Part shown: one piece after another, positions 1-64,000 of the stretch
Layout: each line of letters begins with the position of its first letter
How positions within the stretch are numbered: the first letter of the stretch is position 1
Assembly (NCBI GenBank): GCA_947500135.1
Contig: CANMQX010000003.1
Coordinates: 124,001 to 188,000, forward strand
Reading direction: 5' to 3'
DNA from: an uncultured Paracoccaceae bacterium
GTDB lineage: Bacteria; Pseudomonadota; Alphaproteobacteria; Rhodobacterales; Rhodobacteraceae
Length of the DNA: 64,000 nucleotides
Notes under the pieces: model-generated
Told to the model about the DNA's origin: nothing
What the model saw: the letters and a program-made list of their open reading frames with translations, nothing else
Database searches by the model: none
Translations under genes and position numbers: made by a program

Positions 1-828
1 ATTTCGACTGGCACAGAAAAACTGTTCTGGTCCGGTGACATGCCGCCCTTTCCCGGAATGGGCTACCCCCTGATCCCCGGCTATGAGGCCGCTGGCGAAG
101 TGATCGAAGCCGGTGCAGATAGCGGTTTTCGCGTTGGTGAACATGTATTTGTGCCCGGTGCCAGCTGCTATGAAGGCGCGCATGGGCTGTTTGGCGCGGC
201 CGCCGAAACACTGGTGACCAAAGCGGCGCGCGCCACGCGGATCGACCGGGGCTTGGGTGCCGCAGGTGCGTTGCTGGCCTTGGCCGCAACAGCCCGGCAT
301 GCGATGGCCGGACCTGGCAAAGCGGTTCCCGACTTGATTGTTGGGCATGGTGTGCTTGGCCGCCTTCTGGCTCGGTTGACCATTGCCGCAGGTGCGCCCG
401 CACCCACGGTATGGGAAATTGACCCCGCCCGGATGGATGGCGCAGATGGCTATGCGGTTGTGACGCCCGATACCGACGAACGCCACGACTACATGTCGAT
501 TTACGATGCCTCGGGTCAGGGCGATCTGTTGAATGACCTGATCGGGCGTATCGGCAAGGGCGGCGAAATTGTTCTTGCCGGGTTCTATACAGCACCACTG
601 CAATTCGCATTTCCGCCCGCTTTCATGAAGGAAGCGCGCCTGCGGATCAGTGCCGAATGGGCCGCCGATGACATGATCGCCACCAAAGCACTGGTGGAGG
701 CCGGGGTGCTGGAACTGGCTGATTTGATCACACACAGGCAACCGGCAGCGGCGGCAGCGAAGGCATATGAAACCGCCTTTACCGATCCGGCCTGCCTGAA
801 AATGATTCTGAACTGGGGTGCGGCATGA
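1..828 (+). CDS. bchC: Bacteriochlorophyllide a dehydrogenase BchC, 5'-truncated by window start
   Basis: Frame is open from base 1 ([34 protein letters not shown]); MDR-type dehydrogenase directly upstream of bchXYZ. Confidence 0.93.
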
Positions 829-1829
829 AAGATGAAATTCCAAACCTGAAGGATTTCGACAAACGCCTGCGGGATGAAGCGGCAGAAGAGCCAACGCTTG
901 AGGTACCACAAGGCGAACCGACCTCCAAAACCCAGATCATCGCGATTTATGGCAAGGGCGGCATCGGCAAATCCTTCACCCTGGCCAACCTGTCACACAT
1001 GATGGCCGAGATGGGCAAACGGGTGCTGCTGATCGGATGTGACCCAAAATCTGACACCACCAGCCTGCTATTTGGTGGCAAGGCCTGCCCAACGATCATC
1101 GAGACCTCTGCCAAGAAAAAGATAGCCGGTGAAGAGGTTCAGATCGGAGATGTCTGTTTCAAACGCGGCGGCGTCTTTGCCATGGAACTTGGCGGCCCAG
1201 AGGTGGGTCGCGGCTGTGGTGGCCGTGGGATCATCCACGGGTTTGAACTTCTCGAAAAACTGGGGTTCCACGACTGGGACTTTGATTATGTGCTTCTCGA
1301 CTTTCTTGGGGACGTCGTCTGTGGCGGCTTCGGTCTGCCCATCGCGCGCGATATGGCGCAGAAGGTTATCCTGGTCGGCTCAAATGATCTGCAATCCCTA
1401 TATGTTGCGAACAATGTCTGCTCCGCTGTCGAATACTTCCGCAAGCTTGGCGGTAATGTTGGGGTGGCCGGGTTGGTCATCAATAAAGACGACGGGACCG
1501 GAGAAGCCCAAGCCTTCGCCGAGGCAGTCAACGTTCCTGTCCTTGCTGCAATTCCACAAGACGATGACCTGAGGAAAAAATCGGCCAATTACCAGATCGT
1601 CGGTACCCACGAAAGCCAATGGGGCACGATGTTTGAAGGACTGGCCGAAGCCGTGGGCGTGGCCCCACCGGTGCGCCCGACACCATTGGATCAGGACGGC
1701 TTGCTCGGCCTGTTCGACGCCAAGGATACCGGCGGCGACTATCAACTGATCCCCGCAACCGATGTCGATATGCGCGGCAAGAATGCCAAACCCAAAGAGT
1801 CGCTGGAGGTCATTTATGACGATGCCTGA
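825..1829 (+). CDS. bchX: Chlorophyllide a reductase iron protein subunit X
   Basis: NifH/BchL-like P-loop [10 protein letters not shown], conserved Cys regions; 4-bp overlap with bchC. Confidence 0.96.
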
Positions 1830-3414
1830 CGACCAGCGGCAAGGCTATGAGGTCGGTTATGATGATGCTGGCAATGTCCAGATCATCGAAGGCGCGGCCC
1901 GGTCAGAGGTCCCGGATCAGGTCCGCGACGCCGTTGCGTTGGAAGGCGGCTGTACTGCCGGTGCCGACACCATGGAGGCTGCCGCGCGGGCCGCAGGTAA
2001 ATCGGACATTCTGGACCAATACGCTAAGGATTACCCCCAAGGTCCCCATGATCAACCACAAAGCATGTGCCCGGCCTTCGGGTCATTGCGCGTGGGCCTG
2101 CGGATGAAACGGGTTGCGACCGTGCTGTCGGGCTCTGCATGCTGCGTTTACGGCCTGACCTTCGTGTCCCACTTCTATGGCGCACGCCGGTCGGTGGGCT
2201 ACGTACCGTTCAATTCCGAAACACTGGTGACCGGCAAGCTGTTCGAGGATATCCGCGAAAGCGTGCATGATATGGCCGATCCGGATCGCTATGATGCGAT
2301 TGTGGTGACAAACCTCTGTGTGCCCACCGCATCCGGCGTGCCATTGCGGCTCTTGCCCAAGGAAATCAACGGCGTGCGGATCGTCGGTATTGACGTGCCC
2401 GGCTTTGGCATTCCAACCCATGCCGAGGCCAAGGATGTGCTCGCTGGGGCCATGCTGAACTATGCCCGTGAGGAAATCGCCGCCGGGCCTGTCCAAGCAC
2501 CCGTTGGTGGAAAATCGGATCGTCCAACCGTTGCCTTGCTGGGTGAAATGTTCCCGGCTGATCCAATGATGATCGGGGCGATGCTTGGCCCAATGGGGCT
2601 TGCCGCTGGTCCGGCTGTACCGACCCGCGAATGGCGCGAGCTTTATGCCGCATTGGATTGCGGCGGCGTGGCCGCGATCCACCCGTTCTACACCGCTGCA
2701 GTCCGCGAATTTGAGGCAGCTGGACGGCCCATCATTGGCTCGGCCCCGGTTGGTTACGATGGCACGGCTGCCTGGCTGATGAATATTGGCGAAGCGTTCA
2801 ATGTGCAGCCTGCACAAATCGCAGCCGCACAAAATGCATTCCTGCCCGCCATCCGCGAGGCGCTGAATGGCGCCCGGATCAAAGGCACGGTGACCCTGTC
2901 AGGCTATGAAGGGTCCGAACTCCTTGTTGCGCGGCTGCTGATCGAAAGCGGGGCGGATGTACCTTACGTTGGCACGGCCTGCCCCAAAACCCCATGGTCT
3001 GCGGATGACGCAGAATGGTTGACCGCAAAAGGGGTGAAGGTGGTTTACCGCGCGTCGCTAGAGGATGATCTGGCTGCAGTGGACGCAATCAATCCGGATC
3101 TGGCCATTGGCACGACCCCGGTTGTGCAGCACGCCAAGGAACATGGCATCCCGGCGCTATACTTCACAAACCTGATTTCGGCCCGGCCTCTGATGGGTCC
3201 TGCAGGTGCAGGATCGCTTGCGCAAGTGGTCAATGCGGCGATCGGGGGCAAGGCAAAGATGGATACGATGCGCGCCTTTTTCGAAGGTGTCGGTGCGCAA
3301 GACACCGCCGGTGTCTGGGAAGGTACACCCAATCTGCGCCCCGACTTCCGCGCACAGCACCAGAAAAAGCTCGACAAAATGGCCCGTGTTGCCAAGGCGG
3401 AGCAGATGATATGA
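1816..3414 (+). CDS. bchY: Chlorophyllide a reductase subunit Y (start at ATG 1816 preferred over 1762)
   Basis: CPAFGSLRVGLRMKRVATVLSGSACCVYGLTFVSHFYGARRSVGYVPFNSE; follows bchX. Confidence 0.95.
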   Translation: MTMPDDQRQGYEVGYDDAGNVQIIEGAARSEVPDQVRDAVALEGGCTAGADTMEAAARAAGKSDILDQYAKDYPQGPHDQPQSMCPAFGSLRVGLRMKRVATVLSGSACCVYGLTFVSHFYGARRSVGYVPFNSETLVTGKLFEDIRESVHDMADPDRYDAIVVTNLCVPTASGVPLRLLPKEINGVRIVGIDVPGFGIPTHAEAKDVLAGAMLNYAREEIAAGPVQAPVGGKSDRPTVALLGEMFPADPMMIGAMLGPMGLAAGPAVPTREWRELYAALDCGGVAAIHPFYTAAVREFEAAGRPIIGSAPVGYDGTAAWLMNIGEAFNVQPAQIAAAQNAFLPAIREALNGARIKGTVTLSGYEGSELLVARLLIESGADVPYVGTACPKTPWSADDAEWLTAKGVKVVYRASLEDDLAAVDAINPDLAIGTTPVVQHAKEHGIPALYFTNLISARPLMGPAGAGSLAQVVNAAIGGKAKMDTMRAFFEGVGAQDTAGVWEGTPNLRPDFRAQHQKKLDKMARVAKAEQMI

Positions 3415-3436
3415 AGAATTTTGGCCAAAATTCTTC
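3413..3436. repeat. 24-bp perfect palindrome GAAGAATTTTGGCCAAAATTCTTC overlapping the bchY stop codon
   Basis: Direct reading; 12-bp arms are exact reverse complements. Confidence 0.95.
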
Positions 3437-3443
3437 CGTCGGG

Positions 3444-3468
3444 AAAAATCTTCGTGACGAAGATTTTT
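3444..3468. repeat. Second palindrome AAAAATCTTCGT-G-ACGAAGATTTTT between bchY and bchZ
   Basis: Direct reading; 12-bp exact arms around a single central G. Confidence 0.95.
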
Positions 3469-3478
3469 CAATCGCGGG

Positions 3479-4948
3479 GTGCGCGTGATGCTGATCACCG
3501 ATCATGATCGCGCTGGCGGCTACTGGGGTGCTGTTTATGCATTCTGTGCTGTGAAAGGGCTGCAAGTTGTGATCGACGGCCCGGTCGGTTGTGAAAACCT
3601 GCCCGTCACATCTGTTTTGCACTACACCGACGGACTGCCGCCGCATGAGTTGCCTATTGTCGTCACCGGTTTGGGTGAAACCGAAATGGGTGAAGGCACC
3701 GAAGAGGCGATGAAACGGGCTTGGGATGTGTTGGACCCTGCCTTGCCTGCCGTTGTTGTCACCGGGTCCATTGCCGAGATGATCGGCGGTGGTGTGACCC
3801 CGCAAGGCACCAATATTCAACGTTTCCTGCCCCGCACCATTGATGAGGATCAGTGGGAGTGCGCGGATCGGGCTATGACCTGGATCTTCACCGAGTTCGG
3901 GATGACCAAGGGGCGTATGCCGCCCGAGAAAAAGCGTGAGGAAGACGCAAAGCCCCGCGTGAATATCCTTGGGCCGATGTATGGGGCGTTCAACATGCCC
4001 TCTGATCTGGCCGAAATCCGGCGTCTGGTCGAAGGCATCGGGGCCGAAATCAACATGGTCATGCCACTGGGTGCCCATCTGGCCGAGATGCGCAATCTGG
4101 TGAATGCCGACGTCAATGTCACCATGTATCGCGAATTTGGGCGCGGACTTTGCGAAGTGCTGGGCAAACCTTACCTGCAAGCCCCGTTTGGCATCGACAG
4201 CACCACGAAATTCCTGCGCAAGCTGGGTGAATTAACCGGCCTCGATCCCGAACCGTTTATCGAACGCGAGAAACATTCGACGATCAAACCGGTCTGGGAC
4301 CTGTGGCGGTCTGTCACGCAGGATTTCTTTGCCACCGCGGAATTCGCCATCGTGGCGAACGAAACCTATGCCCGCGGCGTTCGGCATTATCTGGAAAACG
4401 ATCTGGGTTTTCCCTGCGCTTTTGCGGTTGCCCGCTGCCGGGGCAAGAAGACGAATAATGAAGAGGTGCGTCAATTGACGCATCAGAAACGGCCACTCAT
4501 CGTGTTTGGGTCCATCAACGAAAAGATGTATCTGGCCGAGATGAAGGCGGGGCACGGACCTAGCCCTGTCTTCATACCAGCAAGCTTTCCAGGTGCTGCG
4601 ATCAGGCGGGCCACCGGGACGCCATTTATGGGCTACGCGGGTGCAACCTATGTGTTGCAAGAGGTCTGCAACGGCCTGTTTGATGCGCTGTTCCATATTC
4701 TGCCGCTGGGCAGTGAGATGGACGCGGGCGACGCCACACTAACCCCATTGCGCCGCGATTTTCCATGGGATGCTGATGCCCAGGCGAAGCTGGACGAAAT
4801 CGTCGCAACCCACCCCATTCTGACCAGAATTTCTGCCGCCAAAACGCTGCGCGATGCAGCCGAACGGGCGGCCCTCGACGCCGGCAATGACCGGGTGGTC
4901 CTTGAGACTGTCGAGACACTGCAACCATCCTCGGGAGGACGGAAATGA
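3479..4948 (+). CDS. bchZ: Chlorophyllide a reductase subunit Z (GTG 3479 or ATG 3488)
   Basis: [64 protein letters not shown]. Confidence 0.95.
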
Positions 4949-5169
4949 CAGATTTTACCTCAGACGCACCAGTGCTGCGCGCACGCACGGCACCGCCAAA
5001 ACGCGAATATTATGCCTATTTCACGTTGATCTTTCTGGCGACACTGCCGCTGGCCTTCCTGACATGGATGCTGGCCGCCGCCCGCCGGATGGAACTGCCT
5101 GAAAAGGGCCCATTCGCCAAAGCCTGGACACAGGCCCGGATCATCACGCCGCATATCTTTAGCGCGTGA
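4945..5169 (+). CDS. pufQ: PufQ, puf operon bacteriochlorophyll-related small protein
   Basis: Small single-TM protein [29 protein letters not shown] overlap with bchZ; position before pufB. Confidence 0.88.
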
Positions 5170-5186
5170 CGACCCGAACAGAGATT

Positions 5187-5234
5187 TGCCCGGTAACGGG
5201 CACACGTTGTTCATCATTCCCCCCCGGGGTGATG
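5187..5234 (+). promoter_or_regulatory. Hairpin cluster between pufQ and pufB (TGCCCG-GTAA-CGGGCA, then CATCA...CCCCGGGGTGATG); possible mRNA processing/stability structures
   Basis: Inverted repeats read directly; location matches the pufQ-pufB processing region known from Rhodobacter. Confidence 0.5.
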
Positions 5235-5315
5235 GATTGGGGCAGAGGAAGAGCTTCTGTCGTAACCCGGCCGCGGGGGGTGCGCGGCGTCAGAACCTAA
5301 TTTTGGAGACAAAAC

Positions 5316-5471
5316 ATGGCTGACAAATCAGATCTGTCTTTCACAGGTCTCACTGACGAGCAGGCCCAGGAACTGCACTCGGTGTACATGAGCGGGTTTA
5401 CGATCTTCACGATCGTAGCCGTGGTTGCTCACTTTCTGACGTACATCAAGCTGCCCTGGTTCAGCTGGTAG
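5316..5471 (+). CDS. pufB: Light-harvesting 1 beta chain (51 aa)
   Basis: [51 protein letters not shown]; not in the ORF track because of its size. Confidence 0.95.
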
Positions 5472-5486
5472 GGAAAGGAAAAACAC

Positions 5487-5645
5487 ATGGCACAGTTCTA
5501 CAAGATCTGGCTGGTTTTCGACCCACGCCGCGTTTTCGTGGCGCAGGGCGTTTTCCTGTTCCTGCTTGCAGCGATGATTCACCTCGTCCTGCTGAGCAAT
5601 GAAAGCACAAACTGGTTCCAGCTCGCCTTTGGCGCAGGTGGCTAA
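5487..5645 (+). CDS. pufA: Light-harvesting 1 alpha chain (52 aa)
   Basis: [52 protein letters not shown]. Confidence 0.95.
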
Positions 5646-5672
5646 CCGGCTTTTGCCGCAATAACAGAAGCT

Positions 5673-5697
5673 GTGGGCGGGCCTTTGATCCGCCCAC
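5673..5697 (+). promoter_or_regulatory. pufA-pufL intercistronic hairpin GTGGGCGG-N9-CCGCCCAC
   Basis: 8-bp perfect stem; the position corresponds to the stabilising pufBA 3' hairpin of Rhodobacter. Confidence 0.75.
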
Positions 5698-5775
5698 GGC
5701 AAACCGCAAGACATTGACGACGACAGGGCGCGCCCGAACGGGGTCGCAGAGCCTGTCCATGAATGGAGTAGGAAG

Positions 5776-6606
5776 ATGGCACAGCTCAGCTTCGAAAGAA
5801 AATACCGGGTCCGTGGCGGGACATTGGTAGGCGGTGATCTGTTCGACTTCTGGGTGGGGCCATTTTACGTTGGCTTCTTCGGGGTCACGACGTTCTTTTT
5901 CGCCGTCCTTGGGACGATCTTGATTTTTTACGGGGCCAGCCAAGGCCCGACATGGAATCCCTGGCTGATTTCGATCAACCCGCCGCCTTTGGAATATGGA
6001 TTGGGGCCAGCACCGCTGCTCAATGGCGGCCTGTGGCAGATCATCACGATCTGTGCGATTGGCGCCTTTGTCAGCTGGATGATGCGCGAGGTCGAGATTT
6101 GTCGCAAACTTGGCATTGGCTATCATGTGCCGTTTGCCTTTGGGGTCGCGATCTTTGCCTATGTGACGCTTGTGGTGATCCGTCCTGTCCTGCTGGGCGC
6201 ATGGGGTCACGGTTTTCCATACGGTATCTTCAGCCATCTCGATTGGGTGAATAACGTGGGCTATGCTTATGGCAACTTCCACTACAACCCGGTCCATATG
6301 ATCGCGATCACGTTCTTCTTTACGAACTGTCTGGCGCTTGCGCTGCACGGATCACTGGTTCTGTCCGCTGTCAATCCGGGCAAGGGCAAGGAAATCGCCT
6401 CACCCGACCACGAAGATACGTATTTCCGGGATCTGATCGGTTATTCCATCGGGCCGTTGGGGATTCACCGGTTGGGTCTGTTCCTCGCGCTGAATGCAGG
6501 CTTCTGGAGCGCGATTTGCATCGTGATTTCAGGCACCATCTGGTTCGAGGAATGGATCGTCTGGTGGGACTGGTATTACGAGCTGCCTTGGTGGCGGGAC
6601 CTATAG
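5776..6606 (+). CDS. pufL: Photosynthetic reaction centre L subunit
   Basis: [42 protein letters not shown]. Confidence 0.98.
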
Positions 6607-6619
6607 GAGGGTATGAACA

Positions 6620-7549
6620 ATGGCTGAATATCAAAACATCTTCACCCAGGTTCAGGTTCAGGGCCCCCCTGAATTGGGGATCAACCCCGCTGACACGAAC
6701 CCCGCCTCTGAACGTATCGGAAAGGGCCGCTTTTCCACACTTGCGGGCTGGTTCGGGAATGCCCAGTTGGGGCCGCTTTACCTTGGTTCTTTTGGGGTGA
6801 TCTCGCTGGCGACAGGCCTGATCTGGTTTGTCATGGTGGGCATGTCCTTCTGGGCGCAGGCTGATTACAACCCCGCGATTTTCCTGCGCGACCTGTTCTG
6901 GTTCTCGCTGGATCCGCCATCGCCGGGCTATGGTCTGGGCATGCCACCGATGAATGATGGGGGCTATTTCATGATCGCCTCTTTCTTCCTGCTGATCTCG
7001 GTTCTGACATGGTGGGTGCGCACCTATCTGCGCGCCGAAGCACTGGGCATGGGCAAACATGTGGCATGGGCGTTCGCCTCTGCGATCTGGCTGTTCCTGG
7101 TGCTGGGTCTATTCCGGCCGATCCTGATGGGCGACTGGTCTGAAATGGTGCCTTACGGTGTCTTTAGCCATCTGGACTGGACCAACCTGTTCTCGATCAC
7201 TTACGGCAACCTGTTCTACAACCCCTTCCACGCTCTCAGCATTGCGTTCCTTTACGGCTCGGCCCTGCTGTTTGCGATGCATGGGGCGACGATCCTTGCG
7301 GTCAGCCGTTTCGGCGGCGAACGCGAGATTGAACAGATCGTTGACCGGGGCACAGCGACCGAACGGGCCGCATTGTTCTGGCGCTGGACCATGGGCTTTA
7401 ACGCCACGATGGAAGGTATCCACCGCTGGGCATGGTGGTTCGCGGTTCTGACGACCCTGACGGGTGGTATCGGGATCCTGCTGACCGGCACGGTTGTCGA
7501 TAACTGGTTTGTCTGGGCGCAAGAGCATGGCTACGCGCCGCTCAATTAA
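6620..7549 (+). CDS. pufM: Photosynthetic reaction centre M subunit
   Basis: [23 protein letters not shown]... [39 protein letters not shown]. Confidence 0.98.
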
Positions 7550-7557
7550 GGAGAGAG

Positions 7558-7797
7558 ATGATGAGTGAGCACGAAAACATCCTTGAGCTGAGCGAGAAAA
7601 GCAGGCTGTCCGCCGATATCACGCTCTTGATGCTGAAAGGTGCGGGTTACGCCGCCGCGTTTTGCCTGGCGGTCTGGTTGATCATCGCGGTGATCGCGCT
7701 GATCGGAAAGGCACTGCCGGATGAAAGCCGGCAAAACCCCGATCCCATCAACCGGTCATCGATGATCATCGAGATGCCAAGCGATCAGTTTACCTGA
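7558..7797 (+). CDS. pufX: PufX core complex protein
   Basis: 79-aa single-TM protein with MLKGAGYAAAFCLAVWLI...LP..SRQNPDP pattern, directly after pufM. Confidence 0.8.
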   Translation: MMSEHENILELSEKSRLSADITLLMLKGAGYAAAFCLAVWLIIAVIALIGKALPDESRQNPDPINRSSMIIEMPSDQFT

Positions 7798-7803
7798 TTG
7801 GAG

Positions 7804-7829
7804 CGGGCGACCCGCGACGCGGTCGCCCG
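7804..7829 (+). terminator. Hairpin after pufX (CGGGCGACC...GGTCGCCCG)
   Basis: 9-bp perfect stem followed by TTTCTTC. Confidence 0.65.
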
Positions 7830-7914
7830 TTTCTTCGCCGTCGGACTACCCTTCCCTGGCTGGTCCGTCATTGGGGCTAAGGTCCCGTTCCCTTCCTGTT
7901 GGCTACAGGAGACT

Positions 7915-7954
7915 AGCGTCGCAAGCGGGCCCGACCCCCTTGCGGCGCTTTTTT
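7915..7954 (+). terminator. Rho-independent-like terminator before dxs (AGCGTCGCAAG...CTTGCGGCGCT + T run)
   Basis: 11-bp stem with one G:T pair, followed by TTTTTT. Confidence 0.75.
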
Positions 7955-7974
7955 ATTAACACGAAAGGCGCGCT

Positions 7975-9900
7975 ATGACCAATCGTCCCGAAACCCCGTT
8001 TCTGAATGGCGTGGCTGGCCCTGCCGATCTGCGCCGTTTGAATGATACTGCATTGGCCAATCTGGCTGATGATGTGCGCGCTGAAGTGATCTCTGCCGTG
8101 TCGGAAACTGGCGGGCATTTAGGATCGTCGCTGGGCGTGGTTGAACTGACCGTGGCCCTGCATGCTGTGTTCGATACCCCGCGCGACAAACTAATCTGGG
8201 ACGTGTCGCATCAATGCTATCCGCATAAGGTGCTGACCGGCAGACGCGACCGTATCCGTACCCTGCGGCAGGAAGGCGGGCTTTCCGGTTTCACCAAACG
8301 CAGCGAAAGCGATTATGATCCCTTTGGTGCCGCCCATTCCAGCACCTCCATTTCTGCCGCCCTTGGGTTCACCATTGGCCGCGACATGGGCCAGCCCACG
8401 GGGGACGCGGTTGCTGTGATCGGCGACGGGTCCATCAGTGCCGGTATGGCCTATGAAGCGCTGAACAATGCCGGTGCCGAAGGCCGCCGGATGTTCGTGA
8501 TCCTGAATGACAATGAGATGTCGATCGCCCCACCAACCGGTGCCATGTCGAAATACCTTTCCAGTCTTTACGCCTCGCCCGTGGGTGAATTTCACAAGAT
8601 GGCCGAAGGGTTTGAATCCGCATTGCCCGGTCCGTTGCGCGACCACGCCCGCCGTGCCCGGCAACTGGTGACAGGTATGCAGACCGGCGGATCAGGGACG
8701 CTGTTTGAAGAACTTGGTTTCAGCTATATCGGCCCGATTGACGGGCATGATATGCGCCAGCTTTTGCCGGTGCTGCGCGCCGCCCGCACCCGTGCAACTG
8801 GGCCGGTCCTGATCCATGTTTGTACAACAAAAGGAAAGGGTTACGCCCCCGCCGAGGGCAGCGCCGATTGTGGCCATGGTGTTTCAAAATTCGATGTCGC
8901 CACAGGGGCGCAGGCCAAATCCAAACCCAACGCACCGGCCTATACCAAAGTGTTCGGCAACGCCCTGACAACCGAGGCAGCACTTGATCCCACTGTCGTC
9001 GCAGTAACGGCGGCCATGCCGTCCGGGACAGGGGTAAGCATCATGGGTGAGCGGTTCGCAAACCGGGTGTTTGATGTGGGCATCGCCGAACAGCACGCAG
9101 TGACATTCAGTGCGGGGATGGCCGCGTCGGGCCTGAAACCATTCTGCGCGATTTATTCGACCTTTCTGCAACGCGGCTATGATCAGGTTGTGCATGATGT
9201 TGCCTTGCAAAACTTACCGGTCCGTTTCGCGATAGATCGTGCCGGGCTGGTGGGTGCAGATGGCCCCACCCATGCGGGCGCGTTTGACATCGGCTATATG
9301 GCGGCCCTGCCCAATATGGTCGTGATGGCCGCCGGTGATGAAGTTGAGCTGATGCATATGGTCCGCACGGCCGCGGCCTATGATGCGGGCCCTATCGCAT
9401 TCCGCTATCCGCGCGGCGAAGGCGTGGGGCTCGACCTGCCGGAACGCGGCAATGTGATCGAGATCGGCAAGGGCCGTGTGGTGCAGGAAGGTACTGATAT
9501 TGCTTTGCTTTCCTTTGGTGCCCATCTGGAGGAATGCCGCAAGGCAGCCGAACAGATGGCCACGCAAGGCGTATCGGTGACCATCGCCGATGCCCGTTTT
9601 GCCAAGCCGCTGGACCGCGATCTGATCCGGCAATTGCTGCGTCATCACAAGGCGATTGTGACCGTCGAGCAGGGCGCGCGCGGCGGTTTTGGGGCCATGG
9701 TGCTGCATGATCTGGCCAATGACGGGCTGCTGGACGGGCGCTGCCAATTGCGCACGATGACCCTGCCGGATCGGTATATCGATCAGGCCTCACCGGCGGC
9801 GATGTATGCCGATGCGGGGCTGACGGCGGTGGATATCGCGGCGACGGCAATGCAGGCCGCCGGGATCAAACTGAAACGATCCCCGGTGGGTGTTGCGTAG
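7975..9900 (+). CDS. dxs: 1-deoxy-D-xylulose-5-phosphate synthase
   Basis: DXS signature: [52 protein letters not shown]; 641 aa. Confidence 0.96.
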
Positions 9901-9904
9901 CCCC

Positions 9905-10001
9905 CACCGCACGGTGATTTTCGCGCTGTGCCTCGAATCATAGGTTAACGCCTTATTTTGTTGAGAAACGGGCTGTCGGCGACACGTCGGCGCAACGTCG
10001 G
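9905..10001 (-). repeat. Dispersed intergenic element copy A: 11-bp-phased CCGACG/A x3, GTTAAC, GATTC, CACCGTGCGGTG hairpin (minus-strand reading)
   Basis: Reverse complement aligns with 17232-17340 with identical spacing of all submotifs. Confidence 0.85.
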
Positions 10002-10476
10002 CAAACCGTATGGCACCTTTTCAGCGGTTCGTCAGGTTAAACGACCGCACGGTGCGGGACATGTATCATTGTAAACCCAAGGCCGAAGGCCACACCGTAA
10101 AGTATCGATCAAGGCAATGAAGGTGCTGCTGAGTGTATTGTTCTCGTGCAGTGCTGCATCTTCTGACCATGCTTTGATGAGGTTCGCCAGAATACATGTT
10201 CCACCGCCCAGCTTGTCCGTTTCCGCAAAGTTCAAATACGTTACGAGGCTGCGCGTGCCATCCAAGAAGTCTATTGGGCAACCGCATATCCGATGGCTGG
10301 TTTAAGATGATCGTCTGGTTTCGTCCGTATAGAGCCCGCTACAAACCGGCAATCATCGTCGCTGTTCTTGAAGTTGTAGGTTGCTCAAAAGATGACGACG
10401 TTAGGCCACATACCCATAGAAAGGGATCCCAAATCAGCGAAGCTGCGGTTCACTCTCTTTAACCAAGGGGATGAGC

Positions 10477-11282
10477 ATGGCAGGTTTTGATTTGACGGAT
10501 TTTGAATGATCGGTGATTCAACCGCTTTTGCCGACCAAGGTGCGCGGGGAGGAGCAGGTGGATGACCGCAAGGTGCTGAACGGCATTCTTCCGGCGGCTC
10601 AGAACAGGTGCGCTTTGGGCGGATATACTGGCCCAATGCGGGCCACACACAACCTGCGTGAACCGCTTTAACCGGTGGCGGCGGGCTGGTCAGTCGGCGC
10701 GTATATTGCAAGCAGTATCAGAGGCTTACGATAGCAATGTCCAGATGATTGATGCTCCTCAATCCCCGTTCACCAGCGGGGCGAAAACGGCTCAAAAGGG
10801 GGGCGATCCGATTACATGGGTCGTTCAAGTGGCGGCTTGGCCATTGCCCGGCAGCCGAAACGCAGTTTCGATGAGAGGGGACCAAGATCCACGCGCTGGT
10901 TGATGCCGTTGGCAGACCAGTCCACCTGATGCTGACCGCCGGGCAAGCATATGACGGGTACGCCGCCCTTGAAATGCTGACTGGTTTACCCGACGCCTGC
11001 GACGTTCTGGCTGGCCGGGCATACGACAGCAACGCGATCCGCAAACTTGTTGCCGACCAGAAAGGCAAGGCAGTCATCCCATCCATGCCCCAGCGCAGTC
11101 CTGTCATTCCCGACAACAAAGTCAGATATCGGAATCGCAACTGCGTCGAGCGTTTCTTCAACAAGCTCAAATAGTTCCATGCAATGGCGACGCGCTACGA
11201 CAGGCGTGACGACAACTTCGTGGCATCGATACAACTCGCGTCAATCTGGATCTGGTTGCGAACTTATGAGCCGGTGGCCTAG
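10477..11282 (+). pseudogene. Degraded IS5-family-like transposase
   Basis: MAGFDLTDFE*SVIQPLLP start with W->stop, internal stops and frame disruption; C-terminal fragment LTAGQAYDGYAALEMLTGLPDACDVLAGRAYDSNAIRKLV...YRNRNCVERFFNKLK*FHAMATRYDRR. Confidence 0.75.
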
Positions 11283-11330
11283 GGTCAGGACCCAGGGTCT
11301 CGTATGGCGGAACGGTATTTGGTGTTATCA

Positions 11331-12362
11331 ATGAACAATATTGAACGACATCTTGTTGTCACCCTCGGGTTCGGGGGGCTTTTGATCAACACGCTGCCAC
11401 TTTGGATCGGCGAACTGGCTGCGCATCCGGCGATATCAGACCAGTTTGCCGGCGCAGCGGGCAGTCTGGCGCTGGTGCTGGCGGCGGTTGGCTGTGGCGG
11501 GCTGTGGCGTGGGTATCTTGAACGCTGGGCATTGCTGGCCTTGTTTGTAAGCCTTTTGCTGTTTGCACTGACAGCCGGCGTTTCCCCGGTCATGTCCACA
11601 ATGGCCTGTTGTGGCATGGGGTTCAGCATGGGGGCGGTTTTGTCAGATGCATTTCGACGAGGCAGCGATGGGAAGCAGCAGCGTCTGATTGCGGCGGCAA
11701 CGGCGCTTGGGCTTGTCGCCGCGCTTGCGGCATATTTTATCATTGCGCTGACCCAAATGTCGATCATCTGGATCCTTGCGATCTTATCGGTTGTTCTGTT
11801 TGTTTCCCGACCGCGTGCGGACCATCACGAAAAACGCACCACGACAGGCGCAACGTTTGATCTTGCGGGCCTGCCTTACAGGTTCCTGCCCTTCTTTGTC
11901 ATGATGGGCGCGTATTGGGCCTATCTGGATGTTTTTGCGGCCCAGCTGCTAGCGGCAGGGCAGGTGGAACTATGGCTATTGGGCAGTCTGATCTCTGGCG
12001 CCATTGGATCAGCTTTGGCGGCGCGCGTGACAGCGGATATGCGCCAGATGGTCCTGCAACTGTCGCTCGTTCTTGCGGCGATCACGGGTGCAGCCACATA
12101 CATGACCACGAACCCAAACATCGTCGGGATTAGTATTCTTACCAATGGGTTCTTCCTGTTTCTGTTCTTTCCGCTTTATCTGGCGACCGCGCCGGACCAA
12201 GCCGCGAAAAGGATGGCCGCCTATCTGGCAGGGTTCGCACTGGGCGGTATTTTTGGCGCGGCGTTGATCCAGCTTGGCGGATATACTGCACTGGCGGTTG
12301 TCATAGCCGGGTCTGGCCTGATCGGGATCATGGGTGTGCGGCAATCGCAGCAAGATCAATGA
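11331..12362 (+). CDS. MFS-like multi-TM transporter
   Basis: ~10-12 hydrophobic segments; start at MNNIERHL preferred because the longer ORF runs into the IS remnant boundary. Confidence 0.6.
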   Translation: MNNIERHLVVTLGFGGLLINTLPLWIGELAAHPAISDQFAGAAGSLALVLAAVGCGGLWRGYLERWALLALFVSLLLFALTAGVSPVMSTMACCGMGFSMGAVLSDAFRRGSDGKQQRLIAAATALGLVAALAAYFIIALTQMSIIWILAILSVVLFVSRPRADHHEKRTTTGATFDLAGLPYRFLPFFVMMGAYWAYLDVFAAQLLAAGQVELWLLGSLISGAIGSALAARVTADMRQMVLQLSLVLAAITGAATYMTTNPNIVGISILTNGFFLFLFFPLYLATAPDQAAKRMAAYLAGFALGGIFGAALIQLGGYTALAVVIAGSGLIGIMGVRQSQQDQ

Positions 12363-13866
12363 TCAGCCCGGCCTTGCGCCAGCCGTCGATGGCGGCCTGC
12401 ATCAGGTCTTCGTTCTGGCGCCACATTTGCAGTTCGGCAACGGCATGTTGTTCGAAATCGGGATAAACCTTGCGCAATATGTCCACTTCGGCCCGCGCCG
12501 CAGGCAAATCGTCAAGCGCTACGTGAAACCACACAAGATGCGCATGATACCAATAAAAACCCGGCATCGGGACTTTCTGGATTTCGACAAGCGCCGCCTC
12601 GTACATCCCCAGGCGGGCGTAGCGCCACGTCTTGGCAAAGTGATACCAGCCGGGGTGTTCGGGGCTGATCTCCATCGCCCGATCCAAAAGCGCAATCGCC
12701 TCCTCCTCGCGTGCCAGAAAGGCATAGCAATGCCCCACCTCTGACAGGACATCCGGGTTATTGGGGTTCAGGGCCAGCGCCCGTTCAGCAGCCGCATCGA
12801 AACCAGGCAGATCAAGCGCAAACAATCGGCACATCGCCAGGGCGACATGCGCAAAGGCATGGCGGGGGTCTGCCGCGACTGCCCGTTCTGCGGCTTGTGT
12901 GGCTTCTGGCAAAACATCCAATCCGGGGCGTGCATTGACGTGATAGCGGTGTTCTTCCAGCAGGATCACGGCATATGCCGCCCATCCGTCGGCCACATCA
13001 GGGGTATGCGCAAGCGCTACGGGCAATGCATCGCGCAACTGCGCATGAAGCGCCGGATCGTAACTTCGATAGAATTCGCGAAACTGCGCGACCAGACGAA
13101 ACATCGTCCAGTCTTCATATGGTCGGGTGCGGCTGGCGCCGGATGCCATCGGACCATGCGGCCCGGCCAAACGCCCCGCACAAAGCTGGGCAATCTGGTC
13201 TTGCACATCAAAGATGGATGACGCTGTGGCGTCTCTGTCAAACTGCTCTGTCACCTCGATCGCGCCGGTTTCGGTCGAGGTTAGCTGCACTGTCACCCGC
13301 AATTGGTCTGCAGCGCGGCGAACACTGCCTTCGACGGCAAAATCTACGCCATACCGTGCGCGCATATCAGCATGATCAAGCCCGGCGACCTTGATGGCTT
13401 CTGTTGTGTTGCGGGCCAACACCTTGAAATCGCGGAATTGCGACAGGTTCATCAGCAACTCATCGGTCAGGCCATCACTGATGAACCTGTCATCAGGGTT
13501 GCTGCCGATATTGCGAAACGGAAGCACGGCGATGCAAAGCTGTGCCGGGTCAGACGCGGCGGCTACCGGGGCCTGCGTCAGCTTGAACCCAACGCCATGC
13601 ACGGTCTTGATGACCCGCTGATCTGATCCGCTGTCGCCAACCGCGCGGCGGGCTTCCTTGATCGCGGTGGACAGCGTTGCGTCGGTGATAATGCGGCCGG
13701 CCCAGACGGTTTCGATCAACTGTTCCTTGCTGACGACATCACCTGCGGCATCGTGCAGAGCCTGCAATATCCCCCTGCACTGACGGGTCAGCCTTTGCGA
13801 CGCCCCGTCGCGGGTCGCAGTCATCTGATCAAAATCGACCTCTGTATCGGCAATGCGCAGTTTCAT
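12328..13866 (-). CDS. CadC/ToxR-like winged-helix transcriptional regulator with TolB-like region and TPR repeats
   Basis: RQCRGILQALHDAAGDVVSKEQLIETVWAGRIITDATLSTAIKEARRAVGD (OmpR-type wHTH), IAVLPFRNIGSNPDDRFISDGLTDELLMNLSQ, C-terminal TPR-like region. Confidence 0.8.
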   Translation of the reverse strand: MKLRIADTEVDFDQMTATRDGASQRLTRQCRGILQALHDAAGDVVSKEQLIETVWAGRIITDATLSTAIKEARRAVGDSGSDQRVIKTVHGVGFKLTQAPVAAASDPAQLCIAVLPFRNIGSNPDDRFISDGLTDELLMNLSQFRDFKVLARNTTEAIKVAGLDHADMRARYGVDFAVEGSVRRAADQLRVTVQLTSTETGAIEVTEQFDRDATASSIFDVQDQIAQLCAGRLAGPHGPMASGASRTRPYEDWTMFRLVAQFREFYRSYDPALHAQLRDALPVALAHTPDVADGWAAYAVILLEEHRYHVNARPGLDVLPEATQAAERAVAADPRHAFAHVALAMCRLFALDLPGFDAAAERALALNPNNPDVLSEVGHCYAFLAREEEAIALLDRAMEISPEHPGWYHFAKTWRYARLGMYEAALVEIQKVPMPGFYWYHAHLVWFHVALDDLPAARAEVDILRKVYPDFEQHAVAELQMWRQNEDLMQAAIDGWRKAGLIIDLAAIAAHP

Positions 13867-14014
13867 GGGCGCACAATACACAGAAATCAGATGGGCCTGC
13901 AAAGCGCTCAGAACATCTCAGGGTTTTCTCAGGTTTGTCTCAAGCTTGGTCAAAACGGAATGCCTATTGCTCCTCTCATCAGCCCGCAAGGCGCGGGCTA
14001 CGAAAGGAACAAAG

Positions 14015-14950
14015 ATGAAATATCGACACGCATTGCCGCAGTTGAACGGCACCCAGATGATCACCGATGGCGGGCTTGAAACAACGCTTGTGTTTCACGA
14101 GGGCATTGATCTGCCCTATTTCGCCGCCTTCAAGGCGCTGGAAACCGATGAAGGGATCCGGATCATGGATGCCTACATGACACGCTACGCCAAGCTGGCC
14201 GTGGCCGAAAAACGTGGTTTTGTCATGGATACGCCCACATGGCGCGCCAGCGCGCGCTGGGGCGGTGAGATGTGGATGACCCAGAATGCACTGCGCGAAA
14301 TCCACCGCGAGGCCATTGCCACGCTGAACAAATTGCGCAGCGCATATGAAACCCCTTCCAGCCCCTTCGTAATCAACGGGGTCATCGGCCCGCAGGATGA
14401 TGGTTATTCGCCAGCCGCAAAGCTGTCAGCCGAAAACGCGGAACAGTATCATCAGGTGCAGGTAAAGTGGTTCGTCGAACTGGGCGCTGACATGGTCTCT
14501 GCCCTGACGATGACCTATGTCGATGAGGCTTTGGGCATTGCGCGCGCAGCAAAGGCGGCGGGTATTCCGCTGGCGATCTCGTTCACCGTTGAAACTGACG
14601 GGCGGCTCCCCTCGGGCGAGGCATTGGGCGATGCAATCGCGGCTGTTGACGCCGCAACTGACAGCGCACCGGCCTATTACATGATCAACTGCGCCCATCC
14701 TGACCATTTTGCGGATGTGCTTAAAGGTGACTGGACCAGCAGGATCATGGGCATCCGGGCAAATGCATCCCGGTTGAGCCATGCCGAACTTGATGCGGCA
14801 GAGACGTTGGATGATGGCGACCCAGATGAGCTTGGCATGCTTTACGGCGGTCTGTCGGCACTGTTGCCGAACCTGACCGTCATTGGCGGCTGCTGCGGCA
14901 CCGACCATCGCCATGTTGGCGCGATGTGCCACGCCACCCGCGCGGCCTGA
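14015..14950 (+). CDS. Homocysteine S-methyltransferase family protein
   Basis: ITDGGLETTLVFHEGIDLPYFAAF..., C-terminal GGCCGTDHRH zinc-binding motif; start at 14015. Confidence 0.88.
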   Translation: MKYRHALPQLNGTQMITDGGLETTLVFHEGIDLPYFAAFKALETDEGIRIMDAYMTRYAKLAVAEKRGFVMDTPTWRASARWGGEMWMTQNALREIHREAIATLNKLRSAYETPSSPFVINGVIGPQDDGYSPAAKLSAENAEQYHQVQVKWFVELGADMVSALTMTYVDEALGIARAAKAAGIPLAISFTVETDGRLPSGEALGDAIAAVDAATDSAPAYYMINCAHPDHFADVLKGDWTSRIMGIRANASRLSHAELDAAETLDDGDPDELGMLYGGLSALLPNLTVIGGCCGTDHRHVGAMCHATRAA

Positions 14951-14965
14951 CCATCCAAAAGATGC

Positions 14966-14987
14966 GCAAGCGGCCAAACCCGCTTGC
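14966..14987 (+). terminator. Stem-loop GCAAGCGG-N6-CCGCTTGC downstream of the methyltransferase gene
   Basis: 8-bp perfect stem; no strong T tract. Confidence 0.4.
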
Positions 14988-15057
14988 CCCACCCACAGCG
15001 GCATATGCCCTGTACCTGAAACCCTAACTTTCAATCCAAATCTACAAAGGACCTACA

Positions 15058-15636
15058 ATGTTCAAATCAACACTTTCCGCACTGGCCATGCTGGCTGTTG
15101 CAAGCTCTGCTTTTGCCAGTGATACGCCGAAATCCTTCGACGTGGCCGAAGACATCACCCGCTTTGTCTTTGCCGACAAACCCGTCTTTGATGACGGCAT
15201 GCCTGCCTATGGCAACGCCTTTATCACCCAAGGGTATATCTACGAAGACGGCACGCTGGATAGCGGTGCAGAAGGCACGCTGGCCGATGGCAGCCCGGCC
15301 TTCCCACATAAGGTGATCGGCACATGGACCTGCGACGGCTATTTCGTGGGCGACGGTGCGCGCACCACAACCGGCGCAATGGTCATCACCCGTCAGGTTT
15401 TTGAATTCGACAATGGCGACATCCTGATCAACCAGGGGGCCGAACTTGCCGATGTGAATGTCAAAGCACCCCGGGTGATCACCGGCGGGACAGGATCATT
15501 TGCTGGCCTGTCTGGCGAGATGTCGCAGGTTCTGCTGGGCATGACCGACGGCTACGGCGTGCGTCTGCTGGTCGATATCGAACCCGAAAAACACGCATCG
15601 CTAACCATTCAGGATGACGAGATTTTCGACGACTGA
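15058..15636 (+). CDS. Secreted protein with a possible allene-oxide-cyclase/dirigent-like barrel
   Basis: Signal peptide MFKSTLSALAMLAVASSAFA; HKVIGTWTCDGYFVGDGARTTTGAMVITRQVFEF...VITGGTGSFAGLSGEM pattern. Confidence 0.5.
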   Translation: MFKSTLSALAMLAVASSAFASDTPKSFDVAEDITRFVFADKPVFDDGMPAYGNAFITQGYIYEDGTLDSGAEGTLADGSPAFPHKVIGTWTCDGYFVGDGARTTTGAMVITRQVFEFDNGDILINQGAELADVNVKAPRVITGGTGSFAGLSGEMSQVLLGMTDGYGVRLLVDIEPEKHASLTIQDDEIFDD

Positions 15637-15652
15637 AACACCACCACTCAAA

Positions 15653-15676
15653 CCCGCGCCAGCATCATGGCGCGGG
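15653..15676 (+). terminator. Stem-loop CCCGCGCCA-N6-TGGCGCGGG
   Basis: 9-bp perfect stem between the secreted protein and peroxidase genes; weak T tract. Confidence 0.4.
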
Positions 15677-15695
15677 TCAATGCGGGACATATCCA

Positions 15696-17132
15696 ATGAA
15701 ATACATCCTTTCCATCGCAGCACTTTGCCTTGGCGGCCACGCAGCCTTGGCAAATGATCTTCCCAAACCGCTAAGGGATACAGACTATCTGTGGGACGGC
15801 GCGCCAGACCCGGAACTGGTCCGGCTGGGGCGCGATCTGTTTTTTGATCCGATCCTGTCGGGCAATCGCAACATCTCTTGCGGGACATGCCATGACCCTG
15901 CCATGGGAACCGGTGACGGGGTTGCGCTGTCAATTGGCGAAGGCGGCGTTGGATTTGGGCCGGACAGGCATGTGCAGGACGGCGTCGTCGGGCGGGTGCC
16001 GCGCAACGCACAGCCGCTTTATAATGTCGGGGCACGATCCTACGGCGCATTCTTTCATGACGGACGGTTGGAAGTCGACGCCTGGGGTGGGTATCCCAAC
16101 CGTCTGCGCAACCCTGCGGGGCAGGATTTGCCCGAAGGGATCAACAGCGCGCTGGCGGCACAAGCGATGTTCCCGGTGCTGTCCGCCATCGAAATGGCCG
16201 GGCAACCGGGCGAGAACGCAGTCGCCGACGCGGTGTCCGATAACGCACCAAAACTGGCGTGGGATATCCTCGCCCGCCGTCTGGCCGAAACGCCTGACTA
16301 TGCCGCACGGTTTGTTGACACATTCGTAGAGATCGAAGCACCGGGTGACATCCATTTCATGCATGCGGGCGAGGCAATTGCCGCCTTCCAAACCGTGGCC
16401 TTTCGATCCGACAACAGCCCGTTTGACGCGCGGCTTGCCGGGGTGCCGCTGCCTGCCAAGGCAGAGGCAGGGATACAGCTGTTTTTCGGCAAGGCCGGAT
16501 GTGGGTCCTGCCACAATGGCCCCTTGCTGACCGATCACGCGTTTCACGCAATCGGCATGCCGCAGATTGGTCCTGGCAAAGGGCACGGGAACGATAGCAG
16601 CTACAGCACCCATACCGGCTTCCCGCACCGGGTCGAAGACCTCGGGCGTTATGCGGTCACCGGCGATGAACAGGACCGTTACCGCTTTCGGACCCCATCC
16701 TTGCGCAATGTCGCGCTGACCGGACCCTGGGGGCACGATGGTGCTTTCTTGGAACTGGAAAACATGGTGCGGCACCACCTGAACGCGCCGCGATCCTTGG
16801 CCAGTTATGTCCCGTCACCGCTGTTGAAACTGGATGTCGTGATCAATGAAATGCGCGGCCGCACCGGGCCGGGCTTTGCGCCGCTGGATGCAATGCAACG
16901 CTCCCGGTTTGATCTGCGCGATGGCTGGGCACATCTGTCCGCACCGCTGCGCGCCGACATTGCAAAGGCCATTGAAATCGAACCTGTGGACCTCTCCGAA
17001 GCAGAGATCAGCCAACTTATGGCATTTCTCAACGCGTTGACGGACCCTGCCGCGATTGACCAACAGTTCCTCATTCCTGATCGCGTTCCATCGGGTCTGC
17101 CGCCGCAGCCATCTGCCATGCAGATCGAGTAA
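15696..17132 (+). CDS. Di-haem cytochrome c peroxidase / MauG family protein
   Basis: Signal peptide, two haem motifs CGTCH and CGSCH, RFRTPSLRNVALTGPWGHDGAF. Confidence 0.92.
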   Translation: MKYILSIAALCLGGHAALANDLPKPLRDTDYLWDGAPDPELVRLGRDLFFDPILSGNRNISCGTCHDPAMGTGDGVALSIGEGGVGFGPDRHVQDGVVGRVPRNAQPLYNVGARSYGAFFHDGRLEVDAWGGYPNRLRNPAGQDLPEGINSALAAQAMFPVLSAIEMAGQPGENAVADAVSDNAPKLAWDILARRLAETPDYAARFVDTFVEIEAPGDIHFMHAGEAIAAFQTVAFRSDNSPFDARLAGVPLPAKAEAGIQLFFGKAGCGSCHNGPLLTDHAFHAIGMPQIGPGKGHGNDSSYSTHTGFPHRVEDLGRYAVTGDEQDRYRFRTPSLRNVALTGPWGHDGAFLELENMVRHHLNAPRSLASYVPSPLLKLDVVINEMRGRTGPGFAPLDAMQRSRFDLRDGWAHLSAPLRADIAKAIEIEPVDLSEAEISQLMAFLNALTDPAAIDQQFLIPDRVPSGLPPQPSAMQIE

Positions 17133-17231
17133 GACAGGTTGGGCTTGTCGTGATCAACCGTCCAATCCTTAATGCGCGTTAACGCCGCCTGCCGCGCGCT
17201 GCGTTAACGGCGCATATCGGCGCCAAAGGGT

Positions 17232-17340
17232 CCGACGCTTTGCCGACGTCTGGCCGACGCTTTGCAGACCGCCCATTTCCCAACAAAACATGGCGTTAAC
17301 CCGTGATTCGCGGGATCGGACAGAAACCACCGCACGGTGG
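17232..17340 (+). repeat. Dispersed intergenic element copy B upstream of panB: four 11-bp-phased CCGACG-like units, GTTAAC, GATTC, CCACCGCACGGTGG hairpin
   Basis: Direct reading; units start at 17232, 17243, 17254 and 17265; matches reverse complement of 9905-10001. Confidence 0.85.
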
Positions 17341-17418
17341 GGGTCACGCAACGTCCGGTTCTTCGATCTGGAAAGCACGCGCCGGGGCTGTTATCCGGGC
17401 CAAAACCAAACGGAGCTG

Positions 17419-18246
17419 ATGATGAGCGCCACAGCCAAAAAACGTGCCCCCCTGCCCGACGACATCCGGGCCGCCAAAGGTGGCACACCGCTGGTCAGCC
17501 TGACCGCCTATACCACGCCGATGGCGCAGATGATGGACGCGCATTGCGACTTTGTGCTGGTCGGCGACAGCGTCGGCATGGTGCTGCACGGGCTGCCCTC
17601 GACCCTTGGGGTGACGATGGAGATGATGATCCTGCATGGGCAGGCCGTGGCGCGTGGGCTGACATCGGCCATGATGGTGATCGACATGCCGTTCGGGTCT
17701 TACGAGGAAAGCAAGGAACAGGCATTTCGCAACGCCGCCCGGCTGATGGCCGAAACCGGGGCTGGCGCGGTCAAGCTTGAAGGCGGCACCCAAATGGCTG
17801 AAACCATTGCGTTTCTTGTGGCGCGCGGCATTCCCGTTATGGCGCATATCGGCCTGACACCCCAATCGATCAACACGCTGGGCGGCTACAAGGTGCAGGG
17901 GCGGGGCGATGCCCGCGATGCTGCCTTGGCGGATGCCGACGCGGTGGCAGCGGCGGGCGCATTTGCTGTTGTGCTGGAAAAAGTGCCGGAAAGCCTCGCC
18001 GATGAAATCACCGCCCGCGTGCCGATCCCGACCATCGGGATTGGGGCCAGCGCAGGGTGCGACGGGCAGATCCTTGTGGTTGATGACATGCTGGGATTGT
18101 TCACAGCCTTCAAGGCGAAATTCGTCAAACGTTACGCGCATTTGGGCGATGATGGCGCAGCGGCAATTGCGGCCTATGCAGCAGAGGTGCGGGCACGCAC
18201 ATTCCCCGGCACAGAACATGTTTTCGCGGACGAGGCCCCCAAGTGA
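17419..18246 (+). CDS. panB: 3-methyl-2-oxobutanoate hydroxymethyltransferase
   Basis: [34 protein letters not shown]..; followed by panC. Confidence 0.95.
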
Positions 18247-19085
18247 TCGCCCCTATCGAACGGAAACTGGCCGGGCTGCGCGCGCAAACGGCGCTCTGGC
18301 GGAAGGCGGGCGAAACCATCGGCGTTGTGCCCACAATGGGCGCGCTGCATCAGGGGCATTTGTCGCTTGCCCGGGCGGCACGCGAACGCTGCGACCGGGT
18401 GATTGTCACGATCTTTGTGAACCCCAAACAGTTCAACAATCCCGATGATCTGGACAGTTACCCAAGGACGGAAGAGGACGACGCGCGCAAGCTTGAATCC
18501 ATTGGCGTTGATCTGATCTATGTCCCTGATCCAGAACAGATATATCCTGATGGGTTTGCCACGAATGTAAGTGTCGCGGGCCTGACGGATATGCTTTGCG
18601 GTGCCGCCCGACCGGGTCATTTCGACGGGGTGGCGACGGTTGTGTCAAAGCTGTTTTTGCAGACCTCCGCCGATTTCGCATTCTTCGGGGAAAAGGACTA
18701 TCAGCAGCTGCAAGTCGTGCGCCGCCTCGCCGCTGATCTGGATATCCCCATCGAGGTCATCGGCTGCCCCACCATCCGGGAAGAGGACGGGTTGGCCATG
18801 TCATCGCGCAACCTGCTGCTGTCGGACCGATCACGGATCAAGGCACCGGTATTGGCCGAAGTCATGCAGGATCTGCGGACGAAATTACGCGGCGGGGCCA
18901 GCATGACCGACATTGAGGAAGACGCCAAAGCACGTCTGCTGGCGGCGGGTTTCAATGAAGTCGATTATCTGGAATTGCGCGATGGCGGGGATTTGTCCCT
19001 TCTGGGTCAAACAGTTCCGGATGCGCGCCTGTTTGCCGCCGCATGGCTCGCCGGGGTCCGGTTGATCGACAACATCGCGGTTTAG
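18243..19085 (+). CDS. panC: Pantoate--beta-alanine ligase
   Basis: [37 protein letters not shown]. Confidence 0.96.
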
Positions 19086-19093
19086 GATGCGCT

Positions 19094-19159
19094 CGTCCCG
19101 GGCTTGACCCGGGACCTCTCGCTTGGGCCTGTTTGAGGTCCCGGGTCAAGCCCGGGACG
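19094..19159. repeat. REP-like inverted repeat, copy 1
   Basis: 25-bp perfect arms CGTCCCGGGCTTGACCCGGGACCTC / GAGGTCCCGGGTCAAGCCCGGGACG, 16-nt loop. Confidence 0.92.
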
Positions 19160-20441
19160 GGGTCACCAGAATATCCACCAATGCCCCTGCCATCACCTTT
19201 GCGCTGTCGATCATGTCATCGACACCCACATATTCATCCGGCTTATGCGCCAGCTCCAATATCCCCGGCCCATAGGCGATGCAGTTCTTCAACTTGCCAA
19301 TCCGGTCGATATGTTTCTGGTCATAGGTTCCGGGGGAAGCTACAAATTCCGCAGGCTTTCCAAGCACTTCTTCGATCTGCGCCGCGACTGTCTGCACCAC
19401 GGGTGCATTCCGGTCGGTCATGCTGGGCAGGACCATATTGATTTCGCGCAGGTCATAGTCGAACCGATCCCTATGCGCTTTCAACCCTTCAAGCAGCTCG
19501 GTCACCTCGCCCCGCACATCATCGATATTTTCCTCTGCCAGAAACCGCCGGTCGATCACGATCCGGCAGCTATCGGGGACGCAATGGGCGGGCAGGCCGG
19601 TGTAGTCGTCGGGCTGTTCCGGCTGGCCGCCATGGATCGAATTGATGTTCATCGTCGATGACCGCGCCCCTTCGGGCACGACCGGCATATCGGTCGTGCG
19701 CGCAGCCATGGCGGGGTAAAGCTCATCCTCGAACGCTGTCAGCACCGCCCCCATGTGCCGCACAGCGCAGTCGCCCAGAAACGGCATGGACCCATGGGCA
19801 ATCTCGCCAAATGTCTCGATCTCGGCCCACCAGCCGCCGCGATGGCCAAGACAGACGCGGTCCTTGTTCAAAGGCTCGGGGATGATCACATGCTGCACTC
19901 TTGCAGGGTCGAAATACCCTTGCTCGGCCAGATATGCGACGCCGCCATAACCACCGGATTCCTCATCCGCCGTGCCCGAAATCTCTATCGCCCCAGCGAA
20001 GTCTGGATAGGTGGCCAGAAACGCCTCTGCCGCGATGATGCTGGCCGCCAGCCCGCCTTTCATGTCGCAGGCCCCGCGCCCATAAATCTTGCCGTCTTCC
20101 AGTTCCCCGCCAAACGGGTCCTTGGTCCAGCCGGCCCCAACCTCGACCACATCAATATGGCTGTTGAAATGCACGCAATCGCCGGGGGCAGTGCCGTCGC
20201 GGCGGGCGACGATGTTCCAACGGGGATACGTGTCACTATCCCCCGGCGTGCCATGCGCCCGGATCAGTTCGGTCTGGAACCCGGACCGGCGCAGACGTCG
20301 GTCCAGATAGTCACAGATGTCGCGATAAAGCGCGCCGGGCGGATTTAGCGTGGGTATGCGGATCAGGTCTTGTGTCAACGCGATCAGGTCGTCGCGCCGA
20401 TCAAGGATTGCGGCATTAAGCGAAGTGATGTCTTGTCCCAT
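19146..20441 (-). CDS. M20 family peptidase / ArgE-DapE-like deacylase (start near 20441)
   Basis: HFNSHIDVVEVGAGWTKDPFGGELEDGKIYGRGACDMKGGLAASIIAAEA; the ORF in the track is over-extended at its N-terminus. Confidence 0.88.
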   Translation of the reverse strand: MGQDITSLNAAILDRRDDLIALTQDLIRIPTLNPPGALYRDICDYLDRRLRRSGFQTELIRAHGTPGDSDTYPRWNIVARRDGTAPGDCVHFNSHIDVVEVGAGWTKDPFGGELEDGKIYGRGACDMKGGLAASIIAAEAFLATYPDFAGAIEISGTADEESGGYGGVAYLAEQGYFDPARVQHVIIPEPLNKDRVCLGHRGGWWAEIETFGEIAHGSMPFLGDCAVRHMGAVLTAFEDELYPAMAARTTDMPVVPEGARSSTMNINSIHGGQPEQPDDYTGLPAHCVPDSCRIVIDRRFLAEENIDDVRGEVTELLEGLKAHRDRFDYDLREINMVLPSMTDRNAPVVQTVAAQIEEVLGKPAEFVASPGTYDQKHIDRIGKLKNCIAYGPGILELAHKPDEYVGVDDMIDSAKVMAGALVDILVTPSRA

Positions 20442-20486
20442 GACCCAACTATTGGCCATATGCGCCAAACCCGCAATGGAGGTTTC

Positions 20487-22487
20487 ATGGCATATTTTCT
20501 GGGTGTCGATACCGGGGGCACCTATACCGATGCGGTGCTGCTGGATGAGGCGGCAGATCAGGTCATTGCCACGGCAAAGGCGCTGACGACCCGGCCCGAC
20601 CTTGCGGCAGGCGTGGGTGCTGCGATTGATGCCGCGTTGGCCAGTGCTGACGTGCCGGTGGATCAGGTTGCGATGGTGTCGCTTTCCACCACGCTGGCCA
20701 CCAATGCATTGGTCGAAGGGCAAGGCGGGCGCGTCGCACTGGTGGCCATTGGCTTTGCAGACGGTGAATTAAGCCGTGCAGGCTTGGCGGATGCGATGGG
20801 CGATGATCCGGTGATCCGCATCGCGGGCGGTCACGACCATGGCGGGGCCGAAAAGCAACCTTTGGATCTGGACGCTTTGGCCGATGCATTGGGCGCGCTT
20901 GATGCCGGAGTCACCGGCGTTGCCGTTGCTGCCAGCTTTGCCGCGCGCAATCCGGTGCATGAGGTTGCCGCCCGTGATCTGATCCGCGCCAGGACTGGTA
21001 AACCCGTGACCTGTGGGCATGAGTTGTCCAATGCATTGGGTGGCCCGAAACGTGCCCTGACCGCCGTGCTGAATGCCCGGCTGATTGGCCTGATTGATGG
21101 GTTAATCACCGCATGTGAAGGGCACCTGACCCAGTTGGGGATCACCGCCCCATTGATGGTTGTGCGCGGCGATGGCGCCTTGATCTCCGCTGATCTGGCC
21201 CGCGCCAAACCGATTGAAACCATCCTTAGTGGGCCAGCCGCATCGGTGGCGGGGGCCAGTTGGCTGACCGGTGCAAAGGCTGCGCTGGTCAGCGATATTG
21301 GCGGCACCACTACGGATGTCTGCCTGTTGCAGGACGGCAAGCCGCAGATTGATCCGCAAGGCGCGCAGGTTGGCCCGTACCGCACCATGGTAGAGGCCGT
21401 GGCGATGCGCACAACAGGTCTTGGCGGCGATAGCGAGGTGCATGTCACCGAAGGGCTGGCCGGGGGGCTGCGCCTGGGGCCGCGTCGGGTCATGCCCATT
21501 GCCCTGGCGGCAAGGAAACACCCACAGCTTATTCATGACAGCTTGGATAAGGCGTTGGCATTGGACGTACCCGCCCTTGATGGCGGAAAGTTTGTGCTGC
21601 CCGTGGTGCCGGATATTCCTGACGGGCTTGACCCGCGCGAGAAGGCGGTGATGGAAAGGCTGGCCGCCGGGCCAATGCGCCTGGGGCAGGCTGCGGTGAC
21701 CCGGCTGGAGGGGGCAGCCCTGAACCGCCTGATCACACGCGGGATGGTGATGTTGGCGGGGATCACCCCATCGGATGCCTGCCACACGCTTGGCTTGTTG
21801 GCCGACTGGGATCATGACGCCGCCACCAAGGCACTGACACTGGCAGCCCGACAGCGCACCGGTGCAGGCCAGCGGATCGCGGTAGATGCCAGGACGCTGG
21901 CGCAGATGATCGTCGATCAGTTAACCGCCCAGACCGTTGATTGCCTGCTGCAAACGGCCTTTGCCGAAGATGGTTGGGGCGATGACCCTGCCAGTCTGGT
22001 CCAGCATCCGCTGACCGTTGCCGGGCTGAACCGGCACAAAGGTCTGATCAGGGTCGAGATGGCGCTGGGACTGTCGGTCATCGGGCTGGGCGCCTCTGCC
22101 ACGACCTATTATGGGGCGGTGGGTGACAGGTTGGGCACGCAGATGATCCTGCCGGAACATGCCGGTGTGGCCAATGCCGTGGGGGCCGTGGTGGGGCAGG
22201 TCGCGATGCGGGCGACAGGGTCGGTGACATCCGCAGGTGGTGGTCGATACCTTGCGCATTTGCGTGACGGGCCAGCCCCATTTGATCTGCCCGATGACGC
22301 GATTGCCGCGCTCACAACCGCCTTGCAAGATGAGGCGACAGCGCGCGCCCACGCGTCGGGTGTGGATACGCCGCAATTGCGCGTGGATTGCGAAAGGTCA
22401 GAGGCGAATGTCGAAGGTCAGGCGATGTTTGTGTCGGCGGATATCACCGTGACAGCCAGCGGGCGGCCTCGGATTGCACTTGGCTGA
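20487..22487 (+). CDS. Hydantoinase/oxoprolinase family protein (HyuA-like)
   Basis: YFLGVDTGGTYTDAVLLDE, SDIGGTTTDVCLL. Confidence 0.88.
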   Translation: MAYFLGVDTGGTYTDAVLLDEAADQVIATAKALTTRPDLAAGVGAAIDAALASADVPVDQVAMVSLSTTLATNALVEGQGGRVALVAIGFADGELSRAGLADAMGDDPVIRIAGGHDHGGAEKQPLDLDALADALGALDAGVTGVAVAASFAARNPVHEVAARDLIRARTGKPVTCGHELSNALGGPKRALTAVLNARLIGLIDGLITACEGHLTQLGITAPLMVVRGDGALISADLARAKPIETILSGPAASVAGASWLTGAKAALVSDIGGTTTDVCLLQDGKPQIDPQGAQVGPYRTMVEAVAMRTTGLGGDSEVHVTEGLAGGLRLGPRRVMPIALAARKHPQLIHDSLDKALALDVPALDGGKFVLPVVPDIPDGLDPREKAVMERLAAGPMRLGQAAVTRLEGAALNRLITRGMVMLAGITPSDACHTLGLLADWDHDAATKALTLAARQRTGAGQRIAVDARTLAQMIVDQLTAQTVDCLLQTAFAEDGWGDDPASLVQHPLTVAGLNRHKGLIRVEMALGLSVIGLGASATTYYGAVGDRLGTQMILPEHAGVANAVGAVVGQVAMRATGSVTSAGGGRYLAHLRDGPAPFDLPDDAIAALTTALQDEATARAHASGVDTPQLRVDCERSEANVEGQAMFVSADITVTASGRPRIALG

Positions 22488-22566
22488 CACTCACTTTCCC
22501 GTCAGGAACATTGCGCCAGCCGGGCACATCGGCCACAAGGTCGCAGCGTTCTGACAGAAAGACCTG

Positions 22567-23175
22567 ATGCTCGACCGACTTGCCCGCCAGATCATTGATC
22601 CACCGTTGAACCAACTGGGGCGCGGCCTTGCCATGCGTGGGGTCAGTGCCGATGGGGTGACGCTGGCCGGATTGGTGCTGGGGTTGCTGGCGGCCGTGAT
22701 GATCGCGCTGGGCGCGCCGGGTCTTGCCCTGATCCCGCTATTGGCCAGCCGATTGGCCGATGGGTTGGACGGGGCCGTGGCGCGTGCCACGCGCAAGACC
22801 GACTTTGGCGGATACCTTGATATTGCGGCGGATTTTCTGTTTTACGGTGCGATCCCCTTGGGCTTTGTGCTGGCCGATCCGGTTGTCAACGGGGCCGCAG
22901 GGGCATTTTTGCTGACGGCCTTCTATTTCAACGGCACCAGCTTTCTGGGCTATGCCATTCTGGCCGAAAAGCACGGGCACAAGACGGACGCGCAGGGCCA
23001 GAAATCGCTTTATTACTCAAACGGCATTCTGGAAGGGACCGAGACGATCATCTTCTTCATCCTTCTGTGCCTGTTGCCGCACCACTTCGCGTTGATGTCA
23101 TGGGTCTTTGGTGCGCTTTGCTTTGCCACAGCGACCTTACGCATCTACGCTGCCAAAAAAATCTATACCGACTAA
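22567..23175 (+). CDS. CDP-alcohol phosphatidyltransferase, YnjF-like
   Basis: SRLADGLDGAVARATRKTDFGGYLDIAADF: fits the CDP-OH-P-transferase motif DGxxAR...GxxxDxxxD. Confidence 0.87.
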   Translation: MLDRLARQIIDPPLNQLGRGLAMRGVSADGVTLAGLVLGLLAAVMIALGAPGLALIPLLASRLADGLDGAVARATRKTDFGGYLDIAADFLFYGAIPLGFVLADPVVNGAAGAFLLTAFYFNGTSFLGYAILAEKHGHKTDAQGQKSLYYSNGILEGTETIIFFILLCLLPHHFALMSWVFGALCFATATLRIYAAKKIYTD

Positions 23176-23184
23176 AGGATCGAC

Positions 23185-24387
23185 ATGATGAAACACCTCG
23201 CCGTTCTGGCCGCGTTGCTGGCCCCCTTGCCCGCATTGGCAGACCCTGATCCCGCCGATTGGGATGCCGTCACAGCCGAGGCCGAAGGCCAGACCGTTTA
23301 CTGGAACGCATGGGGTGGATCGACCACGACCAATGATTTTATCGCATGGGTCGGTGACCGCGTGGCCGAGGATTACGGCGTCACGCTGGAACATGTAAAG
23401 CTGACGGACACTGCCGATGCGGTCACCCGTGTGTTGTCCGAAAAGCAGGCGAGCGAAAATGACGATGGTGCCATCGACATGATTTGGATTAACGGGGCGA
23501 ATTTTGCCGCGATGAAAGAGGCTGATCTGCTTTTCGGCCCTTATGCTGAACAGCTGCCGAACTGGGCTGCCGTGGATTATGAGGGCAAGTCGGTGCAGAC
23601 CGATTTCACCGTACCGGTTGAAGGCTATGAAAGCCCCTGGGCCATGGCGCAGGTGGTCTTTGTCCATGACACGGCGGATATGCCCGACAGCTTGGGGTCG
23701 ATGCAGGCGCTTCTGGAATGGACAAAGGCCAATCCGGGGCGGTTCAGCTATCCGCAGCCACCGGATTTTCTGGGCACGACGTTTCTGAAACAGGTGTTGG
23801 TTGATATCCTGCCCGATCCTGCTGTTCTGGCGGAACCGGTCAGTGATGACACGTATGATGACGTGACCGCACCGCTTTGGGCCTATCTGGATGCGCTGAC
23901 GCCGAACCTTTGGCGTGAAGGCAAGGCATACCCGGCCACCGGCACGGCCATGTTCCCGCTGATCGCGGATGGCGAGTTGGATTTGTCGATTTCGTTCAGT
24001 CCAGGTGCTGCATCGACAGCGATCGCCAATAGTGAACTGCCCCCAACAGTGCGCACATTCGTGCTGGACAAGGGCACAATCGGCAACGCGTCTTTCGTGG
24101 CGATCCCTTACAATTCAGGCTCCAAGGCCGGTGCTATGGTCGTCGCCAATTTCCTGATGTCACCCGAAGCACAAGCGCGCGCGCAGGACCCTGACGTGCT
24201 GGGCTATGGTACGGTGCTGAATATGGACGCCCTGTCTGACGCAGATCGCGCGCTGTTTGATGCGCTGGACCTTGGTGTTGCGACACTGTCACCAGCAGAG
24301 CTTGGCACCGTGCAGGCCGAACCGCATCCCAGCTGGATGACCCGGATCGGCGATGACTGGATGACCCGCTACGGCGTTGCGCAGTAA
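23185..24387 (+). CDS. ABC transporter substrate-binding protein, YnjB-like
   Basis: Signal peptide; YWNAWGGSTTTNDFIAWVGDRVAEDYGVTLEHVKLTDTADAVTRVLSEK; adjacent to ABC permease and ATPase. Confidence 0.85.
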   Translation: MMKHLAVLAALLAPLPALADPDPADWDAVTAEAEGQTVYWNAWGGSTTTNDFIAWVGDRVAEDYGVTLEHVKLTDTADAVTRVLSEKQASENDDGAIDMIWINGANFAAMKEADLLFGPYAEQLPNWAAVDYEGKSVQTDFTVPVEGYESPWAMAQVVFVHDTADMPDSLGSMQALLEWTKANPGRFSYPQPPDFLGTTFLKQVLVDILPDPAVLAEPVSDDTYDDVTAPLWAYLDALTPNLWREGKAYPATGTAMFPLIADGELDLSISFSPGAASTAIANSELPPTVRTFVLDKGTIGNASFVAIPYNSGSKAGAMVVANFLMSPEAQARAQDPDVLGYGTVLNMDALSDADRALFDALDLGVATLSPAELGTVQAEPHPSWMTRIGDDWMTRYGVAQ

Positions 24388-26161
24388 ACAAGTGTCGGGC
24401 TTGGCGCCGTCGCGTCCCGGACCTGATCCGGGACCTCTACCCGAGCCAGGAGGCCCCGGTTCAAGCCCGGGGCGCCGTCGCTTTCCACCGGCACTGCCGG
24501 TCCTGACACTGTTGGTCATGCTTGGCCCGGTGGTTGCTGGGCTTTGGGGCACACTATTGCCCGCCTTCGGCCATTTGCCTGCCGCTGGCATCACTGGCCC
24601 TTCACTGGACCCGTTTCGCGACTTGTTTGATTGGGCGGGCCTGCCGCGCGCGATGCTCTTATCGGTCAGCACCGGGTTGATCGCCACGGCAGTTTCCCTG
24701 CTGATTGTGATGCTGATCACTGCTGGATGGTCGGGCACGCGCCCGTTTCGTCTGCTGGAGCGGTTGTTATCCCCACTTTTGTCCGTGCCGCATGCGGCAG
24801 CGGCGTTTGGATTGGCGTTCCTGATCGCACCGTCAGGTTGGTTGTCGCGCCTTGTGTCGCCAGGGCTGACAGGTTGGGACCGTCCGCCAGACCTCTTGAT
24901 TGTGCAGGACACATGGGGCCTGACGATGACGGCGGGCCTGATTGTCAAAGAGGTGCCATTCCTGTTGCTGATCACACTGGCCGCATTGGGGCAGGCAGAT
25001 GCAAGGCGCAGTGTGGTGATTTCACAAGCGTTGGGATACGGGCGGTTGACCGGATGGCTCAAAACCGTGTTTCCGCGGGTCTATGCCCAGATCAGGCCAC
25101 CGATTTACGTCGTTCTGGCCTATTCGATGTCTGTTGTGGATGTGGCCGTAATCCTGGGTCCGAACACGCCACCGCCCCTATCTGTCCAGATCGTCAAATG
25201 GATGTCCGATCCTGACCTGGCGATGCGTTTGGAAGGGGCGGCAGGGGCGTTGCTACAACTGCTGCTGGTAATCGGCGCGCTGGTATTTTGGCGGCTGGGC
25301 GAAATGGCCGCGCGCGTCATTGGCCAGCGCTGGATCATTGCTGGCCGCAGGGGCCGGTTTGACGCGATCACGGCGCAAATTGCCCTGGGGTTAGGCACCG
25401 CAAGTGCGCTCGCCGTTTTGTTGGGGGTCGTTGTTCTGACGATCTGGTCATTTGCTGGCTATTGGGGCTTTCCTGACGCGCTGCCCGATCAGCTGACATG
25501 GCGCAATTGGATGCGCCATGGCCCCGGCACGATGGAGGCGTTGGGCGAGACTGCGTTGATTGCGGGCATTGTTGCCCTTGCCGCGCTGATCCTGACCATC
25601 GGCTGCCTTGAGGCTGAATACCGTTATGGTCTGCATATCAGCCAGCGCGGGATCTGGTTGTTGTATCTGCCACTTCTGATCCCGCAAACGGCCTTTCTGC
25701 CGGGTCTGCAAACACTCTTGTTGGGGATCGGGGCCGATGTGGGCCGTGGTCCGGTGATGGCCGCGCATCTGGTGTTTGTGCTGCCATATGTTTTCCTGTC
25801 GCTGGCCGATCCGTTCCGGGCCTGGGACGTGCGGATGGGTACCATTGCCGCCGCCTTGCGGGCCAGCCCGAACGGCGTGCTGTGGCGGGTCCGCTTGCCG
25901 ATGCTGCTGCGCCCGATTCTGACGGCGTTGGCAGTGGGTCTGGCAGTGTCCGTCGGGCAATACCTGCCCACCCTGCTGATCGGTGGTGGGCGGGTTGCGA
26001 CCCTGACAACCGAAGCCGTCGCGCTGGCATCCGGCGGGGACAGGCGGGCAATTGGCGTGTATGGGCTGATGCAAACCGGGGCCGCGCTGGTGCCTTTTGC
26101 GCTGGCATTGCTGGTGCCAGCCGTGGTGTGGCGTAACAGACGGGGACTGCGACATGGATAA
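24377..26161 (+). CDS. ABC transporter permease, YnjC-like (start codon uncertain; first ~35 codons run through a REP-like element)
   Basis: Two-domain permease with many TM segments; N-terminal PSRPGPDPGPLPEPGGPGSSPGRR is encoded by the REP sequence. Confidence 0.82.
   Translation: MRSKQVSGLAPSRPGPDPGPLPEPGGPGSSPGRRRFPPALPVLTLLVMLGPVVAGLWGTLLPAFGHLPAAGITGPSLDPFRDLFDWAGLPRAMLLSVSTGLIATAVSLLIVMLITAGWSGTRPFRLLERLLSPLLSVPHAAAAFGLAFLIAPSGWLSRLVSPGLTGWDRPPDLLIVQDTWGLTMTAGLIVKEVPFLLLITLAALGQADARRSVVISQALGYGRLTGWLKTVFPRVYAQIRPPIYVVLAYSMSVVDVAVILGPNTPPPLSVQIVKWMSDPDLAMRLEGAAGALLQLLLVIGALVFWRLGEMAARVIGQRWIIAGRRGRFDAITAQIALGLGTASALAVLLGVVVLTIWSFAGYWGFPDALPDQLTWRNWMRHGPGTMEALGETALIAGIVALAALILTIGCLEAEYRYGLHISQRGIWLLYLPLLIPQTAFLPGLQTLLLGIGADVGRGPVMAAHLVFVLPYVFLSLADPFRAWDVRMGTIAAALRASPNGVLWRVRLPMLLRPILTALAVGLAVSVGQYLPTLLIGGGRVATLTTEAVALASGGDRRAIGVYGLMQTGAALVPFALALLVPAVVWRNRRGLRHG
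24403..24481. repeat. REP-like inverted repeat, copy 2, flanked by the direct repeat GGCGCCGTCGC
   Basis: GTCCCGGACCTGATCCGGGACCTC...GAGGCCCCGGTTCAAGCCCGG; identical 11-mer at 24403-24413 and 24471-24481. Confidence 0.8.
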
Positions 26162-26789
26162 GGGGTTATCGCTGCGGCATGTGACGATCAGCAAAGGCGG
26201 CGCGCCGTTGCTATCGGTGCATCACGATATCGGCCCGGGCGAGGTTTTGACGGTCATGGGGCCATCCGGCGTCGGCAAATCAACCCTGCTGGCCTTTATC
26301 ACTGGCACACTGGCCCCGGATTTTCAGGCAATGGGTGAGGTTTGGCTGGATGGGCATGATATCACCCACGCCCCACCGCATCAGCGGCGCGTGGGTATCC
26401 TGTTTCAGGATGATCTGCTGTTTCCGCATCTGTCGGTTGGCGCCAATCTGGCCTTTGGGTTGCAATCGGGTGGGACGACAACCGAACGCAAGGCAAAAAT
26501 CGCCGAGGCGCTGGACGAGGTCGGCCTGAGCGGTTTCGAAACCCGTGATCCCGCAACCCTGTCAGGCGGGCAAAAGGCGCGCGTGGCCCTGATGCGGATG
26601 CTCTTGTCAGAACCATGCGGACTGCTGCTGGACGAACCGTTTTCGCGGCTGGATGCAGCCCTGCGCGCGCAAGTGCGGGACATGGTTTTTGACCGGGCAA
26701 GGGCGCGCGAATTGCCTGTGTTGATGGTCACGCATGACGCCGAAGATGCCCGGGCAGCAGGCGGTGTAATCGTGACATTGGGCGACTGA
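26154..26789 (+). CDS. ABC transporter ATP-binding protein, YnjD-like
   Basis: Walker A GPSGVGKST, signature LSGGQKARVAL, Walker B LLLDEPFSRLD. Confidence 0.92.
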   Translation: MDKGLSLRHVTISKGGAPLLSVHHDIGPGEVLTVMGPSGVGKSTLLAFITGTLAPDFQAMGEVWLDGHDITHAPPHQRRVGILFQDDLLFPHLSVGANLAFGLQSGGTTTERKAKIAEALDEVGLSGFETRDPATLSGGQKARVALMRMLLSEPCGLLLDEPFSRLDAALRAQVRDMVFDRARARELPVLMVTHDAEDARAAGGVIVTLGD

Positions 26790-26887
26790 CGGTCCAACCC
26801 GTTCTGCAACCGGCCTGAGAATTCAGATGCAAATCAGTTCGCTGGCCCTGCGACCTTTCTTTACGACACCAAAGGCGCGAACGGACT

Positions 26888-28165
26888 CTAGCGAAGCTTT
26901 TCAAGCAGCGAATAGTAGATCATTCCCATGGCCACCATCAGGCTGCCTGCACGCCGCCCAAACGGCAGGCGCAGGTGTTTGACATTCGCGAAGACATCAA
27001 AACGTTCCAGATGGCCTGTAATGGCTTCGGCCATGACTTCACCCAGAATATGGGTGAGCGCGATGCCGTGGCCGGAAAAGCCCTGAACGTAGAACACGTT
27101 GTCAGAGAGCTTGCCGACCTCGGGGATGCGGTTGATGATGATACCGTCCATCCCGCTCCAGGAATAGTCGATCTTGACGCCTTTTAGGCGGGAGAACGTG
27201 CGTTCCAGCGCCGGGCGCAGCTCTGCCTCAATGTTTTTGGTATTCACGCCAGAGTAGTTCGTGCCACCGCCAAACAGCAGCCGCTTGTCAGCGGTCAGGC
27301 GATAGTAATCAAGCACAAACCGGGAATCATACACAGCGATATCCTTTGGGTTGATCTTATCTGCCATGTCCCCCAACGGCGCTGTCGCCATGATGCTGAG
27401 TGATGCCGGAAATAACGCGCCTCCCAGCCGTTTTTGGTCCAGCAGGTGATATGCATTCCCAGCGACCATCACCGCATTGGCGGTCACAGAACCGTTCTGT
27501 GTCACAACGCGCGGTGTTGCCCCATGTTCGATACGTGTCACTTCGGATTGTTCAAAAATAAGCGTGCCCGCACCAGCCGCCGCGCGTGCCTCGCCCAGGC
27601 ACAGGTTTAGCGAATGCACATGCATGTTCTTGCTATTCAGCAATCCACCACAATAGAGGTCGGTTTCCAGATATTCGGGCATCTGTTGTGCGTCGAGCAT
27701 GGTCAGCACATCACCCATGCCCCGGCGCTGGCCTTCCTCGTATATCTGGGTGAGCTCTTTCATATGGCTTGGTTTCATCGCTGTTTGCATCTGGCCAAAC
27801 TTCAAATCGCAGTCGATGCCGTATTTCTTGACGCGCTGCTGAATGATGTCGTGGCCGCGCCACCGTAGGTCCCAGACAAAATCATCTGCGGCACTTCCCA
27901 GGGTTTTGCGAAACTCTCGTGCCATAGCCTTGTCGCCGGAAAGGCTACCGGTGATCTGGCCGCCGTTGCGACCCGTAGCACCCCAACCAATTTTCTTGGC
28001 CTCCAGCACAGCGACGTTAAGCCCGCGTTCGGTCAATTCCACTGCTGCAGAGACACCGGAAAACCCACCACCGATGATCACGACGTCAACGCGGTGATCC
28101 CCGGTCAGTGCCGGATAGGCCGTGGTATCGTTGCGCGTCGCGGCATAGTAGCTGGTCGTGTGCAA
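26888..28165 (-). CDS. FAD-dependent oxidoreductase, gamma-glutamylputrescine oxidase (PuuB/OrdL)-like
   Basis: VDVVIIGGGFSGVSAAVELTERGLNVAVLEAKKIGWGATGRNGGQITGSLSGD. Confidence 0.85.
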   Translation of the reverse strand: MHTTSYYAATRNDTTAYPALTGDHRVDVVIIGGGFSGVSAAVELTERGLNVAVLEAKKIGWGATGRNGGQITGSLSGDKAMAREFRKTLGSAADDFVWDLRWRGHDIIQQRVKKYGIDCDLKFGQMQTAMKPSHMKELTQIYEEGQRRGMGDVLTMLDAQQMPEYLETDLYCGGLLNSKNMHVHSLNLCLGEARAAAGAGTLIFEQSEVTRIEHGATPRVVTQNGSVTANAVMVAGNAYHLLDQKRLGGALFPASLSIMATAPLGDMADKINPKDIAVYDSRFVLDYYRLTADKRLLFGGGTNYSGVNTKNIEAELRPALERTFSRLKGVKIDYSWSGMDGIIINRIPEVGKLSDNVFYVQGFSGHGIALTHILGEVMAEAITGHLERFDVFANVKHLRLPFGRRAGSLMVAMGMIYYSLLEKLR

Positions 28166-28203
28166 AGCTGTGATCCTTCAAGATAGTTGTTTCGGGGCGA
28201 AAC

Positions 28204-29241
28204 TCAGTCAGCGGCCTGGTCGAACCCCTGAAGGACGTTTACGGCGTTGATGCCAACCTGTTCAACAGCATAGCCGCCTTCCAACAAGAAAACGGTAGGG
28301 AGATTCAGTGCAGCAATCGCCCGACCGTAGTCAGTGAAGTCATCGCTTTCCAACTTGAAAAAGCTGATCGGGTCTTCTTTGAACGTGTCAACACCGAGTG
28401 AGATAATGAGAGTGTCCGCATCATAGGCCTCAATCCGCGCCAGCGCCTGATTCAGCGCTGCTTTCCAGCTGTCGTAGGTCGTGCCCGGTGGCAGTGGATA
28501 GTTCACGTTAAAGCCATGACCGGCCCCTTCGCCCTCCTCCTCAGCGTGGCCAAGGAAATGCGGGAATGCGTGCAATGGGTCGCCATGGATGGAAAGAAAC
28601 AGGACGTCGTCGCGCTTATAAAAAATGTGCTGTGTGCCATTGCCATGGTGAAAATCGACATCCAGAACGGCGGCCCTTTTCGCGCCCTTGGTCAGCGCGT
28701 GTTGGGCCGCAATGGCTGCATTATTCAAAAAGCAATAGCCGCCGAACTGATCAAACGCCACGTGATGGCCAGGCGGACGACAAAGGCCAAAGGCGGCACG
28801 TTCGCCAGACAAGACCAAATCCGTTGCGGTCAATGCCACATCCTTACTGGCCAGTGCGGCTTCCCAAGTGCCCTCTGACACCGTGGTTTCGCTGGCCAGC
28901 GCATAATATCCGATTTTCCCCTCGATCATTTCGGGAATGTGGGGTGAGTTCATGGTGCGTGTGGGCCAGCAATTGGCCATTGCTTCGCCCCCAAAACCGG
29001 CGGCCGCCCAGTCAGACGCGCAGGTTTCCAAGAACTGGACAAATCCTGCATCATGCACTGCCAGCACCGGTTCCAGCCCGTAAGCATTTGGCGCCAGCAC
29101 CTGTCCCAACTGCTGAGAGATAACACGTTCCAGAATAATCTCTGCCCGGCGCGGACATTCGAACGGCGCAACAATTGTGCCTTCGTGTATCTCGATTTTT
29201 GCATCACGCAGTCTGTGTTTGTCAGTATAAACTGTACGCAT
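28204..29241 (-). CDS. Histone deacetylase family protein, acetylpolyamine amidohydrolase-like
   Basis: CRPPGHHVAFDQFGGYCFLNNAAIAAQHAL..AVLDVDFHHGNGTQHIFY. Confidence 0.9.
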   Translation of the reverse strand: MRTVYTDKHRLRDAKIEIHEGTIVAPFECPRRAEIILERVISQQLGQVLAPNAYGLEPVLAVHDAGFVQFLETCASDWAAAGFGGEAMANCWPTRTMNSPHIPEMIEGKIGYYALASETTVSEGTWEAALASKDVALTATDLVLSGERAAFGLCRPPGHHVAFDQFGGYCFLNNAAIAAQHALTKGAKRAAVLDVDFHHGNGTQHIFYKRDDVLFLSIHGDPLHAFPHFLGHAEEEGEGAGHGFNVNYPLPPGTTYDSWKAALNQALARIEAYDADTLIISLGVDTFKEDPISFFKLESDDFTDYGRAIAALNLPTVFLLEGGYAVEQVGINAVNVLQGFDQAAD

Positions 29242-29872
29242 CGTTGCCTCGTTCAGAGATGCATGCGACGCCGCGTTTTTGAGACATCACCGCTTCGTTT
29301 GCGACATAGGCATCACACACTGAAGCTGAAATCAATGGGGCCGAAACCTAGCGCTGCTTTGGCGTCAAAGCCGCCCTTGCGGGATCGATCATTTGGTGGC
29401 CCCGATCCTAAATGGTCGCGATCAGGTTTTTGCACCAATCACACGTTTTGTCGTCATGCGATCCAGTATTTTCTGATTCGGTCCATCCGCAGCGTTGCCA
29501 GCAGGCCGATGCCGCCGTTTTCCAAACGACGCTAAGGGCGCGATTCATGACCATTTCAACACACGCAATTTCGAAACTGATTTTTGTCGTTGTCGTGGAT
29601 TTCACAATTGGACAGTTCTGCACCCAACACGACATCGAAACTCAAACACGGGCAGCATCTACTTAATGCATTGATGTTTATAGTTAAAATTGTTCGCCAA
29701 GCATCAAAAGACAATGCTGGTATTCGCGTCTGCGTCTCACTTTCGCGCAACAATAGTCGTGATTTACCGCCATTTTGCCGCAAAAATCGCATATTTCTTA
29801 AGAATACGTTGACCCATCTAATGCCTCCTTAATTGGTGTCCCCAACTGCAAAAGCCTCGAAAGGGTTCGACT

Positions 29873-31444
29873 ATGCTTCATCGTGAAAAACGGAATTCAC
29901 TATTCGCAGTCTTAATGACGAGCTGCGCGCTTATTCCCGGCGCACTTACAGCACAAGAAGTCACGCTGACGTCCAATGACGGTAGCATCAACATCGTTGG
30001 TGACTTTGTTGACCTCGTCGACGACTATTACATTATCAACTCCGCTTTGGGTCAGCTTCGCGTTGAAGCAGGTCGCGTTCAGTGTGAAGGCGATGCCTGC
30101 CCACGCGCCGATGTTCCAACGTCTGACGTCGTTGCAGTAGGGTCCGAAACAATCGGTGTTGGCCTGATGCCATTCCTGATCGATGGCTTTGCAACTGCGC
30201 GAGATGGCGTCATCGAAACACAAAAAGCAAATGGCGCGATCGTAACGTCCAGCCTTGTCGGTGACGGCGGGTTCGGTGACCCCATCGGCACATTTAGCGT
30301 ATCGTCCACGTCGTCTTCGGATGCGTTTTCAGGTCTGCGTGACGAAACCGTCAAGCTCGGTATGTCATCGCGGCGTATTCTTCCTGCTGAAGCGCGCCAG
30401 CTTCGCAACTTTGGCGCAGGCAACATGATTGATGTCAATCAGGAACACGTTGTCGCGGTGGATAGTATTTCGGTCGTGGTCAACCAGAGCAATCCGGTCG
30501 ACTCAATTTCAATTGAGAATCTTGACCGGATCTACAGTGGTGGCATCACAAACTGGTCCGAAATCGGTGGTCCAAACGCACCAATCGAGGTCTTCACTCG
30601 GGAGAGTGGTTCAGGTGCTGCATCGGTCTTTTCAGAGCGTGTTTTTGAACTTTCCGGACGCGCCATTTCCGCAAACGCTGTTGAGCAAACGTCAAGTGAA
30701 GGTATGGCATCCGCTGTACGTGAAAACCCAAATGCGATTGGGTTTGTGGCATCTGCATTCGAACGCGGCACCAAACCATTGTCCCTTGAGGGTACATGTG
30801 GGCTGACATCTTCGCCGACTGCATTTAACGCAAAGACGGAAGAATATCCGCTGCAGCGTCGTCTGTACCTCTACAATCGTGCGGACAATGTGGACCCAAC
30901 AACGCAAGCCTTCATCGACTACGCACTGTCCAGTGCAGCTGATGAATTGATCGCCAAATCGGGTCTTGTCAGCTTGTCGATCAGCACGGTGCCGCAAGAC
31001 CTTCAGAATGGCCGGATGCGCGCTGTTTTGGAAAATGCGGTTGATCCGTTCGAATTCCGTCTTGCACGCGACATGCTGCTGGAAATGTTCGAATGGGATC
31101 GTTTGTCCACAACATTCCGTTTTGCGTCAGGTTCTTCACGGTTGGACGGTAAGGGTCAGGCTGACCTTGAGCGTTTGATTGATTTCCTGAAAACACAGCC
31201 TGGAGGTACACAGGTGTCGGTCGTTGGCTTTACGGATGCTGACGGTGCCTTCGGGTCGAACCAAGAATTGTCACTTGGTCGTGCGCAGCAGGTTGCAAAT
31301 GAACTGCTTGCAGCCGGTGGCAGCGACCTTGCCAATATCGAACTGTCAGTCAAAGGCTATGGTGAGCTTTCGCCATCTGCCTGCAACGACTCTCTTGAGG
31401 GTAAGCGGATTAACCGCCGTGTCGAAGTCTGGATGCGTTCATAA
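29873..31444 (+). CDS. PstS-like substrate-binding domain fused to C-terminal OmpA domain
   Basis: Signal peptide; IYSGGITNWSEIGGPNAPIEVFTRESGSGAASVF (PBP-like) and FRFASGSSRLDGKGQADLERLIDFL...VVGFTDADGAFGSNQELSLGRAQQVANEL (OmpA-like). Confidence 0.87.
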   Translation: MLHREKRNSLFAVLMTSCALIPGALTAQEVTLTSNDGSINIVGDFVDLVDDYYIINSALGQLRVEAGRVQCEGDACPRADVPTSDVVAVGSETIGVGLMPFLIDGFATARDGVIETQKANGAIVTSSLVGDGGFGDPIGTFSVSSTSSSDAFSGLRDETVKLGMSSRRILPAEARQLRNFGAGNMIDVNQEHVVAVDSISVVVNQSNPVDSISIENLDRIYSGGITNWSEIGGPNAPIEVFTRESGSGAASVFSERVFELSGRAISANAVEQTSSEGMASAVRENPNAIGFVASAFERGTKPLSLEGTCGLTSSPTAFNAKTEEYPLQRRLYLYNRADNVDPTTQAFIDYALSSAADELIAKSGLVSLSISTVPQDLQNGRMRAVLENAVDPFEFRLARDMLLEMFEWDRLSTTFRFASGSSRLDGKGQADLERLIDFLKTQPGGTQVSVVGFTDADGAFGSNQELSLGRAQQVANELLAAGGSDLANIELSVKGYGELSPSACNDSLEGKRINRRVEVWMRS

Positions 31445-31568
31445 ACCGCAACCGACCCTCAATTGGTTGGTGGAGCTTGCATAGGCCGGACTCCGCCAGC
31501 CGACCACATAACAATTGGACCGAGTCGTTACTTTTGGTTACTGGCGACGCGTGTCTTGGAGAGATAAA

Positions 31569-32711
31569 ATGCAACTGAAAGCCACTTTACTGGCGTCCCT
31601 AGCTGCCCTTGCCATCCCGCACATAGCCTTGGCAGAGTCGGGCATTGACGATACCACAATCCACTTTGGACAGATCGCAGCACTTGATGGCCCCGCCGCA
31701 CAGCTGGGTCTGGGTATGCAGCAAGGCCTGCTGGCCGCATTCGAGGAAGTCAACAAGGCAGGCGGCGTTAATGGCCGTATGCTGACCCTTGAAAGCCGTG
31801 ATGACGGCTATGAGCCTGATCGTTCAATCGAACAACTGACCAGAATGATCGCGGAAGACGAACACTTTGCCCTGATCGGTAGCGTTGGTACGCCAACCAA
31901 CCTGGTTCTGCAGCCCATCGCAACTGATGCGAAGTTCCCGCTGATTGGACCCTTCACCGGTGCCGGTTTCCTACGCAACCCTTCGTTGGGAAACGTCTAC
32001 AACGTCCGCGGCAGCTATGATGCCGAAACAGAGCAGTGGATCGCCCATCTGGTCGACGAACTAAACCTCAGCCGGATCGCTATTCTGTATCAGGATGATG
32101 GTTTCGGCCAAGCTGGTCTGAGCGGTGTGAACAAGGCAATGGATGCGCGCGGCATGTCTTTGATTGCTGAGGGGACTTACACCAGAAACACAACAGACGT
32201 GAAGGACGCGTTGCTGAGCATTCGTGAGGCTGATCCTGAAGCTGTCGTTATGGTTGGGGCATACAAGCCCATCGGCGAATTCATTAAACTGTCCCGGTCT
32301 TATGAATTCACCCCGGAGTTTGTGACCATCTCTTTCGTGGGGTCGCAGGCTTTGGCTGACGAATTGTGGCCAGAGGGTGCAGGCGTCGTGATCAGCCAGG
32401 TTGTACCTTTCCCATGGGACAACTCGATCCCGATCGTTGCTGACTATCAGGCCGCATTGCAGGCAAATGATGTCAACGCGCTGTTCGGTTTCGTTTCACT
32501 GGAAGGTTACATGGTCGGTCGCGTCGCTATCGAAGCGCTGAAGAACGCCGGCAGTGATCCAACACGCGCAGATTTTCTGGAAGCGTTTTCGAATATCGGC
32601 ACGCTTGATCTTGGTGGTATCGAAATCACGCTGGGAAGCGACGACAATCAGGGGATTGATGATATCTTCATGACCCGGTTGCTGCCCGACGGTTTCTTCG
32701 AACCAATGTAA
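31569..32711 (+). CDS. Branched-chain amino acid-type (Peripla_BP_6) ABC substrate-binding protein
   Basis: Signal peptide; IHFGQIAALDGPAAQLGLGMQQGLLAAFEEVNKAGGVNGRMLTLESRDDGYEPDRSIEQ. Confidence 0.88.
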   Translation: MQLKATLLASLAALAIPHIALAESGIDDTTIHFGQIAALDGPAAQLGLGMQQGLLAAFEEVNKAGGVNGRMLTLESRDDGYEPDRSIEQLTRMIAEDEHFALIGSVGTPTNLVLQPIATDAKFPLIGPFTGAGFLRNPSLGNVYNVRGSYDAETEQWIAHLVDELNLSRIAILYQDDGFGQAGLSGVNKAMDARGMSLIAEGTYTRNTTDVKDALLSIREADPEAVVMVGAYKPIGEFIKLSRSYEFTPEFVTISFVGSQALADELWPEGAGVVISQVVPFPWDNSIPIVADYQAALQANDVNALFGFVSLEGYMVGRVAIEALKNAGSDPTRADFLEAFSNIGTLDLGGIEITLGSDDNQGIDDIFMTRLLPDGFFEPM

Positions 32712-32816
32712 TCTGGCGACTGAAAACGATGCATCGGCGGGCTATGTGTAAAACATGGCCTGCCGATTGACCAAGTCGGTTACCGGTTGAAAAACCCAAC
32801 ATTCTTACAAAGAAGT

Positions 32817-32839
32817 AGCGCCGCGCGGGCGCTTTTTTA
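32817..32839. terminator. Hairpin AGCGCC-N5-GGCGCT followed by T6
   Basis: Direct reading; lies between the substrate-binding protein and ALDH genes. Confidence 0.7.
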
Positions 32840-32859
32840 TTGTCTCGTAAGCGTCACTT

Positions 32860-34296
32860 TTAGACAATGTCCATGCTGTGCGACACGTTTTTGATGGTCA
32901 TGTAGTTGTCCAACCCTTCGGTGCCGCCTTCGCGCCCGTAGCCGCTGGATTTGACACCGCCAAAGGGCGTTTCGGGCAGTGATGCTTCAAGCGTGTTGAA
33001 CGAGATATTCCCGGCTTCTACTTCATCAGTCATCTTGTCGATATCGTCAGCGCGGTTCGAAAAGCCGTAAGCGGCAAGGCCGTAAGGCACAGAATTGGCC
33101 TGTGCTATGGCGTCATCGAGCGATGCGACAGGGTTGATGACCGCAATCGGGCCAAACGGTTCTTCTTGCATAACCCGCGCATTATCCGGGACATTCGCCA
33201 GGACCGTCGGGGCAAAGAAGTAGCCAACATCGCCAATGCGCCCACCGCCGGTGCAAAGATTAGCGCCCTTGGCTTTGGCATCCTCGACAAGATCCAGCAG
33301 TGCAGGCATTCGGCGGTCATTGGCGACCGGCCCCATTTCAACCCCACTATCAATGCCATTGCCAACCACCGTTGCAGCGGCACGTTTAACGAAGATATCC
33401 AGAAACGGTTCAAAGATGCTTTCATGTACAAAGAACCGTGTTGGGGAGGTGCAAACCTGCCCCGCATTACGGTATTTTCTGACTGCACTGCTGAGCGCAG
33501 CCCTTTTCACATCAGTATCATCGCAAACGATCACGGGTGCATGACCACCCAGTTCCATCAATACTCGCGTCATGTTTTCCGAGGCCATTGTGGTCAGATG
33601 GCGACCGACTGCGGTTGAGCCAGTGAATGCCACCAGCCGCACCTGATCTTGTTTGATCAGGTGATTTGATATTTCGGCGGGTTCGCCAAAAACAAGGTTC
33701 AGCACACCGGGCGGCAATCCGGCATCATGAAATGCTTGCGCGATGTGCATCGCCCCGGCTGGCGTTTCCTCGGCTGCTTTGAGGATGATCGCACAGCCTG
33801 ATGCCAGCGCCCCTGCGATCTTGCGCGCTGGCTGGCTCATTGGGAAATTCCACGGGGACAGCCCCAAAACCACACCAACGGGTTGATGGTGGACAACATA
33901 TCGCACACCCGGTGCAGACGGGATCACACGACCATAGGTCCGCAACGCTTCGCCCGCGTCCCATTCGAAAAACTCGCATCCGCGAATGACCTCAAGCCGC
34001 GCTTGCGCCAGGGGTTTGCCGTGTTCAGCGGTGATCGATTGCGCGATTTCTTCTTGCCGTTCGCGCATCAGGGCTGATGCGCGTAGCATGATATCGGCGC
34101 GGTCGCGCGGTGCGGTGCGGCGCCAGATCCGAAAACCCGCCTCTGCCGCCATCAGCGTATCGTCCAGGTCTGCGATGCTCGCGCGTGGACACAGACCAAT
34201 CTGGGCTTCGGTTGCCGGGTTGATGACAGGAAAATCCTCTGCCGTTTTCCGCCATTCGCCACCGATATAGAGCTTCAACTCTGGATACGTGTTCAT
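32860..34296 (-). CDS. NAD(P)-dependent aldehyde dehydrogenase (succinate-semialdehyde DH type)
   Basis: LYIGGEWRKTAEDFPVINPATE..., FTGSTAVGRHL, VLMELGGHAPVIV, GQVCTSPTRFFV. Confidence 0.92.
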   Translation of the reverse strand: MNTYPELKLYIGGEWRKTAEDFPVINPATEAQIGLCPRASIADLDDTLMAAEAGFRIWRRTAPRDRADIMLRASALMRERQEEIAQSITAEHGKPLAQARLEVIRGCEFFEWDAGEALRTYGRVIPSAPGVRYVVHHQPVGVVLGLSPWNFPMSQPARKIAGALASGCAIILKAAEETPAGAMHIAQAFHDAGLPPGVLNLVFGEPAEISNHLIKQDQVRLVAFTGSTAVGRHLTTMASENMTRVLMELGGHAPVIVCDDTDVKRAALSSAVRKYRNAGQVCTSPTRFFVHESIFEPFLDIFVKRAAATVVGNGIDSGVEMGPVANDRRMPALLDLVEDAKAKGANLCTGGGRIGDVGYFFAPTVLANVPDNARVMQEEPFGPIAVINPVASLDDAIAQANSVPYGLAAYGFSNRADDIDKMTDEVEAGNISFNTLEASLPETPFGGVKSSGYGREGGTEGLDNYMTIKNVSHSMDIV

Positions 34297-34392
34297 GCGC
34301 GCCTCTTGATGTCCTGCCTTTGGGCAAAAGTCACATTTGCACGGATATCGGCCAACCGAATTGAACAAATACCGATATCCGATTGCATGATA

Positions 34393-35352
34393 TCAACACA
34401 GATCCCCTTGAGCGATTTTTGCTGCTGCGCGCAGTGCATCCAGAAAGGTGCTGCCAGCAGGTGACAAGCTTTGTTCGCCCCGGTGCGAGACGCCAACGGG
34501 ACCGGCGCCAAACGGCACAACCCAATCAAGTTGGGTCAACAGCCCATTGTCGATATCAAGTGCTGCAACATGGGCTGGCATCAGCCCAACAAAATCATGC
34601 GACCGAAGCAACGAACGATTGGCCAGATAGGACACTGATTCAATCGCGGTGCTGGGTACATATTGCCCTTGTCGTACGAAATACTGATCCGCCTGACGGC
34701 GCAGGGTTGTTTCGACCGGCGGTAATATCCAACCAAATGGCATGAGTTGTTCAAAAGAGATATTTGTTGCCTGTTTCAGCGGATGCTGCATACCGGCGAC
34801 GGCAACGACCCGTTCATCAAAGAACTTTTCCTGCACCAGCTTTGAACGGTGCCGGTGACTGGGTAGCCGTCCGACGACCATATCGATCTCGCCCGATAAA
34901 AGTGCGGGCATCAGGACTTCGTTTGTGCCTTCAACGATTTTGATGGCCACTTTTGGGCGGTTCTCCAATAGCTGTTCAATGGCGATTGGTAGTAAACCGG
35001 GGGACGCGGCCAGTAGCGTGCCAATCACAACCCGCCCGCTATTGCCCTCGCTCAGGTCATCCAACTCCTGCGCTGCATTTGATACCTGTGCAAAGATTAG
35101 CTTGCCATGTCTGATTAAGGCCGCGCCAAAGACGGTGGGCACCACGCCGCGATTGGTCCGCTCAAACAGTTTCACCTCGAAATCAAGCTCAAGATCCTGA
35201 ATCATCTTGGTGGCTGCGGGTTGCGAGATACCAAGGTCGCGTGCGGCGTTTTGGATGCTGCCATGCTGACCAACAGCGACAAGCAGCCGCAACTGGCGCA
35301 GTTTCAGGCGGGTCAGGGCCCGATCAACGATCCTTGTGTGACGTGTCACCAT
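34393..35352 (-). CDS. LysR-family transcriptional regulator
   Basis: LKLRQLRLLVAVGQHGSIQNAARDLGISQPAATKMIQDLELDFEVKLFERTNRGVVPT. Confidence 0.93.
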   Translation of the reverse strand: MVTRHTRIVDRALTRLKLRQLRLLVAVGQHGSIQNAARDLGISQPAATKMIQDLELDFEVKLFERTNRGVVPTVFGAALIRHGKLIFAQVSNAAQELDDLSEGNSGRVVIGTLLAASPGLLPIAIEQLLENRPKVAIKIVEGTNEVLMPALLSGEIDMVVGRLPSHRHRSKLVQEKFFDERVVAVAGMQHPLKQATNISFEQLMPFGWILPPVETTLRRQADQYFVRQGQYVPSTAIESVSYLANRSLLRSHDFVGLMPAHVAALDIDNGLLTQLDWVVPFGAGPVGVSHRGEQSLSPAGSTFLDALRAAAKIAQGDLC

Positions 35353-35362
35353 TGCCGCTTTC

Positions 35363-36136
35363 TCACATCACAATCGCAGCGCGGCGTCGTGCGATGGCGG
35401 CAATGGTGCTCATCGCTGCAAGGGCTGAGCTGCGCGGATTGTCAGGCAGCGCCCGACCTTCGATGCGGAACGTAAATGCACCGAAACTGCCGGATGCGTG
35501 GATTTCATGGATGTTGGCGGTCACCGCTGGATCGGCAATCAACCGGGTGCGGGTGTTGTCGAAACCACGCCCTGCCAAAGCCACTGCTGCAGCGACATTG
35601 GCATTCTTGGGATATTGGGTGGCGGCCTGCCGCGCCGTGCCGTCGAAATGGATGGTCGCGGCATCCAGATTGTCCAGATCAAGCTGCGCCTCGGCGGGCG
35701 AACCTTTCCATCCGCCGGGCGGTTTGCGCCCGGTATAGGTCACATCGGTCAACCCACCTACCTTTGCTGCCTGAAGGCAATCCAGCGCCCCAATCGCCCC
35801 GCTGGCAAGGTGCAGTTGTGCGCCGCCGGTCTGTGCGGCCTTGGTCAGTTGGCTTTCCAATTCCGGGTCGGCCAGCGCGCCGACAGAGACAGTGATCAGG
35901 TCGATCCCGCGTTCAAGAATTGCAGCGCCATGCTCGGACAGGGCTGCATGCCCCGCGCAATCGACCATCAGTGACAGGTCGTCAGGCAGGTCCGAAACGC
36001 GCGCTACGCGCCTTTTGTTGTTCGCCTGCAAGCGTGCAGGCCGGACAAGAGTGATGTCGGGGCCGCGCCCTTCTGCGTTGAGGTGCTTTGCGACGTAGCG
36101 GCCAATGGCCCCTTCGCCGATAATTCCGATTTTCAT
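35363..36136 (-). CDS. Aspartate dehydrogenase (NadX-like)
   Basis: KIGIIGEGAIGRYVAKHL, LHLASGAIGALDCLQAAKVGGLTDVTYTGRKPP, C-terminal NPRSSALAAMSTIAAI. Confidence 0.85.
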   Translation of the reverse strand: MKIGIIGEGAIGRYVAKHLNAEGRGPDITLVRPARLQANNKRRVARVSDLPDDLSLMVDCAGHAALSEHGAAILERGIDLITVSVGALADPELESQLTKAAQTGGAQLHLASGAIGALDCLQAAKVGGLTDVTYTGRKPPGGWKGSPAEAQLDLDNLDAATIHFDGTARQAATQYPKNANVAAAVALAGRGFDNTRTRLIADPAVTANIHEIHASGSFGAFTFRIEGRALPDNPRSSALAAMSTIAAIARRRAAIVM

Positions 36137-36294
36137 ATCCGTCCTTGTGTTGTTGATTTCACATATAAGAAATCACGGCGGCTTTGGTATAGGAAATTTA
36201 TATAGCCATTTCTGGCGAATGACATTGGTTCCCGAAACCGCAAGGTCCTTATTGTGGGCTAAGTAAAATGCCCCGCCATACCGAGAGTGAAGTC

Positions 36295-37248
36295 ATGAAA
36301 TATGCCAAACACGAAGCCAAGGATTACGCCCGCGAAACCATGCGTGGTATCTGGGCGGCAGCACTTAATCCGTTTGACGAAGATCTTGCTCTCGACGAAG
36401 CTGGCCTGCGGCGTAACATCCGGCACTGGATTGATGATCTGCGCATTCAGGGGCTGTTTATTGCGGGAAAGCAGGGCGAATTCTGGTCGATGACCTTGGA
36501 AGAACGCAAGCGCAACATGACCATCGCCGCGCAGGAATGCGGCGACAAGGCCGGAACGATCATGTCGATTTCGGACCAGAACGTGGATACAGCGCTAGAG
36601 CTTGGTCGCCACGCGCAGGATTGCGGCGCAGATTACGTTGTCGTTCACGCGCCGATGCTTAGCTTTTGTCACGACAGGGATGAGGTTTTGTATAATTATT
36701 ACAAATACCTGTGTGACCGGCTGGATATTGGTATCGCAATGTGGAGCCATCCTGACAGCGGCTACCTGATGCCGCCCGAAACATGCGCACGGATTGCCGA
36801 GCTACCGAATATTATGGCCATAAAATACTCTGTCCCGCGCGAAATGTATGCGCAACTGACCAAGATGGCGGGCGACAGGATTATCGTTTCTACCTCGCTT
36901 GAGGATGATTGGCTCGACAATATCGAAGAGCTTGGTTGGCAACTCTATCTTTGTTCCTCTCCGCCATACCAGATTCAGACCGGAAATGATCTGCGGATGC
37001 ATGAATATACCGAACTGGCTTTTGCTGGAAAGTTTGACCAGGCGCGCCGCGTGCGGGACAGTCTGGAGCCTGTCCGTGCAGCGATCCGCAAGACGAAACC
37101 GGCCGGCAAACCAACTGCGCATGGAAAATACTGGCAGGACCTGTTGGGACAGGTTGGTGGCCGGGTGCGCCACCCGATGCTGGAACTGACCGAGGCTGAA
37201 AAAGCGGCGACACGTGCCGCGTTTGAGGATTGTGGGCTGTTAATCTGA
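36295..37248 (+). CDS. Dihydrodipicolinate synthase / N-acetylneuraminate lyase family protein
   Basis: MRGIWAAALNPFDEDLALDEAGLRRNIRHWIDDLRIQGLFIAGKQGEFWSMTLEERKR; IMAIKYS catalytic Lys region. Confidence 0.88.
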   Translation: MKYAKHEAKDYARETMRGIWAAALNPFDEDLALDEAGLRRNIRHWIDDLRIQGLFIAGKQGEFWSMTLEERKRNMTIAAQECGDKAGTIMSISDQNVDTALELGRHAQDCGADYVVVHAPMLSFCHDRDEVLYNYYKYLCDRLDIGIAMWSHPDSGYLMPPETCARIAELPNIMAIKYSVPREMYAQLTKMAGDRIIVSTSLEDDWLDNIEELGWQLYLCSSPPYQIQTGNDLRMHEYTELAFAGKFDQARRVRDSLEPVRAAIRKTKPAGKPTAHGKYWQDLLGQVGGRVRHPMLELTEAEKAATRAAFEDCGLLI

Positions 37249-37261
37249 TGTACCCAGATGA

Positions 37262-38936
<1,675 letters not shown>

Positions 38937-38953
38937 TAGAAAAACAACAGCAG

Positions 38954-38982
38954 CCGGGGGCGCCGTCATCATGCGCCCCCGG
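38954..38982 (+). terminator. dctP-dctQ intercistronic hairpin CCGGGGGCGC-N9-GCGCCCCCGG + T6
   Basis: 10-bp perfect GC stem followed by TTTTTT. Confidence 0.85.
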
Positions 38983-39003
38983 TTTTTTGTTGGAGGAACG
39001 GCA

Positions 39004-39543
39004 ATGATCGGGCGGATTTCGGCGACATGGGCGCAGTTTGAGCTGACATTGGCCGCAGCTTTGGCGGCATCAATCACCTTGCTGATCCTGCTCAATGTCG
39101 TGACCCGCAGCCTAGGTGCTGCCTTGTTCTGGGTCGACGAACTGGCGATCTATGCCATGGCATGGATGGCGTTTCTGGGGGCGTCATCGGCCTTGCATTA
39201 TGGCCACGCGGTTGCTGTTACGATCCTGACGGATACCTTGCCGCCGATGCTGCGCAAGGCAACGGCCAAGCTCGTTGATGTGATCGTGCTTGTGTTTGCA
39301 TTGTTCATGATCTGGTTCTGCTGGCGCTGGTATTCCCCACTGGAGCTCGCGCGCAATGGTTTTGACGTGAAAGCGTTTCAGGGAGCGACCTTCAACTTTA
39401 TCTACGCCGAACCCACCACAACGCTGGGGATCAAGAAGTTCTGGGTCTGGAGCGTGATGTGGCTTTTTGCGCTTGGGGCCACTTTGCACAGTGTCGCCAA
39501 TTTGTTCGAACAGGGTTCGGCGCAGGATGAGCGTGTGGCATGA
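39004..39543 (+). CDS. dctQ: TRAP transporter small permease DctQ
   Basis: Four-TM protein between dctP and dctM; start MIGRISATWAQFEL. Confidence 0.88.
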   Translation: MIGRISATWAQFELTLAAALAASITLLILLNVVTRSLGAALFWVDELAIYAMAWMAFLGASSALHYGHAVAVTILTDTLPPMLRKATAKLVDVIVLVFALFMIWFCWRWYSPLELARNGFDVKAFQGATFNFIYAEPTTTLGIKKFWVWSVMWLFALGATLHSVANLFEQGSAQDERVA

Positions 39544-40799
39544 CCCCGCTGATTTTTGCCTTCAAGCTTTTGATTGCGGTTCCTGTCGCCCTTGTTCTGG
39601 CGCTGACGGCCATCTGGTACATCTGGGAAAGCGGCAATACCGTTCTTTATGATAGCTTTGCCCAGAAAATGTTTTCAGGTCTGGAAAACTACGGTCTTCT
39701 GGCCATTCCATTGTTCATGCTGACTGGCGAGATGATGAACGAAGGCGGCATGACCCGCCGCCTGATTAACGCGGCGCGGGTTTTTGTTGGCGGGTTTCGC
39801 GGTGGGCTGGCCTATATCAACCTGTTGGCGAATATGTTCATGGCGGCCATCATCGGGTCTGCCACCGCACAAATTGCTGTGATGGCGCGCGCGATGACGC
39901 CCGAGATGGAAAAAGAGGGCTATGACAAAGGCTTTGCCGCGGCCACTACGGCGGCGGGCGGCCTGCTGGCCCCGGTGATCCCCCCATCAATGATGTTTGT
40001 GATCTACGGCGTGCTGGCGCAGATCCCAATCGGCGACATGTTTCTGGCAGGCATCCTGCCCGGGCTCTTGCTGGCGATTTCCTTTGCTGTGGTGATTTCG
40101 CTTATCGGATTTGCCCAAGGGTTCCCAAAGGGCGATTGGTTTACCCGCCGCGACGCTATCGCTGCAATTCTGTCATGCCTGCCTGCCACGCTGATCCCTT
40201 TTGCGATCATCGGTGGCATCCTTTTTGGCATCGCCACGCCAACGGAGTCCGCCGCCATCGCATCGCTTATCGCCTTTATGATCGGCTGGCTGATCTATGG
40301 GGAACTGAAGCCAGGCGCAATTTTCCAGATGTTCAAGCGCACGGCAGTGAATGCGTCGATGATCATATTCATGATCGCAGCTGCCAATGTCTTTGGCTGG
40401 GTGATCATCTATGAGGCGCTACCGCAGAAACTGGCGGCCCTGATCACATCAATGACCAGCGACCCGTTTATGTTCTTGCTGATCGTGAACCTGATCTTGC
40501 TGCTTGTTGGCATGCTGATCGACGGTATCGCAGCGGTCATTCTGATAACCCCAATCCTGCTGCCCATCGCGATGAATGACTATAGCATCAGCCCCTACCA
40601 ATTCGGCGTTGTCATGTGCCTGAATCTTGTGCTGGGATTGCTGACGCCGCCTGTTGGCGTTGGCCTTTACATCGCGTCGTCAATGAGCGGCACATCGCCC
40701 GGACGCATTCTGAAATCGCTTTGGCCATTTCTGCTTGCCGTGGCGGTTATCCTGATCTTCCTCAGCCGGTTCCCTTGGCTTTCGACCGCGCTGTTGTGA
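39540..40799 (+). CDS. dctM: TRAP transporter large permease DctM
   Basis: ATTAAGGLLAPVIPPSMMFVIYGVLAQIPIGDMFLAGILPG; TPPVGVGLYIASSMSG. Confidence 0.95.
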   Translation: MTPLIFAFKLLIAVPVALVLALTAIWYIWESGNTVLYDSFAQKMFSGLENYGLLAIPLFMLTGEMMNEGGMTRRLINAARVFVGGFRGGLAYINLLANMFMAAIIGSATAQIAVMARAMTPEMEKEGYDKGFAAATTAAGGLLAPVIPPSMMFVIYGVLAQIPIGDMFLAGILPGLLLAISFAVVISLIGFAQGFPKGDWFTRRDAIAAILSCLPATLIPFAIIGGILFGIATPTESAAIASLIAFMIGWLIYGELKPGAIFQMFKRTAVNASMIIFMIAAANVFGWVIIYEALPQKLAALITSMTSDPFMFLLIVNLILLLVGMLIDGIAAVILITPILLPIAMNDYSISPYQFGVVMCLNLVLGLLTPPVGVGLYIASSMSGTSPGRILKSLWPFLLAVAVILIFLSRFPWLSTALL

Positions 40800-40807
40800 A
40801 CCGGGGG

Positions 40808-42787
40808 TCAGACCAATTCGGCATCCGTCATGATTTCAACGAGGGCCGGTCCGTTGACGTCCAGCGCCGTTTGAATTGCCTCTTCAAGTTCAGCCGCATC
40901 GGTCACTTTGTGCCCATGGCCCCCGCACAGTCTGGCGAATGCTGCAAAGGATGGGTTGATCAGGTCGGTTTCCCAAACCGGCCATTCGCCTGACCGCTGT
41001 TCTTTTGAAATTTTGCCCAATTCGCCGTTGTGCAGCAGGATATGTGTGACATCCATGCCGTATTTTACCGCTGTCGTGAAATCCATGGGATATTGCCCAA
41101 AACCGCCATCACCGGAGATCGAAACCACCTTGCACCTGCGCAGTGCCGCGACATCCTGGGTCGCAGCCCAGGCACCAAGCCCGGCGGGAAAACCATAGCC
41201 GATAGACCCCAGATAGCCGGACATCAACACCCGCTGACTGCCCTTGGTTTCAAGGTAGCGGCCAAATGAATATGTGTTGTTGCCCACATCGACCGCAAAG
41301 ATCGTGTTGTCCGGTACCAGCCGCCCAAGAATGTCAAAGATCGCAAATGAATGGATCCCTTGTCCGTGGTCCTCTGCCAGGCGACGCTGTTTTTCGTCGC
41401 GCCAGATCGCCCAGCGTTCGGCCAGTTCGGGCCGTTGATCAACGGCATCGGCATTGGCACTGATCAGCGGGCTGGCCGCGTCGCAGAACGCGCCGATATC
41501 CCCCCAAACGGGGACCTTTACCGCATGAAACTTGCCAAGCTGCATCCGGTCATAATCAACCTGAATAATGTTTTCCTTTAATGCGATCCCGGTATGGTTT
41601 GAAAAGCTGGCACCAAAGGCGACAAGCACATCAGCCTCATTCATGAACCAGCTGGCAATTGGCGTGCCCGACCGACCGATGACGCCGGCCCCCAACGGGT
41701 GGCTATCGGGCACAAGCCCCTTGGCCTTGAATGTTGTCACCACCGGCGTGCCGATTTTTTCAGCGAGTGCAATAATCTGCGCCCGCGCATCATAGGCCCC
41801 GTGGCCGACAACAAACATCGGTCGCTTGGCGCTGTTCAAAAGGGCGGCGGCGGCTTCGATATCGCTTTGCGATGGTGTCACACGGGTGCCACCCATCCGC
41901 CCAATCGGTTTGGCTGCAGGCTTGTCAGATGGCACTGTCTGCACGTCATCTGGAAAAATCAGATGGGCGACGTTCTGTTCAACGATGGCATTCTTGCACG
42001 CCAGCGACATAAGCTCTGCGTGGTTTGAGCTGTTCAGCACAGGCTGTGAGAAAGTGGATACCGCCTGAAACGCCGATTTCAGATCAATGTCCTGAAACGC
42101 ACCAGGTCCGAAAACCTGTGTCTGCACTTGTCCAGTCAATGCGAGGACGGGCGCACGGTCAACCTTGGCATCCCACATCCCCGTCAGCAGGTTGGTCGCC
42201 CCTGGTCCGGCAATCGTCAGGCAGGCCGCGGGTTGGCCGGTTAACTTGCCATAGGCTGATGCTGCAAAGGCGGCTACCCCTTCGTGGCGGATGCCATAAT
42301 ATTTCAGCTTCTTTTCATTCACCTGCCGCCTGATCGCATCGGCCAAGCCGAGGTTCGAATGGCCCACCATCCCAAAGACGGTCTGCACACCCCAGTTGGT
42401 CATTGTTTCGACCATCACATCGGTGACAGTGCGTTCATGCGGGGGTTCTGCCGCAAGCCCGACAAAGATTTCGCCATCCCGGATATCCAGCGGGTACATG
42501 TCCTGACCTGTGTCTTCATGCCCGCCGGGGGGCTTGCCGGTCAGCGGGTCGAAATCCCAGCCATGCCACGGGCAGCGGATCCAGCATTTGTCGTCGATCC
42601 CTTTTTCAATGGACCCTTCGCCAAGCGGCCCCTTTTGGTGCGGGCAATGGTTGTTCATCGCGGCCCATTGCCCATCGAAGTGCACAAGGCAGATCGATGT
42701 CGTGCGCGCGGTCACGGTTTTGACCCGATCCTCGGGCAGGTCGTTGATGTGGCCGACCGAAATCCAGTCAAGGTCCTCAGTTGTCAT
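40808..42787 (-). CDS. Rieske [2Fe-2S] domain fused to a pyruvate oxidase/acetolactate synthase-like ThDP-dependent enzyme
   Basis: N-terminal NNHCPHQKGPLGEG...CWIRCPWHGWDFD; then GVQTVFGMVGHSNLGLADAIRR, RHEGVAAFAASAYGKLTGQPAACLTIAGPGATNLLTG, ThDP motif GDGGFGQYPMDFTTAVKYGMDVTHILLHN. Confidence 0.93.
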   Translation of the reverse strand: MTTEDLDWISVGHINDLPEDRVKTVTARTTSICLVHFDGQWAAMNNHCPHQKGPLGEGSIEKGIDDKCWIRCPWHGWDFDPLTGKPPGGHEDTGQDMYPLDIRDGEIFVGLAAEPPHERTVTDVMVETMTNWGVQTVFGMVGHSNLGLADAIRRQVNEKKLKYYGIRHEGVAAFAASAYGKLTGQPAACLTIAGPGATNLLTGMWDAKVDRAPVLALTGQVQTQVFGPGAFQDIDLKSAFQAVSTFSQPVLNSSNHAELMSLACKNAIVEQNVAHLIFPDDVQTVPSDKPAAKPIGRMGGTRVTPSQSDIEAAAALLNSAKRPMFVVGHGAYDARAQIIALAEKIGTPVVTTFKAKGLVPDSHPLGAGVIGRSGTPIASWFMNEADVLVAFGASFSNHTGIALKENIIQVDYDRMQLGKFHAVKVPVWGDIGAFCDAASPLISANADAVDQRPELAERWAIWRDEKQRRLAEDHGQGIHSFAIFDILGRLVPDNTIFAVDVGNNTYSFGRYLETKGSQRVLMSGYLGSIGYGFPAGLGAWAATQDVAALRRCKVVSISGDGGFGQYPMDFTTAVKYGMDVTHILLHNGELGKISKEQRSGEWPVWETDLINPSFAAFARLCGGHGHKVTDAAELEEAIQTALDVNGPALVEIMTDAELV

Positions 42788-43067
42788 GGCTATCGTCCTT
42801 TTCTGGCGCGGGGGCTGGAAAGATGAAATCGATGAATTTTTGTAGGTAAGTCAGGATCAGGAACACGCCTGCGGCCCAGATCAGCAGCTCAAAGGGGGCG
42901 AGCGGTGTGCCGCGCAGCCAGCGCCCCAACAAACCGCCACCTGGACGCAGCTCTTCCCAGCCAAAAAGGCCGGATCGCGGCCACAGATCAAGAAACCAGA
43001 ACCGCGACAGATACAGCATGATAAGGCCAAGCACAGCCATCAGGACAAGGAGGGTGATGCGCTTCAT
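42777..43067 (-). CDS. Small membrane protein of the Rieske operon (96 aa)
   Basis: TM segments; overlaps both neighbours by 4 and 11 bp. Confidence 0.75.
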   Translation of the reverse strand: MKRITLLVLMAVLGLIMLYLSRFWFLDLWPRSGLFGWEELRPGGGLLGRWLRGTPLAPFELLIWAAGVFLILTYLQKFIDFIFPAPAPEKDDSHDN

Positions 43068-43825
43068 CCGTCAATCAGCTCCATCGTTGTGTCGTCCATG
43101 CGCAGGACAAGGATGTCGCCGCGCCGTTCCAGGTCGCCTTCGAGCGTGATGAACTGACCGACGTAATCATAGGCTGCGGGTGGCAAGGTTGTGCCGTCAG
43201 GCCCGGTGATGAGCATGAAATCGGACCCCTCAATAGGCTGGGTCGAGACGAAAACAGGCGGCACGTCCCCGAGCAGGCACAGATTGGCGCAGGCTTTGTG
43301 CGCGAGGCCACGACCCGGGCGCATCGCCCCGTTTAGGCATTTGCCATCGCAAATCTCGCCCGCGATTTTCCAACGACCCAAAGCTTCGGTTTCCATCGTG
43401 GGTGGATCGCCTTCGACCGCTGTCAGCCCCCGTTGCCCGCCACGCAACTGCATCATGTCGATCGTGCCGCGTTGCAGGATGATGCCGGACACCTCTGCCA
43501 ATTGCCCGTCCAGCCCCATCGCCCGCATATCCACCCCGGATTTGCCCGCGCTTGCCAGCATCAGGGTTTTACCCGGCTTGATCAGGTCATTCCCTTCGGT
43601 CACCCGCAGCAGTGGGTATGGGGTTAGCTCGATCACGCCGGTGACGGTCTGGCGACCGTAGTCAAAGCGAAAGCCGGACGCGGCTGGTTCGTCCTGTGTG
43701 GCACCAATCAGTAGTCCAGTGAGCACGAAAATCGCCACAACCAGCGCCGAGGCTAACAGCAGGAACTTACGCAATGGGCCGGGAACTGGCAGGTAGCCCA
43801 CAAAGAATGGTGGTTTGTCGCTCAT
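43064..43825 (-). CDS. Membrane-anchored protein with paired Cys motif, unknown function
   Basis: One N-terminal TM; GEICDGKCLNGAMRPGRGLAHKACANLCLLGDVPPVFV (CxxxC...CxxxC); 4-bp overlaps on both sides. Confidence 0.8.
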   Translation of the reverse strand: MSDKPPFFVGYLPVPGPLRKFLLLASALVVAIFVLTGLLIGATQDEPAASGFRFDYGRQTVTGVIELTPYPLLRVTEGNDLIKPGKTLMLASAGKSGVDMRAMGLDGQLAEVSGIILQRGTIDMMQLRGGQRGLTAVEGDPPTMETEALGRWKIAGEICDGKCLNGAMRPGRGLAHKACANLCLLGDVPPVFVSTQPIEGSDFMLITGPDGTTLPPAAYDYVGQFITLEGDLERRGDILVLRMDDTTMELIDG

Positions 43826-44877
43826 GCTGACACCTCTTGCGTTGGCACCGGTTCAACATACGTCCCCGGCGGGTTTGCATCGCGATGGACCTGCACGCCT
43901 GTCCCGTTCAGACGGATGTTGTAAGTTGGCACCATTTCGGTGAAGGGCGCGGGCGAACGTCCATTGGTCACATCATATTGGAACCCATGCCAAGGGCAGG
44001 TCACAAGACAGTCGATCACCCGACCTTCACCCAGCGGCCCGTTCTGGTGGGCGCAGGCATTGGAAATTGCGCTGAGCTTGCCATCTTGTTTAAATATGGC
44101 CACGCGATCACCACCCGGCAGGATTTTGATCTTGGCGAAACCTTCGCTGATGTCGCTTGCATCGCAGATATCGATCCAACCTTCCGCATCCCTACCAAGC
44201 TCATCACCCCCGCGCCAATCAAGGAACGCCGCATAGGCGTGCAGCCCGGCGACAGCCCCCGCACCGCCGATAAATATGACGGTGAAGGTTTGGTTCTGCT
44301 GGTCTTGCAAGATGCCAAGGCTGACATGAGCGACGACGGCCACATAGGCAAAATAGATCAGCGCGTGGATACGTTTCCAAACGGGCGGGGTCAGGAACTT
44401 CATCCAAAAATCGTGACTGGTGGCCGACAGGATCAACAGGCAGATCAGGGCGAAGATGCCGAAAACCTCGAACGGGAAGCCCGCCAGTTGGCCATAGCTT
44501 GTGTTGGCGAACAGCAATGCCTCGTATTTGTCGGAGCTTGAGAAAGCGAAATACCAGTTGAGGATATAGCTGGCATGGGTGATCGCCACGAAGGTCGTCA
44601 TCACGCCGAAATGGCGGCGATTATACAAGAGTGGCAGAAAGCGCCGGTCGATCCGGGCAAGCGGCCCGATGCACAGGATTACAGTCAGCATGACAAAGGC
44701 GCAGGCCCCGAACGCACGGGCGTTATGGACCTGTGGGTTGATCGGAAATTCGTGGCTGAGCAGTTCAGGGCTGATAAATAGAAATAGCCACAGGAAGGCA
44801 ACGACACCTGCCAGCATGATCCAGTCATACAGCCATTTATTGCGGTTCCATTGGACGGGGATATATTTGACGCTCAT
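43822..44877 (-). CDS. Ferric-reductase-like transmembrane domain fused to C-terminal Rieske [2Fe-2S] domain
   Basis: Multi-TM region with RRHFGVMTTFVAITHASYI and WKRIHALIYFAYVAVVAHVSLG; then CAHQNGPLGEGRVIDCLVTCPWHGFQYD; start at ATG 44877 overlaps the upstream stop by 4 bp. Confidence 0.9.
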   Translation of the reverse strand: MSVKYIPVQWNRNKWLYDWIMLAGVVAFLWLFLFISPELLSHEFPINPQVHNARAFGACAFVMLTVILCIGPLARIDRRFLPLLYNRRHFGVMTTFVAITHASYILNWYFAFSSSDKYEALLFANTSYGQLAGFPFEVFGIFALICLLILSATSHDFWMKFLTPPVWKRIHALIYFAYVAVVAHVSLGILQDQQNQTFTVIFIGGAGAVAGLHAYAAFLDWRGGDELGRDAEGWIDICDASDISEGFAKIKILPGGDRVAIFKQDGKLSAISNACAHQNGPLGEGRVIDCLVTCPWHGFQYDVTNGRSPAPFTEMVPTYNIRLNGTGVQVHRDANPPGTYVEPVPTQEVSA

Positions 44878-45242
44878 TCCGGGGCCTCGCTTAGCTGGAC
44901 TGGAGCGATGTCGGTGGGCCATGTCTGCCGGGCCGTAAGGCCCGCAACGATGATGACGACAATGGTGATTGGCATGAGCCACGCAAACCACTTATGCGAC
45001 GCGCGGCGCGGTCGATATCGGTGCGACCATTCATCCTTTCCATCTGCCAGAATGTACCAGCGCCACAAAACCAATGGCCAGATCAGAATGATGCCCGGCA
45101 CCAACAATGGCCGGAATACGTAAGCACCGCGTGCATCTTCGTCCAGCCGATCCATTCCAAAGGTCAGAAATGGTATCGCAACTAAAATCCCAAGACCGCC
45201 CCAGATTTTGACGATCAGCAGAATGAGTTCTGCCTGGTTCAT
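44874..45242 (-). CDS. Membrane protein of the Rieske operon (122 aa)
   Basis: Three predicted TM segments; 4-bp overlaps with both neighbours. Confidence 0.8.
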   Translation of the reverse strand: MNQAELILLIVKIWGGLGILVAIPFLTFGMDRLDEDARGAYVFRPLLVPGIILIWPLVLWRWYILADGKDEWSHRYRPRRASHKWFAWLMPITIVVIIVAGLTARQTWPTDIAPVQLSEAPE

Positions 45243-46849
45243 GCAGCACCCCCGAAATTGACACCCGAAATGTCGGCCATGTCTTTTTTCCAGGTGGTCA
45301 GATCATCATGGTTGAACTTTGACAGGTGATCATGGCCGCAGGCGCGGGCCATGACCTGCATCAATTCAACCGACGCGCCGAAGAAATTCGCCAGCTGCCG
45401 GGCGGATTTTTCGGCCACCAGACGGTTAACCAGCTGCGGTTTCTGGGTGGCAATACCGACCGGGCAGTTATTGGTGTGACAGGCGCGCATGGCCAGACAT
45501 CCAATCGCCTGCATTGCCGAATTCGACACCGCGATAGCGTCTGCGCCCAATGCCATCGCCTTGATAAAGTCAGCCGGTTTGCGCAGCCCGCCCGTGATAA
45601 CAAGCGTGATATCGCTGCGCCCTTGCTTATCAAGATGACGCCGCGCCCGCGCCAAAGCTGGTATCGTCGGGACAGAGATATTATCGCGAAAGATGATCGG
45701 TGCCGCCCCCGTCCCCCCGCCGCGCCCATCAAGAATGATGTAGTCAACGCCGACGGCCAGTGCGGCATCAATGTCCTTTTCGATATGCTGGGCGGATAGC
45801 TTGTAGCCGATGGGGATGCCGCCGGTTCGGTCGCGCACCTCATCGGCGAAATCCTTGATTTGCCTGACCTCAGTCCAGTCGGGAAAGCGCGGCGGCGAAA
45901 TCGCAGATGTGCCTTCCTCCAGGCCGCGCACTTCCGCGATCTTGCCTTTGACCTTGTTGCCCGGCAGGTGACCGCCTGTTCCAGTCTTGGCCCCCTGACC
46001 GCCTTTGAAGTGGAACGCCTGAACCTTGTCCAGCTTGTCCCAGCTGAATCCAAATCGGGCCGAGGCGAGTTCGTAGAAATAGCGCGTATTTTCTGCCTGC
46101 TCTTCTGGTAACATGCCACCTTCACCAGAACAGATGCCCGTCCCGGCCAGTTCCGCTCCGCGTGCCAGCGCGATCTTGGCGGATTCCGACAAGGCCCCAA
46201 AGCTCATGTCGGACACGAAAAGTGGTATATCCAGCTTCAGCGGCTTTTGCGCATTCGGGCCAATGACCACCTCGGTGCCCACTGCATCATCATCCAACAA
46301 AGGAGGCTTTGCCAACTGTGCTGTCAACAGCTGAATGTCATCCCAATCGGGCAGTTCGGTGCGCGGAACACCCATCGAGTCGACGATGCCGTGATGCCCT
46401 GTCTTGGTCAGGCCATTCTTGGCATAATTCTGTATCATCCCGTTATAGGGTTCGGCGTCAGTACCATGGCTTGGGTCAGCATAAAGCCCAAGATAGGCGT
46501 CCCGGTTATAGGGCTGCGGGTTGGCGTAGCCCCATGCGTTGATCTCATCCGCGTCGACACAGATATCGCCACCATCGATCCATGATTTGAACTTTGGAAG
46601 TTTCTCATCATTGGCATAGGCGGAAACGCCGCTGTCCAGCCGGTAATCCCAGTTATGGACGCCGCAAATCAGATCATTGCCCCGCACATGCCCATCCGAC
46701 ATCAACGCACCACGATGCAGGCAGCGCCCATAAAAAACCGATATCTCTTCATCAAATCGGACAACCACCAGATCGACCTCTCCGATGATCGCATATTCGG
46801 GTTTGCGATCATTCAGGTCGCTTAGTTTGAAGATGGCTGTGGCGTTCAT
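45239..46849 (-). CDS. Rieske-type [2Fe-2S] domain fused to FMN-binding glutamate synthase-like domain
   Basis: GRCLHRGALMSDGHVRGNDLICGVHNWDYR; FVSDMSFGALSESAKIALARGAELAGTGICSGEGGM; CLAMRACHTNNCPVGIATQ (CX5CX4C 3Fe-4S pattern). Confidence 0.93.
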   Translation of the reverse strand: MNATAIFKLSDLNDRKPEYAIIGEVDLVVVRFDEEISVFYGRCLHRGALMSDGHVRGNDLICGVHNWDYRLDSGVSAYANDEKLPKFKSWIDGGDICVDADEINAWGYANPQPYNRDAYLGLYADPSHGTDAEPYNGMIQNYAKNGLTKTGHHGIVDSMGVPRTELPDWDDIQLLTAQLAKPPLLDDDAVGTEVVIGPNAQKPLKLDIPLFVSDMSFGALSESAKIALARGAELAGTGICSGEGGMLPEEQAENTRYFYELASARFGFSWDKLDKVQAFHFKGGQGAKTGTGGHLPGNKVKGKIAEVRGLEEGTSAISPPRFPDWTEVRQIKDFADEVRDRTGGIPIGYKLSAQHIEKDIDAALAVGVDYIILDGRGGGTGAAPIIFRDNISVPTIPALARARRHLDKQGRSDITLVITGGLRKPADFIKAMALGADAIAVSNSAMQAIGCLAMRACHTNNCPVGIATQKPQLVNRLVAEKSARQLANFFGASVELMQVMARACGHDHLSKFNHDDLTTWKKDMADISGVNFGGAA

Positions 46850-46880
46850 GGCTGTCCTCTTTCGTCGCTGGTTGTTTTGG

Positions 46881-48263
46881 TCAACTGGTATCGTTTTCGG
46901 CGGGGCTCACTTTCTGTTGCATCGACTCCGTCTCTCGGCGCGGGCCAAGATCCGCAATCTTTCGCCCATACCACCTTGCCGCAGGTGCTGCGGTAACACC
47001 ATGCAATACTGCACTTATCCAGACGGTGTTCACGGCGATATGAAGTATGTTTTCGCCCAGATCATGGGGCAGCATCTCGACCACCAGCAGGGCGAAAAGC
47101 GCGGTTGCGAGGCCGCGTGGCCCAAACCAGCCAAAGAACAGGCGCGTCAGGGGTGATGCGTCAGTTCCGATCAACGAAACCCAGATTGCCAGCGGGCGGA
47201 TGATAAAGAGACTGACCAAGATCAGCGCAAATACTGGGAAGGTCAGGTGCATGATGGCCTCCGGCACCAATGCTGCACCTAATAACAGGAATGCGGACCA
47301 GGATAATATTTGTCCTTCGCCTTCGACGAATTCGTAAATGAATTTGCAGCGTCCCTGTACAACAGCGCCAAAGACAAGGCCGCTGACAAAGGCTGCAATG
47401 AACCCGTTGCCACCGATTTGCGTGGCTGCAAGGTAGGATAGCCCCGCAAGCGCAAGTGCGCCAATCCCTTCATAGGTTTCAGAGGTTAGTGCGTGGTCTT
47501 TTGCATAGATCAAAACACGCCCACCAACCCAGCCCATGATCACCCCGGCAATCGGCCCAAGAACCACTTGGGCCAATCCGAAGGCAATCCAGGACGCATT
47601 GGATTGCGACATCGCATTCGCCACAAGACTGGCCAATAGCAGGATCAATGGCAGGGCAAGCCCGTCATTCAGGCCGCTTTCAACAACCAGTGCACGACGG
47701 GGCCGGATCGGGACGGACTCATTCGACACGACCGCCTGTCCAAGTGCGGCATCCGTCGGTGCCATGATGGCAGCAAGCAGGAACGCGGCAAGCAATGACC
47801 ATTCGGGTAACATCACTGTCGCAGCCACAGCACCAAAGATAATGGCCAACGGCAATCCGATCAGCAGCATCCGCGCGGGCCAGACGCGGCGCATCTGCAA
47901 CGCACGCAAATCTGTGCTGGCCGCGTCAAGGAACAGCAAAATGACCAATGCGATTTCGGCAACAGGATGCAACAACGCCCGCGCTTGATCCGATGATGTC
48001 AATCCGCCCAGTGAAACGATTGTGCCCAACAAAAGAAACACCATCGGCGCCGTCACAATGGTGGTGACTAATCGTTGACCAAGCATGCAGAATGTAATCG
48101 TCACACCACAAATGAGAGTGAGGCCTAGCATAGTGTCACGCATTACTCCGCTTTGCAGTCCAGTGGCGGAAGCATCATGTGCAGCTCCCATCGACGTCAA
48201 GTGGGTTGATATAAGGTCTGCGTGATAGAAGTCATGGCAGCGGTCGCATGTTCGTGACAGCAA
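46881..48263 (-). CDS. Cation:proton antiporter, CPA1/NhaP-like (start possibly 48191)
   Basis: Multi-TM protein; MAPTDAALGQAVVSNESVPIRPRRALVVESGLNDGLALPLILL. Confidence 0.85.
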   Translation of the reverse strand: MLSRTCDRCHDFYHADLISTHLTSMGAAHDASATGLQSGVMRDTMLGLTLICGVTITFCMLGQRLVTTIVTAPMVFLLLGTIVSLGGLTSSDQARALLHPVAEIALVILLFLDAASTDLRALQMRRVWPARMLLIGLPLAIIFGAVAATVMLPEWSLLAAFLLAAIMAPTDAALGQAVVSNESVPIRPRRALVVESGLNDGLALPLILLLASLVANAMSQSNASWIAFGLAQVVLGPIAGVIMGWVGGRVLIYAKDHALTSETYEGIGALALAGLSYLAATQIGGNGFIAAFVSGLVFGAVVQGRCKFIYEFVEGEGQILSWSAFLLLGAALVPEAIMHLTFPVFALILVSLFIIRPLAIWVSLIGTDASPLTRLFFGWFGPRGLATALFALLVVEMLPHDLGENILHIAVNTVWISAVLHGVTAAPAARWYGRKIADLGPRRETESMQQKVSPAENDTS

Positions 48264-48421
48264 CGTTTATCATTTGCCGTTCCAAGCGTGCTTCAGTAGC
48301 TGCAAGATTGGGCAAGACAGTGTTTCCAAATCGGGTTTATAGTCCGAAGGCATAGATTGCTTTGCGTTGATGCCTCACTTCAACCACTGACCGCTATCCA
48401 AACGACAATAAAGGACACATC

Positions 48422-49468
48422 ATGTACCGCATCTGGATCTTACTGGCGTCCGCTTTTCTTTTGATGTCCTCTGGAAGCCTGGCTTCAGCGCAAGATGCGG
48501 TCGTTCGCCCTGCAAAACTTATGGTTATCGGGGCAGACACGGATGGCATCACCCGCCAGTTCTTTGGGCAGGTGGTCGCGCGTCAAACAGTGGATCTTGC
48601 ATTTCAGGTGTCGGGACAAATCGTTGAGTTTCCAGCAACCGAAGGACAGCAGGTCGCGCAAGGCGCTTTGGTTGCGATGCTTGATACTGAACCATTTGAA
48701 TTGCAGCGCCAGCAGGCTTCTCTGCAATTGGAACAGGCGGACCGTCTGTTGACGCGCCTGAATAATCTTGGTGGTTCGGCTTCGGAGGTTTCAAAACAAG
48801 ACGCGGAGACGCAGCTGGCATTGGCCCGTGTTGCATTGCGTAATGCCGAGTATTCGTTGGAAAACGCGACGCTGCGCGCGCCGTTTGACGCGCTTGTGGC
48901 GAGCCGTAACGTGGCGAATTTCACAACCACAAACGCAGGAAGCCCGGTCATCAGACTGCACGACATGTCGGAATTGCGCATCGATATTGATGTTCCGGAA
49001 GTACTGTTCCAGCGCGCCGGGCAAAATGCCGATGTGGCGTTGCTGGCGCGGTTTCCGACCAGCAACAAGACCTATCCGTTGGAAATTCGCGAGTTCAACG
49101 CAGAGGCATCATCCATTGGCCAGACATTTCGTTTGACCCTTGGGATGGAGCGGCCAGATGATCTGAACGTGTTGCCGGGCAGTTCGGTTATTGTGCTGGC
49201 GACGCTGAATGAGGGTCCGCCACGCCTGATTGTACCCGCCACGGCAATTCAGATTGGCAATGATGGATCGACCAGTGTCATGCAGTTCGTTCCAACCGAC
49301 GGCGACAACGGCGTCCTGCGAAAAGTGGACGTTTCGATAGATGCCACGCGTGACGGGGCGTTTATGATTACCTCTGGATTGGACGTCGGGGCGGAAATCG
49401 TCAGGATTGGCGCCCAAGTTCTGGCGGAGGGTGATACCGTCCGTCGCTTTTCAGGTTACGCAAACTAA
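48422..49468 (+). CDS. RND efflux periplasmic adaptor subunit
   Basis: Signal peptide; GQVVARQTVDLAFQVSGQIVEFPATEGQQVAQGALVAMLD; upstream of RND pump. Confidence 0.92.
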   Translation: MYRIWILLASAFLLMSSGSLASAQDAVVRPAKLMVIGADTDGITRQFFGQVVARQTVDLAFQVSGQIVEFPATEGQQVAQGALVAMLDTEPFELQRQQASLQLEQADRLLTRLNNLGGSASEVSKQDAETQLALARVALRNAEYSLENATLRAPFDALVASRNVANFTTTNAGSPVIRLHDMSELRIDIDVPEVLFQRAGQNADVALLARFPTSNKTYPLEIREFNAEASSIGQTFRLTLGMERPDDLNVLPGSSVIVLATLNEGPPRLIVPATAIQIGNDGSTSVMQFVPTDGDNGVLRKVDVSIDATRDGAFMITSGLDVGAEIVRIGAQVLAEGDTVRRFSGYAN

Positions 49469-49482
49469 TCAAGGGTACCCTG

Positions 49483-52400
49483 ATGAATATTGCACGCGCT
49501 TCGATTGATCGGCCGATCTTTACCTGGATCATTATGTTGACCTGCCTGTTTGGCGGTATCTGGGGGTTTAACACTGTCGGTCGGCTGGAAGACCCGGCAT
49601 TTACGATCAAACAGGCCGTTGTCATCACGCAATATCCCGGGGCATCGGCCCAACAGGTCGCCGAAGAAGTCTCTGAGCCATTGGAAGCCGCCATTCAGCG
49701 GATGGCTGAGGTGAGCCAGATCAAATCTGTCAATCGTCCCGGCGTTTCGCGCATCGATGTAGAGGTTCAAGACACGTTCAGCGGAGATGAACTGCCGGCA
49801 ATCTGGACGGAGCTGCGCGAACGGTTGCAGAATGTTCGAAACGAACTGCCTAGCGAAGCAACAACGCCTTTTGTGGATGACGGGTTTGGGGACGTCTACG
49901 GTATCTTTTTTGCGGTAACATCCGAAGGTTTCACAGATGCAGAGCAGCATCAGTTGGCGACGTTTCTGAGGCGCGAAATCCTGACTGTTGAAGGTGTCGC
50001 GGACGTCGATATTACGGGGCTACGCGCAGAGGCGATTTTTGTTGAACCTGATCTTGCGGTTAGTTCCCAACTTGGCGTTGACCCACAGATCATCCAGCAG
50101 GCGTTGGCGACGTCAAATTCGGTGTCCCAAGTTGGGTCTGTGACAGCTGACGACACCCGGACCCAAATCCAAGCGGCCGAAGGGTCTGATACGGTCAGCG
50201 AGATCGCAGCCCTGACAATTGGCGTTGGCGGCGATCTTATCAACCTCATCGACATCGCGGATGTCAGCCGCGGGCGGCAAGCTAACCCCGCGCAGATCAT
50301 CCGGTATAACGGACAATCCGCATTCACTATCGGCGTATCGGGGGCAACTGACGATAACATCGTTGATGTTGGTAATCGTGTTGATGCCCATCTTGCGGCA
50401 CTGGCGGCAGAAATTCCATATGGGGTTACGTTGCATCCTATTTATCAGCAGCACGTCGTTGTTGATGAATCCTCGACCGGATTTTTGATAAACCTTGCCA
50501 TGTCCGTTGGTATCGTCGTGCTTGTTCTTGCGGTTTTCATGGGCGTTCGCGCGTCCTTGGTTGTGGGCATCACACTACTGCTGACGGTTGTTGGGACGCT
50601 TATGTTCATGTCGATCTTCTCGATCGAGATGGAACGGATATCGCTTGGCGCGCTTATCATCGCGATGGGCATGCTGGTTGATAACGCAATTGTCGTGGCC
50701 GAAGGTATGCAGATCGCCATGCAGCGTGGCAAATCATCTCGCGATGCGGCGGATGAGGCTGCGGGCAAAACGCAAATCCCGCTGTTGGGGGCAACCGTTG
50801 TTGGCATCATGGCCTTCGCGGGTATTGGTCTTAGCCCGGATTCAACCGGCGAATTTATGTTCTCGCTATTTGCGGTGATTGGCGTGTCCTTGCTGTTGTC
50901 ATGGATCTTGGCCGTTACCGTAACTCCGCTTTTGGGGCACTACATTTTCAAACAAGGCGCCGGTGACGGGGCCGAACCCTATGGCGGCCTGATCTTTCGT
51001 GCCTATGCCACCATCCTGCGTGGTGCGCTTCGGTTCCGTTGGTTGGTGCTGGCCGCGCTTGTTGGCATAACCGCCGCCAGTTTCGTGGGCTTCGCATCAG
51101 TGAAACAGCAGTTCTTTCCAAACTCGAATACCCCGCTTTTCTTTGTCCATTACACAATGCAGCAAGGGACCCCGATTGAGACGACGTCTGATCAGATGGA
51201 AATCGTTGAGACCTATCTGGCTGAGCATGAGGATGTTGTTGCGGTTTCAACATTTGTTGGCGAGGGGGCCACACGTTTTCTGCTGACCTATGGTGCGGAA
51301 CCACCTAACCCGGCCTATGTTCATCTGATTATTCGCACCGAAAACCTAGAACGCATTCCGCCACTGCAGGCCGAATTGGAAGCATTCGCTGCCGAGAATT
51401 TACCCGAGGGCGAATTCAGAACAGAACGGCTGGTTTTTGGTCCGGGTGGTGGCAGCCCTATCGAAGTACGCTTTTCCGGCAGCGATCCTGAGGTTTTGCG
51501 CGATCTGTCCGATAAAGCGATTGATCTGATGACGGCGGCATCCCCAAATATTCTGGCGCCCCGGACCGACTGGCACGAGCAGGAACTTGTCCTGCGCCCA
51601 CGCTACGTGACCGAACGTGGGCAAGCGGCGGGCATTACGCGTGATGACGTTGCGAACGCGATCCTATTTGCAACAGATGGTGTCACGGTTGGTACATATC
51701 GTGAGGGCGACCGCGCGATCCCGATTGTGACCCGGGTGGCACCTGATGCGGATGCCGGGATCATGGATCAGATTCTCGCGACGCAGGATAAAGCGTCGAT
51801 AATGCCCATCGAACAGGTGGTTGATGGTTTTGAATTTGAACCGCAGAACACGATTATTCGTCGTCTGGACCGGCTTCCCACAATCACGGTGGGTGCCAGC
51901 ATACCGGCTGATATGACAGCCGCACAGGTACATGCAGAGATACGCGATGTGATTGAGGCGATCACCTTGCCTATCGGATACAAAATGGAATGGGGTGGAG
52001 AGTTCGAATCCTCGGCGGACGCCAATGCCAGTCTTGCGTCACAATTACCGATCACCATTCTGATCATGGTTCTGATCACAATCGTCCTGTTCAACGCGCT
52101 TCGCCAACCTCTGATTATCTGGTTGCTGGTGCCAATGGCGGTAACGGGTGCAGTCATCGGTCTTTTGGGAACTGGATTGCCCTTTACGTTCACAGCGCTT
52201 TTGGGATTGCTGAGCTTATCCGGCATGCTGATCAAAAACGGAATCGTGCTGGTCGAGGAAATCGACATTGTCCGCCGGGAAGGTTCGCCGCTGCGCGATG
52301 CAATCGTTGGGGCGTCTGTGTCCCGTCTGCGGCCTGTTCTATTGGCTGCCGCAACGACGATCCTGGGCATGGTCCCGCTTTTGGGCGACGCATTCTTTGT

Positions 52401-52536
52401 CTCTATGGCGGTCACGATCATGGGGGGCTTGGCGTTCGCTTCGATCCTGACGCTGGTTGCGGCCCCGGTATTTTATGACCTCTTCTTTGGCGGAGGCAAA
52501 AAACCGGGCAGTGTTCCACAGGGCCAGCAGTCATAA
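49483..52536 (+). CDS. RND efflux transporter permease (AcrB/HAE1 family)
   Basis: 1017 aa; MNIARASIDRPIFTWIIMLTCLFGGIWG; MGMLVDNAIVVAEG; SLSGMLIKNGIVLVEEID. Confidence 0.96.
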   Translation: MNIARASIDRPIFTWIIMLTCLFGGIWGFNTVGRLEDPAFTIKQAVVITQYPGASAQQVAEEVSEPLEAAIQRMAEVSQIKSVNRPGVSRIDVEVQDTFSGDELPAIWTELRERLQNVRNELPSEATTPFVDDGFGDVYGIFFAVTSEGFTDAEQHQLATFLRREILTVEGVADVDITGLRAEAIFVEPDLAVSSQLGVDPQIIQQALATSNSVSQVGSVTADDTRTQIQAAEGSDTVSEIAALTIGVGGDLINLIDIADVSRGRQANPAQIIRYNGQSAFTIGVSGATDDNIVDVGNRVDAHLAALAAEIPYGVTLHPIYQQHVVVDESSTGFLINLAMSVGIVVLVLAVFMGVRASLVVGITLLLTVVGTLMFMSIFSIEMERISLGALIIAMGMLVDNAIVVAEGMQIAMQRGKSSRDAADEAAGKTQIPLLGATVVGIMAFAGIGLSPDSTGEFMFSLFAVIGVSLLLSWILAVTVTPLLGHYIFKQGAGDGAEPYGGLIFRAYATILRGALRFRWLVLAALVGITAASFVGFASVKQQFFPNSNTPLFFVHYTMQQGTPIETTSDQMEIVETYLAEHEDVVAVSTFVGEGATRFLLTYGAEPPNPAYVHLIIRTENLERIPPLQAELEAFAAENLPEGEFRTERLVFGPGGGSPIEVRFSGSDPEVLRDLSDKAIDLMTAASPNILAPRTDWHEQELVLRPRYVTERGQAAGITRDDVANAILFATDGVTVGTYREGDRAIPIVTRVAPDADAGIMDQILATQDKASIMPIEQVVDGFEFEPQNTIIRRLDRLPTITVGASIPADMTAAQVHAEIRDVIEAITLPIGYKMEWGGEFESSADANASLASQLPITILIMVLITIVLFNALRQPLIIWLLVPMAVTGAVIGLLGTGLPFTFTALLGLLSLSGMLIKNGIVLVEEIDIVRREGSPLRDAIVGASVSRLRPVLLAAATTILGMVPLLGDAFFVSMAVTIMGGLAFASILTLVAAPVFYDLFFGGGKKPGSVPQGQQS

Positions 52537-52907
52537 CACATGATGGTTGTGGCGAGTGTGATTGTCGTGGTCCAAGTCTGGGACAGCAGTTTCGAGTCAT
52601 GTTGATCTCCACTTGTTCTTTTTGTGATCTTGGGTTGATATTTGACTCAAAGGTCAAAATCACCTGACCTCCACCTCGTGAAACCCCCAAATCCGCCCCG
52701 AATGGCAGTTCAATTCCATACCGAATGCCTAATGCACCAGACAGACGCGGATTCTTGTCTCAGAGTGCTTGCGACACCATACCGGCTCTGATACGACGCG
52801 CAGGATTTTGCCGCTCTCGTGGAAACGGGGGTGAAACAAGCTGCCCATTCGCCATCGGTTTAAACCGGCTGTGGTGAGCCCGGGCCCAAGACATCGGAAG
52901 GCTCAAC

Positions 52908-53468
52908 GTGTCCGAAACTGCTGGTATTTCAACAGGCATTGCGCAGCGCTATGCGACCGCTGTGTTTGACATCGCCAAAGAAGGCAAAGCAATCAAGGCG
53001 CTCGAATCAGATGTGGCTGCTTTGGAAGCTGCAATGAACGAAAGCGACGATTTGCGTACACTGCTGACCTCACCGCTTTATAGTCGTGAAGAACAGTCTG
53101 CTGCGATTTCTGCCATTGCTGCGAAAATGGAACTTTCTGACACCACAAGCAATGTATTGGCGCTGCTGGCAAGCAAGCGCCGTTTGTTTGTGATGCCCCA
53201 GCTTTTGGCTGTCCTGCAGGACATGCTGGCCGAAGAGCGTGGCGAAGTGACTGCCGAAGTTACCACCGCCAAAAAGCTCACCAAAGCACAGGCCGACAAG
53301 CTTGCAAAAACACTCAAAGCCCAAGTGGGCAAATCTATCACCATCAAAGAAACCGTCGATGAAAGCATCATTGGCGGTCTTATTGTTAAAGTGGGCTCAA
53401 AGATGATCGACACGTCGATCGCCTCCAAGCTCAACGCACTCCAGAACACTATGAAAGAGGTCGGATAA
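52908..53468 (+). CDS. atpH: ATP synthase F1 delta subunit
   Basis: Delta/OSCP family pattern; first gene of atpHAGDC. Confidence 0.93.
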
Positions 53469-55007
53469 ATGGCGATCCAAGCGTCTGAAATCTCTGCGAT
53501 CCTGAAGGACCAGATCAAGAACTTCGGTCAGGAAGCCGAAGTGGCCGAGGTTGGCCGGGTACTGAGCGTCGGCGATGGTATCGCCCGCGTCTATGGCCTG
53601 GACAATGTGCAGGCTGGTGAAATGGTCGAATTCCCTGGCGGTATCCGCGGGATGGCATTGAACCTTGAAGCTGACAACGTGGGTGTTGTTATCTTTGGTT
53701 CCGACCGTGACATTAAAGAGGGCGACACCGTCAAGCGCACCAAATCCATCGTGGACGTCCCTGTGGGTGACGAACTGCTGGGTCGCGTTGTTGACGGCCT
53801 TGGCAACCCGCTGGACGGCAAAGGCCCGATCAAGACAAAAACCCGCGCTGTTGCTGACAGTAAAGCGCCGGGCATCATCCCACGCAAGTCGGTTCACGAG
53901 CCGATGGCGACTGGCCTGAAATCCGTTGACGCGATGATCCCAATCGGTCGTGGCCAGCGTGAATTGATCATTGGTGACCGCCAGACAGGTAAGACCGCCG
54001 TGGCACTGGACACAATCCTGAACCAGAAGTCCTATAACGATGCGGCTGGTGATGACGAAAGCCAGAAGCTGTACTGCGTGTATGTGGCCGTCGGTCAGAA
54101 GCGTTCGACCGTTGCCCAGCTGGTGAAGAAGCTCGAAGAGAGCGGCGCGATTGAATACTCCATCGTGGTTGCTGCCACCGCATCTGACCCCGCGCCAATG
54201 CAGTTCCTTGCGCCTTATGCTGCCACATCAATGGCTGAACATTTCCGCGACAACGGCCGCCATGCGCTGATCATCTATGATGATCTGTCCAAGCAGGCTG
54301 TGTCTTATCGTCAGATGTCGCTGTTGCTGCGCCGCCCACCGGGGCGTGAAGCTTATCCTGGTGACGTTTTCTACCTCCACTCCCGCCTGCTGGAGCGCTC
54401 TTCCAAGCTGAATGAAGATAACGGTTCCGGGTCTTTGACGGCTTTGCCGATCATCGAAACCCAAGGTGGTGACGTGTCTGCGTTTATCCCGACCAACGTG
54501 ATTTCGATCACCGACGGTCAGATCTTCCTTGAAACTGAACTGTTCTATCAGGGTATCCGCCCCGCGGTGAACACCGGTCTGTCGGTGTCGCGTGTGGGTT
54601 CGGCTGCGCAAACCAATTCGATGAAGTCGGTTGCTGGTCCGGTGAAACTGGAACTGGCGCAGTACCGCGAAATGGCGGCATTTGCGCAGTTTGGTTCTGA
54701 TCTGGATGCGGCCACACAGCAGTTGCTGAACCGTGGTGCCCGCCTGACAGAGCTGATGAAGCAACCGCAGTACTCGCCGCTGACCAACGCAGAGATCGTT
54801 TGCGTGATCTATGCAGGCACAAACGGCTATCTCGACAAGGTCGATGTGCGCGACGTGGGCCGGTTCGAAGCCGGGTTGCTGAAGCATCTGCGGACAAATG
54901 CGTCCGACGTGCTGGACTACATCACCAAAGAAGACCCGAAGATCAAAGGTGAGGCTGAAGACAAGATCAAGGCAGCCATCGAAGCGTTCGCCAAAGACTT
55001 CGCCTAA
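53469..55007 (+). CDS. atpA: ATP synthase F1 alpha subunit
   Basis: [30 protein letters not shown]. Confidence 0.98.
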
Positions 55008-55029
55008 TTCTTTGAGATAGGAGTACCTT

Positions 55030-55902
55030 ATGCCCAGTCTTAAGGACCTAAAAAATCGGATCGAGACGGTCAAATCGACCCGCAAGATCACAAAGGCCAT
55101 GCAGATGGTCGCGGCTGCAAAACTGCGCCGCGCCCAGGATGCAGCCGAGGCATCGCGCCCTTACACAGAACGGTTCAACGCCGTGATGGCAGGGCTTGCC
55201 GCATCGGTTGGCGGATCAGATAGTGCGCCTAAATTGCTGTCCGGGACGGGCAGTGATCAGGTGCATTTGTTGATCGTCATGACCGCAGAGCGTGGGCTGT
55301 GCGGTGGCTTTAACGGCAACATCGCTAAACTGGCCCGAAGCCATGCACAAAAGCTGTTGGCCGACGGCAAGACAGTAAAAATCGTGACCGTTGGCAAAAA
55401 AGGCCGCGACGCGATCAAGCGTGATTTGAGCGATTATTTTGTCGATCACGTCGATCTGACCGAGGTCAAGCGCGTCGGTTACGTCAACGCACAAGCCATC
55501 GCCAAGGATGTCCTGGCCCGGTTTGATGCGGCTGAATTCGACGTCGCAACGATCTTTTTCTCCCGTTTTGAAAACGTCGTGACGCAGCACCCGACAGCGC
55601 AGCAGATCGTCCCTGCAAAGTTTGAGCAGGCCGAAGATGCTGATGTGACGCTTTATGACTATGAACCCGGTGAGGAGGAAATCCTTGCCGATCTGCTGCC
55701 CCGTGGCGTGGCCACTGCAATTTTCAGCGCATTGCTCGAAAATGCGGCCTCTGAACAGGGTGCGCGGATGTCTGCGATGGACAACGCGACACGCAACGCT
55801 GGTGAAATGATCGACAAGCTGACCATCGAATTTAACCGTTCGCGTCAGGCCGTCATCACCAACGAGCTGATTGAAATTATTTCGGGCGCGGAAGCGCTCT
55901 AG
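55030..55902 (+). CDS. atpG: ATP synthase F1 gamma subunit
   Basis: [36 protein letters not shown]. Confidence 0.97.
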
Positions 55903-55920
55903 GACCCCGGAGAAACATAA

Positions 55921-57345
<1,425 letters not shown>

Positions 57346-57357
57346 GGAGACGCCAAT

Positions 57358-57783
57358 ATGGCAAATCTACAATTCGATCTCGTCTCGCCCGAGCGCCGTC
57401 TGGCGTCGGTCGAGGCATCCGAGGTCCGGATCCCCGGCGCAGATGGCGACATGACCGCGATGGCGGATCATGCGCCAACGATCACCACTTTGCGCCCCGG
57501 TGTTCTGACCGTGGTGCATAAAGGCGGGTCCGACGAATATGTCGTCTCTGGCGGTTTTGCCGAGATCACGGCGGCAAGTGTGTCGGTTCTGGCCGAACAG
57601 GCGCTGCCAAAGGCCGAAATGACGCAAGAGATCTATGACCAGATGATCGCCGATGCGAGGGCGGCCCATGGTCAGGCGCAGGAAACGTTCAAGAACGAAC
57701 CCGGCCCGGTTGATGACGCAGCCAAGCTGCTGTCTGACATGGTGGCTATTGGTGGTCATATCGGCCTGACTGCCAACAATTGA
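57358..57783 (+). CDS. atpC: ATP synthase F1 epsilon subunit
   Basis: [49 protein letters not shown]. Confidence 0.95.
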
Positions 57784-57802
57784 TCCGCCCCGAATTTCAA
57801 CG

Positions 57803-57831
57803 AAAGCCCTGCACATTGTGTGGGGCTTTTT
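57803..57831 (+). terminator. Terminator after atpC (AAAGCCC...GGGCTTT + T)
   Basis: Inverted repeat followed by T run. Confidence 0.7.
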
Positions 57832-57834
57832 GCG

Positions 57835-58578
57835 TCAGTCCTTAAGGGTGGACACGGTCGCAATGGCGATATCGTTGGGCGTATCAAGCCCATCAATGGT
57901 GACATCCATATCGCCATGGACACCGGTGTTACTGCCAATGGCATACAGCCCTTCGGCATTTGCGCCATAAAGCGTCCCCACCAGATTGCCAGAGACGTCA
58001 AATCGGTTCAGCCCATTGTCCAGCGTTCCATCAATCCCAAAGCCAAGCGTATCCGCGCCCGTCGTGTTATCGATTACCACCCCGTTCGCGATGGTTACCA
58101 CCCCTCCATAATTGGCGGCTCTGTTGGTCCCAAACTCATCCCGGGCCACGCCAATGAAACCGTCAGCCGCGCCAAAGACAGTTTCGGTCGCGAGGTTCAC
58201 CTGCAAGGTCGCATCACCGACGACATTGGCAGACACCGTTGCATTGCCGATGATCAGTTGCATGTAGCCTGCATAGGTGACGTTCCCCGCCGCTGGTTGC
58301 GTCGCAAAGTCAGTGGGGCCGCCTTCTGTTGCTGCCACACGCACCTGATCGAAATCATCCAGAAAGCTGCTATATCCGGCTAACTCGGCGGCTGTCAGCA
58401 CATTCAGATCGGTGATAATGGGTGGGTCGGTAGTCCCGCCGCCGTTGTCGTCCGGTGTTTGGTTCCCGGCCGAGCCATTCGACCCCGTGTCGCCGGTGTC
58501 TGAACCACCCCCGCCGCAACCGATCAAAACACCGACCAAGACCGTCATGAATACAATGCGCAGCTGGCTAATAATCAC
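57835..58578 (-). CDS. Putative lipoprotein, possible transferrin-binding-protein-like small barrel
   Basis: Lipobox VGVLIGCGGGG, Gly/Thr/Asp-rich linker, C-terminal GNLVGTLYGANAEGLYAIGSN resembling the TbpB-like G-x-x-Y-G-x-x-A-E-x-x-G pattern. Confidence 0.55.
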   Translation of the reverse strand: MIISQLRIVFMTVLVGVLIGCGGGGSDTGDTGSNGSAGNQTPDDNGGGTTDPPIITDLNVLTAAELAGYSSFLDDFDQVRVAATEGGPTDFATQPAAGNVTYAGYMQLIIGNATVSANVVGDATLQVNLATETVFGAADGFIGVARDEFGTNRAANYGGVVTIANGVVIDNTTGADTLGFGIDGTLDNGLNRFDVSGNLVGTLYGANAEGLYAIGSNTGVHGDMDVTIDGLDTPNDIAIATVSTLKD

Positions 58579-58730
58579 CTAAGAACATCCCTAGAATTTT
58601 AGTCATCTACATGTTTAGTATCTGTTAATTATGAACCAATGATTAGCATTTCCCCGGTAAGCGCCCCTGCAGGGTGACCCGTGTCTGGCATGAAACTGAT
58701 AGTGATGGCGTAAGGAATGCCAGTAAGCAT

Positions 58731-59081
58731 ATGCGTAGGTTGAACAGTGGAACGGTCGGGATTGACCACGGTGATGTGGTTCTATTCTCGGATTTTGAAC
58801 ATGATGGTGAGATGTGGCGTGGCGACGGCCCGCGCCAAAATCGTGTCAACGTGGAATTCGCGGAACTTTATCTGAACCCGCCACATGTGCAGGTCTCAAT
58901 CTCGATGTGGGACATCTCTAACAACACGAATATCCGCGCGGATGTGCAAGCGGAAAACATCACCGCCGCCGGTTTTGACATCGTCTTTCGCACATGGGCG
59001 GATACGCAGGTTGCCCGGGTGCGTGTGGCCTGGACATCAATTGGTGAGCTTGCCAATGACGAAGGATGGGAATTGTACTGA
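58731..59081 (+). CDS. H-type lectin domain-like protein
   Basis: GTVGIDHGDVVLFSDFEHDGEMWRGDGPRQNRVNVEFAELYLNPPHVQVSISMWDISNNTNIRADVQAENITAAGFDIVFRTWADTQVARVRVAWTSIG. Confidence 0.65.
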   Translation: MRRLNSGTVGIDHGDVVLFSDFEHDGEMWRGDGPRQNRVNVEFAELYLNPPHVQVSISMWDISNNTNIRADVQAENITAAGFDIVFRTWADTQVARVRVAWTSIGELANDEGWELY

Positions 59082-59157
59082 CACCTGTCCCGGACTTGAT
59101 CCGGGACCTCGACCTGAACCGACGCGGAGGTTCCGGGTCATGCCCGGGAGGGTGTCA
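59079..59157. repeat. REP-like inverted repeat, copy 3
   Basis: TGACACC...GTCCCGGACTTGATCCGGGACCTC...GAGGTTCCGGGTCATGCCCGGG...GGTGTCA. Confidence 0.85.
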
Positions 59158-59158
59158 G

Positions 59159-60178
59159 CTATTCGGCGGCGTAAAGCCCCTCGTAGATCGGGCCCAGCGT
59201 CTTGTGATCAAACAGCGATGATACCGACGTGCCGTTCCATGTGTTCAGGATCGCCTGTGCGAACATAGGGGCGGTTGGCACGATCCGGATATTCTTGCAG
59301 GCGCTGACTGCTGCGGTCGGCGCGATGGTGTCTGTGATGACCAGATTTTTCATGACGGATTTCGAAACACGCTCAACCGCCGGGCCGGACAGGACCCCGT
59401 GTGTGATGTAGGAATGGACCTCCTTCGCGCCATTTTCCATCAGCACCTCGGCGGCCTTGCAAAGCGTACCGGCGGTATCGACGATGTCATCGACGATCAC
59501 GCAAACCTTGTCCTTCACATCCCCGATCACGGTCATTTCCGCCACTTCGCCCGGCTTGCCGCGCCGTTTGTCCACGATGGACAAGGGGGCGCCGATCCGT
59601 TGGGCCAGATCGCGGGCCCGGGCCACACCACCAACATCGGGGGATACAACCATGACCTGATCCATTTTGCCCCGGAAATGGTGCATCGCATCTAGCGCAT
59701 AGATCGGCGAGGCATAGAGGTTATCGACCGGGATATCGAAAAAACCCTGAATCTGCGTGGCATGCAAATCCAGGGTCAGAACGCGTTCGATACCGGCTTC
59801 GACGATCATATTCGACACTAGCTTGGCGGTGATTGGGGTGCGGGCCTTGGATCGGCGATCCTGCCTTGCATAGCCAAAATAGGGGATCACGGCAGTGATC
59901 CGCGCCGCAGATGACCGGCGCAGCGCATCGGCGATGATCAGCAGTTCCATCAGGTTGTCATTGGCCGGGTTGGATGTGGGCTGGACGATGAACATATCCT
60001 CACCGCGCACGTTTTCGAACACTTCGACAAAAATCTCACCATCATTGAAACGCTCGACCCGCGCGTCGCATAGCCCAACCTCCATACCGCGATGCATCGA
60101 CATACGTCGGGCAATTCCTTTGGCTAGCGGCTGGTTTGCGTTCCCGGAAATCAGCTTGGGCTCAATCATTGTGGGCAT
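59159..60178 (-). CDS. prs: Ribose-phosphate pyrophosphokinase
   Basis: [71 protein letters not shown]; start at 60178. Confidence 0.95.
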
Positions 60179-60290
60179 GGGGGGTCCTTTGGCAGAAGGG
60201 TCACTTGCATGTAACAGATTCGTGGCGTTGACACCGACTAACACAGGGTTACCGTCGCGCAAAGAATTCGCGCATGTCAGGAGGTGACAA

Positions 60291-60887
60291 ATGCCCCATA
60301 TCGATTACTACTTTGCAACACTCTCGCCATTTACCTATTTGTCAGGCACCCGCCCGGCCGAGATTGCCGACAAACATGACGCGACGATCACCTACAAGCC
60401 GCTCGATATCATGGCCCTGTTCGGTCGCACCGGGGGTGTTCCGCCCAAGGACCGCCACCCGAACCGGCAGGAATACCGGCTGCAGGATATGCGGCGCCGG
60501 GCGAAACATGTGGGCCTACCGCTGAACGTCAAACCGATCTTTTGGCCCACCAATGGTGCCCCGTCCGCCTATGCTATTATCGCGGCCCAGAATGCGGGTG
60601 GTGACGTTGGTGCGTTGGTCCATGCGTTTGGTGCTGCCTGCTGGGCGGAGGAGCGTGACATCAGCCAAGATGATGTTGTCCGCGATTGTCTGGAAAAAAC
60701 CGGCTTTGATCCCGCCCTTGCGGATAAAGATATGCTGACCAGCGCGGATACATTTGCCAAGAACCTCGAAGACGCTGTGAATGCTGGTGCCTTTGGTGCG
60801 CCGTTCTTTATCACCGACACCGATGAGCGGTTCTGGGGTGAAGATCGGATTGACGATCTGGATGCGTATTTGTCTGGCAAACTCTAG
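60291..60887 (+). CDS. 2-hydroxychromene-2-carboxylate isomerase (DsbA-family)
   Basis: [71 protein letters not shown]. Confidence 0.9.
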
Positions 60888-61660
60888 TGCCCGACGACTT
60901 GTATCGCGTCACGGTTGGCACCGGCGCGCCTGCCGTGATGGCGCATTGCGCGCTGGCCCGCCACGACGTGCTGCTGCCATTGGCCGACGCGATTGGCGGG
61001 CAAGTCACCCTGTTCGACATGCCGGGCCATGGGCGCAGCGCGGATTGGGATGGCAAAAAGGACTATCAGACGCTGGTCACCGCCTGCATTGCCACCTGTT
61101 GTGATGGCCCGACCCATGTGATTGGTCACTCGTTCGGGGCGACCGCCGCACTGCGGCTGGCGGTGGAGCGTCCAGAGCTTGTGAACCGGTTGACGTTGAT
61201 CGAGCCTGTCTACTTCGCTGCGGCTAAAGGCACGCCCGAACATGCAGCCCATGCCAAGGCATTCCGGCCTTTTGTCAGCGCGATGCTGATAGGCGACGAA
61301 GCCCGCGCGGCAGAGATTTTCAATGACCTGTGGGGCGCGACACCGTGGGAGGCGATTCCGGCACGGCTACAGCGCTACCTTGTCGACCGCATCCATCTGA
61401 TCGTCGCAGGCGGTGGCCCGATTGAGGAAGATGCTGATGGGATCACCGCGCCCGAACGGCTGGCCGATGTAAGCATCCCAGTCACCCTGATCCGTGGGGC
61501 AGAGACGCAGGCCGTTATCGGGGCTATTCACGAAAGCCTTGTTGCACGCCTGCCGGATGCCGCAGATCATGTCGTCCCGGGTGCCGCGCATATGGTGCCG
61601 ATCACTCATATGCGCGAGGTCGCTGCGATTATCCGCGCAGCAGATCCAGGAACTGGTTGA
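60887..61660 (+). CDS. Alpha/beta hydrolase
   Basis: FDMPGHGRSADWDG; HVIGHSFGATAALRLA nucleophile elbow. Confidence 0.85.
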   Translation: MPDDLYRVTVGTGAPAVMAHCALARHDVLLPLADAIGGQVTLFDMPGHGRSADWDGKKDYQTLVTACIATCCDGPTHVIGHSFGATAALRLAVERPELVNRLTLIEPVYFAAAKGTPEHAAHAKAFRPFVSAMLIGDEARAAEIFNDLWGATPWEAIPARLQRYLVDRIHLIVAGGGPIEEDADGITAPERLADVSIPVTLIRGAETQAVIGAIHESLVARLPDAADHVVPGAAHMVPITHMREVAAIIRAADPGTG

Positions 61661-62675
61661 CCCCGTCTTCGGTCATTGACCAGTCTGTGACCAGACGACC
61701 GATCAGGGGTTCATCCGGGTCACCCGCTTCAGGATCACCATTCATCACGTAATAGACCGCGCCGCCATCCAGCATGCGCTTATGTTCCCGGCGGGGCATT
61801 TGGAAAAAGATGATATTCGCCTGTGTTTCATACATCATCTCAACGGCATTATGGCCGCGCAGGCCAGCTGCCAATTGGGAACAGCGCGCATTTGCGGACC
61901 GCGCCATATCCAGCCACAGCCCATCGGCCAGATAGGCCTGCATTTGCGCTGACAGGTAACGATGTTTGGACAAAAGATGACCGCCGCGCTTGCGCCGTAG
62001 CTCAAATTCCCAGGCCAAGTCGGGGTCAAAGATCACGCAAGCCTCAACCCCCAACGCACCATTCTTGGTGCCGCCAAAGCTGACAGTGTCCACGCCTGCC
62101 TTCCACGTCATCTCAGCGGGCGAACAATCCAGCGCGGTTAGCGCATTGGCAAAGCGCGCACCGTCCAGATGGGTTTTTATGCCGTATTCTTGCGCTGTCG
62201 CTACCAGCCCTGTGATCTGATCCAGTGTGTAGATTGTTCCCTTTTCCGTCACTTGCGTGATGGAAAGTGGGCCGCGCTGTGGGCCATGAACTCCCCTGTT
62301 TTCCTCTGCCAGAATCTTGTCGCGCAGATCATCAGCGGTCATCTTGCCGTCTGTCGTGGGTACCAGCGTCAGCTTGGCCCCGGTATAGAATTCCGGCGCA
62401 TTGCATTCATCCTCATGGACATGGGCGCAATCGCTGCAAAAGATCGTTTGCCATGGCTGCGACATCGTCCCAAGCAAGACAGCGTTGGCCGCCGTGCCAT
62501 TGATAATCAGGTAAACCGCAGCATGGGGCGCTTCAAAGATATCGCGGACCTGCGCGCGGACCTCATCCATGATCGGATCGGCCCCATATCCCATGGCATA
62601 ACCTTGATTGGCGGCGATCAGCGCGTCCATCACCTTTGGGTGGGCCGGGCCTGCATTGTCGGACGCAAAGAACAT
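61629..62675 (-). CDS. Low-specificity L-threonine aldolase / beta-eliminating lyase family
   Basis: FASDNAGPAHPKVMDALIAANQGYAMGYGADPIMDEVRAQVRDIF; HLDGARFANALTALDCSPAEMTWKAGVDTVSFGGTKNGALGVEA. Confidence 0.92.
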   Translation of the reverse strand: MFFASDNAGPAHPKVMDALIAANQGYAMGYGADPIMDEVRAQVRDIFEAPHAAVYLIINGTAANAVLLGTMSQPWQTIFCSDCAHVHEDECNAPEFYTGAKLTLVPTTDGKMTADDLRDKILAEENRGVHGPQRGPLSITQVTEKGTIYTLDQITGLVATAQEYGIKTHLDGARFANALTALDCSPAEMTWKAGVDTVSFGGTKNGALGVEACVIFDPDLAWEFELRRKRGGHLLSKHRYLSAQMQAYLADGLWLDMARSANARCSQLAAGLRGHNAVEMMYETQANIIFFQMPRREHKRMLDGGAVYYVMNGDPEAGDPDEPLIGRLVTDWSMTEDGVNQFLDLLRG

Positions 62676-63143
62676 CTAAAGCGGCTCCTCAATAATATGG
62701 TCGTCCCAGTCGTCTTCGTCGATATCGGCTTCGGACAGGGTCATGTGTTGGATCGAAACACCGGCGCGATGCACTGATTGCGGATCGCCGGAGATAAGCG
62801 GGTGCCAGTCAAAAAGCGGGCGACCCTCATAGATCAACCGGTAGCCGCAGGTTTGCGGCAGCCAATACATGTGCTTTTCGATGGTTTTTGGGGTCATGAC
62901 GATGCATTCGGGCACGAATTCATGGCGCATGGTGTAGTTGCTGCACAGGCAGGTCGTGTCGTCAAACAGACGGCAGGCGACACGGGTCAGGGCGACATCG
63001 CCGTCGTCGTCCTCCAGCTTATTCAGGCAACATTTGCCACAGCCATCGCAAAGCGCCTCCCATTCCTTGGGGTTCAACTGGCCCATCGGTTTGGTTTCCC
63101 AGAACCGGTCGGCCAACCCTTCGCGGTCGATCTTATTCGACAT
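62676..63143 (-). CDS. YcgN family cysteine-cluster protein
   Basis: WEALCDGCGKCCLNKLEDDDGDVALTRVACRLFDDTTCLCSNYTMR. Confidence 0.9.
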   Translation of the reverse strand: MSNKIDREGLADRFWETKPMGQLNPKEWEALCDGCGKCCLNKLEDDDGDVALTRVACRLFDDTTCLCSNYTMRHEFVPECIVMTPKTIEKHMYWLPQTCGYRLIYEGRPLFDWHPLISGDPQSVHRAGVSIQHMTLSEADIDEDDWDDHIIEEPL

Positions 63144-64000
63144 TAGTCAGGATCTTTCGGGCCTGCGCGCAATCGGCATCCATCTGTGTGATCAGGGCGT
63201 CCAGCTCATCGAATTTCAATTCCGGGCGCAGGTAATCCACCAGCGCAACGGATAGATGCGTGCCGTAAAGATCGCCCTTGAAATCAAAGATGAAGGTCTC
63301 GCAATTGGGCAGGTTTTCCCCGAACATTGGGCGCACCCCAATTGAGGTCGCCCCATCATATGTGCCTTCATGCGGGCCGCTGAGTACGTCCACCTTTACC
63401 GCGTAGACACCATGCTTCGGCGGGTGCAGGCCAGTGATCGACATATTGGCGGTAGGGTAGCCCAACTCGCGGCCCCGCTGGTCGCCGCGGATGACCTCGC
63501 CCTCGATTCGGTGCCAGTGATCCAGCATCGCAGCGGCGTCACGCGGGCGACCGTCGGTCAGGGCCTGCCTGATTGCGGTGGAGGACACCGCACCAGCGTC
63601 GTTGGTGATGATCGCGGCGATGGTGACACCAAAGCCCATTTCAGCGCCAAAGGTTTTCAGGCTGTCGGCATTGCCGGCCCGGCCTTTGCCAAAACAGAAA
63701 TCCGCGCCCACAACCACATGTTTCAGCCCCAGTTGATCAACAATAATCCCTTGTGCAAATTCACGTGGGGTCAGGGCGGCGAGGGCAGCATTGAATGGCA
63801 CTTCGTACAGTTTTTCGACACCCAGTTTGGCCAGGCGGTTCGCCTTGGCCTCTGCGTTCATTAGGCGGAAGGGATTGGGGTCATTCGAAAAAAAGCTGCG
63901 TGGATGCGGCTCGAACGTCATGATGCCCAATGGCGCGCCGGTCTTTTGAGCGGCCTTCCGGGTGATGTCGATCACGGCTTGATGGCCGATATGCACACCG
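63133..64000 (-). CDS. ribF: Bifunctional riboflavin kinase/FAD synthetase, N-terminus beyond window end
   Basis: GVHIGHQAVI; VGADFCFGKGRAGNADSLK; LGYPTANMSITGLHPPKHGVYAVKV. Confidence 0.93.
   Translation of the reverse strand, partial: GVHIGHQAVIDITRKAAQKTGAPLGIMTFEPHPRSFFSNDPNPFRLMNAEAKANRLAKLGVEKLYEVPFNAALAALTPREFAQGIIVDQLGLKHVVVGADFCFGKGRAGNADSLKTFGAEMGFGVTIAAIITNDAGAVSSTAIRQALTDGRPRDAAAMLDHWHRIEGEVIRGDQRGRELGYPTANMSITGLHPPKHGVYAVKVDVLSGPHEGTYDGATSIGVRPMFGENLPNCETFIFDFKGDLYGTHLSVALVDYLRPELKFDELDALITQMDADCAQARKILTNVE

Follow-up and report, generated by a model that had tools for sequence, protein, structure and literature searches.

The window analysed here, a stretch of 64,000 nucleotides, holds two copies (A and B) of a composite element. 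Both belong to some 80 arrays of 11-bp iterons that are distributed over the whole chromosome and would all be sites for one putative sequence-specific DNA-binding protein. The arrays lie mostly behind genes, are spaced along the chromosome more evenly than at random, and stand at common gene junctions in related genomes, where the iterons occur in two lineage-specific spellings (dialects). The likeliest job of the sites would be in chromosome organisation (marking of domains, bridging, anchoring or spacing of the nucleoid), and not in switching the neighbouring genes. We put the probability of this explanation as a whole, that is, chromosome-wide cooperative sites for one predicted protein with lineage-specific specificity and a chromosome-organising role, at roughly 0.55. 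The arrays are very probably protein-binding sites. A chromosome-scale role stands at even odds or slightly above, and an organising role is more likely than a promoter-regulating one.

Results

The coordinates of the two copies and of the adjoining genes are given in Table 1. The features, order and spacings that the earlier note had claimed for both copies were found at their positions, and the distances are identical in A and B: 52 bp from the second iteron to GTTAAC, 10 bp from GTTAAC to GATTC and 23 bp from GATTC to the palindrome. Copy B had correctly been described as the same architecture in inverted orientation, but its degenerate first iteron, CATACG, had been overlooked.

Table 1. 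Features of copies A and B and adjoining genes in the window
Feature	Position (bp)	Strand	Details
Copy A, left arm	17169-17208	+	TTAA-N6-TTAA ... CCGCGCGCTGCGTTAAC; consensus of 79 anchored copies
Copy A, GGGT	17228-17231	+	precedes array A
Array A	17232-17270	+	four iterons in exact 11-bp steps: CCGACG at 17232, 17243 and 17254, CAGACC at 17265
Copy A, module	17295-17309	+	GTTAAC 17295-17300, GATTC 17305-17309
Copy A, palindrome	17328-17351	+	CACCGCACGGTG (17328), followed by GGGGTCACGCAAC
panB	17419-18246	+	copy A lies upstream of the conserved leader, outside it
Copy B, left arm	10036-10054	-	CACCGTGCGGTCGTTTAAC
Array B	9974-10012	-	four iterons: CATACG at 10012, CCGACG at 10001 and 9990, CCGACA at 9979
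Copy B, module	9935-9949	-	GTTAAC 9949-9944, GATTC 9939-9935
Copy B, palindrome	9890-9916	-	CACCGTGCGGTG (9916-9905) and GGGGGCTACGCAACACCC
dxs	7975-9900	+	1-deoxy-D-xylulose-5-phosphate synthase; 3' end abuts copy B

At 9880-9916, dxs and the right arm of copy B overlap, so that this arm provides the stop codon and the last residues of dxs, SPVGVA. The Dxs C-termini of the array-bearing genomes G026 and G012 resemble this ending; those of the array-free G017 and G002 differ. Beside copy B, open reading frames at about 10718-11234 look, from their translations, like what is left of an IS-type transposase.

The window's own genome (G000), from a marine member of the Rhodobacteraceae, comprises 4.57 Mb in 34 contigs. 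When it was searched for CCGACG-N5-CCGACG-N5-CCGAC with at most 2 mismatches, 105 + 64 matches were obtained, against 2 + 2 in the reversed control; with at most 1 mismatch, the three-iteron pattern gave 149 matches against 0. The matches collapse to about 80 distinct arrays, two of which are those in the window. Further copies, on which the earlier note had made its reading depend, are thus present genome-wide against a control close to zero. The usual array has four 11-bp iterons, CCGACG-N5, and up to six were observed.

In an alignment of 79 copies, the constant part was GGGT followed by the four iterons. A left arm of the type TTAA-N6-TTAA ... CCGCGCGCTGCGTTAAC is carried by many copies but not by all; of the 79 anchored copies behind this consensus, 42 are full. 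The string TTAA..GATTC occurs 43 times across the 79 copies, in 37 cases with an offset of +64 or +65 relative to the first iteron, and the expression CACCG..CGGT (palindrome CACCGNNCGGTG) has 8 matches. Since GTTAAC/GATTC is found in about half of the copies and CACCGNNCGGTG in about a tenth, the iteron array has to be regarded as the constant part, and the composite of approximately 190 bp seen in the window represents one variant of the site and does not define it. Of the conserved architecture of about 105 bp proposed earlier, the iteron array is common to all copies, whereas the full architecture is the form of a subset.

The GATTC of the module had been put forward as a possible target of CcrM. 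A GANTC is present at the module position in 44 of the 79 copies, and in 43 of these 44 the N is a T and hence not free. The remaining 35 copies lack the site there and still keep the iterons, so a methylation site is not a general feature of the copies and is not what constrains them, and we rejected CcrM/GANTC as a conserved feature of the arrays. A structured RNA was rejected as well: an Rfam scan of the window gave no match, and the fold of copy A (z +0.85) was no more stable than its shuffles.

For the position of the arrays relative to genes we used gene models from a simple codon-usage predictor, which are not curated annotation, and compared the gaps holding arrays with other gaps of at least 80 bp. 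The arrays are intergenic; only one of the 79 reaches more than 10 bp into a predicted gene. Convergent gaps are enriched (25 of 79 arrays, odds ratio 4.6, P = 1.5e-6) and divergent gaps are depleted (10 of 79, odds ratio 0.26, P = 4e-5). Adjacent stop codons are closer (median 87.5 bp) than adjacent start codons (median 162 bp). On the strength of the divergent-gap depletion and of these distances, the promoter regulon of one transcription factor is poorly supported, although a promoter-level role is possible at some sites, 10 arrays being in divergent gaps. Eighteen neighbours could be named (dxs, panB, gap, bchL, asd, pth, rpsA, murD, rplL, gltD, mutS, rimP, gatB, cmk, lpd, tgt, ilvB and recO); all of them serve housekeeping or biosynthesis, and no pathway unites them. 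At panB the array lies upstream of a leader that array-free relatives also possess. The view of the element as one belonging to panB had to be abandoned, since the roughly 80 junctions with arrays are unrelated, divergent promoters are avoided and, at panB itself, the array stays outside the conserved leader.

These positions bear on an explanation in which a global transcription regulator, of the OmpR/PhoB response regulator type or a BldC-like winged-helix protein, regulates, insulates or roadblocks the neighbouring genes. Arrays at stop codons would then curb read-through, or antisense transcription, where genes converge. A place at 3' ends and in convergent gaps suits a roadblock, but the array between ppaC and a HAD gene lies in a gap of about 80 bp between two genes of the same direction, and a terminator at this place would shut off the downstream one. 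Likewise, head-to-tail direct repeats of 11 bp are the binding target of BldC (PMC5859096) and of PhoP (PMC4832192), but the neighbours are functionally unrelated, divergent promoter regions are avoided, and even spacing along the chromosome is unexpected for a regulon. We consider a regulator of this kind unlikely. The arrays stay at fixed junctions, mostly behind stop codons and between convergent genes, where they do least harm to promoters; in the reading that we prefer, they would serve chromosome organisation.

Conservation was studied in four other genomes with CCGACG arrays (CANKYO, CANMQO, CANNFQ and CANLYJ), all from uncultured Rhodobacteraceae isolates. In this partial sample, at least 53 of the 79 arrays of G000 have a counterpart that adjoins the same gene, 36 of them on both sides. 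Between the most diverged genome pairs, identity is 96% at the iteron bases and 55% in the spacers, and the flanks (-40 to -6, 38-60 and 80-100) are 35-55% identical. Most of the loci compared had been picked by the iteron pattern, which biases the first three iterons; the fourth, which the pattern did not include, is constrained in the same way, with its first, third, fourth and fifth bases (four of five) kept at 0.93-1.0. At orthologous loci the spacing is not lost: the array upstream of panB is kept in four genomes (G012, G017, G023 and G026) and that downstream of dxs in three (G012, G026 and G032). Constant iterons amid drifting spacers and flanks bear out the earlier suggestion of functional constraint on same-face direct repeats for a predicted protein. 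With iterons one helical turn apart, its protomers would bind cooperatively, in a head-to-tail row along a single face of the helix. In about half of the sampled genomes of the genus, arrays of both dialects are rare or absent, and the system is therefore not essential across the genus; these array-poor genomes may have lost it or may use a third spelling.

The intervals between arrays in G000 have a coefficient of variation (CV) of 0.57, against 0.95 for random placement, and 3 intervals are shorter than 10 kb where 12.5 were expected. On the complete 3.9-Mb chromosome of G021, which uses the second dialect, the CV is 0.63 against 0.98, with at least 72 arrays among the matches listed. In G012, also among the matches listed, it is 0.68-0.71 against 0.91-0.92, a weaker evenness than in G000 and G021. 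Sites missing from these lists are expected to make the spacing of G021 and G012 seem less regular, not more. Arrays are typically about 45-55 kb apart. The largest interval between the arrays listed for G021 is about 177 kb; with no gap above about 180 kb anywhere along this chromosome, a depletion at the terminus like that of Noc and SlmA sites is absent. The even spacing could also have another origin, either in an old mobile element with target immunity or in selection against recombination among the copies.

In G000, the oriented GC skew is biased (71% negative). The complete chromosome of G021 has no two-arc orientation pattern, and orientation relative to genes is a confounder; for both reasons we do not claim a replication-oriented polarity. 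Contig C11 of G000 (L389-L392), a probable plasmid with ParA-like and RepB-like genes, had no array in the 80 kb examined, a sample of plasmid DNA too small for a claim that plasmids exclude the arrays.

Genomes of the same genus that lack CCGACG arrays often have arrays of GTAC-N7 with the same 11-bp period. These GTAC arrays were found in at least 10 genomes of the genus, and none in G000, G023, G026 and G032. The CCGACG dialect belongs to the clade of G000, G012, G023 and G026 and to G032, and the GTAC dialect to another large clade. A tree of ppaC (a single gene, support values not considered) shows dialects that follow clades, with G032 and G034 apart from the main clades of both dialects.

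The two dialects meet at common junctions. Of 39 GTAC loci, many pair with CCGACG loci through their neighbour genes, mostly with offsets below about 130 bp; this set of matches is uncurated and includes a few that are weak or between paralogues. From G021, 7 distinct sites were sampled, and 4 of them coincide with arrays of G000 (L365, L367, L377 and L379). The ppaC-HAD gap carries CCGACG arrays in five genomes, GTAC arrays in at least nine, degenerate arrays in a few and none in the rest. Behind dxs, CCGACG arrays are present in G000, G026, G012 and G032, and ACG/GTAC-type iterons in G034, which retains the GGTTAACCTATGATTCG core (GGTTAAC/GATTC) and the arms despite its different iterons. 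GTAC-type iterons lie inside the same composite arms in G017 as well as in G034. We suggest that the specificity of the reader differs between lineages, and that reader and sites would co-evolve.

Dispersal by a non-autonomous mobile element (MITE or REP-like, active or as remnants), with a transposase reading the iterons and target immunity spacing the copies, has to be weighed against these observations. About 80 dispersed composites of about 190 bp have arms in common, but the arms decay while the iterons persist, many copies consist of iterons only, and no arms are obvious in the GTAC arrays examined from genomes other than G017 and G034. Neither terminal repeats nor target duplications were noticed on incidental inspection. 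Patchy occurrence in the genus would fit such an element, and the regular spacing could be its immunity; the copies, however, are old and keep their positions even between genomes with a flank identity of no more than 75-90%, and one and the same junction has different iterons by species. We regard a mobile origin as improbable. A tag for DNA uptake or self-recognition that is spelled differently by species is more improbable still: the dialects are lineage-specific and largely consistent with the gene tree, as are those of the DNA uptake sequences (DUS) of Neisseriaceae (PMC3630211), but some 70-80 sites per genome stand against thousands for DUS (PMC3630211), and long multi-iteron sites at fixed positions are not numerous short tags.

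A block around panB in G017 (C3, 182937-196712) is about 91% identical to G012, against 72-86% in its surroundings. This excess of identity and the CCGACG array in a genome of the GTAC dialect suggest a recent exchange of the block. An unusually long CCGACG array of five or six iterons lies at about 1494-1554 of L077 (G022:C53), behind an ArfB-like gene, a junction that is occupied by a GTAC array in G027. A role of the G022 array as plasmid centromere was rejected on account of this place and of the junction common to G027. Viral contigs contain few CCGACG arrays, mostly perfect simple repeats; those on contigs L461 and L467 have varying spacers and resemble the chromosomal ones.

Discussion

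The nearest concepts that we found are the Noc and SlmA sites and the DUS dialects, and, as tested, the arrays are a member of neither. Noc has about 70 binding sites (NBS) and SlmA 24-52 (SBS), scattered over the chromosome (PMC4726725). The arrays, too, are tens of scattered sequence-specific sites (about 80 in G000, at least 72 in G021) that do not form a promoter regulon. One protein reads all Noc or SlmA sites, and for the arrays we infer one reader protein per genome. The sites of Noc and SlmA are palindromes, whereas the arrays are direct repeats (CCGACG is not palindromic, and GTAC only as a 4-mer). NBS and SBS are under-represented near the terminus, unlike the arrays listed for G021, which leave no gap above about 180 kb anywhere on its complete chromosome. 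The Noc and SlmA type of reader is a ParB-like or TetR-like division inhibitor; that of the arrays is putative. In Neisseriaceae, the DUS tag differs between lineages and is conserved within each genome (PMC3630211), and the arrays likewise show one lineage-specific dialect across a genome. DUS, however, are short, exist in hundreds to thousands of copies and act in transformation, whereas the arrays number about 80, have four iterons and stand at conserved, evenly spaced junctions.

The predicted mode of binding is ordinary, because BldC, RdfS, PhoP and the ParR of plasmid R1 are all known to read direct repeats at about one turn per protomer. For BldC, head-to-tail oligomers form on direct repeats whose number varies (PMC5859096); RdfS is another such reader (PMC11963761), and the motifs recognised by M. 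tuberculosis PhoP are 7 bp long and separated by a 4-bp spacer (PMC4832192). Like the filaments of BldC, lambda Xis and RdfS and like OmpR/PhoB-type regulators, the array reader would bind head to tail to repeats about one turn apart and variable in number. Those proteins are promoter or recombination factors, and we found neither even genome-wide spacing nor dialect switching described for them. R1 ParR needs two 11-bp repeats (PMC9426499). With parC the arrays have in common direct repeats of a period of about 10-11 bp, and ParR is a ribbon-helix-helix protein whose specificity differs between families (PMC9426499). However, parC is a single locus beside parMR, whereas the approximately 80 arrays are dispersed beside housekeeping genes, and no adjacent par genes were noticed.

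No description of genome-wide, evenly spaced, dialect-switching arrays was found in a literature search whose coverage lay mostly outside subscription journals. Arrays of this kind escape a search for a single motif, because their spelling differs in each lineage. We tentatively propose, at somewhat less than even odds, that they represent an undescribed chromosome-marking system, in which one cooperative protein tiles the chromosome every 45-55 kb or so and its recognition sequence has been rewritten lineage-wide with the sites left in place. If this is true, the Rhodobacteraceae would gain a system of sites that matches those of Noc and SlmA in number, but is evenly spaced and has no gap at the terminus. 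Dozens of paired sites with a changed recognition sequence and a kept position would then be a natural experiment in the co-evolution of reader and sites. Such pairs would make it testable by what route a genome-wide DNA-binding protein changes its specificity and yet keeps its sites, and whether a regular spacing of sites sets the size of domains in bacterial chromosomes.

REP and BIME elements are extragenic, often lie behind genes and have many copies, and the arrays share these properties. Unlike REP and BIME, the arrays have strict 11-bp iterons, a position conserved across species, even spacing and an in-place change of iteron class.

The window also contains a dispersed REP-like palindrome, GTCCCGG..TTGA.CCGGGACCTC, at 19094-19159, 1896-1931, 24412-24447 and 59087-59120. 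In the repeat at 19094-19159 the arms are 100% complementary, and a similar sequence is present in the ppaC gap of G021 and G034.
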